From positions 1-64,000 of the forward strand of contig NZ_CAKRDI010000016.1 in the NCBI RefSeq assembly GCF_934309415.1: a stretch of 64,000 bases of DNA. Reading direction: 5' to 3'. The DNA is from an uncultured Mediterraneibacter sp. Its GTDB lineage: Bacteria > Bacillota > Clostridia > Lachnospirales > Lachnospiraceae. Within the stretch, counting starts at the first letter, position 1; each line of letters opens with the position of its first letter. The notes beneath the pieces were generated by a model. The model was given only the letters and a program-made list of their open reading frames with translations, was not told the origin of the DNA and searched no databases. Position numbers and translations under genes: made by a program. Below are positions 1 to 64,000 of this stretch, piece by piece.

Positions 1-1088
1 ACAAGCGACATTGCAACCTCAAAGAGCAGGTATCTGAGTCTCTTTCGACCTCGTCTGCTTATTGTTGTCTCGCCCTTATGCTTTCCTGAACTATTTTCAA
101 CCAATGCCAATCCTGCAAGCTTCTGCAGTTCCTTCGGATTGTTAAAGCGGCTAATATCACCTACTTCTGCAAGGAACCCTGACACTGTCCTGATTCCCAC
201 ACCTTTGATCTCCAACAGCTTCTCAGCCATCGGAATCTGTTTTACCAACCCTTCAATCAGAGTCATAACTTCCTGAAGACGTATGTTTCTGGATTCATAG
301 TCCTCCAGAAGCATTCGGATTTCCATTCTTGCAGCTACTGCTCCTTCTTTGCTTCCGACACTGTGCTCTGCAGCTTCTATCAGGGTCTTCGCCCTCGCTT
401 TTCCAACTGCTCTTAACTTCGCATCACGCCAGATCTGGTTCACTCCATTGATACCTAACGTCAGGATATCTTCAGGGAGTGGTGCTACTTTAAGGATTAG
501 CATTCCGCTCTTGGCATCCGGCTTTCCGTATACCGTCTTATATTCAGGAAAATATATATTGAACCAACGACTGATCCTGTTTTGAATTCTTGTAAGTTCC
601 GCCTGTAACTGGAATCTTATGTTTGATGCTGTTCTAAGATCAGCGTAAACACCATCCGGCAGGTATGGGATCATGTAACGTCCCTCTCTAACTAATCCTG
701 CTATAACTTTCGGATCCTTACGGTCATTTTTAGTCGGATTATTGTCGTCGAGTTCTTTTGATTTTTTCACATGGTGAGGATTTACAAGAACCGGTTTCAT
801 TTCATTATCCTGTAGAAACTTTCCAAGATTGAACCAGTAATGCCCGGTCGGTTCCATACCTGGAACCACCTTATCCTTCTCATGTCTTTCTTTGAGGTCC
901 AGGATCCATTCCTTAAATGTCACAAATCCAGCCTCTGTGTTGCTAAACTTAAATGGCTTCTTCGAATACTCGATTCCTCTGTAATCAAAAGCTCTGGCAT
1001 AGTGCGTTTCACTTCCGACATCAATTCCGAGTACCAAAGTTTTTTCTGTAATAGCTTCAATTTTTGCGTTCTGTGTGTTAGACTTCAT
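1..1088 (-). CDS. IS110-family transposase, partial at window edge
   Basis: This is the DEDD-type recombinase of an IS110/IS1111 element, which catalyses strand exchange for transposition. The frame is open from ATG at 1088 to the window edge, at least 362 residues. Visible features are the N-terminal RuvC-like GIDVGSETHYA (about residue 20), the EPTGHYW motif with its acidic residue (about 82), and the NDRKDPKVIA acidic cluster (about 120). The C-terminal transposase_20 helix-hairpin part follows, with GVGIRTVSGFL and SGKHKGETT. The Shine-Dalgarno AGAGAGG lies 8 bases before the ATG, inside a hairpin stem. The element has inserted into the AraC-GH39 gene to its right. Whether the guide (bridge) RNA lies in the short upstream end or past the gene's 3' end, outside the window, cannot be decided. 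Confidence 0.93.
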   Translation of the reverse strand, partial: MKSNTQNAKIEAITEKTLVLGIDVGSETHYARAFDYRGIEYSKKPFKFSNTEAGFVTFKEWILDLKERHEKDKVVPGMEPTGHYWFNLGKFLQDNEMKPVLVNPHHVKKSKELDDNNPTKNDRKDPKVIAGLVREGRYMIPYLPDGVYADLRTASNIRFQLQAELTRIQNRISRWFNIYFPEYKTVYGKPDAKSGMLILKVAPLPEDILTLGINGVNQIWRDAKLRAVGKARAKTLIEAAEHSVGSKEGAVAARMEIRMLLEDYESRNIRLQEVMTLIEGLVKQIPMAEKLLEIKGVGIRTVSGFLAEVGDISRFNNPKELQKLAGLALVENSSGKHKGETTISRRGRKRLRYLLFEVAMSL

Positions 1089-1093
1089 TGTAG

Positions 1094-1160
1094 ATACCTC
1101 TCTGTATAATAAGATTTTTACTAACCTGCCAGTCAGTAGTCTTATTGTACTCTGAGGTAT
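1094..1160 (-). promoter_or_regulatory. Imperfect 22-bp hairpin covering the transposase RBS
   Basis: Arms 1094-1115 and 1139-1160 are complementary at 17 of 22 positions around a 23-base loop. The transposase Shine-Dalgarno lies in the gene-proximal arm, so a transcript through the region would hide its ribosome site. It sits in the roughly 110 bases between the transposase ATG and the inferred element end near 1196-1201. It may be a translation block against read-through or part of a bridge RNA. The pairing is seen; the role is inferred. Confidence 0.6.
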
Positions 1161-1188
1161 TTTCAATTTTCAACGTCTACGCTTTTTA

Positions 1189-2523
1189 TTATACAGGAAG
1201 CTCCGATACACCATAACGTTTCACTAAGTGACTTATAAAATCTTTCAAAAGATTCTCCCATGCTTCTCTGGATTGAAATTCAATATACTCTTCCTCTTCA
1301 AATAACAACTGTCCCTCTGACCGGAACGCTCTGTCCGGCCTTCTTCCAAAGTCAAGAATCAGCTTTGCATGATTCGAAACAAGGAAATCAAAAATCTGAT
1401 CTATTTCATCATAATTAAATTTTTTCTTCTGGCTTCCGTCACTGATCTGAAGTTTTCTTGAAAATATATTCCAGATACGAATGTATTCCACATGCAGATG
1501 TTCCATTAAATACAAGGTGTGAAACTGCAGATTTGCTCTTGCCAGTTTTGAAACCGCTCCAATATTAATGGCTTTACACCAGTTCCTTTTCATGTCTTCT
1601 GAAATCTGTACATCCGCTTCAATTCTGGTATTCTCCTGCAACTTACTGTTTTTTTCTTCTGACCGCAAAAAAGTTTCTCTGAGTTTCTTACGAATCTCCT
1701 CATTCTCTTCATCTTTTGTCTGTTCCTCCAACTGACTCTGCATCTTATTTCTGTACTCTGATGGAGATATATCATATATTTGACGAAAAACTTTATTAAA
1801 CATCGACAGATTTGTAAATCCGCAATCCATTGCAATTTTGGTAAGGTTCTCTTTTGAATATATAATTTTCTGTGCAGCATATCGTGCACGGAGCTGATTT
1901 ACATATCCTACAAAATAAATTCCTGTTTCTCTCTTAAACATTCTGGACAGTGATGACGCGGACATATACACCTCATCCGCAAGATCTGAGAGACTGATCT
2001 TTCTCATATAATTTTTTCCTATATAATCCAGAATATAATTCAGGCGGTCATCCTCGCCACAATTCCTGTAATCAATCCTCTTCCCGATCACTTCATAATT
2101 TTCAATCAGACAGTCCAACAGCTGATAAATCAGACTTTCTTCCATACATCTTGTTTTTCCCGGGACTCTGACATACTGAAATACAAGCTCACGTAAAATC
2201 TGTTTCAGATCTTTCTGCACACGGTTCGCACTGATCTCATGAAATATTTTATCTGTATCAAATAAGATATTTCTGTCTGAAATTATTTTTTTCATAAATT
2301 CCCAGGGCAGATGAATTGTATAAATAACGGACTCTGTCTCACTGCTTATCATATGAGGTGTATTCGAATTAAACACCAGGACATCTTCTTTTTTCAGCTC
2401 ATATTTTTGTGTTCTTGTACTTGCTGTAATATTTCCTTCAATAACAAATAAAATCTCCAGTTCCGGATGAAAATGGGATTTCTCATCTGGATTTTTTGTA
2501 ATATTTACTTCAAAATCTGACAT
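1189..2523 (-). pseudogene. AraC regulator fused to GH39-like domain, 3' end cut by IS110
   Basis: An AraC-type regulator with an N-terminal cupin (about residues 1-120, HFHPELEILFVIEG), two AraC helix-turn-helix units (about 165-260) and the first third of a GH39-like TIM barrel (from about 320). Two full paralogues are nearby, with stops at 7761 and 28844. Homology to them stops right after KRYGVSE. The last codons LPV and the TAA then come from the inserted IS110 end. The ATG at 2523 is preceded by AAGGAA. DNA binding may survive, but most of the fused sensor or enzyme domain is missing, so the protein is probably non-functional or altered. Confidence 0.85.
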
Positions 2524-2883
2524 ATTCCTGATTCCTTTCCGAAGTGTAGCCGAAAATCTATTTTACTGTCTGCACACTCCATTTCACGATATCTTTCTGT
2601 CTTTCCTTTCTGAAGCGTAATGTATTGTAAATATTTACAGCATACATTAGAGCTAAAAAATCAAAGACAGAGACAGTACACTGGATTTATTCTAAGTCTC
2701 TGGCCTGAGAGTTGTCAATACCGACGTTACTGTCTACTCTTATTCGCTATATATAATCTTTAATTGGAAATGAATTGGAATATGATAAAATTAATAATTG
2801 ATGAGATACAAAAAGAAATAGCAAGTAATCATCTCCCGACAATTATTTGCTATTTCTTTTTCATCTTTGCACTTTTTATGCAT
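2524..2883. other. Intergenic stretch with a terminator and a repeat fragment
   Basis: I see no gene here. It holds the promoter side of the truncated AraC-GH39 gene, a short match (about 2734-2746) to the left end of repeat family 1, and a terminator hairpin at 2810-2861. Confidence 0.5.
2810..2861. terminator. Bidirectional intrinsic terminator
   Basis: Perfect 15-bp arms at 2810-2824 and 2847-2861 with an A-run on one side and a T-run on the other. It lies just after the stop of the minus-strand MFS remnant, so it can end that transcript. Confidence 0.75.
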
Positions 2884-3430
2884 TTACATTCTTTTATTTA
2901 CAATCTGTTTTTCTCTCTGACCTTTTCTTCCGTACACAATCGCCAGTACAATTCCAATTACACCCATTACAAATGCAGCCATAATTGTTCCGGAGAATCC
3001 GTATGCGATCGCAGAAGTCTCTGCTGCTCCATTTGCCAGTGCACTTGCCTGGCGTACACTCTGAATTCCGCCAAAAAGTGAAGAACCGACACTTGCTGCA
3101 ATCTGCATGAATGTATTTACAATCGCAACTCCGTGGGAATTCATATCCGGTGTCAGAGTTGCCAGTGCAGATGTCTGAGCCGGTGACATGGAAAATGCCA
3201 GTCCCTGATAGATTAAAATATGTGTCACTACGATCAGAACCAGACTGGATGTCTCATTACAACGTGACAGTACAAACAATGCAATACTAAATACCGCAAA
3301 TCCGGCCGGAAGCATTACTTTCACACCATGTTTGTCCAGAATCTTTCCACTGATATTCGTAGAAAGCGCATTCAAAAGGACTCCCGGCAATAACATCAGT
3401 GCAGATGCCATACAGAATTTATCAAGACTG
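2884..3430 (-). pseudogene. MFS drug transporter (DHA2 type), C-terminal half only
   Basis: About 175 residues match the second half of 14-helix DHA2 (EmrB/QacA-like) exporters, starting at ALMLLPGVLLNAL with the GKILDKHGVKVMLP loop. Four to five membrane helices remain, ending in a basic tail. The first roughly 300 residues, including the N-terminal bundle, are missing. The open frame to 3459 adds about ten unrelated residues from the joined DNA. Immediately upstream, in the opposite direction, lies the 3' part of a LysR gene. One deletion therefore seems to have removed the 5' halves of a divergent pair. It cannot work as a transporter. Confidence 0.82.
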
Positions 3431-4039
3431 GATGCAGAACTTTCGCCGCGTCTTTTCATCGGGACTTATGGAATGGAAGTATTTTCTTACATCTCTGATA
3501 TTTATCCTGCTCTTTTAAAGCAGATTCCTGCTTTGCAGCCGGATGTCGTCTTTGCGCCATATCAGTCTCTGACCAGTTCCCTCTTAACGAACTCTATCGA
3601 TCTGATTCTTGGAACGAAGGAATTGATTGAAGAGCAAAATTCAGCCAAAGGGACTTATACAAAACTTACTGATGCTCCAATCACTTATATCCTGCCAAAA
3701 GATTTTTCAAAAGATAATCCTCAGACGTTGCTTCGCCGTGTAACCGTTCCCATCCTGGAATCTGCGCTCCGCTCCCATCTGAATATCTACGAGGCTGCCG
3801 GAGAATACACAGATGAAAATGTACAGTATTGTGACAATATTGAATCCGCATTTATGCAAGTTCACTCTGGCCATGCATTCCTGATCATGGGGCAGTCACA
3901 GAAACTGTGGAAAAAAGATTTGCAACAGATCGTATATAAAAAAGCAGCCCCTTTTTCATACGGATATTTTTTCAATCCCGATAACAACAAAGAGGCTTTA
4001 AAAGTGTTGAAAAAAGAACTGAAGAATTATTTTTCCTGA
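3425..4039 (+). pseudogene. LysR-family regulator, substrate-binding domain only
   Basis: About 200 residues match the effector-binding domain of LysR regulators, from PRLFIGTYGMEVFSYISDIYP near 3449 to the natural end at 4039. The winged-helix DNA-binding domain and linker helix (about 85 residues) are missing. The frame can be read back to an ATG at 3332, but that part overlaps the opposite MFS remnant and is not LysR-like. The intact ancestor probably controlled the adjacent transporter, a common LysR/MFS arrangement. It is inactive as a DNA-binding regulator. Confidence 0.82.
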
Positions 4040-4052
4040 TGGTTTCCTGCCA

Positions 4053-5288
4053 TCAAGAAATTTCTTCATATAACCCCTGCGCCCTTCTGTCTAATTCCAG
4101 CAACATTTTTCTTGAATCGTCCATTTTCTCTGACTTTATTACTTCGTTTACCACATCCCTGCTTTCTTCTTTGAAAACAGGAATCCAGGATGACTGTGTA
4201 ATACGTTCATAAGCCATCTCTCCATTTTCACTTATTCCCAATACTCGGATATACAATGCATAACTGTACAATCCACAGATCGAGATTTCCATATGCCGCA
4301 CCCCGATCAACACACGCAGCAAATAACGTTTCAATTCCTCTTCCTGATAACTCTGATTCACCAGAAGTTTCAACAGTTTTTCATAGAATTTCTCCGAATC
4401 AGAGTTTTTTGTTTCTTCATAAACTGCCAGTATTTTTTCTGTTGTCGGCGCATATCCTCCGGAAATTTCATTCAGATATTTTTCTCTTTGTTCTGATGAA
4501 AACTGGCTGAGAAGCTTTACTACTTCTTCACTTAATCTAAACAAATATGCATTGTCAATAACCTCTTTCTCTGTAACTTCATCTAACATTGTATTTAACT
4601 CTGGGGTTACACTTATCTTATTATTACTAACCGGCTCATCTACTGCATCAGCAATTTTCTCCACATCTACAAAGCGCAGTTTCATCGTGCTGTACATCCG
4701 TTTCATCGCTTTTGCATACTCAACTGCCCGGCGGTTTAAATCGCTGCTTAATATTTTCTCTGAGCCCGGAATATACTGTTCTACCGCTTTCGCCTGAGCC
4801 TGAACAAACGTCATCCCTTCTGTCCAGTATTTCTTAATCTGTTTCTGATACTCTCCCGATTCAATAAACAGAAACTGTACGGTTTCTTTCAACAAGTTTT
4901 CCTCTGCATTCTCACATAAGATCACAAATTCGTCTATACAGTTCAGTTTTTCAAGCATAGAAACTGCCGCAAATGAAAATGTATCTACGGTTGTCAGCGT
5001 ACAATAAACAGGAAGCTCCAGAACCAGATCTGCTCCCTGCTCTTTTAAATATTCTGCCTTTTCGTATTTATCACAAGCTGAAATTCTCCCTTGTTGAGTA
5101 AAATTTCCACTGGTTACAAGAAGAAGCGTATCTGCATTTGTTATTTCTTTTATATGGTGAAATATTGTACTACAAACATTTCTCCCTGACTTTTCACTGC
5201 TTTCATAGCTGCTAACAGTCCCTCTCCTCTTATTTCCCAGTTGATTATCCAACCATTCTTCTTCATCGATTAATGCTGTAATTTTCAT
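4053..5288 (-). CDS. TmcAL-like (YlbM family) protein lacking the HxGH motif
   Basis: 411 residues, the usual length of TmcAL, the ATP-dependent tRNA(Met) cytidine acetate ligase that makes N4-acetylcytidine. The stretch NADTLLLVTSGNFTQQGR followed by CDKYEKAEYLKEQGADLVLELP (about 52-93) is diagnostic of the family, and the C-terminal helical part (LLRVLIGVRHMEI, YIRVLGISENGE) also fits. The N-terminal nucleotide-binding signature, normally EYNPFHNGHxYH, is replaced by a longer basic and serine-rich segment (about 8-50). The ATG at 5288 has GAGG just upstream. Family membership is clear, but catalysis by the known mechanism is doubtful. It converges with the LysR remnant. Confidence 0.75.
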   Translation of the reverse strand: MKITALIDEEEWLDNQLGNKRRGTVSSYESSEKSGRNVCSTIFHHIKEITNADTLLLVTSGNFTQQGRISACDKYEKAEYLKEQGADLVLELPVYCTLTTVDTFSFAAVSMLEKLNCIDEFVILCENAEENLLKETVQFLFIESGEYQKQIKKYWTEGMTFVQAQAKAVEQYIPGSEKILSSDLNRRAVEYAKAMKRMYSTMKLRFVDVEKIADAVDEPVSNNKISVTPELNTMLDEVTEKEVIDNAYLFRLSEEVVKLLSQFSSEQREKYLNEISGGYAPTTEKILAVYEETKNSDSEKFYEKLLKLLVNQSYQEEELKRYLLRVLIGVRHMEISICGLYSYALYIRVLGISENGEMAYERITQSSWIPVFKEESRDVVNEVIKSEKMDDSRKMLLELDRRAQGLYEEIS

Positions 5289-5449
5289 CCTCTATCCTCT
5301 TTCCAATTTTTTAGCCTTGACTTTTTATTCACAGGCTAAAAATCTTTTTATCTTTAACATCATTTTAATTTCACCATAACACAATCAGTAAATAGTAACT
5401 AGACAAATCATGACCTGTTTTTTAATATATTTAACGTTTCACGTAAAAA

Positions 5450-5971
5450 ATGAACAAATTGCAACAATATTTTCCAATGATTCGAACACGTAAAGAAGTA
5501 GAACAAATTATTGAAAATAATCCAAAATTGCAAAAGATGTTTTACAGTTGGAAAGAAGAACAACGTAAGGATTTTCTGGATATTTGTACTGGTATTAAAG
5601 GTGTTAAAATGATGTATGATTTTATGGGAAAAGAAATCTTAGATCCTGAAAGTACACCAGAACAAGTAAATGAACTGCTTTCACTACTGTTGAAACAAAA
5701 AGTAAAAATTATAGAAGTATTACCCAATGAAGGAACCCGACTTGCAGATGAAAGTACTCTTTTAATCAAAGACATCGTAGTCCAGTTAGAAGATGGAAGC
5801 ATTGTAAATCTCGAGATCCAGAAAATCGGTTATATGTTTCCAGGCGAAAGAGGCGCATGTTATTCTGCTGATTTACTATTACGTCAATATCGACGAATCC
5901 GAAGTCACTTAGCAGACAAAAACAAAATAAAACAGAGTAAAACTTTATCCAATAACAAAAACTACCCGTGA
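5450..5971 (+). pseudogene. Rpn/PD-(D/E)XK transposase-like nuclease, truncated
   Basis: The first 150 or so residues match the Rpn (PDDEXK_2) family of putative transposases/recombination-promoting nucleases. The core is LLIKDIVVQLEDGSIVNLEIQKIGYMFPGERGACYSADLLLRQY, which contains the conserved E-x-Q catalytic strand (about 105-147). Full members run to about 280-300 residues. Here homology ends after RRIRS, and the last 25 residues are low-complexity Lys/Asn sequence that runs into a neighbouring terminator. The start has only a weak ribosome site. Probably a dead remnant; a short active nuclease is less likely. Confidence 0.75.
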
Positions 5972-5998
5972 AGTTTATCATCGTTTTCACGGGTAGTT
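5951..5998 (-). terminator. Intrinsic terminator of the C-glycoside deglycosidase operon
   Basis: Perfect 13-bp arms (5960-5972 and 5986-5998) followed on the minus strand by a T-rich run, 16 bases past the stop of the DUF6379 gene. Confidence 0.85.
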
Positions 5999-6013
5999 CT
6001 ACATATTTACGAT

Positions 6014-6454
6014 TTACACAATCAACAATCTTCTCTCATTCACATGATGGCCAAACTCCGGCATGAAGATAAATGCTTCTGCATCCGGATCGAGATGATC
6101 CTGCATGATTGGCGGCATATAAGAAGATGTAAAGCAGAATCCATATTTTAAATCATGGAATCCCTGGGCAAGTCCGCCCTCTTTTTTCACTTTCAGCACT
6201 GCCGGCGCTGTTACATCCCAGTGTGTCTGGAAATTGGATTTCATCTCCTCATAAGTATAATCTTCTCCATGAATATTCCAGATAATATCCTCTTTCTCAA
6301 ATCTTTCTCCGTCTACAAACAATGTTCCCGGTCTGATCTGGCTTAAGAAGATTCCACGATAATATGGAAGTCTGATCTTAAACTGAAATCCTGTTACATT
6401 GTCATCCTTTTTAATATTACGAAATCCTACGGACTGTATTACTTCTCTCTCCAT
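6014..6454 (-). CDS. DUF6379, C-glycoside deglycosidase beta-subunit-like
   Basis: 146 residues with the signature of DUF6379, the small beta subunit of C-glycoside deglycosidases (DgpC, CarC and DfgB type). Visible parts are the N-terminal FRNIKKDDNVTGFQFKIRLPYYRGIFLSQI, then LFVDGERFEKEDI, and the C-terminal FMPEFGHHVNERRLLIV. In the known enzymes this beta-sandwich subunit binds a TIM-barrel alpha subunit and the pair splits the C-C bond of a 3-keto C-glycoside. The alpha-like gene is directly upstream. The ATG at 6454 was chosen because AAGGAGGGG stands 6 bases before it, while the longer ATG at 6478 overlaps the upstream stop. Function is inferred from family and pairing; the sugar-oxidising partner is not adjacent. 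Confidence 0.8.
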   Translation of the reverse strand: MEREVIQSVGFRNIKKDDNVTGFQFKIRLPYYRGIFLSQIRPGTLFVDGERFEKEDIIWNIHGEDYTYEEMKSNFQTHWDVTAPAVLKVKKEGGLAQGFHDLKYGFCFTSSYMPPIMQDHLDPDAEAFIFMPEFGHHVNERRLLIV

Positions 6455-6467
6455 TTTCGTCCCCTCC

Positions 6468-7340
6468 TTAATCGCCAATATAATTCTTCATCATAATATG
6501 ATGTTTTCTAAGTGTCTGTCCTACCTCATATCCCGGATCATATTTGTCTGCGCCTTCATATTCACTCAACAGATATCCATCCCAGTTATGCTCTTTTAAC
6601 AACTCAATAATCTCTTTATAAGGAATTGTTGTCTCCTCAAACTCATCATTCATGTTGATGAATTTTGCATGGCAGCAATAAATATACGGCAGAAGCGGAA
6701 TCAGATCTTCCGGTACATTCGGTGTATAATTCGGATCACGGTAATCTCCCTCGGCAAACTCTGTACGGAATACACTGAAATCAATGTTCAGACCAAAGTT
6801 CTTTGTTCCTGTCTCTTTAATAAAATCAACGTAATCTGTTACCATTTTTCCTTTTAAGTTAGATGGTGTATGAATCTCCGGGCACATCTTAATTCCAAGT
6901 TCTTCTGCAAGCGGTAATGCCATCTTAATAATCTCACGCCAGTTCTTTACTGGTTCCAGAGCATCATTGATAACCGGCATCTTTGTTCTCATTACTGTAA
7001 ATCCAAGTCTGTGTGCAAGACGAATGTCTCTTGCAAGCATTTCATAAGATTCTTCTGTTGTCAGGTCACGGTATCCTAATACATGAGAATCGATCCAGTT
7101 TCCATACTCTACCGGTACAATTTCATATTTGTCACATAAACGGAACCATTTTTCTACCCACTCATCTGTCGGATTCGGGTAATTCTCGATATGTGTGTTC
7201 GCAAGGATCTCAATTCCATGTGCACCCATATCGTGTAAATCTTCAAAACACTCTTCCAATGATTTTGTAAGACCAAATTCTGCTGAATAGCTGTATAATG
7301 CAACTCCACGCTTTGGTCCTTTTCTGTCATACTGATACAT
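6468..7340 (-). CDS. Xylose isomerase-like TIM barrel, C-glycoside deglycosidase alpha-like
   Basis: 290 residues of the AP-endonuclease-2/sugar isomerase superfamily. Metal-ligand motifs are in place: [10 protein letters not shown] (about 41), CPEIHTPSN (about 158), GLNIDFSVF (about 182), [12 protein letters not shown] (about 220) and [10 protein letters not shown] (about 255). The [20 protein letters not shown] start and the adjoining DUF6379 gene fit the alpha subunits of bacterial C-glycoside deglycosidases. These use a divalent metal and a general base to cleave oxidised C-glycosides such as puerarin or carminic acid. AAGGAGG precedes the ATG. Likely expressed with DUF6379 as a two-gene unit. 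A plain sugar isomerase role is the alternative. Confidence 0.78.
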
Positions 7341-7760
7341 CTTAACTCCTCCTTATGGCTTTAACTTTACTTATCCTGCCTGACTTTGCTTTGTCACTTT
7401 GTTTCGCTTTCTGTAGTTATATCTTAGCCTTTTTTCCGAATTTTTGCTTTTCTTCCTTTTCCAAATCATTTTCTATTTTTGCTTTTTAAATAAAAAACAG
7501 GTACGATATGCAACGTTTTATTATCATTTATTGCATATCATACCTGATTCTTTAATAAATTTCTTTTTATTTATGACTATTTGTCTTTACATCTATTTCG
7601 TCCAACGGCAACTGCTGTGGGCAGACTTCCTCACAAGAAAACGATTATCCACAATGTTCAAAAAAACTTTTCTGTACTCTTTTTCATTTCATCTTTATGA
7701 TCTCCTCAGTCATTTTGTTCAATTGCCCTGTATGCTTCTCCCATCACCAAAGCTTCTGCA
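7341..7760. other. Intergenic stretch between sugar locus genes
   Basis: It contains the promoter side of the deglycosidase-like operon, which I could not resolve to boxes, and the terminator at 7488-7546. The 200 bases next to the AraC-GH39 stop look like decayed coding sequence with no start; I assign nothing to them. Confidence 0.4.
7488..7546 (-). terminator. Intrinsic terminator downstream of AraC-GH39
   Basis: Near-perfect arms 7498-7514 and 7531-7546 followed on the minus strand by a run of six T. It separates the AraC-GH39 gene from the deglycosidase-like pair. Confidence 0.75.
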
Positions 7761-9830
7761 CTATGCTTCATCTCGCACTACATGCAGCAAAACAATCTCC
7801 TGCGGTTTCAGTCTCATACTGATCCGAAGCGATTTCTCTGTCGCTGCCACTTTCTCCATCCGTCGTTCCGGCTGAGTAATCTCACGTAAATACTTTATAT
7901 CATCATTTGCAAGTATCTCTGCATACTGGAATTTTCCCCATTCATCCAGAATACTTCCTTTTTCCTGGCAGATCCGGTTTGATACGATTGTATACTGCCC
8001 CTCATCTACATTTTTTAATATCAGATCTGCCGTAATCTCTCCACTGTCTGCAAATATTTCCTTTATTTTGGTCGGAGAATCCACGGATTCATGCTCTATA
8101 AAATATCTGCTGTTATACCATTGATAGTAAAATCCAATGATGTGATACACAGACTTTCCTGCATCTTTTGTGACGATCAGATGCTCATTCTGTACGATCA
8201 GTTCTTCTCCCAGCTGATTCAAAAACTGCAATGCAAAATAAACCGGTTTTCGAATCGTATCTTTTGTCACCAGACCGCTTCCACCATTTGCAATCCGCTT
8301 CGTGTCAAAATAATTACTGACCCAGTCAGACCCCATCCAAAGGCATACCATGTCTGCCAGTGAAAGCATCTGCGTAATCTTTTTTGTTATGTAGGATGCC
8401 CGAAAGCAGGAATCATTCAGGAAATTACGATTGGAAATAGAATTGTTCCACTCTACCACATACAATGGTTTCTTTTCCATCTGCTCTTCTTCCATAATCC
8501 GATGAGCAGCCTCTAATTTCTCACATTCATAATTTTCTGACAAGGTACGGGAATACGTTATCTTCCCATCTTTCTGAATCGCATCATACGGGAACAGTAA
8601 TGCCGTAATAAAATCCGGCTCGCAGGCATGTTCTCTGCTGTATGCAAGATATGACTGCAGAAATTCTGGACTATTCGTAACATCTGAAGGTCCACCTACA
8701 CTGGCATTTGGAAGCAATTTTTTGATAATCTTATACGACAGCTCATAACATTCTTTATAATCGTACTTGCTGTCCATATAATACTGATTTTTTCCCAGAT
8801 GCACAATATCACTGGAGATTTCAAACTTCCACTGCTCTACTTCCTTTACCCCATAGCGTTTCATAATATGACGGATAAAATCTTCCAGCATTGCTCTCCA
8901 TACTTCTTTTGATTGGAACACAATACATTCTTCTTCAAAATACAACGTATTTCCCATAGAGGACAGCGCCGTATCCGGTCTTCTTCCAAGATCCATGAAT
9001 GGTTTCATATGATGAGAGACCATAAAATCCAACGCCAGATCAATCAGATCATAATTGTAATTTCCTGTCGTCTTCCCATCTGTGACCATCATCTTCTTGG
9101 AAAAGATATTCCAGATCCGAATATATGGGAACCCCAGCGTTTCCGTAAGATAGATCGTATGATACTGTAAATTGGCAAGTGTCAGATTATAAATAGAACC
9201 AATATTTACCGCCTGATTCCAGTTCTTCACTAATTTACTTTTTCTTCTTACATTTGCCTCTAATACATTCCCTTCATCCTGTGTATCTGGACTTTTATTT
9301 CTATTGTTGCGAGTTTCAGATGTCATCCCATCCGCTCTTTTATCATCTGTTTCTCTTTGGGATTTCTCCAGCTCTTCTTTTTTTCGCTCCCTGTATTCCA
9401 GCGGAGTGCACTGATAATACTGCCGGAACACACGATTCATTGCAGGAGCATTGGAAAATCCATTGTCTACTGCGATCTTGGTAACTGTTTTGGAAGATGT
9501 AAGTAGTTCTTGCGCCGCAAAATGAATTCGAACATGATTCAGAAATTCTGCAAACTTCATTCCTGTCTGCTTTTGGAAAAGTCTCGACAGCGTGGATGTT
9601 GCCACAAATAATTCTCCTGCCAGTTCTGACAGACTCATATGATTCTGATAATTTCCATTCACATAATTGATTATTTGATTCATACGGATATCATCTGAAT
9701 CAGTCTGTATTTCCCCCTGTGCTGTAATCCATACTGATACAGAACTCTGAATGATATACCTTCGTTCTGATTCGGTATATTTCTTTATTTTATTCTTCTG
9801 ATCATTTCCGATCTGAATCCAATTTTCCAT
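7761..9830 (-). CDS. AraC helix-turn-helix fused to GH39-like domain, cupin missing
   Basis: 689 residues. An AraC-type DNA-binding domain (about 48-155, SELAGELFVATSTLSRLF and CTPLEYRERK) is followed by a charged linker and a GH39-like beta-xylosidase barrel (about 205-560) with a C-terminal beta domain. Compared with the paralogues here, the N-terminal cupin of about 150 residues is absent. In the barrel the nucleophile region YVVEWNNSISNR is kept, but the acid/base NEP motif reads SSD (FEISSD), so hydrolysis is doubtful and a sugar-sensing role is more likely. GGAG stands before the ATG, which lies 12 bases after the STAS-like gene, suggesting one transcript. It probably controls the neighbouring deglycosidase-like genes. 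Confidence 0.8.
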   Translation of the reverse strand: MENWIQIGNDQKNKIKKYTESERRYIIQSSVSVWITAQGEIQTDSDDIRMNQIINYVNGNYQNHMSLSELAGELFVATSTLSRLFQKQTGMKFAEFLNHVRIHFAAQELLTSSKTVTKIAVDNGFSNAPAMNRVFRQYYQCTPLEYRERKKEELEKSQRETDDKRADGMTSETRNNRNKSPDTQDEGNVLEANVRRKSKLVKNWNQAVNIGSIYNLTLANLQYHTIYLTETLGFPYIRIWNIFSKKMMVTDGKTTGNYNYDLIDLALDFMVSHHMKPFMDLGRRPDTALSSMGNTLYFEEECIVFQSKEVWRAMLEDFIRHIMKRYGVKEVEQWKFEISSDIVHLGKNQYYMDSKYDYKECYELSYKIIKKLLPNASVGGPSDVTNSPEFLQSYLAYSREHACEPDFITALLFPYDAIQKDGKITYSRTLSENYECEKLEAAHRIMEEEQMEKKPLYVVEWNNSISNRNFLNDSCFRASYITKKITQMLSLADMVCLWMGSDWVSNYFDTKRIANGGSGLVTKDTIRKPVYFALQFLNQLGEELIVQNEHLIVTKDAGKSVYHIIGFYYQWYNSRYFIEHESVDSPTKIKEIFADSGEITADLILKNVDEGQYTIVSNRICQEKGSILDEWGKFQYAEILANDDIKYLREITQPERRMEKVAATEKSLRISMRLKPQEIVLLHVVRDEA

Positions 9831-9842
9831 AATTTACTCCAT

Positions 9843-10106
9843 TTACTGCTTTACATGTTGAATCATCCCCAGCACAGTCTCATTCGCATTCGTAACTTCC
9901 AGCTGAATCTCAGGGTATTTATTCTGAAACACTCTGAATATCTCATCTGCAAATCCCTGCCCCATAAAATCAATTCCACTGCAGTCAAATTCTGCCTGTT
10001 TGAACTGATCTAATCCGTATACAACTTTTCTTGCCTGCGATCTTGCGATTGGTTCTCCATAAGGGCAGACTTTCTTTAATAGTATTACTTTTTTAACTAC
10101 ACACAT
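9843..10106 (-). CDS. STAS-like DUF4325 protein
   Basis: A small protein of 87 residues with the DUF4325 fold signature: GEPIARSQARKVVYGLDQF, then FDCSGIDFMGQGFADEIFRVF, then VTNANETVLGMI. STAS-like domains usually bind partner proteins in regulatory switches; no substrate can be named. The second ATG (10106) is preferred because AGAGG then sits 6 bases upstream. It is immediately upstream of the cupin-less AraC-GH39 gene, so it may act as a partner or merely share its transcript. Longer family members carry an ATPase domain that is missing here. Confidence 0.7.
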   Translation of the reverse strand: MCVVKKVILLKKVCPYGEPIARSQARKVVYGLDQFKQAEFDCSGIDFMGQGFADEIFRVFQNKYPEIQLEVTNANETVLGMIQHVKQ

Positions 10107-10213
10107 GCTCATCCTCTTTCTTTATATTTATTTTGTTTTATATTTAAAGTTATCATATGTGTAACAAAAAAGCAAATTCATTCATATTATCACAAGAAAA
10201 AAGGTGGCACTAC

Positions 10214-10356
10214 GTTACTGTTCACTCCCATGTCAATCACTCTGCTGATTGACATGGAGGATGCACGTTTTGTTTTGAATGTATCTCGCCCATCGCCATA
10301 GGCGATTTTAAATAGCGAGATACATTACTGTTTACAGGTCACCTGTGAACAGTAAC
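10214..10356. repeat. Repeat family 1, complete 143-bp copy
   Basis: Bounded by perfect 12-base inverted ends, GTTACTGTTCAC (10214-10225) and GTGAACAGTAAC (10345-10356). Inside are three nested hairpins: TGTCAATC/GATTGACA, a double stem with GTATCTCGC/GCGAGATAC outside and ATCGCC/GGCGAT inside, and a terminal stem around ACAGGT/ACCTGT. The form fits a non-autonomous miniature element or a REP-like palindromic unit. Related copies lie at 42364-42487, 47191-47282, 52082-52116 and 43110-43142. Confidence 0.8.
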
Positions 10357-10431
10357 TGCACTACCATTAAATTTAATGATAATACACCCCCCTCCACACT
10401 TCAAGACATTATTTTTTAATTGTATTCAAAC

Positions 10432-11040
10432 CTAGACCTCAATAATCCTCCCCATCTCCGCAGAAGTTCGATGTGAAATAGAAATCACGGTCCTGTTTTC
10501 TGCCACTCGTTTCAGTGCATGCAGCACAGCTTTTTCTGTCTCTGCATCCAGATTGGCTGTAATTTCGTCAAGCAGAAGCATGGACGGTTCCGCCACTGCT
10601 GCCCTTGCGATCGACAAGAGCTGCCACTGCCCCTGTGAAAATAATTCTGAAGTACATAGAGTTTCAAATCCCTGTTCCAGCTCCTGTATTGCTTCACTTA
10701 GTCCTGTAAGCTTTGCAACTGCCTGTACCTGCTCTTCCGAAATCGAATCATCATATAATGTAATCTGGTCTCTTACCGTTCCGGAAAACATATGAAATAT
10801 ACGAAAATCTACATGATTCAGGACAACCTGTTCATCGTATCCGAATGTAACATTTCTGAATTCCACACATGGAGTTTCTTCTATAACATCATCTGTTTCT
10901 TCTGTCATAATCTGCTGTTTATTGCTTTCAGTTTCAGTTGTGTGAGTAACATTATTGGTATTCTTTGAAGCTCCGATTTTTACAATTATTATAATTACAA
11001 ATAGTACAATTACTAATATGGAAACTATCTTTTTCCTCAT
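10432..11040 (-). pseudogene. Chimeric remnant: membrane anchor joined to deleted ABC ATPase
   Basis: 202 residues. The first 24 form a basic start and one long hydrophobic helix (IVSILVIVLFVIIIIVKIG). A Thr/Glu-rich linker follows to about 55. From VEFRNVTFGYDEQVVLNHVDF (about 58-80) it reads as an ABC exporter ATPase, then jumps to IFHMFSGTVRDQITLYDD. The Walker A loop and Q-loop lead-in, about 45 residues, are therefore missing. The signature (FSQGQWQLLSIARA), Walker B (SMLLLDEITANLD) and H-loop (VISISHR) remain. Without Walker A it cannot hydrolyse ATP normally. It appears to be a fusion scar of two genes. Confidence 0.75.
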
Positions 11041-11067
11041 AACAAGGGTTCTCCTATTCTGCCAATA

Positions 11068-11640
11068 TTATAAAACATCATTCTCAATATCTCTGATTTT
11101 CTTAGCCGGAACACCGCCTATCACGCAGTTATCCGGCACATTTTTTGTTACCACTGCTCCGGCGGCAATGACCACGTTATTGCCAACTGTCACTCCCGGA
11201 AGAATAGTCACATTTCCGCCAATCCATACATCATTTCCAATCGTAACCGGTTTTCCTATTCCCAGATGCTCTCTACGTCCTTTGGGAGTGATTGGATGGT
11301 TTACAGTCGTAATCAGAGTATTGGGGCCGATCATCACATAGTCGCCAATATGCACCGGCATGATATCAAGAATTGTGACATTGTAATTTGCAAGGAACTG
11401 ATCCCCTACATGAATATTTTTGCCGCTGTCACACATGAATCCGGGACACAGACACACATCACTGCCTACCGAACCAAAATATTTTTTTATCAATACAGCC
11501 TGTTCATCCTCTGTCGCATCTGCATCCTGCATTCTGCGAAGTTCCCGGCAGAATTTGATTGCATTCAGTTTTCTGCCATTTACTCCGACATCCCAGAAAT
11601 CATAATAAAGTCCTGCGTCTAATTTTTCTTCTTCTGTCAT
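11068..11640 (-). CDS. Sugar O-acetyltransferase (maltose/galactoside acetyltransferase family)
   Basis: 190 residues of the left-handed parallel beta-helix (hexapeptide) family. It has the N-terminal Mac domain (EEEKLDAGLYYDFWD, about 3-55), the catalytic-histidine loop TTVNHPI (about 110) and the end motif VIGGVPAKKI. The enzyme transfers acetyl from acetyl-CoA to a sugar hydroxyl and usually works as a cytosolic trimer. It lies 33 bases downstream of the MATE gene on the same strand and is probably co-transcribed. The physiological sugar is not apparent. Confidence 0.9.
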   Translation of the reverse strand: MTEEEKLDAGLYYDFWDVGVNGRKLNAIKFCRELRRMQDADATEDEQAVLIKKYFGSVGSDVCLCPGFMCDSGKNIHVGDQFLANYNVTILDIMPVHIGDYVMIGPNTLITTVNHPITPKGRREHLGIGKPVTIGNDVWIGGNVTILPGVTVGNNVVIAAGAVVTKNVPDNCVIGGVPAKKIRDIENDVL

Positions 11641-11673
11641 AATAAGCCTCCTGATATTTTTAATACTTTTCTA

Positions 11674-13017
11674 TTATATTTTTGAAATTTGTTTGATTTT
11701 TTGCACAAATCCTGCTAATACAATCGGTACACATACAATCCATGTAAGCGGCTCTGTCAGGCAGATTCCCAAATATCCGATCATCTGCGAAAGCAGGAAA
11801 GCTCCGGCAAACTTTCCTATTAATTCTACTACGCTTGCAATTATAGGAAGTTTCTTGTTTCCCAATGCCTGAAGACTGTTTCTCATAATAAGGAGTATGT
11901 TCAGCACCGCATAAAACGGAACATTCCAATATAAATATTTCATAGATATTCCGATAACTGCTGCGTCTGTAGAGCCGGTAAGTGCATAAATCAGTTTCTG
12001 ACCGGCAATCAGTACAACCATCAGTACAAGAATACTCCAAGCAGTTCCAAGAAAAATACTGGCTGAAATACCTTGTTTTATACGCTCTTTTTTTCTGGCA
12101 CCATAATTCTGGCTGACAAAGGTCGCCGCAGATGTACATATCGTGCCAAGGGGAAGCATACACAGATCATGAAATTTTCTTGCCGCTGTATGTCCTGTAA
12201 TCGTTGCTGTGCCGAATGAATTAATACTTCCCTGCAATACAACTGTACCAATATTTGTCAGAACCAGCATCATAGCCATGGAAAATCCCGTAGTTAAAAG
12301 TTCAAATAATATCGTCCAGTCGATGGTAAATTTACGAATATTTATATGCAACAATGGACAGGATTTTGCTATATATAGCAACAGAAAAAATACAGAAAAT
12401 CCTTGTGCTATTACTGTTGCAAAGGCTGCACCCCTTACTCCCATATGAAGTGTTTTTATAAAGAAGATATCAAGTATCACATTTACGACAGATGCGATAA
12501 TCAGTGCATACAGTGGAATATAGCTGTTCCCAATTGCCCGAAGCATTGAGGACAGTAGATTGTATGCAAAAGTAACACAGCAAAACAGCATGATAACTGA
12601 AATATAGCTCTGAGATAAATCTAAAATGTCAGCTGGTGTATGCAACAAATGCAGTAATGGTTTTAAAAATAGTATTGAGGAAATTGTCAGAATAATGGTT
12701 GTTATAAAAGACAGAATAATTGAAAAACACACAGATTTCTGAAAATTGTCCTGTTTATTTCCACCAAAATATCTTGCAATTATTATGCAAAAACCATTTG
12801 ACATACCATTGATAAATCCGATTACCAGACTGTAAATAGATGATGTTGCTCCAACCGCTGCCAACGCACGATCACCTAAAATATGTCCGATCACAGCCAC
12901 ATCTACAACATTATAAAACTGTTGAAACAGGTTGCTGATAAAAATAGGAATTGTGAACACCAGAAGTACCCGTACTACATTCCCTTCTGTCATGTCCAGA
13001 GTCATTTTTTTGTTCAT
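11674..13017 (-). CDS. MATE family efflux transporter
   Basis: 447 residues with about twelve membrane helices in two related halves. The first half begins VLLVFTIPIFISNLFQQFYNVVDVAVIGHILGD, the standard MATE opening, with GAAFATVIAQGF midway. MATE proteins export cationic or drug-like compounds using a sodium or proton gradient. The gene faces the AraC gene at 13247 across an intergenic region holding repeat family 3. The acetyltransferase follows on the same strand. The substrate is unknown. Confidence 0.92.
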   Translation of the reverse strand: MNKKMTLDMTEGNVVRVLLVFTIPIFISNLFQQFYNVVDVAVIGHILGDRALAAVGATSSIYSLVIGFINGMSNGFCIIIARYFGGNKQDNFQKSVCFSIILSFITTIILTISSILFLKPLLHLLHTPADILDLSQSYISVIMLFCCVTFAYNLLSSMLRAIGNSYIPLYALIIASVVNVILDIFFIKTLHMGVRGAAFATVIAQGFSVFFLLLYIAKSCPLLHINIRKFTIDWTILFELLTTGFSMAMMLVLTNIGTVVLQGSINSFGTATITGHTAARKFHDLCMLPLGTICTSAATFVSQNYGARKKERIKQGISASIFLGTAWSILVLMVVLIAGQKLIYALTGSTDAAVIGISMKYLYWNVPFYAVLNILLIMRNSLQALGNKKLPIIASVVELIGKFAGAFLLSQMIGYLGICLTEPLTWIVCVPIVLAGFVQKIKQISKI

Positions 13018-13035
13018 ATCTGTTTTCCTCTAAAT

Positions 13036-13080
13036 GTAAAGCGGGTATTCGCAATCCGCTTGCACTACTTGCTCATGAAC
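13036..13080 (-). repeat. Repeat family 3 copy
   Basis: The reverse complement matches 43830-43872 at roughly 90 percent (about 39 of 43 aligned bases), sharing ATGAGCAAGTAG and AAGCGGATTGCGAATA. It contains the small hairpin AAGCGG/CCGCTT and sits just upstream of the MATE start. Confidence 0.65.
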
Positions 13081-13246
13081 GCAGTCGCCTTGCGACCTGC
13101 GTTCAAATGGTATCTTAATCTCAATTTACAATTTTATTTTAAAGAGAATTCGTCTGCCAGTCACTATCATTTCTTAATAATTGTGGTGGCATTTTCTAAT
13201 ATCACAATATATAATTAAGACAGATTATACCAAAGGAGGCCTGCTT

Positions 13247-14200
13247 ATGCGTAACAAATATATTGATCTCGCTATTAATAAACTTGGAATTGCTTTTGAT
13301 TCTCTTGACCTGACCTTTCATCAGATGAATACCGGTGTGCCCGGAGATGTCACCTCCTACTGGCCCGGTCCGAATGATGAGGATGTACTGATATGCGTTT
13401 TTAAGGGAAAACAAATACGGGAACCATTCCACAGACAGGATTTTTTCTTTATCAACTATGCATACAAAAACAGCTATCAAGCTTTATCCGAAAAATATAA
13501 TAATCTGATCACAATAAACGAGGATGAATGTTATATCGGACAGCCTTACAGCGGCTATGCTCTGCGTGCTGACAGTAACGAGGATGTGGTGATTATTGGT
13601 GTGCTCATCCGCAAGGATTCCTTTTTCCGGGAATACCTGCCAACGGTATATACGGATTCTGCTCTTTTCCGTTTCTTTGTCGAACCACAGACCAATAAAT
13701 TTTCGGACGAATATATCCATCTGCCTGTTACAAAAGATCATGCCATCCGCACGATCCTTGAGCTTATGGTAGTGGAATACGCTGACAGGCAGGAGGATAC
13801 CCAGCGCATATTGAAATCCATGCTCCAGACACTTTTGCTTGAAATTGCAAGAAGATACCGGATAGAAAAAAGCGGAACAGATACAAAGACTCTGGCAGAG
13901 CAGATTATAGACTATATGGGAGATCATTCGGATGTTGTCACATTAAAAGACATTGCAGCACATTTTTCCTATCATCCAAACTATATTTCCACACTTCTCC
14001 ACAAAGAAACCGGCAGGAAATTCACAGAAATCCTACTTGAGAAAAGAATGGAACGTGCAGTTCTTCTGATGAAAAATACATCCCTTTCACTTGAGGAAAT
14101 CTCCGTACTTCTTGGTTACAGTAACCACAGTAACTTTTATAAAGCATTCAGAGAATATTATGGAATGACTCCCAGAGAGTATCTGAAATCTATGTCATAA
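13247..14200 (+). CDS. AraC family transcriptional regulator
   Basis: 317 residues with an N-terminal cupin-like sensor (about 1-190) and a C-terminal double helix-turn-helix (about 215-317, TLKDIAAHFSYHPNYISTLLHKETG and LGYSNHSNFYKAFREYYGMTPREYL). The ATG at 13247 is preceded by AAAGGAGG with 7-base spacing, so the longer ATG at 13181 is rejected. It diverges from the MATE/acetyltransferase operon and most simply regulates it. The effector is unknown. Confidence 0.9.
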   Translation: MRNKYIDLAINKLGIAFDSLDLTFHQMNTGVPGDVTSYWPGPNDEDVLICVFKGKQIREPFHRQDFFFINYAYKNSYQALSEKYNNLITINEDECYIGQPYSGYALRADSNEDVVIIGVLIRKDSFFREYLPTVYTDSALFRFFVEPQTNKFSDEYIHLPVTKDHAIRTILELMVVEYADRQEDTQRILKSMLQTLLLEIARRYRIEKSGTDTKTLAEQIIDYMGDHSDVVTLKDIAAHFSYHPNYISTLLHKETGRKFTEILLEKRMERAVLLMKNTSLSLEEISVLLGYSNHSNFYKAFREYYGMTPREYLKSMS

Positions 14201-14413
14201 TGTTCTATCTTGAAAATATATATTAGAAATTGCCACTATATTTATCAACATATAATAGTGACCTCTCTGCCAAGATAATTATATAATTACTTCAGATTCA
14301 GAGAGATTCTGAAAAAACAATTAGATACTGCTGGTGTCGAACATGTATTGTTTGCTGCCTTTATCTGATGATGACTATCTTACAATTTTTGAAAACGCAT
14401 GGAGGTAAAATCA

Positions 14414-14905
14414 ATGAAAAAATTAGTATCGAATGCTGTACTTTGTGTCCAGCCACTCCCACAGACAATCGTTTCCTGCAGGGACAAAGACGGCAAAAAC
14501 AACGCCTTAGTAGTTGGCTTTGTTGCCAATGTAAGCCTTGATCCGGTTATGGTTATGGTCGGTATCACACCTGCAAGATATTCCCATCACATGGTAAAGG
14601 AATCCGGCTGTTTTGTAATCAATTTCCCGAAGAAGAGCTATAAGAAAGAATACGGTTATCTTGGTTCAGCTTCTGGAAGAGATGAAGATAAATTTGCAAA
14701 AGCCGATATTAAATGGGAAGATGCAACTTATGTAGATGCCCCTATCCTTACAGACTGCCCGGTAAGCATTGAATGCAGTGTTGTGGACAGTACAATGCCA
14801 GGTACACATGAATTGTTCATCGGAAAGGTTGAAGCTATTCATGTAGATGAAGAATATCTTGATGCTAATGGCAATATTCTTTGGGATAAAATGGATTTGA
14901 TGTAA
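14414..14905 (+). CDS. Flavin reductase-like FMN-binding protein
   Basis: 163 residues with the split-barrel flavin reductase fold: KNNALVVGFVANVSLDPVMVMVGI (about 29-52), then the FVINFPKKSYKKEYGYLGSASGRDEDKFAKADI segment typical of this flavoredoxin-like branch. Such proteins bind FMN and pass electrons or reduce flavin with NAD(P)H; the partner is not evident. GGAGG stands 8 bases before the ATG at 14414, which decides the start. Its own terminator follows, so it is probably a single-gene unit. Confidence 0.88.
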   Translation: MKKLVSNAVLCVQPLPQTIVSCRDKDGKNNALVVGFVANVSLDPVMVMVGITPARYSHHMVKESGCFVINFPKKSYKKEYGYLGSASGRDEDKFAKADIKWEDATYVDAPILTDCPVSIECSVVDSTMPGTHELFIGKVEAIHVDEEYLDANGNILWDKMDLM

Positions 14906-14924
14906 AACATATTATTTTCTTATA

Positions 14925-14966
14925 AAACGGACAGCGTCATCTTTAGCTGTCCGTTTCCATTTTTAT
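14925..14966 (+). terminator. Intrinsic terminator of the flavin reductase gene
   Basis: 11-bp perfect arms (AAACGGACAGC and complement, 14925-14956) with a T-rich tail, 20 bases past the stop. Confidence 0.85.
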
Positions 14967-15030
14967 ATCATTTGTTTTTCCAGTAAACAATAAATAAAAC
15001 TTTGTACAGCATACTATATTTTTCCATGCA

Positions 15031-15744
15031 ATGGGTGTGACAGGTGAAAGCAATTACAGAATTGCAAAATATCTGAAAAAGAACTATTTCTGCGTGATGC
15101 CCACTTCAACAGTCTATTGTTCCTCTCAGAAATATATCAGTAAGCAAGAGGAAATCCGACAGATTGAAGAGTATCTTCATAAAGAAGGCATAGAAAAAAT
15201 AGCACTTGTAGTTGCTTCATCAATCGGAGCTGATTTAGGATTAACGTTCCTCTCTCAAACAAAGTTCCCAATCGAACATGTTTTTTTTGATGGCGGACAG
15301 TTCGCACAGATTCCAAAATTAACAAGAAAAATAATGGTTCCGTTCTTATACCTGGCAATCAAAAGTCTTTACTGGACAAAAGGTGCGACCTTGGGGAAAA
15401 TTATGTGGTGCAGTGAAAATAGTATAAAACCATATTTTATTCAGGCAGGCAAAAATCTGCGTTATAAAAACCTGTATCTGCAAATGATGGACAGTCTGGA
15501 AGACAGAGATTTTCCTGAATTATCTAAAAAAATTCAGAAATCCATTTTCTTTGAGTTCGGAAGTATAGAAGAACATTATAAATATCAGGATGCAGTAAGA
15601 AATGCATATCCTTACAGCAATTTCCCGGTATTCGAAAATAATAACCATATGCAGATGCAGATCCTTAATCCTGAAGATTTTGCAGAAATGCTGGATTTGA
15701 TTATCTGTACAGGGGAAATAAAAAACTCTCCTGTATCCAACTAA
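15031..15744 (+). CDS. Alpha/beta hydrolase, start decayed
   Basis: 237 residues of the alpha/beta-hydrolase fold. The oxyanion region reads FHAMGVTGES if read a few codons before the ATG. The nucleophile elbow is VVASSIGADLGL (serine about 71, where GxSxG is usual) and the C-terminal histidine region is FENNNHMQMQILNPEDF. Codons upstream of 15031 are open only to 14998 and continue the family homology (TIFFHA), but contain no ATG/GTG/TTG and no Shine-Dalgarno. The gene may therefore have lost its normal start. The substrate is unknown. Confidence 0.6.
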   Translation: MGVTGESNYRIAKYLKKNYFCVMPTSTVYCSSQKYISKQEEIRQIEEYLHKEGIEKIALVVASSIGADLGLTFLSQTKFPIEHVFFDGGQFAQIPKLTRKIMVPFLYLAIKSLYWTKGATLGKIMWCSENSIKPYFIQAGKNLRYKNLYLQMMDSLEDRDFPELSKKIQKSIFFEFGSIEEHYKYQDAVRNAYPYSNFPVFENNNHMQMQILNPEDFAEMLDLIICTGEIKNSPVSN

Positions 15745-15789
15745 CGGGGGCTTCATTGCCTCCGTCAACTCATTAGAATAAATTACCTG

Positions 15790-16035
15790 TTACTGTTTTT
15801 TAGTAATCGTCGTTGCAATCTGTGCCACAGAAAGTGCAATAATTACAGCATATACTACATGCATATACATTCCTGTGGATTTCCATTCCATCAGAGCAAT
15901 CAAAATCCATAAAACTAACTGTACACTCAACATTGCAAGTCTTACTTTGTAATCACCCTTTTTCTTGTTCATCAAAAATAATAATACAATATAGCTCAAC
16001 AGAACAATGAGCAATAAAATAATTGAAGCATTCAT
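15790..16035 (-). CDS. Small membrane protein of three helices
   Basis: 81 residues, mostly hydrophobic: helix about 2-20 (ASIILLLIVLLSYIVLLFL), a basic loop NKKKGDYKVR, helix about 34-50, then helix about 57-75 and the tail TITKKQ. I do not recognise a named family. AAGGAGA stands before the ATG at 16035; the frame is open further upstream but that part is not this protein. It follows a remnant of an XRE-type regulator, matching a common pairing of a small regulator with a membrane protein. Confidence 0.65.
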   Translation of the reverse strand: MNASIILLLIVLLSYIVLLFLMNKKKGDYKVRLAMLSVQLVLWILIALMEWKSTGMYMHVVYAVIIALSVAQIATTITKKQ

Positions 16036-16066
16036 CACAGACTCTCCTTCTTCATTTGTAAATAGA

Positions 16067-16150
16067 TTATATCTGAAGCAAATCTTCCGGTTTACATCCC
16101 AGCACACGTCCTAATTTAACGACATCAATTGCTTTCGTATGATTTATGTT
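16067..16150 (-). pseudogene. XRE-type regulator, C-terminal remnant
   Basis: Reading the minus strand to the TAA at 16067-16069 gives NHTKAIDVVKLGRVLGCKPEDLLQI. This is the last two helices of a Cro/CI-type HTH regulator (compare the usual KLGKVLGCKPEDLLEI). In-frame stops cut it off just upstream, so only about 27 codons survive. Confidence 0.6.
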
Positions 16151-16304
16151 GCTCTATTATGTTTTCGGAGCCATGATATAATCTTACAGACATTTGCCAC
16201 CTCTTTGCATGATTTTTCAATTATTAGTAACACGTTTTGTACTAAATTTTCGGTGTATATATTATATCGCTATAGTAATAGTTTTTCAAGGCACAAAAAA
16301 TCAA

Positions 16305-16371
16305 AGCGTGTCCAAAACAACTCTGTGAAATCTATAACTTACATTTCACAGAAATCATTTTCAAACACGCT
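16305..16371 (-). terminator. Repeat family 2, complete palindromic copy acting as terminator
   Basis: Ends AGCGTGT (16305-16311) and ACACGCT (16365-16371) are inverted, with an inner perfect 10-bp stem TCTGTGAAAT/ATTTCACAGA. On the minus strand a run of six T follows, 12 bases past the GH35 stop. It is thus both a complete copy of repeat family 2 and a plausible terminator for that gene. Confidence 0.65.
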
Positions 16372-16382
16372 CTGTCATTATT

Positions 16383-17918
16383 TTAATATTTATACAGTTC
16401 TACATATCTCCATCCCGGCATATCGCCAAGACCGATACTCATCTTTTCATCTCCATTGAGAATTCTTCCGGCTTTCCACTCGCCGTTTACTACATCTCCT
16501 TCCTCGAAACGCAGGATATCTACTTTCTTATTCTCTCCTGCTTTCGCACGGAATGTAAAGTTACTCATCATTCCCCCGATCAGGAATTTATTCGGAGACA
16601 ATTCATAGATCACACCTGCTGCCAGTGGTTTTGCCTGTCCCTTCGGTGCATAGGCAATTGCAATGTCGTACTCTTCACAGCTAAAATAAGTTCCGTAATC
16701 TGTATCCGATTTCTTCACATAACTCTTTAACTTATCTGTTCCACGGTATTTCAGATATAATGGTTCCATCTGTTCCACCATCTCATAGGTACGCTTCAGA
16801 TAGTCTTTACTTCCTGTGATATCAAATGCAGACGGATCGATATTCAGGGCAATCATCACTTCCATCGGCGGCTTGTCGATCGCTTGCGGAGGCAGTACCA
16901 GTTCTTCAATTCCAAATGGTGAGTAGCAGATTGCGTTTCGATTTGCAAATGCATACAGACAATAAGAGGACGTTACTGCATCTTTTCTTACTTCCGGAAT
17001 CATCAGCGGATTTCCTTCATATCCATATTCATCCATTACGTTTGCCACATACGGAACGTAAATATCCGGTGCCAGTGTAAATAAAGATGGAGCTACGATT
17101 TTCCAGATTTTATGCACTTCTTTGACCGGTCCGCCTGACGGATAAGAGCCTGCGTACCACGGATACTGACGCAGCCATGCATTGGCATAACATGGGATTG
17201 CATATTCCTGCTGTCCGGCTTTTGTGATCTTTTCTACTGCTTTGGCAAAATAATATGCCATGAAATATTCTTCTGCATTCTCACCGAAGACTTCTTTCCA
17301 GCTTCCATCTGCCTTGCACAGTTCCTTCAGTTCTTCCGGCACTGCTTCTTGGAACTTCTCTTCCGCTTCTTTGCTGTAATCACGCTCTGTTCCAAGAAGA
17401 CCGATTTCATTCTCTACCTGCATGATAATTACCGTAGATTCCTGCTCATCGATCATACGGATATGAGCCATCACTTTTGAAAATGCATTGGCATCTTTCT
17501 CAACTGCAGCTTCACAAAGTGGTGAAACTGTGTTGATTGCTTCTCCGTTTACCTTGCGTGCACGGAAATATGTATCTGTATTCTGTTTCATCCATCCCGG
17601 CACATACATGGATTCGCTGTTCTTCCAGAGTCCAAACCATAAGAAGATCAAATGCTTCTCTTCTTCTCTCGCCTGTGCAATCAGTCCATCTACCAATGTA
17701 AAATCAAACACACCTTCCTCCGGTTCCATTGTCTCCCAGTATAATGGAACGATCACTGAGTTCATATTCAATTCTCTCAGCGCCGGCCAGACATGCTCTT
17801 TCATATAATCCAGATTACTGGAACTGGAATTGTGGATTTCTCCACTGCGTGCGAAGAACGGTTTGTTGTGAACATATAAAGTTGGGATTCCATTGTCATT
17901 TTGAATTCTTGGTATCAT
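16383..17918 (-). CDS. GH35-type beta-galactosidase with DUF5597 C-terminus
   Basis: 511 residues. The N-terminal TIM barrel (about 1-340) starts TLYVHNKPFFARSGEIHNSSSSN, typical of GH35/GH42-like enzymes. The proposed acid/base is Glu171 in QVENEIG and the nucleophile Glu309 in LMIPEVRKD. A C-terminal beta domain of the DUF5597 type follows (about 360-511, SYVKKSDTDYGTYFS). There is no signal peptide, so it acts on imported beta-galactosides. GGAGG before ATG 17918 decides the start; the frame is open to 18080. Fic and AraC genes diverge from it, and the AraC is a candidate regulator. Confidence 0.85.
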   Translation of the reverse strand: MIPRIQNDNGIPTLYVHNKPFFARSGEIHNSSSSNLDYMKEHVWPALRELNMNSVIVPLYWETMEPEEGVFDFTLVDGLIAQAREEEKHLIFLWFGLWKNSESMYVPGWMKQNTDTYFRARKVNGEAINTVSPLCEAAVEKDANAFSKVMAHIRMIDEQESTVIIMQVENEIGLLGTERDYSKEAEEKFQEAVPEELKELCKADGSWKEVFGENAEEYFMAYYFAKAVEKITKAGQQEYAIPCYANAWLRQYPWYAGSYPSGGPVKEVHKIWKIVAPSLFTLAPDIYVPYVANVMDEYGYEGNPLMIPEVRKDAVTSSYCLYAFANRNAICYSPFGIEELVLPPQAIDKPPMEVMIALNIDPSAFDITGSKDYLKRTYEMVEQMEPLYLKYRGTDKLKSYVKKSDTDYGTYFSCEEYDIAIAYAPKGQAKPLAAGVIYELSPNKFLIGGMMSNFTFRAKAGENKKVDILRFEEGDVVNGEWKAGRILNGDEKMSIGLGDMPGWRYVELYKY

Positions 17919-18227
17919 GATTTTTCCTCCGAAATTTAAGTATTGATTTTTTATTCGTAGCAATTTATCTGTTGATAGCCAAATAATTTTGCTGCCTCCA
18001 AGATGCATCTCTTTTTGTTCGAACTTTTTCTTGTCTTTATTATATTCCTTTACAGCCTTTTTTCTCAATCTTAATATCATAATATTAATATAACAATATT
18101 AAGTATTTGAATTGTTTACTTGTTTTCTATTTATGGTATACTATCCATAAGACATATATCACATTTGTATAGAATTTCACCGAATAAAAATAATTTTTAG
18201 ACACATTCTAGAAAGGAATCACTCCAC
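17919..18227. other. Divergent promoter region of GH35 and fic
   Basis: AT-rich. An inverted repeat TTAATAT-cata-ATATTAA (18071-18088) with a further ATATTAAG nearby is a candidate operator. TATACT at 18137-18142 is a possible -10 box for fic, but the -35 (TTTACT or TTGTTT) is ambiguous. Confidence 0.4.
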
Positions 18228-18833
18228 ATGGCTTTAGAAAATAAACTGGGAATTGAAAATTCTGCAGAACTTGCCCGCGAAGAAGAACGAATCAGTAAAA
18301 AACGTGCACTTGAATTATTCGAAAATGGATTGCTAGACCAGATGGAAGCCGGTACATTTGACACTTTAAAAAAGATACACTATTATCTATTTTCAGATTT
18401 ATATGAATTTGCCGGACAAATCCGTACTGTCAATCTTGCAAAAGGAAACTTTCGCTTTGCTCCACTTATGTATTTAGATGCTGCTCTTGCCAATATTGAT
18501 AAAATGCCGCAATCTAATTTTGATGAAATTATTGAAAAATATGTGGAAATGAATATTGCCCATCCCTTCCGTGAAGGAAATGGACGAAGTACCCGCATCT
18601 GGTTGGATTTAATCCTGAAATCTGAACTTGGGCAGGTCATTGACTGGAGTAAGGTAGACAAAGAAGATTACCTGCTTGCAATGGAACGCAGTCCAATCCG
18701 GGACATCGAAATCAAACATGTATTAAAAGCAGCTCTCACAGAAGACATTCACAGCCGTGATGTTTATATGAAAGGGATTGACCACAGTTACTACTACGAA
18801 GGCTACATCACATACAAAACAGAGGATTTATAA
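18228..18833 (+). CDS. Class III Fic protein adenylyltransferase
   Basis: 201 residues. The FIC active loop HPFREGNGR is complete (112-120), with the catalytic histidine first. The C-terminal helix carries SYYYEG (187-192), the S/T-xxx-E-G/N inhibitory motif, so it is a self-inhibited class III Fic like the Neisseria meningitidis enzyme. Such proteins transfer AMP from ATP to target hydroxyls once inhibition is relieved. GAAAGGAAT precedes the ATG. It ends two bases before an AraC gene, so the two are likely co-transcribed. The target is unknown. Confidence 0.88.
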   Translation: MALENKLGIENSAELAREEERISKKRALELFENGLLDQMEAGTFDTLKKIHYYLFSDLYEFAGQIRTVNLAKGNFRFAPLMYLDAALANIDKMPQSNFDEIIEKYVEMNIAHPFREGNGRSTRIWLDLILKSELGQVIDWSKVDKEDYLLAMERSPIRDIEIKHVLKAALTEDIHSRDVYMKGIDHSYYYEGYITYKTEDL

Positions 18834-18835
18834 TC

Positions 18836-19645
18836 ATGCTTTACCTTCTGCATCATTCCACAAAATACGAATATCTCCCACTACTCCTGGAACTGCTCGG
18901 AGTGAACCATCTGCAGGAACCGGTGCAGCGTCCGCACGGATTTCCTGCTTTTCAGTGGTTCTACTGCGTAAAAGGACAGGGCGAATTTATCATTGATGGA
19001 CAGAAATCTGTCATTTCCAAAGGACAGGGACTGTTTATCTACCCGAATATTCCTCATTCCTACAAAGGTCTGACTTCCGACTGGACCGTACATCTGATTG
19101 GATTCGAGGGAAATTCATGTACGGAAATTTTGCAGTCACTGCATATGCTGGAAACCGGAGTCTATCATTTTTCCAACTCTGATGTGTTTCCGATACATAT
19201 TGAAAATCTGCTGTATCTTTCACAGCGTGACATTACCGAAAGAGAAGCAGAATTGTCAAAAGCCTGCTACAGTATGCTCCTGGATCTTGCACCATGCATC
19301 CAGCAGATTCACAATACAGCGCCTGCTTCTGAAAATGAGCTGGTTCGCAAACTGATTGATTTCATGGAAGAAGAATATGCACGGGATCTTTCCCTGACAG
19401 AGCTTGCCGAACATGTGAATTTATCAAAAGAATATATGTGCAGTCTTTTCAAACATACGATGCACCAGACGATCATGCAGTATTTACAGACCATCCGCAT
19501 CAGCCGTGCCCGTGTATTTCTGATTCAGTACCCGGAAAAACATGTAGCTGAAATCGCCCGCATGTGCGGCTTTGAAAGCCCAAGCTATTTCGGAAAAGTG
19601 TTCAAAAAAATTGCCGGGTGCACACCCGACAATTTTCGAAGATGA
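18836..19645 (+). CDS. AraC family transcriptional regulator
   Basis: 269 residues with an N-terminal cupin (about 1-130, FPAFQWFYCVKGQGEFIIDGQ and GLFIYPNIPHSY) and a C-terminal AraC helix-turn-helix pair (about 168-268, LTELAEHVNLSKEYMCSLFKHT and CGFESPSYFGKVFKKIAGCTPDNFR). It starts right after fic, with AGAGGA in the end of fic as ribosome site. Candidate targets are the divergent GH35 gene and, less likely, the convergent galactosidase operon. Confidence 0.88.
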   Translation: MLYLLHHSTKYEYLPLLLELLGVNHLQEPVQRPHGFPAFQWFYCVKGQGEFIIDGQKSVISKGQGLFIYPNIPHSYKGLTSDWTVHLIGFEGNSCTEILQSLHMLETGVYHFSNSDVFPIHIENLLYLSQRDITEREAELSKACYSMLLDLAPCIQQIHNTAPASENELVRKLIDFMEEEYARDLSLTELAEHVNLSKEYMCSLFKHTMHQTIMQYLQTIRISRARVFLIQYPEKHVAEIARMCGFESPSYFGKVFKKIAGCTPDNFRR

Positions 19646-19657
19646 TTCTCATCTTTA

Positions 19658-20287
19658 CTACTTTACTAACTTTTCAATCCTGTCTTTAAAAAACTGGATC
19701 ATCGGACCATTACACAATGCATTTACTACTGTTCCGACACCTACTACCGCCCAGATTCCATTTCCGGACATGACAGAAAGTGCAACTCCTATGAGAACTA
19801 CTGTAATATCAGAAAGTACCCTCGCCCTGTGAAAAGGGATCTTCCCTTTTGTCACTTTTTCAATAATCACTGCTACGCTGTCATATGGCGCAATTCCGAG
19901 GTTGGCGATCATATACAGTGCAACACCGATCGACGCCAGAAACTGGGCAACAATCAAAGCCAGTATCCTGGAAGGCATAGCCATCTGAATTTTTGCCACA
20001 TCCTGAACAAGCCAGCAGACAAAATCTGCAATATAGCCGACAAATACCATATTTACGATCGTTCCAGCTCCAATACAATGCCTTGCCTGAAAAAAAACCA
20101 GTACCAGAATCAGTACATTTGCAATCAGCTGCCATGTTCCAAAACTCCAGCCTATATAACCACTGATGCCAAGATTCATTGCAGTAAATGGATCCACTCC
20201 AAAACCGGCCAGACGAAAGAAGGAAACGCAAAGACCTATAAACAGAATTCCTGTCAGCATAAAAATGTATTTTTTTATCTTACTCAT
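19658..20287 (-). CDS. YczE/YyaS-type integral membrane protein
   Basis: 209 residues, about five to six membrane helices, with the family signatures FRLAGFGVDPFTAMNLGISGYIGWSFGTWQL (about 25-55) and ANLGIAPYDSVAVIIEKVT (about 128-146). The YczE/YitT-like family has no firmly known substrate. It is the last gene of the alpha-galactosidase operon, 3 bases after agaA, so it may serve sugar or ion handling there. Confidence 0.8.
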   Translation of the reverse strand: MSKIKKYIFMLTGILFIGLCVSFFRLAGFGVDPFTAMNLGISGYIGWSFGTWQLIANVLILVLVFFQARHCIGAGTIVNMVFVGYIADFVCWLVQDVAKIQMAMPSRILALIVAQFLASIGVALYMIANLGIAPYDSVAVIIEKVTKGKIPFHRARVLSDITVVLIGVALSVMSGNGIWAVVGVGTVVNALCNGPMIQFFKDRIEKLVK

Positions 20288-20290
20288 CTC

Positions 20291-22528
20291 TTACTGTCCG
20301 CCCTGTTTTTCTTTTAATATATAAATTCTGGATTCAAAATCTGTACACGGTTCTGCATCTCCCGGAACCTCTCCTGCTGTTACATCGGTTGTAATCAGCC
20401 CCAGATTCATCAGTTCATCTCCATAATTTTCTGTGTTTGCCAGTACATTTTCATACAGTTTTTCCGGATCCAGTCCCTGCAGTTTCACACGGCTGTATGG
20501 AAGATTTACACCATTCAAAACTCTGTAGTATCCAACCAGCACTGTAGATTGATCCTCACTCACTACCATCCAGATTGTCTCATTTCCTTCAAACGGACTT
20601 TTCAGTCTGTAAAATGTTCCAAACTGAAGTAACTGGCGATATTCTTTCATAAACTGAATCTGCATCTTTACTTCTTCAATCTCTTCATTCGATAATTTGT
20701 TCAAATCCAGCTCATAGCCAAATGTACCGAAATAAGCAACATTTGCTCTTGTATGTAACGGAGTATTACGGAAGACCTGATGATTCGGTACAACTGACAC
20801 ATGACTTCCTATACTACTGATTGGATAACACATGGACGTGCCATACTGTATTTTTAAACGTTCTACTGCATCAGAATCATCACTTGCCCATCCCTGCGGT
20901 GCATAATAGAGCATTCCCGGATCAAATCGTCCACCGCCACTTGCACAGGATTCAAACAACACTTCCGGGAATTCTGCTGTTAACCGCTCATACAGGTCAT
21001 ATACTCCAAGTATGTAACGGTGGAAAATCTCTCCCTGCCTGTCTGCCGGATATGCCACACTGTAACATTCTGTAATGCTTCTGTTCATATCCCATTTGAT
21101 ATAAGAGATTTTTGCTTCTGAAAGTAACTTTGCAATCATTTCATAGATATGATCAACAATTTCTTTTCTTGAAAAATCCAGCACATACTGATATCGGCCG
21201 TGGGATGTATTTCTTCCCGGTGTCTGTAAGATCCAGTCTGGATGTTTTCTGTATAAATCAGAATCTTTATTGACCATTTCCGGTTCGATCCAGAGACCAA
21301 ACTTAATACCAAGCTGTTCAATACGCTCTGCAAGACCACTGATTCCATTTGGCAGCAGATCCGGGTTCGCAACCCAGTCTCCCAATCCTGCTCTGTCATT
21401 TCTTCTTGCTCCGAACCAGCCATCATCCAGAACAAATAATTCTACGCCACATTCCTTTGCCTTGCCGGCAATTTCTACAAGACGATCTTCTGTGAAATCA
21501 AAATAAGTCGCTTCCCAGTTATTATTCAGGATTGGTCTGGTACGATCCCGCCAGTAGCCTCTTGCCAGACGCTTTGCATAAAGCTTGTGGAAAGTCTGAC
21601 TCATTTCATTCAGTCCATTATCTGAATACACTATCACAGCCTCTGGCGTCTGGAATGCTTCTCCAACTTCCAGTTTCCAGTCAAATCCTTCTGGATTGAT
21701 TCCCGCTGTTACACGTGTCACATCATGTGTATCCACTTCCGCCTGAATACGGAAATTGCCACTGTAGATCAAACTGAATCCGATTGCTTCTCCCATACCT
21801 TCATCTGTATGCCTTCTTTTCAGAACCATAAATGGATTATGTTCATGAGAAGAGTTTCCGCGCATACTGTCAATCGCAGTAATTCCCTGCTCCAGTGCTC
21901 TTTCTTTTACATAACGTTCTCTTGACCATGCACCTGACAGCTGCATCCACACATAATCCCGATCTGGCAGATCCAGACTCAGACTCATTGCATTTAACAG
22001 ATGTACAGAAGTATTTCCTGTATTTGTCACGCGAACACTTCTTGCAATTGCACTGTATTCAGAGAAAACAGTATACAAAAGTTCCAGTTTCACTCCGGTC
22101 AGTGCATCTTTTAAATAAATCTGCAGAGTCATCGCTTCCTCATCTGATTCTGTATATGTAGCCGGAAGTCCCTGTAATTTGGGTTTTCCTGATCTAATTT
22201 CATATCCTTCATATTTAAATTCTGAAATCCGACTGCCGTTTTCCTGCAATATTTCTATTGCAGGATGGCGATAATCTGTTGTTCCATATACCGGGTATTC
22301 CTGACGGATATGTTCCAGTGAAAAACTTCTGTCCCCTTCAAAAACATAGGAAGTCATTGGACGTTCATTCTTTTCTACAAGATATGAAAAATCCGGTTTA
22401 TCATGAATTTTCTTTCCGAAATACAACTGTCCCATATGACCGTTTTCTAATACACACATGATATAACTTACTTTTTCGTTATATAAATGAAATGTTTTTG
22501 TTTCTTCGTGAAATACAATATTTTTCAT
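20291..22528 (-). CDS. agaA: Alpha-galactosidase, GH36
   Basis: 745 residues, full length for GH36. It has an N-terminal beta-supersandwich (about 1-320), a TIM barrel (about 330-660) and a C-terminal beta domain. The nucleophile is Asp480 in IKWDMNRSI and the acid/base lies in WASDDSD (about 550). ESCASGGGRFD (about 526-536) and LFVLDDGWFGARRND are conserved. It releases terminal alpha-galactose from raffinose- or melibiose-like oligosaccharides in the cytosol, having no signal peptide. A GPH transporter lies 15 bases upstream and the YczE gene 3 bases downstream, forming an uptake-and-hydrolysis operon. Confidence 0.95.
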   Translation of the reverse strand: MKNIVFHEETKTFHLYNEKVSYIMCVLENGHMGQLYFGKKIHDKPDFSYLVEKNERPMTSYVFEGDRSFSLEHIRQEYPVYGTTDYRHPAIEILQENGSRISEFKYEGYEIRSGKPKLQGLPATYTESDEEAMTLQIYLKDALTGVKLELLYTVFSEYSAIARSVRVTNTGNTSVHLLNAMSLSLDLPDRDYVWMQLSGAWSRERYVKERALEQGITAIDSMRGNSSHEHNPFMVLKRRHTDEGMGEAIGFSLIYSGNFRIQAEVDTHDVTRVTAGINPEGFDWKLEVGEAFQTPEAVIVYSDNGLNEMSQTFHKLYAKRLARGYWRDRTRPILNNNWEATYFDFTEDRLVEIAGKAKECGVELFVLDDGWFGARRNDRAGLGDWVANPDLLPNGISGLAERIEQLGIKFGLWIEPEMVNKDSDLYRKHPDWILQTPGRNTSHGRYQYVLDFSRKEIVDHIYEMIAKLLSEAKISYIKWDMNRSITECYSVAYPADRQGEIFHRYILGVYDLYERLTAEFPEVLFESCASGGGRFDPGMLYYAPQGWASDDSDAVERLKIQYGTSMCYPISSIGSHVSVVPNHQVFRNTPLHTRANVAYFGTFGYELDLNKLSNEEIEEVKMQIQFMKEYRQLLQFGTFYRLKSPFEGNETIWMVVSEDQSTVLVGYYRVLNGVNLPYSRVKLQGLDPEKLYENVLANTENYGDELMNLGLITTDVTAGEVPGDAEPCTDFESRIYILKEKQGGQ

Positions 22529-22543
22529 AAATACTCCTCTGAT

Positions 22544-23956
22544 TTATTTATTTTCTGCATGCATTTCGTTTACTTTTCTTGTAACCTCTTCCATCTTCTC
22601 GCCTTTCAGTTTATAACAGTTTTTGTAAATTCCAAAACTGATTACTGCGAGTATAATCGGAATTACAATCATAAGTACACGAATTCCTAAAATTGTGCCT
22701 GCACTCTGTGTTGCTGCTTTTGCATTATATCCGACAACCTGAAGACCAATTCCTGTTAATCCTCCTGCAGCTGCTGTTGCTGCTTTCATAAGAAATGTCT
22801 GTGTAGAACATGTTACACTTTCATTACGAACTCCAAATTTTACCTCTCCATAATCAATTACATCTGCCATACAGCAGGTTGTAACTCCCAGTGAAAGGCC
22901 TGAGCCAAAGAATAACAATGCACAGCAGAGTACTACTAATACTGCACTCTTCGGTGCAACATAGCCTGCAATTCCGAGAAGAATAAAACCTGCGATCGGA
23001 AGTCCACATGCAAATGCATATACTCTTTCACGGCTGATCTTAGATGCAATTTTCGGGAAGAATACCAGTCCTGCCATCTCAGCAATAATTGCAAATCCAA
23101 AGATAGAATACAGATATTCATCACCACATACACATTTGAAATAATATACTGCGAAGCTTTTTGCAATCTGTGTACAAAGATTAAATGTAAGTAACAGACC
23201 AATATAAGCAAGCAACTGATCATTTTTCACAATTACTTTGAATGCCTGTTTTAAACTTGTCTTTTCAGCAGAAGCCCCTACTGTTGATTCTTCCTTTACA
23301 TTAAATACAGTAATTCCAATCGTTAAAATAAACACAATTGCAATGATTGCCGCAAATAACGTATATCCTGTTTCTGCATATAAATTGCTCTCTCCTGCAA
23401 GTTTATTCAGATGATTAATAATATAAAGACCAAATGTCGCAACCGAAAATCCTGCCAGACTTGCAAAAAATCTTGGAATCACAGATACTTTTTCACGTTC
23501 ATGCGGATCATTTGTCAGGTTCGGAAGCCATGACCAGTATGGGACATCCATGATTGTATAGGTCATTCCATATAAAATGTACATAACTGAAACGTAAATA
23601 TAAAGTGATGTACCTTTTAAATTGAAACTGTGGAACAGTAATACAAAAACAACTGAATTTACTAAAGTTCCAATTACAAGCCAGATACGGAACTTACCAA
23701 ACCGGGTGTGTGTATTATCAACGATCATTCCCATCATCGGATCATTGATTGCATCCCAGATTCTTGCTACAAAGAACAGTGCGCCGACAAAAGCAGGTGC
23801 TAAAAATAAGGTATCTGTAAAATATAACATTAAGAAAGCTCCAACCAGATTACAGATTGCATCTTTTCCAATTGCTCCGATACCAAAACAGAGTTTTTCT
23901 CTTGTAGAAGCATATTTATATTGCGGATTCTGTGTTTGTTTTTTACTATTATTCAT
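22544..23956 (-). CDS. GPH family sugar:cation symporter (MelB-like)
   Basis: 470 residues, about twelve helices. The GPH hallmarks are FVARIWDAINDPMMGMIVDNTHTRFGKFR (about 58-86) and the motif before the second half, CMADVIDYGEVKFGVRNESVTCS. These transporters import glycosides with sodium or protons. GGAGGAG before ATG 23956 fixes the start. As first gene of the operon with alpha-galactosidase, it probably imports alpha-galactosides. The AraC gene upstream is a likely activator. Confidence 0.92.
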   Translation of the reverse strand: MNNSKKQTQNPQYKYASTREKLCFGIGAIGKDAICNLVGAFLMLYFTDTLFLAPAFVGALFFVARIWDAINDPMMGMIVDNTHTRFGKFRIWLVIGTLVNSVVFVLLFHSFNLKGTSLYIYVSVMYILYGMTYTIMDVPYWSWLPNLTNDPHEREKVSVIPRFFASLAGFSVATFGLYIINHLNKLAGESNLYAETGYTLFAAIIAIVFILTIGITVFNVKEESTVGASAEKTSLKQAFKVIVKNDQLLAYIGLLLTFNLCTQIAKSFAVYYFKCVCGDEYLYSIFGFAIIAEMAGLVFFPKIASKISRERVYAFACGLPIAGFILLGIAGYVAPKSAVLVVLCCALLFFGSGLSLGVTTCCMADVIDYGEVKFGVRNESVTCSTQTFLMKAATAAAGGLTGIGLQVVGYNAKAATQSAGTILGIRVLMIVIPIILAVISFGIYKNCYKLKGEKMEEVTRKVNEMHAENK

Positions 23957-24045
23957 ATTTTTCTCCTCCAGGCAGACAATTATATCTACTTTTTTAGTGA
24001 AGAATTTGTGCACTCATTCCTTTTCTCTAATCCAAGTATAAGGCA

Positions 24046-24115
24046 CAAAAAAAGAGAACTGTTATACCATTTTGTTAAGAATATCAGTCAAAATGTTAGG
24101 TAACAATTCTCTTTT
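24046..24115 (-). terminator. Terminator between AraC gene and galactoside operon
   Basis: Near-complementary arms (about 24050-24065 and 24101-24115, AAAAGAGAA/TTCTCTTTT) followed on the minus strand by seven T. It lies just past the AraC stop. Confidence 0.7.
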
Positions 24116-24123
24116 ATAAACAT

Positions 24124-25035
24124 TTATTCTATTTCCTTTAAATATTTTTTCCTCTGCCCCGCATACTCTGTAAGCTCTTTCTGTGCCGAAATAAGATGTG
24201 TTTTCGCATCCTTTCGATTCGTATTTCGATATACACTCGGTGTCATTCCAATCACCTGTTTAAATGCTTTTCCAAACGCAAGGGCATTACTGTATCCACA
24301 GTCCGTTGCGATCTCTTCCATTGACAGTTCTGTAAGAACCAGTTGTTCTTTTCCTCTTGAAATCCGAAACTGAGTCAGAAATTCTTTAGGGGAAATTCCA
24401 AGACTGTTCTTAAATATCGTATACAAGTAACTCCGATTTAACGCCAGGTACTCTGCGATATCGGAAATATTTATTTTCTGTGAATAATGGTTTTTGATGT
24501 AATTGATTGCTTCCTGTACATGCATATCCTCTTTACTGTCATTCACATATTCATTTAATGTGACTCCCCGTGCAAGTACGGAAAAAAAATGATAGAGTTC
24601 TCCCTGCAGATAATACAGATTTTCCGCTGTAGACTGCGTGTGTTTCAGCATGGAAAATACAATATTTTTCAGTTCTTCTCCATATTCACATTCACAGATT
24701 AACTGACTGCCGTTCAACCCCAGATCCTGTAAAAATCGCGGTGCATCCGTTCCTCCAAATCCCACCCACAAATAAGACCACGGTTCTTCTTTATCTGCCT
24801 GATAAAATGTAAGCGTATCCGGTTCAATCAGAAATACCTGCCCCTGCGAAACAGAATACCGGTTTTCACCGACCTGATAGATTCCCTTTCCCTTCGTTAC
24901 ATAATGGAGAATATAATTAGGGCGGGAAGCCGGTCCGTAACTATGGAGTGCTTCACACTCTGCGAACCCGCAGAAACATAAGTAAAACTCTTTAAATTTA
25001 GGTTTTAACAATTGTAATACATATGCATCTTCCAA
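24124..25035 (-). CDS. AraC family regulator of the alpha-galactoside operon
   Basis: About 304 residues. A cupin sensor (about 10-140: NYILHYVTKGKGIYQVGENRYSVSQGQVFLIEPDT) is followed by the AraC helix-turn-helix domain (about 185-285: INISDIAEYLALNRSYLYTIFKNSLGISPKEFL, ATDCGYSNALAFGKAF, MTPSVYRN). AGGAGG stands 9 bases before a TTG at 25035, which I prefer. A GTG at 25053 would itself precede the ribosome site. It is upstream of the transporter/galactosidase operon on the same strand with a terminator between, as is usual for melibiose- or raffinose-type activators. Confidence 0.88.
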   Translation of the reverse strand: MEDAYVLQLLKPKFKEFYLCFCGFAECEALHSYGPASRPNYILHYVTKGKGIYQVGENRYSVSQGQVFLIEPDTLTFYQADKEEPWSYLWVGFGGTDAPRFLQDLGLNGSQLICECEYGEELKNIVFSMLKHTQSTAENLYYLQGELYHFFSVLARGVTLNEYVNDSKEDMHVQEAINYIKNHYSQKINISDIAEYLALNRSYLYTIFKNSLGISPKEFLTQFRISRGKEQLVLTELSMEEIATDCGYSNALAFGKAFKQVIGMTPSVYRNTNRKDAKTHLISAQKELTEYAGQRKKYLKEIE

Positions 25036-25083
25036 ATAATTTTCCCTCCTCACAACTTTCGCAGCTCATAATGTTCTTTTTAA

Positions 25084-25995
25084 TTACAGTCTCATTTCCT
25101 TCATTCTTCTATAAAGTGTAGATTTTGACATGTCAGTTATTTTCAATACTTCCGCTAATGAAATCTCATTTTTTTGAAAACGTCCTATCTGCTCTTTTAA
25201 AAACTGTTCATCAAATTTCTTTCGCTTTCTTCCTTTATAAACACCTTTCTTCTTTGCCTGTTGGATTCCCTTTTGCTGCTGTTCTCTTCTCTGATATTCA
25301 TCCATCTCATATAAATGTTCAAAAATCGGCATCCACGCCTGATAATCTTCCACGCACAAATGCAATTTTTCTTTTTTAGAAGTCAATTCAATTCCATAAT
25401 GCATCATTCGATTAAGCCTTTTCACACATTCCTTTGAATTCTTTCCCAATACTGCGATATTTTCTATAACAAACTCATCGCCGTACTGGCCCTCTTCCAG
25501 CTTCTGTCGTAACATTGTGGAATTTTGAATCTCCTGTATTTTCATTTCATCTCTTGCACGTTCTACAATTAAATTATCTATCGCTGCACGTAAATCTGTA
25601 CGAATAAGCCATTCCAGTCTGTCATAATAGTCCAATCCCACACTATCCAGCAGCTCCCATAAATCTTCTCTTGAAGATCCCGGGGTTCTCTCTGTAATAA
25701 AAACAGGAACATAATTAACACGATAATAATGCTCTAATCTCAAACTCATATCAATCCCTGGGATTCCCTGAAATACTTTCGAAGAAAGCGTGTCAATAAT
25801 CGGCCAGAATGGGCTTATAATATATTGAAATTCTTCATTCTCAAATTGTTCATATGTGATTTTACCCACTTGTATTTTTTCATTTTCTTTTGTTACCGCT
25901 TTAATGATTCCACTGTTACGGTAAATAGGGGTATCTAAAATTGGCTTTGTATATTCATTTCTTGCAACCCAATCCGTTCGCACGTATGTCTTCAT
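25084..25995 (-). CDS. Partner of HipA-like kinase with resolvase-derived C-terminus
   Basis: 303 residues; the whole protein is not one I recognise. The C-terminal part (about 172-303) reads like the second half of a serine resolvase: IENIAVLGKNSKECVKRLNRMMHYGIEL, a long helix, GVYKGRKRKKFDEQ, and an HTH_7 domain ISLAEVLKITDMSKSTLYRRM (about 277-297). The resolvase start with its serine nucleophile is absent and the usual DRLGR arginines are replaced. The first 147 residues (LEHYYRVNYVPVFITERTPGSSRE, LDYYDRLEWLIRT) vaguely recall the small N-terminal HipA subdomain. GAGGTGAG precedes the ATG, 11 bases after the kinase stop, so the two are one operon. Probably a DNA-binding, non-catalytic partner. 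Confidence 0.6.
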   Translation of the reverse strand: MKTYVRTDWVARNEYTKPILDTPIYRNSGIIKAVTKENEKIQVGKITYEQFENEEFQYIISPFWPIIDTLSSKVFQGIPGIDMSLRLEHYYRVNYVPVFITERTPGSSREDLWELLDSVGLDYYDRLEWLIRTDLRAAIDNLIVERARDEMKIQEIQNSTMLRQKLEEGQYGDEFVIENIAVLGKNSKECVKRLNRMMHYGIELTSKKEKLHLCVEDYQAWMPIFEHLYEMDEYQRREQQQKGIQQAKKKGVYKGRKRKKFDEQFLKEQIGRFQKNEISLAEVLKITDMSKSTLYRRMKEMRL

Positions 25996-26006
25996 TCTAT
26001 CTCACC

Positions 26007-26864
26007 TCATATAAAATTTCCGGTTAACTTCTGATATGGTTCCTTTATCATCACTTCATATCTCAAATGCAACATTTTTTTATAAAATGTCTTTCGAATT
26101 AATGATATATTTTCTACTCCGTCTATTATTTTCTCCATCTCTTTCAGGTTAATCTTTGGTTTCATGCGAATCAGCGCCTCATTACATTCTTCATATTGCA
26201 GGCTGTCAATCAATTCATAATAAGAACTCTTTTTTCCTTGCAGTAAAATCTGTGATGTAGGAAATGTATACACTCTTTTTAACATTTCTTCTTTCGAGTC
26301 CAATATTTCCTTCAATTTTTCATCTGTATTTAAGCGTGGAAACAAAGAAGAACCATTATCATATATCGGAGCCATTCGATATCGATTATCTTTTTTCAAA
26401 AATCCCCAGTTTGAACCATGTCTGTCAAAATTTCCAATCCAGGCATCAATTAAATACATATCCCAGAAATGATACACCGTTTCTTCCACATCCGTTAATT
26501 TCATATTCTCTTCCAGCATTCGCATAATATCATTATAAGTATATTGATATCGTGATCGACTCTGCTCCAATGTACTGTCCCCAACATCGTTGAATGGCAC
26601 AAAGATTTCATTTTCACCAATGAAATCTTTCATTACAACCACAGGGCTTCCATCACAGGTTCCCAAAAACGTCTGTTGAACTTCCATTCCAACCATCTGA
26701 AATAAATGAGAACCAATATATTCTGATACATGGCTATACGTGAGTCCTTGTGGTGAATTTTTCGCATATTTTACAATGTAGGGAACTCCTTGAATTAAAA
26801 TTCCTTTTTTTCGTTCTGCCCCTGTATAATAACGCCTACTTGACTGATATCTTGAATAATCCAT
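26007..26864 (-). CDS. HipA/CtkA-like protein kinase domain protein
   Basis: 285 residues covering only the kinase part of HipA-type proteins. YTGAERKKGILIQGVPYIVKYA (about 13-34) matches the nucleotide-loop and lysine region, YSHVSEYIGSHLF (about 43-55) the helix after it. The catalytic loop is IGNFDRHGSNWGFL with Asp147 and Asn152. The metal site is MAPIYDNGSS with Asp169. The N-terminal HipA subdomain is missing, as in CtkA and HipT. Such kinases phosphorylate protein serines/threonines and often act as toxins. A clean sigma-A promoter lies upstream and the unusual partner gene follows 11 bases downstream. Confidence 0.78.
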   Translation of the reverse strand: MDYSRYQSSRRYYTGAERKKGILIQGVPYIVKYAKNSPQGLTYSHVSEYIGSHLFQMVGMEVQQTFLGTCDGSPVVVMKDFIGENEIFVPFNDVGDSTLEQSRSRYQYTYNDIMRMLEENMKLTDVEETVYHFWDMYLIDAWIGNFDRHGSNWGFLKKDNRYRMAPIYDNGSSLFPRLNTDEKLKEILDSKEEMLKRVYTFPTSQILLQGKKSSYYELIDSLQYEECNEALIRMKPKINLKEMEKIIDGVENISLIRKTFYKKMLHLRYEVMIKEPYQKLTGNFI

Positions 26865-26897
26865 TTTATCACGCCCTTATGTCCATTTATTTTTTAT

Positions 26898-26926
26898 ATC
26901 GTATCATCTCTTTATTTTTGTGTCAA
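26898..26926 (-). promoter_or_regulatory. Sigma-A promoter of the kinase/partner operon
   Basis: On the minus strand TTGACA (26921-26926), 17-base spacer, TACGAT (26898-26903), 34 bases before the kinase ATG. Confidence 0.6.
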
Positions 26927-27037
26927 TAGAGTATATTTTATTTGTGATACTTAATCGATATGATGGTTACTGTTTTCCTTTTCACTTCTTTCTATCTTAT
27001 TCCTGCCCTTTCTCATAACTTTAAATAAGTAAATGTC

Positions 27038-27082
27038 AAAACCGGACAGTTCAGGTCCATCCAACCCAATCTGTCCGGTTTT
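27038..27082 (-). terminator. Terminator after the second GPH transporter gene
   Basis: Perfect 12-bp arms AAAACCGGACAG/CTGTCCGGTTTT around a 21-base loop, followed by a modest T-rich stretch on the minus strand. Confidence 0.65.
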
Positions 27083-27170
27083 ACAAAACTATTTTTATTT
27101 TCTCTGAATTATGTTGAAGGAGTTTTCAATCTGATACATTATTTCACAAATGACTGTATACTACCTTCTC

Positions 27171-28547
27171 TTATTTATCATATGCATGTTTTCCTGCATC
27201 CAGGTCAGCTCTGATCTCTTCTACTTTCTTAGGTGTCAGTTTGTAGAAAAGTAACGGCACACAAGATAACAGGCCGATTACAAATGGAACCATGTTAACA
27301 ACAATATTGATTCCCTGTTTTGCTGCTGCTGTCTGATCTGCACCTGCTACATAACCAGTTGCTGCAAGGAGAAGTACTCCTGCAGATCCACTGATTGCTG
27401 TGGAAAGTTTTACACCAAAGCTCAGCATGGAAGCTGCAATACCTTCCTGACGACGGCCAAGTTTCCAGTCACCATACTCGATTGCATCTGATACCATACC
27501 TGGGCAAACAGAAGCAGATGAGTTACACAGACCACAAAGGAATGATACACCAAGTAAGTATGGTTTATTATCTGTCGGGTTAATGAACATCAGTACGAAT
27601 CCGATACACATAACCACATTAAGGAAAATAAGGTACCCCTTCTTTGTCATCAATTTTGTTCCCCATGGGATAAATAAAGTACCTACTAACTGAGCGATTG
27701 TCATTACTGTAAATACCATAGCGATTACTGTATAATCACCGACTACATAAATGATGTAGTATGTAAGCATTCCCATACGACCAGATACACAGATTGTACC
27801 TAATACTGTAGCAAGAACTACCATTAACAGCTGGTCATTCTTTACAACTTCTTTCAGGCTTCCGAAGAAACCAAGTTTCTCCTGCTGTGGATTGGAATGT
27901 AACTGCTGTGCATAAGTCTCTTTACACCCTGCTCCACAGATCCAGAATACCGGAATCATGATTAAGGATAAGATGACTGTTGTTACGAAATATCCATGAG
28001 CATTTGCTACTTCTGCTCCACTGAAGTGAAGGATCATCGGCATTGCACATGCTGAAAGAATAATACCTACTACAGAAGAACCAATTCCTCTTGCTGTAGC
28101 GAGATTCATACGAACCTGAGAATCAATAGCGATTACATTCTGTAATGCTTGATATGCGATAGAACAAGCTGTATATGCCATACCTGCGCCAACATATGTG
28201 ATCAGACATAAAGCCACTTTTGCTGCTCCCTGTACCGGGAATACTGTAAATGTTAAAATATTAAATACTGCCAGAACCGGTGGTGCCATAAACAGATATG
28301 GTCTGAATTTACCCCATCTTGTGTTTGTTCTGTCTGCGATGTTTCCCATCATCGGGTCATTGATCGCATCCCAGATACGTGCGATCAGCATGATCATTGA
28401 AATAGCTCCTGCTGCAAGACCTACAATGTCTGTGTAAAATAACATCAGGTAGTTATTAATCATGTACCAGCTCATCTGACAACCAACTTCACCTAAGCTG
28501 TAGCAAAACGCCAGCTTTGGACTTGTTTTCTCTTTTACATTACTCAT
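27171..28547 (-). CDS. GPH family glycoside transporter
   Basis: 458 residues, about twelve helices. It has GPH motifs LIARIWDAINDPMMGNIADRTNTRWGKFRPYL (about 50-80) and VSDAIEYGDWKLGRRQEGIAAS (about 360-381). It is a paralogue of the transporter at 22544. It is downstream of the AraC-GH39 regulator and the GH106-like enzyme on the same strand, so it probably imports the oligosaccharide those genes handle. The substrate is unknown. Confidence 0.9.
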   Translation of the reverse strand: MSNVKEKTSPKLAFCYSLGEVGCQMSWYMINNYLMLFYTDIVGLAAGAISMIMLIARIWDAINDPMMGNIADRTNTRWGKFRPYLFMAPPVLAVFNILTFTVFPVQGAAKVALCLITYVGAGMAYTACSIAYQALQNVIAIDSQVRMNLATARGIGSSVVGIILSACAMPMILHFSGAEVANAHGYFVTTVILSLIMIPVFWICGAGCKETYAQQLHSNPQQEKLGFFGSLKEVVKNDQLLMVVLATVLGTICVSGRMGMLTYYIIYVVGDYTVIAMVFTVMTIAQLVGTLFIPWGTKLMTKKGYLIFLNVVMCIGFVLMFINPTDNKPYLLGVSFLCGLCNSSASVCPGMVSDAIEYGDWKLGRRQEGIAASMLSFGVKLSTAISGSAGVLLLAATGYVAGADQTAAAKQGINIVVNMVPFVIGLLSCVPLLFYKLTPKKVEEIRADLDAGKHAYDK

Positions 28548-28843
28548 AATTTGTTTCCCTTCTTTAACTCATTCCAGTCGGCCGAACTGATCTTCTTGTT
28601 GAGTTTATATTATCATTTGAGAAGGGTTGTAAACTATCTTAAAACTGCCCCGTTGTCTGATATATTTGTTCTTTTTTGTCCTGATTCTTGTTTTTTCTTT
28701 TTGACAACAATTATGCGTATTGGATTTTTGTCCTCACTTATCAATATAAATTTATAAATTATGACATGTAACTTATAGAAACTTTACACCTGACTCATCA
28801 CCAAAGTAATGAGAATACGGTATGCATTTATTCAAATATCTTC

Positions 28844-31249
28844 TTACAGCTCTGCAATTACAATTCCCTGAATCTCCTGTGCGGTCAGTCTCGTCTCTAC
28901 CGTAAGCACATGGTCAGTTGCCTCCACTGAAAAGATAGAAAGCTTTGGCTGACAGACAGATTTCAGATATTCCACTTCCGGAACAGACAAATCATTAAAG
29001 CATCCAAGATTCATCCATTCATGCTGTGCGTTTCCATTTGTCTGACTGACAGAAAATATTTTTACAATATATTTTCCATCATTTACGTTCCGGATCCGGA
29101 AACTCATCTGCATACTTTCATTATCTGTATAAAACCGCTGTTGATTCTCCAGCTCAATCTCATTTTCATTTCTGGAAAAATACCTGAAATTCAGATGTTT
29201 ATAATTATGACAACAGACAAAGAAAACTCCATTTTCTCTCTGTGTGATAATCGCATTTTTATTCTTTCCAAGCATATAGCTTTCCAGATGATTCATAAAC
29301 TCAATGGCAAAATAGGCTGGTTTGCGTACACCACTTCTTGAGATCAATCCACATCCACCAAACAGAAAATCATCACAGTCAATTCCTTCTGAAAAGATGT
29401 CCGTCGCCACCCAGTATCCAAGTGCATCTGTTTTCCCATAATTTTCAATATAGTTTTTCAACATATATGCACTCTTATAACATCCGTCATTTAAGCAGTT
29501 TCGATTGGACAGCGTAGAACTCCATTCTGTTACCAGAAGCTCTGTCTCTTCCATCCCGTGCCGGTTCATTACTTCCCGCGCATCCGTGATCTGATGATAC
29601 AGGTAACTTTCATCCGAAGAATAGGCATTTCTTCCTGCTTCGAGCAACTCATCATCCCGGATATACGGATAAGAATAAAGTGAAATAAAATCCGGCTGAT
29701 ATTTTCGCTTTTTCCATTTTTCGATCACAGTCGGGAACTCGCTTCCCATCATATTCAGACTGAAGCCTGCCCCTCCTACTTTTATCCCCGGTGCATAACT
29801 TTTAAAAATTCCTGCCACTGTATCAAATACTTCAAAATATTTATCCAGCCCCAGTGTTTCCTGCAGCACAGAATTTTTCTCAATCTCAATGTACCAGTCC
29901 TCAACTTCATCCTTTCCGTACCTTCTTGTCAGATGCCGGGCCAGATCTTTCAGAAAACCTTTGTTTTTTTCCATCTGCAGGATTGGATTCTGACGGTTCA
30001 TGCTGAGCATGGAATGGTCTACTTTTGTAAAAAAGGTATGTCCTTTAAATCCAAGCTCTATATGTGGTTTCACTTTTATTTCTCTCAGGAAATCAAGCAC
30101 CTGATCCATCAGTGTGAAGTTATGCTTTGTATTCTGTTCTCCTATCTGGATCATCATTCTCTCAGAATAGATCTGCCAGAACCTCACATATTCAAACCCA
30201 AGTGTTTCTTTTAAATATTTTAACTGTTCTCTGACATCATATCGAAGAAGGTTCTCAATCGGTCCGATATTGATCATCTTCTGCCAGTAACGCACTGTTT
30301 TTTCTCTCTGCCCCGACTCCACCTCCAGCACAGATACGACCGAATCTGCCGCATCCGTTGTGGATACCAGATTAGATGTAAGATACTGATCTACTTTTTC
30401 CATTACTTCATCCGAATTCTCCACTTCCTGTGAACTGCCGGAAGTTTCTGATTTCTTCTGCATCTCCAGACGGTATTCCGCCGGAGTCAGATGATAGCTT
30501 TCTTTAAACACCTGATTAAAAGAAGCCAGATTCGCGAATCCATTATCCATGGCCACTTTCAGGATCGGTTTATTGGAATAAATCAGCTCACTCACCGCAT
30601 GTTCCAGACGGATATTATTGAGCAGTTTCAGGAAACTCATTCCAAAATTCTTCTTAATATATTTGGAGAGATACGCATGAGAAAGATATAAACGATCTGC
30701 CAGTTCCTGTAAAGTAATCGGTTCATTATATCTTGTCATGATGTAACTCATGATCTCATTCATACGTTCATCCTGGATACCGCGCAGTGAATCATACTGC
30801 TGCATTCCCTTTTTAACAATAAAATCAGATGTGATCAGATAGATCAGCTGATAATAGATACTGTTCTTCAGTGCGATCGCCTGACCTTCTGTCGCCTGAT
30901 ACTGGTTAAAGATCTGGCGGATATAGTAACGCATCTTTTCATAGCTTTCTGATTTCTCTGCTGCCGAATTGCACCAGAAAAACAACTGTTCTCCGCCAAA
31001 GATCTCTGTCAGCATCGTATAGTCTATGAATACACTTCCAAACAGAACCTCTTCTTCGGAACTGTACTCATGCCGTACATTCGAATTGATCAGGAGGAAA
31101 TCATCTGTCTTCAGAAAATAAGATGCATCCTCATAATCCACCTGCAGTGAGCCATCCAATACATAGACGATCTCAATATCCTGATGAAAATGCATGGTCT
31201 GTTCCTTTTTCGTTGAAAATCTGCATCGGACAATATTTTCGTACTTCAC
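28844..31249 (-). CDS. AraC regulator fused to GH39-like domain, complete
   Basis: About 801 residues. Domains: cupin (about 1-130, MHFHQDIEIVYVLDGSLQVDY), AraC helix-turn-helix (about 165-270, LQELADRLYLSHAYLSKYIKKNFG and LTPAEYRLEM), linker with SxxS-rich stretch, then a GH39-like barrel (about 325-690) and a C-terminal beta domain. The nucleophile region LLVTEWSSTLSNR is intact, but the acid/base motif (usual FEVWNEP) reads IEIEKNS, so the hydrolase is probably dead and sugar-sensing. The GTG at 31249 has GGGGG 8 bases upstream. A longer frame to 31354 would run through a hairpin. It likely controls the GH106-like gene upstream and the transporter downstream. Confidence 0.8.
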   Translation of the reverse strand: MKYENIVRCRFSTKKEQTMHFHQDIEIVYVLDGSLQVDYEDASYFLKTDDFLLINSNVRHEYSSEEEVLFGSVFIDYTMLTEIFGGEQLFFWCNSAAEKSESYEKMRYYIRQIFNQYQATEGQAIALKNSIYYQLIYLITSDFIVKKGMQQYDSLRGIQDERMNEIMSYIMTRYNEPITLQELADRLYLSHAYLSKYIKKNFGMSFLKLLNNIRLEHAVSELIYSNKPILKVAMDNGFANLASFNQVFKESYHLTPAEYRLEMQKKSETSGSSQEVENSDEVMEKVDQYLTSNLVSTTDAADSVVSVLEVESGQREKTVRYWQKMINIGPIENLLRYDVREQLKYLKETLGFEYVRFWQIYSERMMIQIGEQNTKHNFTLMDQVLDFLREIKVKPHIELGFKGHTFFTKVDHSMLSMNRQNPILQMEKNKGFLKDLARHLTRRYGKDEVEDWYIEIEKNSVLQETLGLDKYFEVFDTVAGIFKSYAPGIKVGGAGFSLNMMGSEFPTVIEKWKKRKYQPDFISLYSYPYIRDDELLEAGRNAYSSDESYLYHQITDAREVMNRHGMEETELLVTEWSSTLSNRNCLNDGCYKSAYMLKNYIENYGKTDALGYWVATDIFSEGIDCDDFLFGGCGLISRSGVRKPAYFAIEFMNHLESYMLGKNKNAIITQRENGVFFVCCHNYKHLNFRYFSRNENEIELENQQRFYTDNESMQMSFRIRNVNDGKYIVKIFSVSQTNGNAQHEWMNLGCFNDLSVPEVEYLKSVCQPKLSIFSVEATDHVLTVETRLTAQEIQGIVIAEL

Positions 31250-31348
31250 ATCTGTTCCCCCTTGTTCTTTCGTTCTTCTGACGTAATTGCTCGCATATTT
31301 TTCTGTAAACAATTGCATTCTGTCTCTTCTGTATTTTACAGACGGAAA

Positions 31349-31373
31349 GGGCAAAACACATAAGTTTTGCCCC
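31349..31373 (-). terminator. Hairpin between GH106-like and AraC-GH39 genes
   Basis: GGGCAAAAC and GTTTTGCCC form a 9-bp stem (31349-31373) with a weak T tract on the minus strand. Probable terminator of the GH106-like gene. Confidence 0.45.
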
Positions 31374-31434
31374 TGATATCTAATATATTCAATTATATAC
31401 GTTCATTTTCTTTCATGCAATGCATATTCTGACC

Positions 31435-34080
31435 TTATCTGTACAAAATTTTCACATCGCCGAAGATTCCTGTCGGTTCTAATGTCTCATGATTGAAGTC
31501 AAACGGTGGTCTCATTCCCTTTAACTGTTCTCTTGCAGGTGTAGTTGCCACTTCGATCACAATACTGTTCTTTCCCTCCTGTAAATACTCCTGAATCTCC
31601 ATCTGATACGGAGGACGGATGCATCTACCGGCTTCTTTTCCATTTACAGTCACTTTCATTACTTCATAAACATGTTCTGCATATAGATACGCTTCTGCCG
31701 GTACAGAATCCAGCTCTGTCTCTGACTCATAACGGATCACTCCTGAAAACATCGGATCTTTGAAGGAAACCGGTTCTAATGTTTCCTTCTCTTCTGCCAC
31801 TCCAAAGTTTGGATATTCAATCGCTCTTACTTTGCTGACTTTCCATGAAGCAAATTTCGCCTGCCTGTCACAGTCTGTTCTCTGCTGTGCAAAAGATTTA
31901 TGTACAGATTCCGGCACTCCGTTGGCTGTCTCAACAAGGACAACACACTCGCCCGGTTCCAGTTCCATTGAAACATACACTGCTTTTTCATCTTTAAGAA
32001 TGGCCGGATCACTTACAGCCCTCTTATATTCCTGCTTCCACACATCATAATACATCACATCATGTTCTGTTGAAAGTGTCACATGCCCTGCAAATTTATC
32101 CTCAGCAGATTCATTTAAAAATACGAACAGATTCTGTCCCTCTTTTACATAATGATAAAAGCTCAGATCTTTAAACTCTGTGTCCACTAAGATATCAAAT
32201 ATCTTCTTCTCTTTCAGTTCTGCTGAAAGCTTGGCAAGTTCAATCACTTCACAGTCTACAAGTGCCTCCAGGTTATCTCCGTTCGCGGTTCTCTCCGGAA
32301 GTTTATCGATGAAAATCACCGGGAACTCTGCATGCTCTTTGACAAATTCTACGAAATCCGCCGGAATCTGTTCTGTATATGGAACGATCAGAGCTTCAAA
32401 TGTCATTCCGTTCATATGCAATACATTGTTCTCTACTTTTCCGTTGTAATCTTCAAGATGTGTCAGCATATCTCTGCTCACGATATTGAAATCAAGCTGA
32501 TGCTCCAGAAGTTCTCTGCATACCTTCTGCATCGGCATATGTTCTCCTGCCCAGTCTGCTTCTCCGTCATACAGAACTGCGACAGAAGCCACATGAAGTC
32601 CATTACTTAACAGTCTGCACATTCTGTTTCCGTATTTCATCAGTTCTGCGAAATACGGGAACTGTGGGTTATTTCCTCTTGCATAGAAATGAGGTGGGCA
32701 GTCAATATCCGGATACTCTGCCATAGAAAATGCATGTGGGACCAGATAGTTGATTCCCTTTACAAGTAAATGATCCAACAGATATTTCATATCACGCACA
32801 CCAAATTTCCATCCATATGCTCCAAACAGCTCGCACATCGTTCTTCCTTTTTTCTTCGGATCTAACTGTCCACAGGAAGCTCCCATTTTACCAAGTGCAT
32901 AGTGGAAGAACTCTCCATCGATCTCAGTCATCTGTTTTCTTGTCTGTGTCGGTGCTCCATAGACAACCTGTCCGCCGATCACATCGATTCCGGCCATATC
33001 CTGTCCTGCCATGGCACGGAAATAGTGAGCCGCTCCCATACCAAGTCTGCTGTGTGCTCCGTTATCCTCTACCACATGACCAATATATTCCACACCATGC
33101 GCTCTGCACCAATCACCGAGCTGTTCGCTGAAGTTTTTCTGATACAGTCTCGAAACAAAATCCATATAATCAAAACGGATCTGCATCTGTTTGTCTTTTT
33201 CTTCTGTCTCTTCAAATAAATATGGAAGATAATTTACATATTCTGATCCATATTTTTCTTCCATCATCTGCTGCAGTTCATCACTCCACGGCAGTGGCAT
33301 CTTTGGCTTACCGAGTTTTGCATCGAAACATACTTCTTTGATATTGCCAAACTGCGGTTCATCAGAGAAGAAACCGGCAATTGTTTTTCCAAACTCGTCT
33401 TTATACTGTTTATAATGTGGCTCATATACCGCCTCGATCTGTGTACTTGCAGACTCTCTGTCGATCATATTGATATAAGTATCGTCTCCACCATCTGTTT
33501 TGGTCTTGTAAATCACATGGACTCTCCACTGACCTTTTGGCAGTTCAAAGTTTACATAATCCCCGTCTACTTTCTCCGTCAGATCGATCGTGTCCTCGTG
33601 GAACAGGCGTCCTTCTGCACAGCGGATTGCCACAACTGCAAGAATCTTGTTCTTTGCCCTCTCTTCCATATCAACCGGATTACCGATCTCCCAGTATCCG
33701 ATGGTCGGACGGAGCATTCTGCTGACCTCCAGTGTCTGATATCCGCCGCTTCCAAATACATCTGCCACAGTTGTTGTAATGTATGTTTTCTTACGTTCCG
33801 GATACTTTTCTGCAACCAGTCCGTTCGCATACCCTGTCGGGAAATGTTTGTCATCCAGAATCCAGATTTTCATATCATGCTTCTTTGCTTCGTCGATGAC
33901 AATATCCATGTCATGCCACCAGCCTTCTTTACAGAAGCCATCATGCGGACGAGCCTCAACACAAACAGCACCAATTCCACATTCATGAATTTTCTGAATC
34001 TCATTTCTTAAGATGCTCTCTTCCTCTCCACGCATCCATAAGAATGGGAAAATGTGATTTTCTTCCATTTTGTTGTTCAT
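31435..34080 (-). CDS. GH106-like (alpha-L-rhamnosidase type) glycoside hydrolase
   Basis: About 881 residues, resembling the GH106 rhamnosidase superfamily. The N-terminal barrel starts FLWMRGEEESILRNEIQKIHECGIGAVCVEARPHDGF (about 13-50). IAGFFSDEPQFG (about 238) and EYIGHVVEDNGAHSRLGMGAAHYFRAMAGQDMAGID (about 345) are conserved, as is the middle MCELFGAYGWKFGVRDMKYLLDHLLVKGINYLVPHAFS. The C-terminal jelly roll ends EPTGIFGDVKILYR, like GH2-type sugar-binding domains. No signal peptide, so it acts on imported substrate. ATG 34080 has GGAG 11 bases upstream. The exact substrate is unknown. Confidence 0.72.
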   Translation of the reverse strand: MNNKMEENHIFPFLWMRGEEESILRNEIQKIHECGIGAVCVEARPHDGFCKEGWWHDMDIVIDEAKKHDMKIWILDDKHFPTGYANGLVAEKYPERKKTYITTTVADVFGSGGYQTLEVSRMLRPTIGYWEIGNPVDMEERAKNKILAVVAIRCAEGRLFHEDTIDLTEKVDGDYVNFELPKGQWRVHVIYKTKTDGGDDTYINMIDRESASTQIEAVYEPHYKQYKDEFGKTIAGFFSDEPQFGNIKEVCFDAKLGKPKMPLPWSDELQQMMEEKYGSEYVNYLPYLFEETEEKDKQMQIRFDYMDFVSRLYQKNFSEQLGDWCRAHGVEYIGHVVEDNGAHSRLGMGAAHYFRAMAGQDMAGIDVIGGQVVYGAPTQTRKQMTEIDGEFFHYALGKMGASCGQLDPKKKGRTMCELFGAYGWKFGVRDMKYLLDHLLVKGINYLVPHAFSMAEYPDIDCPPHFYARGNNPQFPYFAELMKYGNRMCRLLSNGLHVASVAVLYDGEADWAGEHMPMQKVCRELLEHQLDFNIVSRDMLTHLEDYNGKVENNVLHMNGMTFEALIVPYTEQIPADFVEFVKEHAEFPVIFIDKLPERTANGDNLEALVDCEVIELAKLSAELKEKKIFDILVDTEFKDLSFYHYVKEGQNLFVFLNESAEDKFAGHVTLSTEHDVMYYDVWKQEYKRAVSDPAILKDEKAVYVSMELEPGECVVLVETANGVPESVHKSFAQQRTDCDRQAKFASWKVSKVRAIEYPNFGVAEEKETLEPVSFKDPMFSGVIRYESETELDSVPAEAYLYAEHVYEVMKVTVNGKEAGRCIRPPYQMEIQEYLQEGKNSIVIEVATTPAREQLKGMRPPFDFNHETLEPTGIFGDVKILYR

Positions 34081-34251
34081 TCTTTTCAATCTCCTTTTTT
34101 AATTTTTCTGTTATTGTTATATACACCGTGAATCGTATCTGGTGATACAAATACAATTCTGGTAATTTTTCTTTCTGTCAGAGTATGTATGAAAAACGCT
34201 TTTTGTATATAAAATGAGACAGTTATTTATGAAACGATGTACTAGTATTAT

Positions 34252-34295
34252 AAGAAAAAAAGAACAGGAAGAAATGTATATTTCTTACCTGTTCC
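34252..34295 (-). terminator. Intrinsic terminator of the AraC gene at 34318
   Basis: GAACAGG/CCTGTTC with an inner AGAAAT/ATTTCT stem (34263-34295), followed on the minus strand by seven or more T. 22 bases past the AraC stop. Confidence 0.85.
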
Positions 34296-34317
34296 ATGTA
34301 AATATATGACTTTTTAC

Positions 34318-35457
34318 TTATCGACCATACTTTTTCCTGTACTGATCCGGGCTGATGCCATATATCTTTTTGAACTTACGGCTGAAATGGCTATAATCAA
34401 AGCATCCCACTTCCTGTGCGATCTCTGTCAGCGCATGATTCTGTGACTTCTCAGACAACAGCTCGGCAGCATGCTTCATCTGAAGCGAAGTCACCAGCGC
34501 TCCAAACGTCTGACCGGTATACTTTTTCAGAAACCTGCTCATATAAGATTCACTGTAATTAAAAAACTCTGCCATGCTTTTCAGAGTTGCTTTATTATAA
34601 TTGGCTGAAATATATCCGAGAATTGCCGCTGCATTTTCCTCCGGCTTGTGATTCATCGGTTCCGAAACACGTGCCAGCATTTCGTAATTTCGCAATACAT
34701 GGATAAATAGCTGGCGGACATATAGTTCCAGGCTTTCTCTGTATGCATAGCTCCGTTCCCGTGTCTCCTGATACATCTCACGGAAAGTCTGTCGGATCCA
34801 CCCATCATCCCCTGTCGGAAAAAGGATATAAGGACTTACACTTTTCCCATACAATACATTTTCAAAAAATTCTGCCAGAAGCTGTTTCTCTTTCACCATC
34901 TTTAAAAACCAGTGGTCCAGCTGCTCTTTGCTCATAAGAATGTTCAGAATGACCGCATCATCTTCCAGCGCAGTAATCGCATGCATTGTCTCCGGTGCAA
35001 GAATGCACAGATCGCCTGCTGTCATTTCAAAGGACTGCTGCTTCCGGTACTCAATATAATGTGTACATCTTCCACTGTATACATATGCAATCTCCACAAA
35101 GGCATGATTATGGAAAATCGGATAACCATATCGCTCATGCTGCACCACATAGATATCACCCGTCTCGTTGATCTTGTCAGCGGCTGTCACCGTGATTCCC
35201 TGATGATCCTTTGAATATTCGGAATAAACATCCTGCTTCAATTCATATTCCGGATGTTCCTGCATCAATTTCTTATAAGCCGCGTACTGCATTGGAGTAG
35301 ATAAGATTTTCTGCCCCTCTCCCTGATACAGTTTCTTCAGGAATTTTTCCTGATCTGTCAGTTCTGTAAATTTACACATTTTCATCTCATCAAAACTTTC
35401 CCGTTCTCTTTTGGTTGCATTGATTCTATTATAACTCAGAATTAATCCTGTTTCCAT
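34318..35457 (-). CDS. AraC family transcriptional regulator
   Basis: Up to 379 residues. The N-terminal part is a cupin sensor (about 90-190, VQHERYGYPIFHNHAFVEIAYVYSGRCTHYIE). The C-terminal AraC pair (about 285-379, TLKSMAEFFNYSESYMSRFLKKYTGQTFGALV and VGCFDYSHFSRKFKKIYGISPDQYRKKYG) is complete. The start is uncertain: the first ATG (35457) and an inner ATG (35385) both lack a clear ribosome site. Placed upstream of the GH106-like gene on the same strand; likely part of that regulatory set. Confidence 0.85.
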   Translation of the reverse strand: METGLILSYNRINATKRERESFDEMKMCKFTELTDQEKFLKKLYQGEGQKILSTPMQYAAYKKLMQEHPEYELKQDVYSEYSKDHQGITVTAADKINETGDIYVVQHERYGYPIFHNHAFVEIAYVYSGRCTHYIEYRKQQSFEMTAGDLCILAPETMHAITALEDDAVILNILMSKEQLDHWFLKMVKEKQLLAEFFENVLYGKSVSPYILFPTGDDGWIRQTFREMYQETRERSYAYRESLELYVRQLFIHVLRNYEMLARVSEPMNHKPEENAAAILGYISANYNKATLKSMAEFFNYSESYMSRFLKKYTGQTFGALVTSLQMKHAAELLSEKSQNHALTEIAQEVGCFDYSHFSRKFKKIYGISPDQYRKKYGR

Positions 35458-35534
35458 TGTGAATTTATTTTATAAAGCTCTATAACGCCTTATCGTGTAA
35501 ACACGAGCGGCTTTTTGACCTTTTGACACTGGTA

Positions 35535-35954
35535 TCATAAAATATGAAATCCTGGTTTCTTCTCACCATACAGAAAATACAACAGATATCCACTCAAAAA
35601 GATTCCGATCACGCACAAACCTGAAAACAGAATTGTATATGCGGCACAGATCTGCCCCATCAGCTGAAACGGCTGGTCAGAATAGTCCCATACATTCCAG
35701 TGCATAATCTTATTTACAAAAATTCCCGTTATAAATTCTCCTGATGAGACAAAAATAACACACCACAATGTCTGCTGCCAAAGCGGTGCGTTCCATCCTG
35801 TCCAAAGCCCCTGCTGTGCAAAAAACACAAGACAGAATCCTCCAAGGAAAAACATGGACCAATGGGAAAATCCCCGAAAGATCATCTCACAGGAATAATA
35901 GATAACTCCTCCCAGTGCCCATAAAACCAGATATTCACTTAATCGTTTCATCAT
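35535..35954 (-). CDS. Putative ABC transporter type IV/CmpB-like membrane protein
   Basis: 139 residues, about four membrane helices, beginning YLVLWALGGVIYYSCEMIFRG, which resembles the opening of the CmpB (putative ABC-transporter type IV) family. It continues GGFCLVFFAQQG and FITGIFVNKIMHWNVWDYSDQPFQLMGQIC. The function of the family is not settled. GAGGTGCG precedes the ATG at 35954. It stands alone between an AraC gene and the manganese riboswitch. Confidence 0.6.
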   Translation of the reverse strand: MMKRLSEYLVLWALGGVIYYSCEMIFRGFSHWSMFFLGGFCLVFFAQQGLWTGWNAPLWQQTLWCVIFVSSGEFITGIFVNKIMHWNVWDYSDQPFQLMGQICAAYTILFSGLCVIGIFLSGYLLYFLYGEKKPGFHIL

Positions 35955-36062
35955 TTTTCGCACCTCTGTGCAGATATTATTCCCTGGCAGCTACATTAAT
36001 ATGTCTTTAATTTTACAGATTTTCTTATCTCCTTGAAAAATCGCCCTAAACGATAATTTTTA

Positions 36063-36091
36063 TTGACAAAGCAGAATTCATTCGCTATAGT
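36063..36091 (+). promoter_or_regulatory. Sigma-A promoter of the mntP riboswitch transcript
   Basis: TTGACA (36063-36068), 17-base spacer, TATAGT (36086-36091), just upstream of the riboswitch. Confidence 0.8.
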
Positions 36092-36129
36092 ATACGAAGA
36101 TGTATCAAAAAGATACAAAAAATCTGAAT

Positions 36130-36262
36130 CAATTCCGTGAGGGAGTAGTTCGCATGAAAATGTGATTTGTCAACATACCGGTGAGAAGTGAATATTTCAT
36201 TCACAATACGCTGTAAAAGCAGAATCACCTGGCAAATCTTAAAGAATGAGACTCATGTATGT
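36130..36262 (+). ncRNA. yybP-ykoY manganese riboswitch
   Basis: The leader carries the conserved parts of the yybP-ykoY aptamer in order: GAGGGAGTAG (36139-36148), TGTCAACATACCGG (about 36168-36181) and ACCTGGCAAATCTTAAAGA followed by GAGACT (36228-36252). In this class manganese binding favours read-through. The downstream gene is a manganese exporter, and a terminator whose left arm overlaps the aptamer end forms the expression platform. Confidence 0.88.
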
Positions 36263-36347
36263 TCATTGATGAAAAAATTCACTTGCCAGAATGTACGGCA
36301 AGTGTTCCTTTCGTTATACGAACATACGTGAGTCTCTTATTTTTTCA
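36247..36347 (+). terminator. Riboswitch-controlled terminator
   Basis: GAGACTCATGTATGTTC (36247-36263) pairs with GAACATACGTGAGTCTC (36321-36337) with one mismatch, followed by a T-rich run. An inner CACTTGCC/GGCAAGTG hairpin sits in the loop. The left arm shares bases with the aptamer's closing stem, so ligand binding can prevent it forming. Confidence 0.85.
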
Positions 36348-36378
36348 GATTAAAAAACAAAGGAAAAGAGGAAAAAAT

Positions 36379-36960
36379 ATGGCACTATTTATTGAGTTGC
36401 TCCTGATGGGAGTAGGACTTGCAATGGATGCGTTTGCAGTATCCGTCTGTAAGGGACTGAGCATGAAGAAACTGAACAAAAAACAGGCTGTAGTAATCGG
36501 TCTGTATTTCGGAGGTTTTCAGGCATTGATGCCACTTGTCGGCTGGGTTCTCGGAAGTCAGTTCCAGCAGTATATCACAAATATTGACCACTGGATCGCA
36601 TTTGTCCTTCTTGGATTTATCGGTGGAAAGATGGTGATTGAAGCTGTGAAAGAATGGAATGAAGAAGATATCGTCGAAGTGAAAGATCAGCCACTGGATC
36701 ACAAGAATATGTTTATGCTTGCAATTGCAACAAGTATTGATGCACTTGCAGTCGGAATTACATTTGCATTTCTTGAGACACCAATTATTGAAGCTATCAC
36801 AATTATCGGGATTACAACAATGATTATATCCATCATTGGTGTTGTGGTCGGAAACTTCTTCGGCGGCAAATATAAACACAAAGCTGAATTAGTAGGAGGT
36901 GTGATCCTTATACTTCTCGGTCTGAAGATTCTGATTGAGCATCTCAGCGGAATGGCTTAA
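36379..36960 (+). CDS. mntP: Manganese efflux pump MntP
   Basis: 193 residues, six membrane helices in two repeats of the MntP fold. LMGVGLAMDAFAVSVCKGL (about 9-27) and LAIATSIDALAVGITFAFLE (about 115-134) carry the conserved aspartates that handle Mn2+. It exports manganese across the cell membrane. GAGGAAA precedes ATG 36379; an open frame from 36259 runs through the terminator and is rejected. Regulated by the manganese riboswitch, and followed 70 bases on by a CaCA exchanger. Confidence 0.95.
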   Translation: MALFIELLLMGVGLAMDAFAVSVCKGLSMKKLNKKQAVVIGLYFGGFQALMPLVGWVLGSQFQQYITNIDHWIAFVLLGFIGGKMVIEAVKEWNEEDIVEVKDQPLDHKNMFMLAIATSIDALAVGITFAFLETPIIEAITIIGITTMIISIIGVVVGNFFGGKYKHKAELVGGVILILLGLKILIEHLSGMA

Positions 36961-37030
36961 TTAAAAGTAAATAATTAATAACAGCAGAATTTGTCTTTTG
37001 GGACAGACTTCAACAGGAAGGAAATAAATT

Positions 37031-38020
37031 ATGAATGAATTAGTTCAAAGTGTACCATTTGCAGTAGTACTTTTAGTTATAGGTTTTGTGTTTCTTGTAA
37101 AAGGCGCAGATGCTTTCGTGGAAGGATGCAGCAGCATTGCCAAAAGATATCATGTCCCTTCACTGATCATCGGAATGACAATTGTAGCAATGGGAACAAG
37201 TCTCCCGGAAACAGCCGTCAGTATTACGGCATCGGTCACTGGAAACAATGAGCTTGCAGTCAGTAATGCAGTTGGCTCAAATATCTTTAACCTGATGGTT
37301 GTGGTTGGTGTCTGTACACTTTTCACCTCTGTGGCAGTGCAGATGACTACACTGAAAAAAGATTTTCCAATCTCAGTTGCATGTGCAGTACTTCTCTTAA
37401 TTTTAGGAACAATCGGTATGACGTTGGGACATATTGACGGTATTATATTTATTGTTTTATTTGCATTGTTTATCATATATATGATCCGTTCAGCACAGAC
37501 ATCACGAAGTAAAAATGAGGATCTGAATGTAGAAGAAGCTGAGTATCTTCTGGAAGCAGAAGAAATTCAGGAAATGTCCGTCGGAAAAAGTCTGCTCTAT
37601 ATTATTCTTGGCGGCATTGCTATCGCATTTGGCAGTGACTGGGTTGTTGACGGATCCTGCACGATCGCAGCAACCATCGGAGTCAGCCAGACATTCATCG
37701 GACTGACCGTCGTTGCATTTGGAACAAGCCTTCCGGAGCTTGTCACTTCAGTAGTGGCAGCAAAGAAAGGTGAAGTAGATATGGCACTTGGAAATGTAAT
37801 TGGATCAAATATCTTTAACATTTTAATGGTACTTGGAATTGCAGGAGCGATTTCTCCGGTTGCATTCTTAATGGACAACCTCATTGATATTATCGTTTTA
37901 CTTGTGTTCAGTGTTCTTGTCTGGATCATGGCATGGACAAAGAAAGAACTTAACAAAAAAGAAGGACTCCTGATGTTGGTTCTTTATGCCGTTTACGTTG
38001 TGTATATTTGTATACGTTAG
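37031..38020 (+). CDS. CaCA family calcium/cation:sodium antiporter
   Basis: 329 residues, about ten helices in two inverted halves. Each half has the CaCA alpha-repeat: MTIVAMGTSLPETAVS with VGSNIFNL (about 49-90), and LTVVAFGTSLPELVTS with IGSNIFNI (about 235-275). An acidic cytosolic loop (NEDLNVEEAEYLLEAEEIQEM) separates them. It exchanges Ca2+ or another divalent cation for sodium or protons. AGGAAGGAAA precedes the ATG. It lies behind mntP with no obvious terminator, so it is likely under the same manganese riboswitch. Confidence 0.93.
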   Translation: MNELVQSVPFAVVLLVIGFVFLVKGADAFVEGCSSIAKRYHVPSLIIGMTIVAMGTSLPETAVSITASVTGNNELAVSNAVGSNIFNLMVVVGVCTLFTSVAVQMTTLKKDFPISVACAVLLLILGTIGMTLGHIDGIIFIVLFALFIIYMIRSAQTSRSKNEDLNVEEAEYLLEAEEIQEMSVGKSLLYIILGGIAIAFGSDWVVDGSCTIAATIGVSQTFIGLTVVAFGTSLPELVTSVVAAKKGEVDMALGNVIGSNIFNILMVLGIAGAISPVAFLMDNLIDIIVLLVFSVLVWIMAWTKKELNKKEGLLMLVLYAVYVVYICIR

Positions 38021-38108
38021 TACATCCGGCTTGAAATCATAGAATATACTCCTTGAAATTTGTGAGTATAATAGATGAAATAACTTCAAAAACTAGATGG
38101 ATGTAATA

Positions 38109-38150
38109 CTAGAGCGTGTCTTAAAAATGCTTTCTGCAAGATATATGCCA
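38109..38150 (+). repeat. Repeat family 2, end fragment
   Basis: CTAGAGCGTGTC followed by TTAAAAATGCTTTCTGCAA, about three-quarters identical to 48914-48944. It lies between converging genes; a small hairpin GGGGATTTT/AAAATCCCC follows and may be a terminator. Confidence 0.5.
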
Positions 38151-38236
38151 CAATTTGTAGGGGATTTTGCAATAAAAATCCCCATCTTATACGCTTGTAT
38201 AAAACAGGGATCTTTCTACTCATTTCAGCTGCTTCT

Positions 38237-39034
38237 TTACAACTGCATATTTTCACTTTTCAATCTCACACAGGAAATACAGTATTTTACAGTCATGCAT
38301 AAGTAAATTGCACCCACCACAAGGATTGCAAACACTCCGGTATTAAAAAATAAATGGGCAATCATTGTCACAACTAATAATATTCCGATTAACTTTCCTG
38401 TGAATATGTAAGTACTGTAAGAACTTTGGTAAACTGCTTCTTTCTCTGCCTCATCACAGCTTTCCAGCCATTGTTTATGAAAATCTTTAGAAGTAACATC
38501 GCCTTTTTTCTCTGGATGTACTTTCTGAAGCAACTTTATATAACGTGCCTGAGCCATGCCACTGTAAAAGAAACAGATTAAAAACAGGACACATGCTGTA
38601 AGAAATTTTGTCAGTGAAGTCCTTCCATCATGAATATATTTCATAGAATATCCACTTCCCAAAAGAGCAATACAAAGTACCTGTGCCACTACATTGATGC
38701 ACTGTAAAATTGCTCCATATCTTTCTTCCTCATAATCCAATCGCTGAAATTCTTCATCCTCCGCATCGCCAATCCGATCACCGATATTTTTCAACTTTTT
38801 GAAACAGATCTCATATGCTGCAATTGAAACGATGGTTACTAACAGAAGCCCCGGAACCATAAGTCTCTGTGTCACTTCTGTCAGAATGCGCAGCAATCCG
38901 CCACCGAACTCTTCCCCCAGAACATTTTCATAAACTACAGAGCTTACGCCTCCTATAACTCCGCCGATCAGCATTGCCACTAACATCTTTATAACGGTTC
39001 TCTTCGTGTTCTTTGTCTTTGTATCACTCTTCAT
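38237..39034 (-). CDS. DUF3169 membrane protein
   Basis: 265 residues with about six membrane helices and the DUF3169 pattern: an N-terminal basic helix (MLVAMLIGGVIGGVSSVVYENV), LLRILTEVTQRLMVPGLLLV, an acidic loop (IGDAEDEEFQRLDYEEERYG), then two helix pairs. The function is unknown. AAGGAGG 9 bases before ATG 39034 sets the start, overlapping the stop of the XRE gene by 11 bases. Translation is therefore probably coupled and the regulator governs both. Confidence 0.8.
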   Translation of the reverse strand: MKSDTKTKNTKRTVIKMLVAMLIGGVIGGVSSVVYENVLGEEFGGGLLRILTEVTQRLMVPGLLLVTIVSIAAYEICFKKLKNIGDRIGDAEDEEFQRLDYEEERYGAILQCINVVAQVLCIALLGSGYSMKYIHDGRTSLTKFLTACVLFLICFFYSGMAQARYIKLLQKVHPEKKGDVTSKDFHKQWLESCDEAEKEAVYQSSYSTYIFTGKLIGILLVVTMIAHLFFNTGVFAILVVGAIYLCMTVKYCISCVRLKSENMQL

Positions 39035-39242
39035 CGCTTTCATCCTCCTTATACTCAAAGATATCCTCTACTGTAACCTGGCAGATCCTCGCAATTTTTA
39101 TTGCCAGTGTTACAGATGGTGAATAATCTCCCCGCTCGATCAGACTGATTGTCTGGCGGGAAACTCCTGCCCGTTTTCCAAGCTCAGTCTGATTGATTCC
39201 TAATTTTGATCTATATTCTTTTAATCTATTTAATAAAGGCAA
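39024..39242 (-). CDS. XRE-family transcriptional repressor, TTG start
   Basis: 72 residues, a compact Cro/CI helix-turn-helix: NRLKEYRSKLGINQTELGKRAGVSRQTISLIERGDYSPSVTLAIKIARICQVTVEDIF. The TTG at 39242 is chosen because AGAAGGAGA lies 7 bases upstream; a longer frame to 39320 would cover the promoter. Two identical-architecture operators overlap the promoter, which indicates autorepression of this operon. It is first of a two-gene unit with DUF3169. Confidence 0.85.
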   Translation of the reverse strand: MPLLNRLKEYRSKLGINQTELGKRAGVSRQTISLIERGDYSPSVTLAIKIARICQVTVEDIFEYKEDESDEE

Positions 39243-39266
39243 CTTATATTCTCCTTCTGTTTTGTT

Positions 39267-39320
39267 TTGACAACTTTTCTTGTCAATTATGATGATAGCA
39301 TTGACAACTTTGTTTGTCAA
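39267..39320 (-). promoter_or_regulatory. Promoter with two XRE operators
   Basis: Two 20-bp perfect inverted repeats TTGACAA-N6-TTGTCAA at 39267-39286 and 39301-39320. The upstream one supplies the -35 box TTGACA (39315-39320); 17 bases on is TATCAT (39292-39297). The second operator covers the probable transcription start. Bound repressor would block the promoter. Confidence 0.8.
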
Positions 39321-39571
39321 TTATTTTTTACTTTTCCCAAAATCAAAAAAGTAGAAGAACCAATACACTATGAAGCATTTTAACAAAAATAAAATTGATA
39401 TGCTCCCCTATAGAACTTTTATATTTCATTGTCCTATATGGTGGTACATATCAATTTCATCCATACACTTAATTTTCATCTTTTCCAGGGACTTCCATCC
39501 CCTTTTGATAATTTTCGTTTTTTATCAGAACATAAATATTTCCCAAATTACCTTTCTTTATTTCATATTTC
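39321..39571. other. Intergenic stretch, nothing recognised
   Basis: AT-rich, with short open frames on the plus strand that resemble no family. I see no promoter or hairpin of note. Confidence 0.4.
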
Positions 39572-39765
39572 TTACATTCTCTCCAAATACATACTCTTCA
39601 GCAAACGTGTTCCTGTAGCAGTACGAAAAACCCTATCACAAGTATTCTCAATTACCTTTTTAGAATATTCACTTTCGCCGGCATTAACCAAAAAATCCGC
39701 TTCCAGCAAGATCTGATAATCTATACCATCTACATTTGTATAAGTATGATGATCATTATTATTAC
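39572..39765 (-). pseudogene. HD-domain phosphohydrolase, C-terminal remnant
   Basis: The minus strand reads NDHHTYTNVDGIDYQILLEADFLVNAG and on to GTRLLKSMYLERM with TAA at 39572. The HHTYT...QILLEADFLVN segment is typical of the metal-binding half of HD hydrolases. An in-frame stop lies just upstream at about 39765, so only about 60 codons remain. Confidence 0.6.
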
Positions 39766-39874
39766 TGCTTCAATATGCTCTATGAAGTAATGTCCGGCTA
39801 TCTCCGTGAATTTGAAGTTTCTCTTGTTCCTGGAAGCCTTACTGATTTACCATCCGGCACACAGGAACAGGGGA

Positions 39875-40678
39875 TTAGAAAAATAGTTTTTCCAGTGTCA
39901 CAAGTACTCCATCTTCTTCATTTGACGGGCACACATTTTTTGCTGCTTTCTTTACATCTTCTGATGCATTTCCCATTGCATAGCTGTGCCCGCAATACTG
40001 AAGCATCTCAATGTCATTTCCACCATCACCAAATGCAGCGCACTGCTCCGGTGAGATTTTCCAGCGCTCTACCAACCGCTTTAATCCGGATGCTTTATGA
40101 CATCCAGGAACAATTAAATCAATCGATCCATGTCCGCTCGTAGTCGGTGTCAATTTTCCTTTTAACTTCTCACAGAAAAGGTCATAATAGAAATATGTCT
40201 TTTCTTCTGGAACTGTCGGAGCGAATTTCAGAATTTGATCCTCTACCTGTTTAAAATCGTCCACCCATTTCAGACGATGATAATAAATATTTGTCAGATC
40301 AAAAAAATCCTGCGACACGGTTCCCCGCTGACAGTATGCACTTTCCACTCCACATAAAACATTTAAAACTTCCGGATATTCTCTGCATACATCAATTACA
40401 AAATCTACTGTTTCTTTTGGCATACTGGCTGTGAAGACCTGTTCTTTATGATCTTTCACAAAAGCGCCGTTCTCCGCCACAAAAGAAAGTTCATCATAAT
40501 ATCCCGGAAACAGATCTCTGAGCTGATAATACTGATTTCCGCTTGCTACAACGAAATTACAGCCTGCTGCATTCATCGCAGATAGAATCTTCTTAAATCT
40601 TGGGACATCATATGTATAATCTGAGTGGACAAATGTACCATCGATATCTACTGCGACTAATTTGATCTTATTCTCCAT
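39875..40678 (-). CDS. Cof-type HAD-IIB sugar phosphatase
   Basis: 267 residues of the Cof/HAD-IIB family. HAD motif I is VAVDIDGTFV (about 8-17), motif II FVVASGNQYYQL, motif III the lysine before LKRLVERW, motif IV AAFGDGGNDIEMLQYC (about 217-232). The lid is the C2B cap (about 85-190). It probably dephosphorylates sugar phosphates or similar metabolites in the cytosol with Mg2+. GGAGG 9 bases before ATG 40678 decides the start. It diverges from miaB. Confidence 0.9.
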   Translation of the reverse strand: MENKIKLVAVDIDGTFVHSDYTYDVPRFKKILSAMNAAGCNFVVASGNQYYQLRDLFPGYYDELSFVAENGAFVKDHKEQVFTASMPKETVDFVIDVCREYPEVLNVLCGVESAYCQRGTVSQDFFDLTNIYYHRLKWVDDFKQVEDQILKFAPTVPEEKTYFYYDLFCEKLKGKLTPTTSGHGSIDLIVPGCHKASGLKRLVERWKISPEQCAAFGDGGNDIEMLQYCGHSYAMGNASEDVKKAAKNVCPSNEEDGVLVTLEKLFF

Positions 40679-40906
40679 TTTCACTTACCTCCGGTTTTAT
40701 TGATCTTGGAATTAATATATTTTTGTTTTATCTTGTTTAAACATGTCGTTCAACTTTATTTATACAGTACTTGTTCAGATATGTCAAGTTTTTTCACTAT
40801 CATTTCACTTTCTGTTTTCGTCTTGTGGATGAAAAAACATTGAAAAACAATTCATTTTTCGATATAATTACATTTTGTATACATACATGAGAAAGGGAAT
40901 TATAAA

Positions 40907-42379
40907 ATGAGTGAAAATATAGAAAAAAACTCCCCAGTTATGGGGATAGATCTGGAAGACGTTGCTCCTCTGGAAGAGCCGGAACGTCAGTATTATTTTA
41001 TTGAAAAAGCGAAACATTTATATGAAGCGAAATGTTCGGAAGCAGGAAGACGACTGACCTTTTGCGTCACAACCTTTGGTTGTCAGATGAATGCCCGCGA
41101 CTCCGAAAAGCTGGTAGGAATTCTCGAAAAGATTGGTTATGTAGAAGAAACGGATGAAGAAAAGGCTGACTTTGTAATTTACAATACCTGTACTGTTCGT
41201 GAGAATGCTAACTTGAGAGTTTACGGACGCCTTGGACAGCTTGGAAGAATTAAGAAAAAGAATCCTCATATGATGATCGCATTATGTGGATGTATGATGC
41301 AGGAACCGGAAGTTGTTGAAAAATTAAAGAAAAGTTACCGTTTCGTAGATCTGATCTTCGGTACACATAACATTTATAAATTTGCCGAACTTCTTGCAAC
41401 TGCTATGCAGTCTGACCGTATGGTAATCGATATCTGGAAAGACACAGACAAAATCGTGGAAGATCTCCCGGTAGAGAGAAAATATTCTTTCAAGTCCGGT
41501 GTCAACATCATGTTCGGATGCAATAACTTCTGCAGTTATTGTATTGTGCCTTATGTGCGTGGCCGTGAAAGAAGCCGTGAACCAAAAGCGATTATCCGTG
41601 AAATCGAGCGTCTTGTAGCAGACGGCGTTGTAGAAGTAATGCTGCTTGGACAGAATGTTAACTCCTATGGAAAGAATCTGGAAAATCCGATTACATTTGC
41701 ACAGCTTTTACAGGAAATTGAGAAAATCGAAGGACTGGAACGTATTCGTTTCATGACTTCACATCCGAAAGATCTTTCCGATGAGCTGATTGAAGTAATG
41801 AGTAAATCAAAAAAGATCTGCAAACATCTGCATCTTCCGGTTCAGTCCGGAAGCAGCCGTATCCTGAAGAAAATGAACCGTCATTACGATAAGGAACATT
41901 ATCTTGAGCTGGCTGAAAAGATTAAAAAAGCTGTACCGGATATTTCTCTGACAACAGATATTATTGTCGGATTCCCTGGGGAAACAGAAGAAGATTTCCA
42001 GGAGACTCTGGATGTAGTCAGAAAAGTCCGTTATGACAGTGCATTTACATTTATTTACTCAAAACGTACGGGAACTCCTGCCGCTGTAATGGAAGAACAG
42101 GTTCCAGAAGATGTAGTAAAAGATCGTTTTGACCGTCTGCTGAAAGAAGTGCAGACAATTTCAGCAGAACGTTGTGCGTTACATGAAGGTACTGTTCAGA
42201 AAGTACTTGTCGAATGCAGAAATGAACACGATGGTTCTCTGATGACCGGAAGACTGAGTAATAATCTTCTTGTACACTTCCCGGGAAATGAAGATCTGAT
42301 TGGTAAGATCGTAGATGTAAAACTGGAAGAATGTAAAGGCTTCTATTATATGGGACAGAGAACTCAATCACTCCGCTGA
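40907..42379 (+). CDS. miaB: tRNA-2-methylthio-N6-dimethylallyladenosine synthase MiaB
   Basis: 490 residues. This radical SAM methylthiotransferase converts i6A37 to ms2i6A37 in tRNAs. The N-terminal UPF0004 domain has Cys59 (TFGCQMN), Cys95 (NTCTVRE) and Cys129 for the auxiliary cluster. The radical SAM cluster is CNNFCSYC (Cys205, 209, 212). The C-terminal TRAM domain ends CKGFYYMG. AGAAAGGGA precedes the ATG. The final residues QSLR and the TGA are encoded by a copy of repeat family 1, so the native C-terminus has been replaced. The mutS/mutL genes often found after miaB are absent. Confidence 0.95.
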   Translation: MSENIEKNSPVMGIDLEDVAPLEEPERQYYFIEKAKHLYEAKCSEAGRRLTFCVTTFGCQMNARDSEKLVGILEKIGYVEETDEEKADFVIYNTCTVRENANLRVYGRLGQLGRIKKKNPHMMIALCGCMMQEPEVVEKLKKSYRFVDLIFGTHNIYKFAELLATAMQSDRMVIDIWKDTDKIVEDLPVERKYSFKSGVNIMFGCNNFCSYCIVPYVRGRERSREPKAIIREIERLVADGVVEVMLLGQNVNSYGKNLENPITFAQLLQEIEKIEGLERIRFMTSHPKDLSDELIEVMSKSKKICKHLHLPVQSGSSRILKKMNRHYDKEHYLELAEKIKKAVPDISLTTDIIVGFPGETEEDFQETLDVVRKVRYDSAFTFIYSKRTGTPAAVMEEQVPEDVVKDRFDRLLKEVQTISAERCALHEGTVQKVLVECRNEHDGSLMTGRLSNNLLVHFPGNEDLIGKIVDVKLEECKGFYYMGQRTQSLR

Positions 42380-42487
42380 TTGGCATGGAGGATGCACGTT
42401 TTGTTCTGAATGTATCTCGCCCATCGCCGTAGGCGATTCTAAATGGCGAGATACGTTACTATTTGCAGGTTACCTGTGAACAGTAAC
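42364..42487. repeat. Repeat family 1, 5'-truncated copy joined to miaB
   Basis: About 88 percent identical to 10233-10356, starting at the inner TCAATCACT and ending with the intact right end GTGAACAGTAAC (42476-42487). The left inverted end is missing where it meets the miaB coding sequence. The GTATCTCGC/GCGAGATAC stem is intact. Confidence 0.8.
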
Positions 42488-42532
42488 TGTCTGAAATAAA
42501 TTTTCACTGCTATAAAATCTGTGACTCAAAAA

Positions 42533-42582
42533 AGGATACAGAAATTTCCCTCAAAAAGGAATTTCTGTATCCTCTTTTGTTT
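42533..42582 (+). terminator. Intrinsic terminator downstream of miaB
   Basis: 15-bp arms AGGATACAGAAATT (42533-42547) and its complement (42559-42573), then a CTTTTGTTT tract. It lies 150 bases after the stop, beyond the repeat. Confidence 0.8.
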
Positions 42583-42650
42583 ATTATAACTATGCGTTAC
42601 TGTCCACAGCATAGCCTCAAACAATATCGTATCTCTAGAGCGTGTCCCAT

Positions 42651-42833
42651 CTAAACGAACTGATTCTTCTGTTCATCATACTCATAATCGATCATTTCAA
42701 GCTTATCTGTCAGTTCTTTCTGATTCAGTTCCATCTCTTCACACATGGTATCTAATGACGGATAAAAATCTCTCAGTTTTGTATTGACCACACTTAAAAG
42801 CATGACCGGGTCTCCTGGTAATCCATTCAGCAT
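42651..42833 (-). CDS. DUF4250 protein
   Basis: 60 residues: MLNGLPGDPVMLLSVVNTKLRDFYPSLDTMCEEMELNQKELTDKLEMIDYEYDEQKNQF, the full pattern of DUF4250. No function is known. GAGGAAA before ATG 42833 sets the start; the frame is open to 42920 but overlaps the upstream gene. It lies 4 bases after the DUF896 gene, so the two form an operon. Confidence 0.85.
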   Translation of the reverse strand: MLNGLPGDPVMLLSVVNTKLRDFYPSLDTMCEEMELNQKELTDKLEMIDYEYDEQKNQFV

Positions 42834-42837
42834 TTCT

Positions 42838-43071
42838 TTAATTTCCTCTTTTCTTAATGAATTTTGCGCCGTATTTCTCACCCAGATTGACAACAGAGCC
42901 ATCTTTCTGCTCAATATCAATATTATTCAGCTGGCTTCGCAGATTACGTCTGACTGATTCCATATATTCCTCACGCAATATCTTCTGCTCTTTACGCTCT
43001 GCATCTGTCAGACCTGTTGTTTTTGCTTTTTTGTATAATTCATTAATTCTGGTAATCTTCTGTTGATCCAT
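42838..43071 (-). CDS. DUF896 (YnzC-like) small protein
   Basis: 77 residues beginning MDQQKITRINELYKKAKTTGLTDAERKEQKILREEYMESVR, the helical hairpin of the YnzC/DUF896 family, followed by a charged tail. In Bacillus related proteins are SOS- or stress-linked, but the role is unsettled. AAAGGA fits the ATG at 43071. First gene of a pair with DUF4250. Confidence 0.88.
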   Translation of the reverse strand: MDQQKITRINELYKKAKTTGLTDAERKEQKILREEYMESVRRNLRSQLNNIDIEQKDGSVVNLGEKYGAKFIKKRGN

Positions 43072-43109
43072 AATCATCTATCCTTTCAGATTTCTCTTCG
43101 TACTTTTTC

Positions 43110-43142
43110 GTTACTGTCTGCAAGTGTCCTGTAAACGGTAAC
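43110..43142. repeat. Repeat family 1, terminal hairpin module only
   Basis: GTTACTGT...CCTGTAAACGGTAAC matches the last 33 bases of the complete copy, keeping the inverted GTTAC/GTAAC pattern. Just upstream of the DUF896 gene. Confidence 0.5.
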
Positions 43143-43216
43143 TTTTTCTTTTCAACGCTGAGTATTATACACGATTCTGAGCCGTTCGTCCACTCCCCTG
43201 CAGAAAAATCTTGCCT

Positions 43217-43633
43217 TTAACTGGAATAATTCTCCAGAAAACCATACAGTTCTTCCGTACTTTCAACTGTCTTTCCCATCCGAATCTCCTTCTGCATTTC
43301 TGCCGGCAATTCTGAAAGTGCAATATCTGTCAGCTCATACATCGTCTTTCCGTCCTTTAAGTAAACCGCCACAAATCCATGTAATTCTTTCAAATAAAAT
43401 GTATCTGCTTCCGCCGCTTCCCCTTCTGCCGCAACACTGGCTGAATTTGAAATTCTATTTGTATTTCGATTCCCTTTCATACCTGTCCCAGTCTCACCCT
43501 GAGTCAGTTCCTGTGTGCGCTGCGTCATCTGCCGGTCCATCACATGCCGGTAACTGATCTCATACCCGGCAGCAACTGTTCCAAAAAGAACCAGAAATGC
43601 AAGAAAAAAGCCAATTTTGTATCTGAATTTCAT
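43217..43633 (-). CDS. BofC-like membrane-anchored protein
   Basis: 138 residues: a single N-terminal membrane helix (about 5-25, IGFFLAFLVLFGTVAAGYEI), a Gln/Thr-rich stalk, and a C-terminal domain FYLKELHGFVAVYLKDGKTMYELTDIALSELPAEMQKEIRMGKTVESTEELYGFLENY. The latter matches the bypass-of-forespore C-terminal domain. In Bacillus, BofC tunes the SpoIVB checkpoint in sporulation. The part outside the membrane probably faces the outside or intermembrane space. GGAG precedes the ATG at 43633. The exact role here is inferred. Confidence 0.7.
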   Translation of the reverse strand: MKFRYKIGFFLAFLVLFGTVAAGYEISYRHVMDRQMTQRTQELTQGETGTGMKGNRNTNRISNSASVAAEGEAAEADTFYLKELHGFVAVYLKDGKTMYELTDIALSELPAEMQKEIRMGKTVESTEELYGFLENYSS

Positions 43634-43711
43634 CGGGATCACTCCTTTTTCTATTCAGTATTGGCTTTTTCCTCTTATTTATTCATTCTTTTCTTATAAA
43701 CCGCCCTATTT

Positions 43712-43872
43712 TAACCGAATCAAGTAAGTCCCCTGCTTCAATTGCGAAAAGCAATAAGCAGTGGGTGGGGACTTGCTTGTATCAGGAGGAGTGCAAGCTC
43801 CTTCTGATAAACTGCGGAGCAGTTATTCGGTTATGAGCAAGTAGCGAAGCGGATTGCGAATATCCGCTTGAC
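43712..43872. repeat. Nested palindromic element with repeat family 3 at its end
   Basis: Outer arms TAACCGAAT (43712-43720) and ATTCGGTTA (43825-43833) enclose CAAGTAAGTCCCC/GGGGACTTGCTTG (43721-43780) and TCAGGAGGAG/CTCCTTCTGA (43782-43807). The right part (43830-43872) is the family 3 repeat also found at 13036-13080. The structure suggests a mobile palindromic unit or structured RNA. Confidence 0.6.
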
Positions 43873-43906
43873 AACAGATTGAAGTCAACTGTTTTTTATT
43901 CACCTC

Positions 43907-45610
43907 TTAATCAACATATCTGATATCATCGTCCTTCGCCGGAAGCAGATGGAACTTCTTTACATATCTTAAAATACGTCCGCCCATCGGCAGATCCAGG
44001 ATGTCATCCTCAGACAATGTGCCGATCTTCAGCAGTACTACTGCATAAACCACAATCGCTACGAGCAGTGAGATGCAGACGGGGATTACACGTCCACCGA
44101 TCAGTGTGGCAAACAGCTTCTGAACTCCAAATGTAACCACGCCCATCACTGCTGCCGCTGCAAATGGTTTTCCGAATGTATTTACCACATCGATTCTAAA
44201 TCCGCTGACTTTACGGATCTTGATCAGGTTCAGGATACACATGGAAAGTGCAAATACAATATTTCCTCCGACCAGTGCATATACATTCATCTTGAATACA
44301 GTCATCATAAGTACAAACGCAACCAGGTGAATTACCAGGGCAACTCCCGCATTCTTTGCCGGACTGGTCATATAGTTCAGTCCGTGAAGAATGGAGTTAG
44401 ATACAGAGGATAATCCGTACAGTACCACAACAATCGCCCCCATCATCAGCAGGTTTGCCGGTGTAGCACTGGAATCATTGTAAAGAAGCACCATGATCGG
44501 CGATGCCAGCACAAAATATCCGATACAGCTTGGAATCGCAATGACCATTGTAATACGCATCGTCTGATTGATCTTATCATGTACCTGACGCTTTGTTCCT
44601 GCAATGGCAACTGCTGTCAGACTCGGTACAACCGAAGTTCCCATAGCATTTGCGATCGCCATTGGCACATTGATCAGCGTATCATATTTACCGGTATAGA
44701 TTCCCTGAAGTGCCATGTATTCTTTCTCCACAAAACCCTGTGCCTGCATGACATGGTTAAAAATTGTCAGGTCAATGATCTGGTTAATATTGTAGACTGC
44801 TGTACTGAACACAACCGGAATAGCTGTCAGAAGCAGTGCTTTCAGAATGGAATGATAACTCTCTACATTCTTAGATTTATCACGCTTCAGCTGTTTGCGG
44901 ATGACTTTCTGATATAAAGCGATCACAAACAGTAAGAATAACAACCCTGCCAGAGAACCGGATACTGTTCCCAGTGTACTTCCTGCTGCACCATATGCCG
45001 GTCCTAAAAGTTCCTCTCCGGCTTTTTCTCCTGCCTTTGTACCAATTCCAAATAAAACGCTGGCTCCGACAATACTTACTACTGCATTGATTACCTGCTC
45101 AATGATCTGTGAGATCGCTGTCGGAAGCATCGTTCCCATTCCCTGGAAATATCCACGGATGACCGCCATCACCGCAACGATCAGAAGTCCCGGTGCCAGT
45201 ACACGGAGTGCATAGACACTCAGCGGGGATTTCATCGCATGCGTTGAAATCAGGCTGGCTCCGAAAAAGATCGCCATGGAAATGACCAGTCCGACTACCA
45301 CTGCAAACATCAGAGAACACAGGAATACACGGAATGCATTTCTTCTCTGTTTTTTTGCAAGCCGGATGGATACCAGCTTGGAAACCGCCGTCGGCAGACT
45401 GAAGGAAGAGATCATCAGCGCGATCGCATACACCTGATATGCATATCCGTAAAATCCATTTCCTTCGTCCCCCAGAATATTCGCCAGCGGAATTCTGTAA
45501 ACAACTCCTATAATTTTCGTAAGGACCGCAGCTGCGGCCAGTATGGAGCCCTGAACGATATAATCATCTTTCTTCGCTCCCTGTTTTGTCCTGTTCTGTA
45601 TATCAGACAT
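43907..45610 (-). CDS. SpoVB/MurJ-like polysaccharide flippase
   Basis: 567 residues, about fourteen membrane helices, of the MOP superfamily. The start VQGSILAAAAVLTKIIGVVYRIPLANILGDEGNGFYGYAYQVYAIAL (about 19-65) is typical of SpoVB/YtgP-type flippases, and SSVSNSILHGLNYMTSPAKNA (about 400) is also conserved. These proteins flip lipid-linked cell-wall or polysaccharide precursors across the membrane. GGAGGAGG precedes the ATG. Last gene of the yqfC-yqfD-phoH-ybeY cluster, 17 bases after ybeY. Confidence 0.88.
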   Translation of the reverse strand: MSDIQNRTKQGAKKDDYIVQGSILAAAAVLTKIIGVVYRIPLANILGDEGNGFYGYAYQVYAIALMISSFSLPTAVSKLVSIRLAKKQRRNAFRVFLCSLMFAVVVGLVISMAIFFGASLISTHAMKSPLSVYALRVLAPGLLIVAVMAVIRGYFQGMGTMLPTAISQIIEQVINAVVSIVGASVLFGIGTKAGEKAGEELLGPAYGAAGSTLGTVSGSLAGLLFLLFVIALYQKVIRKQLKRDKSKNVESYHSILKALLLTAIPVVFSTAVYNINQIIDLTIFNHVMQAQGFVEKEYMALQGIYTGKYDTLINVPMAIANAMGTSVVPSLTAVAIAGTKRQVHDKINQTMRITMVIAIPSCIGYFVLASPIMVLLYNDSSATPANLLMMGAIVVVLYGLSSVSNSILHGLNYMTSPAKNAGVALVIHLVAFVLMMTVFKMNVYALVGGNIVFALSMCILNLIKIRKVSGFRIDVVNTFGKPFAAAAVMGVVTFGVQKLFATLIGGRVIPVCISLLVAIVVYAVVLLKIGTLSEDDILDLPMGGRILRYVKKFHLLPAKDDDIRYVD

Positions 45611-45627
45611 TCTTTCCTCCTCCAGAT

Positions 45628-46125
45628 TTATCGCGGGATTCCCACTATTTCCATAATCTCACGCTGTTTTGCTTCCATCACAATCCGCTCTTCATCTACC
45701 ATATGGTCGTAACCAAACAGATGAAGCATGCTGTGCGCGATCAGAAATGCATATTCTCTTCTCGGAGAATGTCCGTACTCTTCAGCCTGAGACAATACTT
45801 TTTCTTTTGAAATCACAATGTCTCCAAGCATCAGCTCCCCTGTCTCCGGATTGAATGCCTCTCCTGTCTCCTCATCGATGACAGAAAAATCCCCCGGAGT
45901 CTCATACTCGATCATCGGAAATGACAGTACATCTGTTGCACGGTCAATTTCTCTTTGTTCCAGATTCATCTCATGAATCTCTTCATTCTCTGTCAGTAAC
46001 AGATTCACCTCTGCCTCATACGGGCAGTCTGCGTATTCCAGTGCCGCATCGACGACCAGTCTTGCGGTTGCTTCTGTGTCAAAAGGCAGGACAGTGTTCC
46101 CCTCTTCCTCTATAAACAGACTCAT
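45628..46125 (-). CDS. ybeY: Endoribonuclease YbeY (rRNA maturation)
   Basis: 165 residues. The zinc site is AHSMLHLFGYDHM (about 130-142), the standard H-x3-H-x5-H triad. The family strand IVISKEKVLSQAEEYGHSPRREYAFLI precedes it. YbeY trims the 3' end of 16S rRNA and assists ribosome quality control. The ATG overlaps the end of phoH by 4 bases, indicating coupled translation. Confidence 0.95.
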   Translation of the reverse strand: MSLFIEEEGNTVLPFDTEATARLVVDAALEYADCPYEAEVNLLLTENEEIHEMNLEQREIDRATDVLSFPMIEYETPGDFSVIDEETGEAFNPETGELMLGDIVISKEKVLSQAEEYGHSPRREYAFLIAHSMLHLFGYDHMVDEERIVMEAKQREIMEIVGIPR

Positions 46126-47147
46126 CCTCTTTTCCTCCTGTTGTCTTTTCCGTTCGTTTCTCTTCCATTCCCACGCTCCCGTGGTCTTGCTGATTTCTTC
46201 TCGTATTCTTCGTATGCCTTAACGATCTTCTGTACCAGCGGATGTCTTACAACGTCCTTGCTTGTCAGCGTACAGATGCTGATATCTTCCAGATCTTTTA
46301 CGACCTTGACTGCAACATCCAGTCCGGAAATGCTTCCTGTAGGAAGGTCCTTCTGGGAAGAATCTCCTGTAATAACTACTTTGGAACCAAATCCGATTCG
46401 TGTCAGGAACATCTTCATCTGTGCCGGAGTTGTATTCTGTGCCTCATCCAGAATGATAAAGGCATTATCCAGTGTTCTTCCTCGCATATAGGCAAGCGGT
46501 GCAACTTCGATCAGCCCCTTTTCCTGATTCTTGATAAAGCTTTCCGCTCCCATGATCTGATACAGGGCATCATACAGCGGTCTTAAGTATGGATCGATCT
46601 TACTCTGCAGATCTCCCGGAAGGAATCCCAGCTTCTCTCCTGCTTCAATTGCAGGACGTGTCAGGATGATCCTGCTTACTTCCTCGCGCTTAAATGCGGT
46701 AATCGCCATCGCCATGGCCAGATAGGTCTTACCGGTTCCTGCAGGTCCCAGTCCGAATGTGATCATTCCATTGCGGATCGCATCTACATATTTCTTCTGT
46801 CCCAGCGTCTTTGGTTTGATCGGTTTTCCCTGCAGTGTGTGACAGATCAGATCCCGGTCAATCTCAACCAGACCTTCCTCCTGATCTTCAAATACAAGCG
46901 AGATCGCATAATCTACATTCTGCTCCGTGATCGTATTACCTCTGCGCGCCAGCTCTACAAGCTGTGTCAGAACACGCTGTACCTTCTTTGCGGCAACCGC
47001 CTCTCCCACGATCTTTGTCGCTCCGTCACGGGAAATCAGTGTGACGTGGAATGTCCTTTCCAGTTTTTTTACATACATATCAAACTGACCAAATACATTT
47101 GCCTCGTATTCAGCCGGAATATCAATCATCAGTTCTGCCAGACTCAT
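46122..47147 (-). CDS. PhoH family ATPase
   Basis: 341 residues. The Walker A GPAGTGKTYLAMAMAI (about 130-145) and Walker B FIILDEAQNTTP with GDSSQKDLP (about 225-260) are complete. The N-terminal KH-like domain (about 1-90, GQFDMYVKKLERTFHVTLISRDGATKIVG) fits the PhoH-L type. It is a cytosolic ATPase tied to RNA metabolism. Beside ybeY as in most Firmicutes. The ATG at 47147 is preferred over 47165 because AAAGGAAAG fits it. Confidence 0.93.
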   Translation of the reverse strand: MSLAELMIDIPAEYEANVFGQFDMYVKKLERTFHVTLISRDGATKIVGEAVAAKKVQRVLTQLVELARRGNTITEQNVDYAISLVFEDQEEGLVEIDRDLICHTLQGKPIKPKTLGQKKYVDAIRNGMITFGLGPAGTGKTYLAMAMAITAFKREEVSRIILTRPAIEAGEKLGFLPGDLQSKIDPYLRPLYDALYQIMGAESFIKNQEKGLIEVAPLAYMRGRTLDNAFIILDEAQNTTPAQMKMFLTRIGFGSKVVITGDSSQKDLPTGSISGLDVAVKVVKDLEDISICTLTSKDVVRHPLVQKIVKAYEEYEKKSARPRERGNGRETNGKDNRRKRG

Positions 47148-47190
47148 CCAGTTCTTTCCTTTCAATCGTTACTATTTCTGCACTTGATCC

Positions 47191-47282
47191 GTTACTGTTC
47201 AAACCATAGCTATAAGCATCTTACCACTACTGATCAGCTACGGGATTATATTACTATTTACAGATTATCTGTGAGCAGTAAC
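47191..47282. repeat. Repeat family 1, internally deleted copy
   Basis: GTTACTGTTCAA at the left (47191-47202) and TGTGAGCAGTAAC at the right (47270-47282) keep the inverted ends. The terminal TTACTATTTACAG/CTGTGAGCAGTAA stem is present but the middle is changed. It separates yqfD from phoH. Confidence 0.65.
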
Positions 47283-47284
47283 CC

Positions 47285-48541
47285 TTATTCAGTGTCGTTT
47301 CCGCCGGGCTGTTCACTTTCTGACTGAACCGGCGGCTGCACGTTCTGTTCTTCTGTGATCTTCTGATTCAGATATAAAGTTCCCAAAGCCCGTGCATTTT
47401 TTTCGTCCAGTTGTATTTTAACATTATTTTCACAGATTTGAATACCTTTTTGCTCTAATTCCTCACAAAATCTGCGAAAATGAAGGCTCAGCATTTCCTG
47501 AAGTTCTTCTTTTGTGTATTCTGTCTTCTGAAACGTGTAAGATTTTTCTTTTCGCATTCCATAAGACACCGGAAGATAAAAATTTTCTCCCAGCTTCACC
47601 TGTCTTTCCAGCGTATACATTTCACTGTGTTTCCAGGAATTTTTCAGGATACCTGCGCAGAATTCCACTCCGTTGATCCGCAGATAATACTGCCTTCTCT
47701 CTTTTCCGTCATAGTTCTTTTTCTGATAGGTTCTGGAAATATGATCCTCATACTCCAGTTTTGTATCTGCATAAATATCTGCATCTGAATGCCGGTACTG
47801 ATAATCAACCACTTCTCCGCTGTCATTGAGTACCTCCACCCTGCCAAGCACCAACAGATCGCCGGCTTTCACCGCATCTCCTTCATGTACCTGAGGTACA
47901 CCGGACCGGGTAATGATCTTTGTGATCACTCCATCCGTCGTGGCAACCAGATCGGTCGGCTGTGCCTGCTCTTCCTTTTCCGTCTCATCAGGCGGTTCAA
48001 AGGTATCCTCTTTTTCTTTGATCTGAACTTTCAGTCTGCTGCCGTCAATCGAAGCAGACACCCAAACTATATCATTATATTCCTTTCGGATGGCTTTTAC
48101 AATACCAGAACAATCTACATCTTTTTTTCTCATTCCGGCTTCCACCTGCTGTGTTTTTAAAAATTCTACCAGCGTCTCATCGGGCCATCTTTCATTTCCC
48201 TGAAAATGAATATCCCAGATAAATGCAGAATCGAGACGGAGCAGACAGACTCCCAGTAAGATTCCTGCAAATAAAAGTTTTCGTTTCCGGTAACGCTGCA
48301 GAAAGAATGGAAATCCATGTCGTTCCGTCAGCCGGACCTTCGTATGTGTTTTCCGTACAAAAGGGCGCAGTTTCCGGAAGCCATGCAATGTAAGATACAT
48401 TTCATATGCGTTTCCTGCCGGTGTCAGTCCCCAGATCCTGATGCCGTGATAACAGCAGAGATTCAGAAACCGTTCTGGAGAATAACCGGAAACCCGGATT
48501 TTCACATATCCCTGCAGATATCGGATCAGCGCACGGATCAA
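47285..48541 (-). CDS. yqfD: Sporulation protein YqfD
   Basis: 418 residues. The N-terminal RNA-binding-like domain (about 1-85, ALIRYLQGYVKIRVSGYSPERFLNLCCYHGIRIW), a single helix near 90-110, a POTRA-like DIHFQGNERWPDETLVEFLK and the VVATTDGVITKIITRSGVPQVHEGDAVKAGDLLVLG barrel (about 195-230) match YqfD, the SpoIV-type protein of Bacillus. It is a mother-cell membrane protein of the sporulation programme. Overlaps yqfC by 4 bases. Confidence 0.92.
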   Translation of the reverse strand: MIRALIRYLQGYVKIRVSGYSPERFLNLCCYHGIRIWGLTPAGNAYEMYLTLHGFRKLRPFVRKTHTKVRLTERHGFPFFLQRYRKRKLLFAGILLGVCLLRLDSAFIWDIHFQGNERWPDETLVEFLKTQQVEAGMRKKDVDCSGIVKAIRKEYNDIVWVSASIDGSRLKVQIKEKEDTFEPPDETEKEEQAQPTDLVATTDGVITKIITRSGVPQVHEGDAVKAGDLLVLGRVEVLNDSGEVVDYQYRHSDADIYADTKLEYEDHISRTYQKKNYDGKERRQYYLRINGVEFCAGILKNSWKHSEMYTLERQVKLGENFYLPVSYGMRKEKSYTFQKTEYTKEELQEMLSLHFRRFCEELEQKGIQICENNVKIQLDEKNARALGTLYLNQKITEEQNVQPPVQSESEQPGGNDTE

Positions 48542-48825
48542 TCAGACTTCCTCCCTTCTGTAAACTCAAGTGATTCCAGATAACCGGTGATTTTCATCTC
48601 ATCATTGGTGTAATACTCAATCTTCAACCGCTTTCCTGTCAGACGGATCTGTCCTGATTTTGTCTGTACACGGACCAGTTGTTCTGTATATTCTATAATC
48701 CCCCGGTAATTCTCGATACAGATTTCATTTCTTCCGAGAATTGTGATCACCGGAACTCCAAATACCACATCTTTCGGCATACCTGCAGCCTCGGCCGCCT
48801 TTTGTCCGATTCGCCCTCTCTCCAT
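48538..48825 (-). CDS. yqfC: Sporulation protein YqfC (YabP/YqfC family)
   Basis: 95 residues: MERGRIGQKAAEAAGMPKDVVFGVPVITILGRNEICIENYRGIIEYTEQLVRVQTKSGQIRLTGKRLKI, the full YabP/YqfC pattern at normal length. Its ATG (48823-48825) sits directly at the end of the U-tract of a terminator and has no clear Shine-Dalgarno. A GTG at 48837, inside the hairpin, is the alternative. First gene of the yqfC-yqfD-phoH-ybeY cluster. Confidence 0.88.
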   Translation of the reverse strand: MERGRIGQKAAEAAGMPKDVVFGVPVITILGRNEICIENYRGIIEYTEQLVRVQTKSGQIRLTGKRLKIEYYTNDEMKITGYLESLEFTEGRKSD

Positions 48826-48869
48826 AAAAAATGCCACACATATACCTTTCAAAAAAGTATATGTGCGGC
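48826..48869 (-). terminator. Terminator overlapping the yqfC leader
   Basis: 13-bp arms GCCACACATATAC (48833-48845) and GTATATGTGCGGC (48857-48869), one G-U pair, followed on the minus strand by six T that touch the yqfC ATG. Confidence 0.75.
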
Positions 48870-48913
48870 ATGTTCTGTCCTATGCGGAAATTTTACTGTG
48901 AATCTTACAGGTT

Positions 48914-48945
48914 CTAGAGCGTGTCTGAAAAATCATTCCTGCAAT
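48914..48945 (+). repeat. Repeat family 2, end fragment
   Basis: CTAGAGCGTGTCTGAAAAAT followed by CATTCCTGCAA, the clearest single end of the family. Related ends at 38109 and 42635, complete copy at 16305-16371. Confidence 0.5.
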
Positions 48946-48961
48946 CTACATCTTTGCATAT

Positions 48962-49462
48962 TCAGGCTTTCTGCTTACGTTCTTTGCCTGTAAATCTTTC
49001 TGCTTCCAGTTTCCATACTGCGGTTCTTGCAAGCATCTCCGGCAGGAACTCGATCTTTGCCTCAGGAGCCATATGCTCCATTACTTTCTCAAGTCCGAAC
49101 TTCTTTTCTTCATCCGTCTTAAGCTCATGGATGTTTCCGTCTCCCATGATACTTCTGTAGGAGAATGAATAACTGCAGGTATATTCTCCTTTGATCACAC
49201 TGTGACGACAGTCCATCTCAAATGCTGCCTTTGAATTTTCCCGGATGGCGTCTGCCTTTCTTCCTTCTGCGGAACCGTGGAAATAAAATGTCAGTTTCTG
49301 TCCCTGCTCTGTCTCCTGAAATTCATATCCATAATTCAGCGGCATAATAAACATTCCTTCCGCATCTGTCATTCCAATTCTGACAACATCACATTCTTCC
49401 AGAATCTCTTTTAAAACTGCAGGATCTGTAATTTCTCTTTTATGTAAACGCATTTCTCTCAT
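48962..49462 (-). CDS. Pyridoxamine 5'-phosphate oxidase-like (NimA type) protein
   Basis: 166 residues of the FMN-binding split barrel: EECDVVRIGMTDAEGMFIMPLNYGYEF (about 22-48), YFHGSAEGRKADAIRENSKAAFEM (about 60-83), YSFSYRSIMGDGNIHEL (about 97-113). The NimA-like branch reduces small molecules such as nitro compounds or acts as a flavin/haem binder; the true role is unknown. AGGAGG before ATG 49462 sets the start; the frame is open to 49492. Confidence 0.85.
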   Translation of the reverse strand: MREMRLHKREITDPAVLKEILEECDVVRIGMTDAEGMFIMPLNYGYEFQETEQGQKLTFYFHGSAEGRKADAIRENSKAAFEMDCRHSVIKGEYTCSYSFSYRSIMGDGNIHELKTDEEKKFGLEKVMEHMAPEAKIEFLPEMLARTAVWKLEAERFTGKERKQKA

Positions 49463-49540
49463 ATGAAACTCCTCCTTTGAGTTGAAATTCACGTTCTACA
49501 GTGTCGAATTTTTTACATTGTTTACTGGGATTGGTACAGA

Positions 49541-50542
49541 TTAATACCTGCGCTTCCGACTGTGGCTTCGATCGCCCCGTCTTTCTCTGTAACGATCATA
49601 GCGGTCATCTTCGTAATCGTCATACTCGTCCTCATAATCATCGTAATAGCCGTTTTCATAATTGTCACCATAATCATCCTCATAATCATCCTGATAGCCA
49701 TCATCATAACGACTCCTGTTACGATCACTGCGATCACGCCGGGATCTGTAATCATCCCGATAATCATCCTCGTATTCGTCATCGTAATCATCATCATAGT
49801 CATCGTAACCGTAACGATCATAATCGTCATAGTCATCACGATATCGATTACGTCTTCCATAGCGATAATCTCTGTCATCGTAATACTCATTGTCATAGTC
49901 GTCATAACCATAACCATCATCATAATCATCATATCTGCCACGATTTCTATAAGAATCTCTTCCTCTCCGATCACTTCTGCCACGCCCCTGATCACGGCGT
50001 CCGCCCCAGTATTCTTCTTTCTCCTGATTCCGAAGTTTCAGCCTTCCCAGCATTCTGGATGGTGCAAGCACGATCCAGCAGAAGATTCTCACCGTAATGA
50101 TTCCGGCAAATACTCCGATGCTGTCGATTCCGACATCTCGGGCAGACGGTCCCCGTCCATCCACAAACGATTGATGGTATTCATCCCCGCAGGCAAATCC
50201 CACGCAGATGGCTCCCGCCACAAGCATCAGCGGAAATCCTCTCAGACCATACACATAAAATGGAAATGACACGGCCACTGCCAGCAGAAAATACTCCGTC
50301 ATATGCGCTACTTTTCGCACCGGATACTCAATCTTTGTCGCCACTTCATCAATTTCCCAGTCTGAAAGTCCCTTCTGAAGCACTTCATTTCCCACTTCCA
50401 CAATCTTCACACTGACTTCGTGACTTAAAGAGCCCGAATCCACGCCATCCTGCGAGGAAAACGAAAAGATGATACACATCATTACAATCGCCGGAAGAAA
50501 TGACAGCGGTTTCAATATAAATACAAAAAAATCTTTGATCAT
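49541..50542 (-). CDS. VanZ family membrane protein with Tyr/Asp/Arg-rich tail
   Basis: 333 residues in two parts. The first about 170 are a normal VanZ-like unit with membrane helices, the FSFSSQDG motif (about 26-33), RKVAHMTEYFLLAVAV, and GDEYHQSFVDGRGPSARDVGIDSIG (about 118-142). The last about 155 are low-complexity Tyr/Asp/Arg (YDDYDD, RYDDYD, DDYEDEYDD), beginning basic (RGRGRSDRRGRDSYRNRGRY) and ending SHSRKRRY. The tail is predicted to be disordered and cytosolic. VanZ relatives confer low-level glycopeptide resistance in some species; the role of this form is unknown. Confidence 0.85.
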   Translation of the reverse strand: MIKDFFVFILKPLSFLPAIVMMCIIFSFSSQDGVDSGSLSHEVSVKIVEVGNEVLQKGLSDWEIDEVATKIEYPVRKVAHMTEYFLLAVAVSFPFYVYGLRGFPLMLVAGAICVGFACGDEYHQSFVDGRGPSARDVGIDSIGVFAGIITVRIFCWIVLAPSRMLGRLKLRNQEKEEYWGGRRDQGRGRSDRRGRDSYRNRGRYDDYDDGYGYDDYDNEYYDDRDYRYGRRNRYRDDYDDYDRYGYDDYDDDYDDEYEDDYRDDYRSRRDRSDRNRSRYDDGYQDDYEDDYGDNYENGYYDDYEDEYDDYEDDRYDRYRERRGDRSHSRKRRY

Positions 50543-50616
50543 ATACTCGTCCTTTTATTTTTTGTAACAGTTCAGCCATAAAGTGGCAGATTCGAGCTTC
50601 ATGGCCGAATTGTCAC

Positions 50617-51981
50617 CTAATCCTCAATTGATCTCATCGCACTCTTAAATGTCCTTGTAAACAGAATCACAGTAAACGTAACCGCGAAAACATCTGCTAC
50701 CGGCTCAGCCATATAAACCGCCATTGTTTTGTTACTACTGAAAATATGCGGCATCAGATAGATCAACGGGATGAGCAATACAAATTTTCTCGTCACTGCG
50801 ACAAGGATCGACTGCACTGCTTTTCCAAGCGAAGTAAATGCCATCTGGCAGGAAATCTGTATTCCAAAGATGAACATGACAGCCAGATAAACACGTAACG
50901 CTTTTGCCGTAAATGCGATCAGCTCTGCATCTGTTGTAAAAATAGAAGCAAACAGTCCCGGGAACAACATTACGCATCCCCACAGAATCACTGCATAGAT
51001 CACACTGCATTTCAAAAGTAATTTAAAAGCAGCTCTTACACGTCCTGCATCTTTTGCTCCATAGTTGTAACTCATGATCGGCTGTGCTCCCTGTCCGAAT
51101 CCCTGCAGTGGCAGCATTGCAAACTGCATTACACTGGTCAGAATCGTCATCGCACCTACTGCCAGATCTCCGCCATATCTCTGCAAAGAAGAATTGAAGC
51201 AGACAGAGATCACGCTCTCGCTGGCCTGCATAATAAAAGTTGCAGAGCCAAGTGCAAGACATGGTAAAATAATCTTTGCATGCAACATAAGATTCTTCTT
51301 TCGAATCTTAATAAAGGTCTTCTTTCCACACAGGAAAGAAATCACCCAGATACAAGATAACGCCTGGGAAATCACTGTAGCCAGCGCCGCACCTCTGACT
51401 CCCATGTTAAATCCAAAGATAAACACCGGATCCAGGATGATATTGGCTATCGCACCGATCAGTACTGACATCATTCCTGTCTTTGCAAATCCCTGTGCAG
51501 TGATGAATGCATTCATTCCAAGCGTCAGTTCTACGAAAATTGTACCAATGGAATAAATGTTCATATATCTTGTAGCATATTCAATCGTATTCTCACTTGC
51601 GCCAAACGCCAACAGGAATTGCCGGTTCCACACAAACAGGATCAATGTCAGGATTAATGAGACAATAATCTGTGTCATAAAGCAGTTACCCAGAATCTTC
51701 TCTGCTGTCTCATTATCTTTCTTTCCCATAAAAATAGATGCCCGCGGGGAACCTCCATATCCCACCAGTGCCGCAAATGCAGACACGATCATAATCAACG
51801 GCATACACACTCCCACTCCGGTCAGTGCTGCTGCCCCGACTTTTGGAATATGTCCGATATAGATACGGTCTACAATGTTATACAGCATATTGATCAACTG
51901 TGCTGCAAGTGTCGGAAGTGCCAGTTTCAGAAGCAACCTTCCGATGGGTTCTTTCTGAAGAAATTCTTTATCTTCGTTCAC
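50617..51981 (-). CDS. MATE family efflux transporter, GTG start
   Basis: About 454 residues, twelve helices. The opening is LLKLALPTLAAQLINMLYNIVDRIYIGHIPKVGAAALTGVGV and the midpoint IMSYNYGAKDAGRVRAAF, both typical of MATE (NorM/DinF-like) exporters. The substrate is unknown. A GTG at 51981 is preferred because AAGGAG lies 9 bases upstream; ATG at 52017 or 52065 would add residues without homology. Alone on the minus strand after the beta-glucoside locus terminator. Confidence 0.88.
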   Translation of the reverse strand: MNEDKEFLQKEPIGRLLLKLALPTLAAQLINMLYNIVDRIYIGHIPKVGAAALTGVGVCMPLIMIVSAFAALVGYGGSPRASIFMGKKDNETAEKILGNCFMTQIIVSLILTLILFVWNRQFLLAFGASENTIEYATRYMNIYSIGTIFVELTLGMNAFITAQGFAKTGMMSVLIGAIANIILDPVFIFGFNMGVRGAALATVISQALSCIWVISFLCGKKTFIKIRKKNLMLHAKIILPCLALGSATFIMQASESVISVCFNSSLQRYGGDLAVGAMTILTSVMQFAMLPLQGFGQGAQPIMSYNYGAKDAGRVRAAFKLLLKCSVIYAVILWGCVMLFPGLFASIFTTDAELIAFTAKALRVYLAVMFIFGIQISCQMAFTSLGKAVQSILVAVTRKFVLLIPLIYLMPHIFSSNKTMAVYMAEPVADVFAVTFTVILFTRTFKSAMRSIED

Positions 51982-52041
51982 AATATTCTTCTCCTTCGTA
52001 TAAATTTCATTGACCATTCTATCACACACCTTCGTGCAAGT

Positions 52042-52084
52042 CAAAAAACCCGACAGATAACTCATAAAATGTTATCGTCGGGTT
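52042..52084 (-). terminator. Terminator of the beta-glucoside operon
   Basis: AACCCGACAGATAAC (52047-52061) pairs with GTTATCGTCGGGTT (52071-52084) with one bulge, then six to seven T on the minus strand. Downstream of the HAD gene. Confidence 0.85.
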
Positions 52085-52116
52085 ACTGTTCACTCCTATG
52101 TCAATCACTCCGCGGA
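52082..52116. repeat. Repeat family 1, left-end fragment
   Basis: GTTACTGTTCAC (52082-52093) and the following TATGTCAATCACTCCGC match 10214-10244 closely; homology then stops. Inserted between the HAD gene and its terminator. Confidence 0.7.
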
Positions 52117-52142
52117 TTTTTACACATTAAACTAACCTTTTA

Positions 52143-52976
52143 TCAGATTAATTCCAGCTTGCAGAATGCATTCCACAGTCCATCCTGATCTACATCGTCC
52201 GTAATATAATCTGCCATTTTCTTGATCTCTTCTCCACCATTCCCCATAGCGACACCATACGCACAATACTCCAGCATTGGAATATCAATCTTCGCATCGC
52301 CAAAGGCAATCGTATCCTCTACATTTCTTCCAAGGAAAGTAAGCAGTGTCTGAATCGCAACTGCTTTCGTGATATCTTTCACTCCGATATCACCGAAAAG
52401 AGCTGTCTCTCCGACACCTCCCCAGGTTCCGTTCTGCAGATCCGTAAATTGCTCCTTTGTATCCAGATAATCCTGATAAGAATTCAGAACATAAGAAATC
52501 TTATTTACATCATCACGATATAACTCCCCACCGAAAATCATCTCCGGAAATACATCTCTTACCGTCAGCTTTTTTGCTCCTGTTTTTTCTTTTCTTCTGC
52601 AATATTCCTGGATGGTTGGTTCTGCCACTGTCTCAAATCTCTCACTGGCAAACAATCCATTGTTGCTTTCCAGATAGAATTCCAGTTTCTTCTCATGCAG
52701 CCAGTCCACGATCTGCCGGCACTGATCCGCAGAAAGCCTCTGATGCAGAACAACCCTTTCATGGTCTTCCACATAACTTCCGTTTCCACCGATCATGCCA
52801 TCCAGCCCGATGTTCCACAGCTCCGGATACACTTCTGCCTTGCTTCTTCCGGTGCAGATATACACTCTGTGTCCGTTGGCTCTCGCCTGTCGTACTGCTT
52901 TTATGGCCGATTCCGGGATCTGGTTTTCATAATTCACCAGAGTCCCGTCTACATCCAGAAAAATAATTTTACTCAT
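52143..52976 (-). CDS. Cof-type HAD-IIB hydrolase
   Basis: 277 residues. Motif I IIFLDVDGTLVNYE (about 4-17), motif II VYICTGRSK, motif IV IAFGDAKIDIPMLEYC (about 224-239); a C2B cap lies between. Sugar-phosphate phosphatases of this type act in the cytosol. The ATG follows the stop of the 6-phospho-beta-glucosidase gene directly, so it belongs to that operon and may prevent build-up of sugar phosphate. Confidence 0.9.
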   Translation of the reverse strand: MSKIIFLDVDGTLVNYENQIPESAIKAVRQARANGHRVYICTGRSKAEVYPELWNIGLDGMIGGNGSYVEDHERVVLHQRLSADQCRQIVDWLHEKKLEFYLESNNGLFASERFETVAEPTIQEYCRRKEKTGAKKLTVRDVFPEMIFGGELYRDDVNKISYVLNSYQDYLDTKEQFTDLQNGTWGGVGETALFGDIGVKDITKAVAIQTLLTFLGRNVEDTIAFGDAKIDIPMLEYCAYGVAMGNGGEEIKKMADYITDDVDQDGLWNAFCKLELI

Positions 52977-56363
<3,387 letters not shown>

Positions 56364-56396
56364 AATTTTCATTCTCCTTTTTTAATTTTTTTATAA

Positions 56397-56523
56397 GAAT
56401 GTGCCTTGGCACATTCTAGAGCCTGCGGCGGTCGCTTGCGACATCTTCCTTGTACGCCGCAGTGCGCATCCTCGCGGAGCGTTTTTATATATTAGGAAAG
56501 AGCACTTTCCTAATATATAAAAA
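56397..56523. repeat. Structured palindromic leader between licT terminator and EIIBCA
   Basis: Three perfect palindromic units in 127 bases: GAATGTGCC/GGCACATTC (56397-56416), GTCGC/GCGAC (56431-56442) inside TGCGGCG/CGCCGCA, and 19-bp perfect arms at 56482-56500 and 56505-56523. It separates the LicT antiterminator hairpin from the PTS start. Confidence 0.6.
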
Positions 56524-56589
56524 AACCTCCCACAACAATTTGTTCTGCTACGGATTCTGTGATCCTTTGCAACAAACTGTCATGGAAGG
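56519..56589 (-). terminator. LicT-type RAT/terminator before the PTS gene
   Basis: An 18-bp stem with G-U pairs (56526-56543 with 56571-56589) followed by seven T on the minus strand. The loop side contains GGATCACAGAATCC, a candidate ribonucleic antiterminator overlapping the stem's upstream arm, as in licT/bglG leaders. Confidence 0.7.
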
Positions 56590-56603
56590 TAATGCCCAAC
56601 TGG

Positions 56604-57443
56604 TTACAGTCCTTCTCTGACACATATTCTGTTAATATGCAACATTAAATACATCTTTTCCTCTTCTGAAAGCTGAATGTCAAATCTTTTCTCGAAATAT
56701 GCTTCAATCTTGTCAATGCATTCCGCAATCTCCGGAAATTCTTCGCGAATCGACTGATACATGATTCCATTATCTGTATCCAATGTCTGATTTGAGTCAA
56801 TCCGCTTGAGCAGATACATCAGATGAGAAGAATATCTGGCGAAATTAAATGAATCTCTCTCGATCAGGATTCCCACTGTATCTTCTACGATACTGATTGT
56901 ATCCTCCAGTGCTTCCTGGAACCATTTCTGAATGGAAGTATCAGCTTTCTTTTCTGCGCTGTTCCGTGCATTTACGAAACTCATCGCAATTCCGGAAGCC
57001 TCATTCTCATTGAGCTGAACTGCAAATCTGCGTTCCATCTGCCGCACTGCATATTTTCCGATCTTTGCCTCTTTCGGAAATGACTGCTCGATCTCACAGA
57101 TCAACGGCATCTGCACCACGATCTTCTTCCGTGCACGCTGAATACAGAAATGAATGTGATCCGCCAGTGTCATCACCAGATTCGGATTCAGTTCATATTG
57201 CAATTCATTGTGTGCGATATCTACCAGCTTTGCTGTGAAATCCAGTACTTTCTCCGGTAGTTCCGGCAGCAGATCCAGATATTTATGATCGATGTCATAA
57301 AAGGTTCTGTCAATCTGATTCAGGTCTGTGAGCTCATATGGTACTTTCGGAAATCCAATTCCTTTTCCATAAGCAATCAACTCTTTTCCCTCTTTATCCA
57401 GGCAGATTGCAAAATTGTTGTTTAATTTCTTGATTACCTGCAT
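56604..57443 (-). CDS. licT: BglG/LicT family transcriptional antiterminator
   Basis: 279 residues: an N-terminal RNA-binding CAT domain (MQVIKKLNNNFAICLDKEGKELIAYGKGIGF, about 1-55) and two PRD domains (about 70-170 and 175-279) whose phosphorylatable histidines lie in LADHIHF, MYLLKRI and MLHINRI regions. It binds the RAT hairpin to allow transcription of the PTS/glucosidase genes when beta-glucoside is present. GGTGAGAG stands before the ATG. The gene directly precedes the operon it controls. Confidence 0.93.
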   Translation of the reverse strand: MQVIKKLNNNFAICLDKEGKELIAYGKGIGFPKVPYELTDLNQIDRTFYDIDHKYLDLLPELPEKVLDFTAKLVDIAHNELQYELNPNLVMTLADHIHFCIQRARKKIVVQMPLICEIEQSFPKEAKIGKYAVRQMERRFAVQLNENEASGIAMSFVNARNSAEKKADTSIQKWFQEALEDTISIVEDTVGILIERDSFNFARYSSHLMYLLKRIDSNQTLDTDNGIMYQSIREEFPEIAECIDKIEAYFEKRFDIQLSEEEKMYLMLHINRICVREGL

Positions 57444-57692
57444 CTTCTCTCACCCGCTTTGTATTATGCCTTTTGAAGTTTCTTATCTATACAAAAAAAT
57501 AAACCCCTCAAGACATACACACCTTACTGCTATAACGTATCGGTGCCATCAGTAATGCCTCAAAGAGTTACAACCCAAATGACATTTACAATTATAACAA
57601 CACTTTTATTTGTTGTCTACTATCATTTTTTCACAAATAGAGTCGTTATTTTTTGTATATTTTCAATAATGCCCCTGGCAATTACTTCTATC

Positions 57693-58172
57693 CTATTTAT
57701 GATACGGCTCTTTCATAATGATCCGATAACTCCGATACACCTGTTCCAGCAGGATCACGCGCATCAACTGATGTGGAAATGTCATCTTTGAAAAACTCAG
57801 TGCATAATTGGATTTTGCCAGCACTTCTTTTCCAAGTCCGATCGAACCACCGATAATGAAGATGATATGACTCACGCCCTGGATACCCAGACGGTCAATC
57901 TTCTCAGCCAGCTCTTCTGAACTGAGCTGCTTTCCACCAATCTCCAGTGTGATTACAAACGCATCCTCCTTCACGTATTTTAAAATACGTTCTGCTTCTT
58001 TGCTTCGGATTGCATCTTCCATCACTTCACTGGCGTGATCCGGTGTCTTCTCATCTGCCACTTCCACAATCTCCAGTTTACAGTAACGACTCAGGCGTTT
58101 GCTGTATTCCGCGATCGCATCTTTCAAATATTTTTCTTTAATTTTTCCTACAGTGATCAATGTGATTTTCAT
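57693..58172 (-). CDS. rlmH: 23S rRNA pseudouridine-1915 N3-methyltransferase RlmH
   Basis: 159 residues, the standard SPOUT methyltransferase Rlm[31 protein letters not shown] at the start, [17 protein letters not shown] for SAM binding (about 104-120), and the end [28 protein letters not shown]. It methylates pseudouridine 1915 of 23S rRNA in assembled ribosomes. Confidence 0.96.
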
Positions 58173-58318
58173 TTTATTTCTTCCGCCTTCTTATATAAAT
58201 CTCTGGGATGGCTACATTGTCATATATGATGGACTGCTCTGCATCAGAAGCGCCAATTGCCCCGCCTCGGCACTTCCTTTGTCATCATCCCCTTCAATCT
58301 TGCCAATAGAATTAATTT

Positions 58319-60427
58319 TTATTTTACATCATACACATACAGTTCATGAAGCGCACGTGTAGCACAGATATATTCTGCCTGATCACGAAGCGGATTGTTC
58401 TCTTTTCCACGAATGGCAAACACCTGATCAAATTCCAGTCCTTTTGCAAGATAAAATGTTGTTACTGTCAGACCTTTCTTAAATGCGGAACTGTCACGAT
58501 CCACATAAGATACATTGATGCCACGCAGTTTCAGCAGACGACTCAGATCGAACGCTTCTTCCTCTGTAGTTGTGATCAGTGCAGCTGTCTCGAATTTATC
58601 ATTATCGCTGTCTTCTGACATCTCAGATTTTCCATTATCCACTACGATATTCCCTGCCAGCTTCAGATTCGCAAGAAGTGTATCCAGCATCTCATCCTGT
58701 GATGTAAATGTTTTCTCTTCCACTTCTTTTCCGTGGCGGTCCAAAAGTTCCAGATCTGTGACTCCGCTGATCTTCTCGGCATATTTCGCAATTTCCATTG
58801 TATTTCGATAACTCTTATTCATAACGATCTTGCGGATCTCTTTACCAAGAATCTTCGGAAGGAATCTCAGCACATCCTGCTGTTTCACATCCAGTGTCTG
58901 CGCACGGTCACCAAGAATCGTCATCTTACAGTGGAACAAGGTCTCAAGAATCGTATATTGCAGATAAGAATAATCCTGCATCTCATCAATGACCAGATGT
59001 TTGATATTCTTATGTGTGGAATTACCGCCTTCCAGACGGTATTTCAGATACAGCATCGGGAATACATCTTCATACTGGATCTTACGTTTCTCATACGGTA
59101 CATCCGGAAGCTGGTCACATCCACAATCTTCCAGAAGCCAGTTGTATATCTTATAAGTGTCTTTGGTCGTATACATCCGGTCAAATTTACCCTGCAGTAA
59201 TTCCTGATCTTCCTCGGAAATATTTCTGCCTCTCAATGTCTCCCAGGAATCAATAAAATACTCTTTCACTGCATCCAGTCGCTTCAATAATGGCGTCTCT
59301 GTAAATTTGTAATAAAAGAGCTGGATCATCTCTTCTTCCGTCAGAGTCATGCCACGGAACGAGATCTCTTTGAACTCGATCAGGCGGTCTTCCAGAACCG
59401 CAAGGAATCCTTCCATCTCTCCTACGAACTCTTTGGACTGTTTCCAGTCAAACCGGTCTCTCGCTTCCTGATCCGGAAATTTCATATTTCGTTCCAACTG
59501 GTCATAACGATCTTCGCAATCATTTGCAATTCCTTTTTTCAGTTCTTTATACGCATACAGATCAAAGCTCATCTCACGGATATTCTCCTCACCAAGTTCT
59601 GGAAGAATATGGGAAATATAATCTGCGAATACCCCGTTTGGTGAGAGAATCAGCACATTAGAAGATTTCAGATTGTCACGGTCATGATATAAGAGATATG
59701 CAATTCTGTGCAGGGCAATGGAAGTCTTTCCACTTCCCGCAGCCCCCTGAATCACCAGAATTTTATCTTTCGTATTTCGGATGATCGCATTCTGCTCTTT
59801 CTGAATCGTGCGGACAATATTTTTCAGCTTGACATCACTGTTATTTCCCAGTTCTTTTTTCAGAATATCATCGTCAATCTTTGTGTCACTCTCAAAGGCA
59901 TAGACCATCTTTCCGTTTTTAATTTTAAACTGCCATTTGGAAATAATCTCTCCTTCCAGTCTTCCTGCCGGAGCTTCGTAAAAAGCTTCTCCTTTATCAA
60001 AATCATAGAACAGACCGCTGACCGGGGCACGCCAGTCATAGATTAGCGGTTGCATTCCTGTCTTTTCTGCGAAATTCGCAATTCCGATATAAAACGGTTC
60101 CGGTTCATCATCGCCGTCATACACAAAATCTACACGTCCGAAAAACGGTGCATCCAGCATCTTTTCAAACCTATGTTTCAGCTGAAGTTTCTCGTTGTTG
60201 GCATTCACCTGATGCAGAAGTGCCTGCTGGTTATCATAATCTTCGTAACCATACTCATCCATCTCTGTATAGTTCTCCCAGTAATACTCCTGCATGTTGT
60301 CAATCTCTTTCTGTCCCTCTGACAGAGACTGACAGACTTCCTCCAGCCGTTTCTGTAACTTTATCTCCACATCTTCAAGGAAGCATCTTCCATCAAATCT
60401 ACTGTCATTGCTGTTATAACTTGCCAT
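58319..60427 (-). CDS. helD: HelD-type UvrD-like helicase, RNA polymerase recycling
   Basis: About 702 residues. The N-terminal coiled coil (LEDVEIKLQKRLEEVCQSLSEGQKEIDNMQ, about 15-45) and the insert near 60-195 with LIYDWRAPVSGLFYD are HelD hallmarks. Walker A is GAAGSGKTSIALHRIAYLL (about 228-247), Walker B the VIDEMQDYSYLQ box (about 492), and motif VI RALHELYVY at the end. HelD frees stalled RNA polymerase. GGAGG lies 14 bases before ATG 60427, a long spacing; the frame is open to 60487. Confidence 0.9.
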   Translation of the reverse strand: MASYNSNDSRFDGRCFLEDVEIKLQKRLEEVCQSLSEGQKEIDNMQEYYWENYTEMDEYGYEDYDNQQALLHQVNANNEKLQLKHRFEKMLDAPFFGRVDFVYDGDDEPEPFYIGIANFAEKTGMQPLIYDWRAPVSGLFYDFDKGEAFYEAPAGRLEGEIISKWQFKIKNGKMVYAFESDTKIDDDILKKELGNNSDVKLKNIVRTIQKEQNAIIRNTKDKILVIQGAAGSGKTSIALHRIAYLLYHDRDNLKSSNVLILSPNGVFADYISHILPELGEENIREMSFDLYAYKELKKGIANDCEDRYDQLERNMKFPDQEARDRFDWKQSKEFVGEMEGFLAVLEDRLIEFKEISFRGMTLTEEEMIQLFYYKFTETPLLKRLDAVKEYFIDSWETLRGRNISEEDQELLQGKFDRMYTTKDTYKIYNWLLEDCGCDQLPDVPYEKRKIQYEDVFPMLYLKYRLEGGNSTHKNIKHLVIDEMQDYSYLQYTILETLFHCKMTILGDRAQTLDVKQQDVLRFLPKILGKEIRKIVMNKSYRNTMEIAKYAEKISGVTDLELLDRHGKEVEEKTFTSQDEMLDTLLANLKLAGNIVVDNGKSEMSEDSDNDKFETAALITTTEEEAFDLSRLLKLRGINVSYVDRDSSAFKKGLTVTTFYLAKGLEFDQVFAIRGKENNPLRDQAEYICATRALHELYVYDVK

Positions 60428-60607
60428 ATGTTTTATGTTTCCTCCAAAATAGATTTTTGCTTTCTGTTTTATTGAAATGTATGACAAATCTTTACAGGGT
60501 TCTCTTTCTAAACCAGGACTCTGTTCGTTAAATTTGCAAACATTCAGTTTATTATTTTATCATATCTTCGAATGGGTTGTCATCTGATTTGAGTGAAATT
60601 GCTGATG

Positions 60608-60662
60608 AAATAAAAAATATCCTGACAAGCACAGATTTTTCTGCATCCTGTCAGGATATTTC
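60608..60662 (-). terminator. Terminator of the nfnA-nfnB operon
   Basis: AAATATCCTGACA/TGTCAGGATATTT perfect 13-bp arms (60615-60661) followed by a T-rich run on the minus strand, about 75 bases past the nfnB stop. Confidence 0.85.
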
Positions 60663-60734
60663 TATTTTCAAATTCGGATTTTTTCAAAGGAACCTATGCT
60701 TCACTGCCCGCTCCTATGTACAATCTTCCTTCTA

Positions 60735-62123
60735 TTATTTATTTCTCAGATATTCGTCGATACCTTTGGCACCTGCTTTACCAGCTCCCATAGCGAGGAT
60801 AACTGTAGCAGCTCCTGTAACGGCATCTCCACCGGCAAATACACCCTCTTTGGATGTCTGTCCGTTCTCTTCCTCTGCAACGATACATTTTCTGCGGTTT
60901 GTCTCCAGACCTTTTGTTGTAGAAGAGATCAGCGGGTTCGGTGATGTACCAAGAGACATGATAACTGTATCCACTTCGATGTCATACTCAGATCCTTCAA
61001 TCTCAACCGGACGTCTTCTTCCGGAAGCATCAGGCTCACCAAGTTCCATCTTGATTACTGTCATGCTTGTGATGTTACCCTTGTCATCCACATTAATCTT
61101 CTTCGGATTTGTAAGAAGATCGAAGATGATTCCCTCTTCTTTTGCGTGATGTACTTCTTCTGCTCTTGCAGGAAGCTCAGCTTCACTTCTTCTGTATACA
61201 ACATGTACTTCAGCGCCAAGTCTGAGTGCTGTTCTTGCAGCATCCATAGCAACGTTACCACCACCGACAACGGCAACTTTCTTACCAGCTGCGATCGGTG
61301 TATCGTAATCATCACGGAATGCTTTCATCAGGTTGCTTCTTGTCAGGTACTCATTTGCAGAGAATACTTCGTTTGCGTTCTCTCCCGGGATACCCATGAA
61401 CATCGGAAGTCCTGCACCGGAACCGATGAATACAGCTTCAAATCCTTCTTCTTCCATTAACTGGTCGATGGTTGTGGATTTACCGATAACAACGTTAGTC
61501 TCAAATTTAACACCGAGCTCTTTTACTTTCTCGATCTCTTTTGCTACGACTTTCTGTTTTGGAAGACGGAACTCCGGAATACCATAAACAAGTACTCCAC
61601 CGAGCTCATGAAGTGCCTCAAATACAGTTACATCGTAACCAAGTTTTGCAAGGTCTCCTGCACATGTAAGTCCGGACGGGCCAGAACCGATCACAGCAAC
61701 TTTGTGTCCGTTCTTTGTCTCGGCACCTTCTGGTTTGATGTCATTCTCAAGAGCGTAATCTGCAACGAATCTCTCCAGTTTTCCGATAGAAACTGCCTCG
61801 CCTTTGATTCCGCGGACACATTTTCCTTCACACTGGGATTCCTGTGGGCATACACGTCCACAGATAGCCGGAAGTGCACTGGATTTACCGATTACTTTAT
61901 AAGCTTCTTCGATATTTCCTTCTTTTACTTCCTGGATAAATGCAGGGATATTGATAGATACAGGACATCCCTGAATACATCTTGCATTCTTACAGTTAAG
62001 GCATCTTGCAGCCTCTTCCATAGCTTCTTCTTTATTATATCCAAGACAAACTTCTTCAAAGTTTGTAGCACGTACTTTTGGTTCCTGTTCTCTTACAGGT
62101 ACTTTCTTCATCATATCAGCCAT
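60735..62123 (-). CDS. Glutamate synthase-like/NfnB subunit (NADPH, FAD)
   Basis: 462 residues. Two [4Fe-4S] sites have cysteines in ARCLNCKNARCIQGCPVSI (about 35-55) and CGRVCPQESQCEGKCVRG (about 88-105). FAD and NADPH sites are VAVIGSGPSGLTCAGDLAKLG (about 147-167) and VAVVGGGNVAMDAARTAL (about 285-302). With the preceding gene it forms NfnAB, the electron-bifurcating NADH-dependent reduced ferredoxin:NADP oxidoreductase common in clostridia. Its ATG overlaps the stop of nfnA. An independent glutamate synthase small subunit is the older name. Confidence 0.92.
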   Translation of the reverse strand: MADMMKKVPVREQEPKVRATNFEEVCLGYNKEEAMEEAARCLNCKNARCIQGCPVSINIPAFIQEVKEGNIEEAYKVIGKSSALPAICGRVCPQESQCEGKCVRGIKGEAVSIGKLERFVADYALENDIKPEGAETKNGHKVAVIGSGPSGLTCAGDLAKLGYDVTVFEALHELGGVLVYGIPEFRLPKQKVVAKEIEKVKELGVKFETNVVIGKSTTIDQLMEEEGFEAVFIGSGAGLPMFMGIPGENANEVFSANEYLTRSNLMKAFRDDYDTPIAAGKKVAVVGGGNVAMDAARTALRLGAEVHVVYRRSEAELPARAEEVHHAKEEGIIFDLLTNPKKINVDDKGNITSMTVIKMELGEPDASGRRRPVEIEGSEYDIEVDTVIMSLGTSPNPLISSTTKGLETNRRKCIVAEEENGQTSKEGVFAGGDAVTGAATVILAMGAGKAGAKGIDEYLRNK

Positions 62124-63010
62124 TACTCGTCACCTCCACAATGTCCGCATCCACCATGATGTGTATCGCCTTCCTGCAGTTTCAGCAGTGCACGTCCTTC
62201 TTCTGTCTTATACATCTGGCTTCTCTTCATAGCCTGGTCAAAATCAACGAGATGACCATCGAACTCTGGTCCGTCTACGCATGCGAATTTGATCTCATCG
62301 CCAACCTGCAGACGGCAGGCTCCACACATACCTGTTCCATCAACCATGATTGGGTTCATGCTGACGATTGTCGGGATCTCAAGTTTCTTTGTTAAGAGAC
62401 AGACAAACTTCATCATGATCATTGGTCCGATTGCAACACAGACATCGTATTTCTTGCCTTCTCCGACAAGCTCTTCGATCATAGTTGTAACCATACCTGC
62501 GTGACCATAAGATCCGTCATCTGTACATGGATAATAGTTTCCTGCAACGGCTTTCATCTCATCCTCAAGGATCAGCATATCTTTTGTCTTAGCTCCAACG
62601 ATAACATCTGCATCGATTCCGTGTGCTTTGAGCCATTTAACCTGTGGATAAACCGGAGCTGCGCCTACACCACCTGCTACAAAAAGCATCTTTTTATTCT
62701 TTAATGTCTCAAGATCTTCTTCTACGAATTCAGATGGACATCCCAGCGGACCTGTAAAGTCACGGAAATAGTCTCCTTCTTTCAGTTCTCCCATCTTTGT
62801 TGTGGAAGCCCCAACTTCCTGAACTACGATTGTGATGGTACCTGCTTCTCTGTCGTAATCACAGATTGTCAGCGGGATACGCTCTCCCTTCTCGTCCATC
62901 TTTACAATAATAAACTGACCTGGCTGACAGTGACTTGCCACACGTGGTGCATGTACATCCATCAGAAAGATTTTGTCTGCCAGTCTTCTAGCTTTTACAA
63001 TCTTATACAT
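62123..63010 (-). CDS. NfnA subunit (FAD/NAD-binding, 2Fe-2S)
   Basis: 295 residues of the ferredoxin-NADP reductase-like family. The FAD domain has RVASHCQPGQFIIV and the NAD site KKMLFVAGGVGAAPVYPQVKWL (about 106-127). The C-terminal [2Fe-2S] cysteines are in GTGMCGACRLQVGDEIKFACVDGPEFDGHLVDF (about 224-256). It pairs with NfnB; together they balance NADH, NADPH and ferredoxin. AAGGAGG before ATG 63010 sets the start; the frame is open to 63070. Confidence 0.92.
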   Translation of the reverse strand: MYKIVKARRLADKIFLMDVHAPRVASHCQPGQFIIVKMDEKGERIPLTICDYDREAGTITIVVQEVGASTTKMGELKEGDYFRDFTGPLGCPSEFVEEDLETLKNKKMLFVAGGVGAAPVYPQVKWLKAHGIDADVIVGAKTKDMLILEDEMKAVAGNYYPCTDDGSYGHAGMVTTMIEELVGEGKKYDVCVAIGPMIMMKFVCLLTKKLEIPTIVSMNPIMVDGTGMCGACRLQVGDEIKFACVDGPEFDGHLVDFDQAMKRSQMYKTEEGRALLKLQEGDTHHGGCGHCGGDE

Positions 63011-63235
63011 GTTTTTCCTCCTTGTAAATAATCGGTTACTGTTCCTACAATACTGCGATCTGCAGCACATCTCGTTATTCTAATCCGCCTCTCAACGACA
63101 GCCGGGATGAACTCTGTATCAAATCGTGCATCCTTTCTTTTAATCATCTCAATATTCATGATTAACCGGGATGAAACAGCAACAATAATCGCCCTTTGTT
63201 AATAATACGACAATTTCACCATGAATTCAAGTACA

Positions 63236-63276
63236 ACATACGGACAGATGTATAAAATATACATCTGTCCGTATGT
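63236..63276. repeat. Perfect 19-bp inverted repeat
   Basis: Arms at 63236-63254 and 63258-63276 are exactly complementary around a 3-base loop, starting ACATACGGACAGATG. It lies about 60 bases past the Fe-ADH stop. No strong T tract follows on the minus strand, so it may be a weak terminator, a repeat or a protein site. Confidence 0.6.
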
Positions 63277-63333
63277 TCTTAACAGATTTTCTTCGGTCTG
63301 TCATCTATGATACAAAATAATTCCCGGCAATAA

Positions 63334-64000
63334 TTAGAAATCAACTTCTGTTCCGTAATATGTACATGTAAGAAGTTTTGCCATATTAGCCGGATCAATT
63401 GCACGTGGGTTAGATCCTGTACATGCATCACCAACTGCAAGTTCTGCGATCTTATCAACTTTCTCTTTGAACTCTTCTTCATTGATACCGAAGTCTTTCA
63501 GTGTCTTAGGAATGTTCAGTTTTACATTGAATGCATCAATCTTTTCAACCAGGCTGTTGATCAGAGCTTTTTCTGATGTTCCCGGAAGTCCCATTCTGCG
63601 TGCGATCTCTGCGTAACGTTTTGCAGCTACAGGATCTTTCGCATTGTATTTGATTACATATGGAAGATAGATTGCATTTGCACATCCGTGCGGGATATGT
63701 CCTGTTGAGAATGCTGCACCTGTCTTATGAGCCATAGAATGAACGATTCCAAGTAATGCGTTGGAGAATGCCATTCCTGCAAGGCACTGTGCGTAATGCA
63801 TCTGCTCTCTTGCAACCATATCACAGTTGTAAGAAGCCGGCAGATAATCCAGAACCATCTCGATTGCCTGCAGAGCAAGTGGATCTGTGAATGGTCCGTT
63901 CAGTGTGGATACATATGCCTCGATCGCATGTGTCAGTGCATCCATACCTGTGTAAGCAACCTGTTTTACAGGAAGACCTGCTACAAGCTCCGGATCAACG
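63334..64000 (-). CDS. Iron-containing alcohol dehydrogenase, N-terminus outside window
   Basis: The last 221 residues of a group III (Fe-dependent) alcohol dehydrogenase; the frame stays open to the window edge. Visible are DPELVAGLPVKQVAYTGMDALTHAIEAYVS and the metal-site histidines in IVHSMAHKTGAAFSTGHIPHGCANAIYLPYV. It interconverts aldehydes or ketones and alcohols with NAD(P)H in the cytosol. The exact substrate cannot be told from this part. Confidence 0.9.
   Translation of the reverse strand, partial: VDPELVAGLPVKQVAYTGMDALTHAIEAYVSTLNGPFTDPLALQAIEMVLDYLPASYNCDMVAREQMHYAQCLAGMAFSNALLGIVHSMAHKTGAAFSTGHIPHGCANAIYLPYVIKYNAKDPVAAKRYAEIARRMGLPGTSEKALINSLVEKIDAFNVKLNIPKTLKDFGINEEEFKEKVDKIAELAVGDACTGSNPRAIDPANMAKLLTCTYYGTEVDF

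Follow-up and report, generated by a model that had tools for sequence, protein, structure and literature searches.

HipA-family kinases of the HipG, HipI, HipJ and HipM types are short proteins of 279-321 amino acids without N-subdomain-1 (Gerdes, Baerentsen and Brodersen, 2021, PMC8262856). In the sections of this paper available to us, HipM is combined in hipMP with HipP, a putative antitoxin that resembles gamma-delta resolvase and was postulated to bind DNA and to autoregulate; hipMP is presented there as a prediction only. HipS-like domains are assigned in the same sections to HipN, HipS and HipL, not to HipP, and hipIN consists of a kinase and a HipS-HIRAN protein. For the HipBST system of E. 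coli, the accessible part of another study describes that HipS contacts the Gly-rich loop of HipT and thereby inhibits it, that Glu63 and Trp65 of HipS lie at the active site, and that Trp65 is not present in all HipS proteins (PMC10627512). A search of the later literature found no other paper using the term hipMP and, judged by titles and the opening of abstracts, no follow-up.

The gene pair studied in this work lies in a 64-kb stretch of DNA from a gut-type bacterium that was analyzed as a whole and is referred to here as the window (Table 1). It fits the available description of hipMP on each testable point: a short kinase without N-subdomain-1 is encoded upstream of a gamma-delta-resolvase-like putative antitoxin. 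With a probability of about three in four, the pair is a hipMP-type, toxin-antitoxin-like kinase module in which the HipS-like half of HipP inhibits the kinase while its resolvase half represses the operon. The two families are equated by description only, and neither a HipS-like domain nor an operator of HipP was found described in the sections of the 2021 paper available to us; both the domain and the conserved control site seem to be additions to what is known. A first-pass annotation of the window had proposed that a dead recombinase reused as repressor or antitoxin would be a new arrangement; the layout had in fact been published in 2021 (PMC8262856).

Table 1. Features of the kinase/HipP-like gene pair and its upstream region, in window coordinates.
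Feature	Position	Strand	Evidence
HipM/CtkA-like short HipA_C kinase, 285 aa, first of the pair	26007..26864	-	HipA_C, CtkA (3akj) and PDC-M03A matches; catalytic residues present
Kinase catalytic loop, residues 144-153 (GNFDRHGSNW)	26406..26435	-	
HipP-like partner, 303 aa: HipS-like domain, inactive serine resolvase and HTH_7-like domain	25084..25995	-	
HipS-like domain, partner residues 26-148	25552..25920	-	
Remnant of a serine-resolvase catalytic domain with long helix (partner residues 151-256), no Ser10 segment detected	25228..25545	-	
HTH_7-like DNA-binding domain, partner residues 255-296	25108..25233	-	Pfam E 0.018 (below cut-off); structural alignment to 1gdt, 5cy1
Putative operator, imperfect 31-bp inverted repeat GTATCAC-N17-TTGACAC	26920..26950	-	Conserved in relatives
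Promoter TTGACA-17-TACGAT, -35 box inside the right arm of the putative operator	26898..26926	-	Conserved in relatives

Both open reading frames were found as first annotated, on the minus strand with the kinase gene first and a gap of 11 nt between them. HipA_C (E 3.1e-16) is the only Pfam domain of the kinase. Its closest solved relative by sequence is CtkA (PDB 3akj, E 7.8e-41), followed by HipT-type kinases at about 9e-6; CtkA is likened to it as a structural relative on this sequence basis. The kinase furthermore matches PADLOC PDC-M03A (E 1.6e-33), and 2188 database proteins match it at E ≤ 0.001. Catalytic and metal residues are present and N-subdomain-1 is absent, in full agreement with the original description of a stand-alone HipA/CtkA-type kinase with intact catalytic loop and metal site. 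Residues K32, N145 and R148 are invariant in 20 aligned kinases. D147, N152 and D169 are kept in all of them except one or both of the proteins from loci L027 and L028, and the catalytic Asp and Asn and the metal Asp are intact in the remaining 18. The N-terminal loop carries Gly at residue 15, and position 14 is Ser or Thr in 16 of the 20 proteins (Thr in the window), which we read as the S/T position meant in the hipMP description.

For the partner, a weak resemblance of residues 1-147 to the N-terminal subdomain of HipA had been proposed, to be checked against the possibility that this region folds as an unrelated enzyme. Structure comparison bears out this resemblance: the N-terminal domain has the fold of HipS and not that of an unrelated enzyme. 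The match was obtained via VIA-align, which re-examined the first 1000 chains of Foldseek; neither HipS nor HipA was among the best 50 matches listed for plain Foldseek. Support from sequence is much weaker. Pfam has no match for the window's own HipS-like domain, Couple_hipA is matched at E ≤ 1 by 44 of 100 relatives of the domain (best 3.2e-5) and not by the window domain, and the profile-profile comparison (hhalign) with 20 HipA_N segments is not significant (E 0.15; 0.02 for short relatives; 0.06 for unrelated controls, e.g. the kinase versus HipA_N). The HipS-like identity of the domain is thus founded mainly on structure. PDC-M03B matches the isolated window domain with E 0.0011 and gives no match at E ≤ 10 with the full-length partner (P0002). 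A single PDC-M03B model accounts for the matches to 13 of 38 HipPs (best E 4.6e-5), and 35 of 100 domains are matched as well, the models of 232-255 positions aligning over 44-86 positions within the HipS-like part only. Judged from alignment, HipP seems to keep neither Glu63 nor Trp65 of E. coli HipS, which implies that its contact with the kinase must differ in detail from that between HipS and HipT.

HipS-like domains related to that of HipP also occur on their own: a length-limited search yielded 162 short stand-alone relatives, which are homologous to the HipP domain according to hhalign (E 5.4e-35). At locus L054, the gene for a 136-aa protein consisting of a HipS-like domain only overlaps that of a 28% identical kinase. 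At L040, a HipS-like domain without resolvase half is located 241 nt downstream of a 47% identical kinase. This locus was dismissed as a stand-alone HipS-like gene because a HipP-start-like fragment directly follows the kinase and precedes the domain, which lies in another frame (L040:2338-2974); it is probably a decayed HipP copy. A convincing remnant of the resolvase half was found in neither L040 nor L054 (the best hit, 24 residues long and located on the opposite strand, has E 0.001, the others 0.15 and 0.21).

The second half of the partner had been described as the back half of a serine resolvase ending in HTH_7, confined to the last 130 residues. Its domain content stands, with PF00239 at residues 162-252 (E 5.2e-6, beginning at profile position 55) and a sub-threshold HTH_7 at residues 255-296 (E 0.018), but the match is not restricted to the back half: the structural match to gamma-delta resolvase begins at residue 1 of the latter, with an internal stretch missing, and the alignment to 1gdt and 5cy1 extends to partner residue 302-303. 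Fold, long helix, GxYKGRK arm and HTH are common to partner residues 151-303 and the Tn3/gamma-delta and Sin resolvases, whereas the Ser10 segment is absent from the partner and the catalytic Arg and Asp residues are not conserved. When the resolvase numbering (Ser10, D67, R68, R71, R125) is applied to a family alignment of 110 rows, the equivalent of R68 is Arg in a single row, that of R71 in 31 and that of R125 in 7, D67 is Asp in 5, and no conserved Ser is present within partner residues 149-175. The suspected loss of the serine nucleophile and of the usual arginines is thereby corroborated, and as judged from its sequence the partner does not possess the catalytic residues of an active serine recombinase (Ser10, D67/R68/R71/R125). 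Among the literature matches listed, none was to the point by title for inactive serine recombinases acting as repressors.

Conserved co-occurrence of the two genes had been named as a check, and it was found. Two conserved peptide patterns were used to scan the contigs of 84,980 species; the partner was found at 34 loci, 31 of which have a kinase match upstream. The kinase is full or cut only by a contig end (L015) in 30 of these, and a remnant in L026; L025 and L029 contain the partner without kinase match and L034 stops at a contig edge. Most loci belong to Lachnospiraceae or other Clostridia, one to Olsenella and two to archaea. The latter are gut archaea (Thermoplasmata, Methanomethylophilaceae) that carry the pair or its end (L033:3906-5500, L034:7-459); L033 retains the HTH but only a strongly reduced resolvase body. 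In L029 (positions 1292-1990), HipP is broken after the HipS-like half and a kinase is lacking.

The association with the partner was also followed from the side of the kinase, for which 29 matches at E 2.4e-20 or better were obtained in 299 genomes of the family that includes the Mediterraneibacter genome of locus L003. The partner domain adjoins all six kinases that are at least 47% identical (decayed in G185/L040) and two of the 23 more distant kinase places (G196, G119), the other 21 having no partner match next door (e.g. L043, L045, L050; 30-38% identity). Mean identity over 34 pairs including the window amounts to 0.56 for the kinase, 0.63 for the HipS-like half and 0.32 for the resolvase half, and the resolvase half falls behind the HipS-like half in every one of 561 comparisons. 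The identities of the HipS-like and resolvase halves correlate with that of the kinase at 0.83 and 0.73, values that are inflated by shared ancestry.

Some loci deviate from the common layout. In a Tyzzerella genome, HipP is preceded by the putative operator and the locus is devoid of a kinase (L025:4832-5858). In Roseburia, the pair is situated directly behind a gene that reads as valS (L027:4143-4991, L028:4098-4943); both kinases have lost catalytic residues (GNPDRRENS and ANGERDGSS, with an altered metal Asp) next to an intact partner, and the operator was looked for upstream without success. Since Hip kinases act on aminoacyl-tRNA synthetases, the position of a Hip-type pseudokinase beside such a gene is suggestive. 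The presence of intact HipP next to degenerate kinases and of HipP without any kinase in L025 indicates that restraint of a toxin may not be the only role of HipP.

A clean promoter had been assigned to the pair. The sequence TTGACA-17-TACGAT is indeed present, and it is supported by conservation across relatives and not by match count, as the region contains no more promoter-like matches than shuffled sequences (13 versus a mean of 10.3, sd 3.4). The regions upstream of kinases at least 45% identical, 28 of 31 of which were scorable after removal of three duplicates, have an inverted repeat in common, the right arm of which (CTATTGACAC) includes the -35 box and is absent in L032, L033 and L040. 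Counted in related loci with the right arm as anchor, a left arm matching the right at 6 or more of 7 positions occurs in 20 of 28 promoters (spacing 17 in 14, spacing 16 in 6) and just once across the 33 remaining spacings between 5 and 39. Among the eight promoters below this value, the window and five others reach 5/7 at spacing 17, while L030 and L039 have 1 and 2. Alignment of the 20 promoters at spacing 17 reveals mostly less than 1 bit outside the arms, the A-rich centre, the -10 box and the ribosome-site region.

The exact two-arm pattern was found at nine sites in eight of 13 genomes, the reversed control at none. Seven of the nine immediately precede the module, or the orphan HipP in the case of G007; the other two lie elsewhere in G001 and G515. 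The 64-kb window contains one site of this kind. A looser scan detected the operator upstream of HipP in L025, which has no kinase, and of the pair in L041, where the kinase is about 34% identical; it found none upstream in L026-L030, L032, L033, L039, L040 and L054, and a single one in control loci totalling 206,448 strand-bases. The upstream region of L033 contains a different palindrome (TTCTCAAAA...TTTTGAGAA). The repeat persists beside HipP in the absence of the kinase, which argues for HipP as the protein that reads it, and its position over the -35 box is consistent with autorepression of the module. The operator arms may resemble gamma-delta half-sites, a likeness on which the literature search found nothing. 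Descent of the operator from a transposon res site was considered and received no support: 20 resolvase-like stretches of the same family, 14 of them with gene and upstream region, gave one TGTC-N-GACA site versus 0.33 expected, a value reached by 142 of 500 shuffles. This site, a 28-bp TGTC...GACA sequence in the 300 bases upstream of a resolvase gene at L117, is not above chance over the 14 genes.

The gene blocks on both sides of the pair probably serve carbohydrate use, as far as their translations can be read. One flank, with araC-type, transporter and alpha-galactosidase-like genes, recurs together in L091 and L094, and the other, with a transporter and a large regulator-like gene, in L096. 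As these blocks recur in genomes without a strong match to the kinase/partner pair, the arrangement suggests that the pair is an accessory insertion at a gene-block border. Its G+C content (0.33-0.35) is slightly below that of the flanks (0.35-0.43). Relatives of the partner were absent from IMG/VR, PLSDB plasmids and INPHARED phages by the searches used.

In the best reading of these findings, HipP is antitoxin and repressor in one protein. HipM would belong to the HipA family of Ser/Thr kinases, with only the kinase core left, and the HipS-like domain of HipP would stand in for the missing N-subdomain-1 and keep the kinase inactive. The C-terminal half of HipP would be an exapted serine resolvase that lacks the Ser10 segment and most of the catalytic residues; it would supply dimer interface, arm and HTH, bind the inverted repeat over the -35 box and thereby repress the operon. 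Loss or dilution of HipP would then release the kinase and derepress the operon, such that HipP would combine the roles of HipS and HipB in one chain. Kinase inhibition, DNA binding, autorepression and toxicity are what we infer for this module, together with, by analogy (GltX, TrpS), an aminoacyl-tRNA synthetase as the presumed kinase target. We lean, if only slightly, towards an origin in which a transposon-type serine resolvase was fused to a HipS antitoxin and enzymatically dismantled, one half now blocking the kinase and the other repressing the operon via the -35 repeat, in which kinase binding could tune DNA binding, and in which HipP and its operator outlive the kinase in some lineages.

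The known systems share parts of this design. PDC-M03 of PADLOC combines a related kinase (PDC-M03A) with an apparently related HipS-like N-terminal domain (PDC-M03B). PDC-M03, for which the literature search found no paper that names it, is in our judgment the same as hipIN. The window pair differs from hipIN/PDC-M03 in that the second half of its partner is a dead resolvase and PDC-M03B matches only the HipS-like part. Core kinases with a HipS-fold partner are likewise found in hipJS and hipBST, to which the short domain protein of L054 may be compared. In hipBST, however, DNA binding resides in the separate HipB, whereas in the window the antitoxin-like and DNA-binding parts are joined in one protein and the kinase gene comes first.

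Two other readings concern the purpose of the pair. It could be a phage-defence module of the PDC-M03 kind instead of a toxin-antitoxin pair for housekeeping or persistence, with HipP keeping the kinase inactive and infection releasing it. The PDC-M03A match of the kinase and the PDC-M03B matches among HipPs and their domains speak for this, and clusters of HIRAN- and HipA-domain genes were predicted to have phage-defence functions in the accessible part of a 2025 study (PMC11706625). PDC-M03 itself is only a candidate, however, and PDC-M03B aligns with the HipS-like part alone and leaves full-length P0002 unmatched, so we regard phage defence as a tentative proposal that falls short of even odds; it is compatible with the hipMP-type module favoured here and not exclusive of it. 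Alternatively, HipP could mainly be a transcription factor, with the kinase as its ligand or sensor and as a signalling enzyme instead of a growth-inhibiting toxin. The orphan HipP with operator in L025 and the intact HipPs beside the degenerate kinases of L027 and L028 would suit such a function. It is nevertheless unlikely, given that 18 of the 20 aligned kinases keep the catalytic Asp and Asn and the metal Asp and that the HipS-like domain, the most conserved part, resembles a known inhibitor of a toxic kinase.

Far less credible is HipP as an active site-specific recombinase with the kinase as passenger or as regulator of recombination. Although resolvase fold, arm and HTH are kept, the sequence largely excludes this reading by the degeneration of the catalytic positions, the lack of a conserved Ser and a PF00239 match that begins only at position 55. 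Least probable of all is that a HipA-like kinase and an unrelated resolvase relative are neighbours by chance. The two proteins do occupy separate reading frames and some loci have one gene only (L025, L029), but this notion is refuted by co-conservation, namely adjacency in 30 of 34 loci and the partner domain beside each of the six kinases at least 47% identical in the 299 genomes.

The hipMP-type module preferred here hints at HipS-fold kinase blockers being used repeatedly, joined to HIRAN, to a dead resolvase or to no further domain. If true, HipP would clearly exemplify a mobile-element recombinase that has become a regulator, and where it outlives the kinase it would be a free-standing regulator. 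The predicted hipMP family thereby gains a concrete, checkable mechanism, in which kinase binding and DNA binding would fall to separate parts of HipP and the 31 bases to be contacted are specified.
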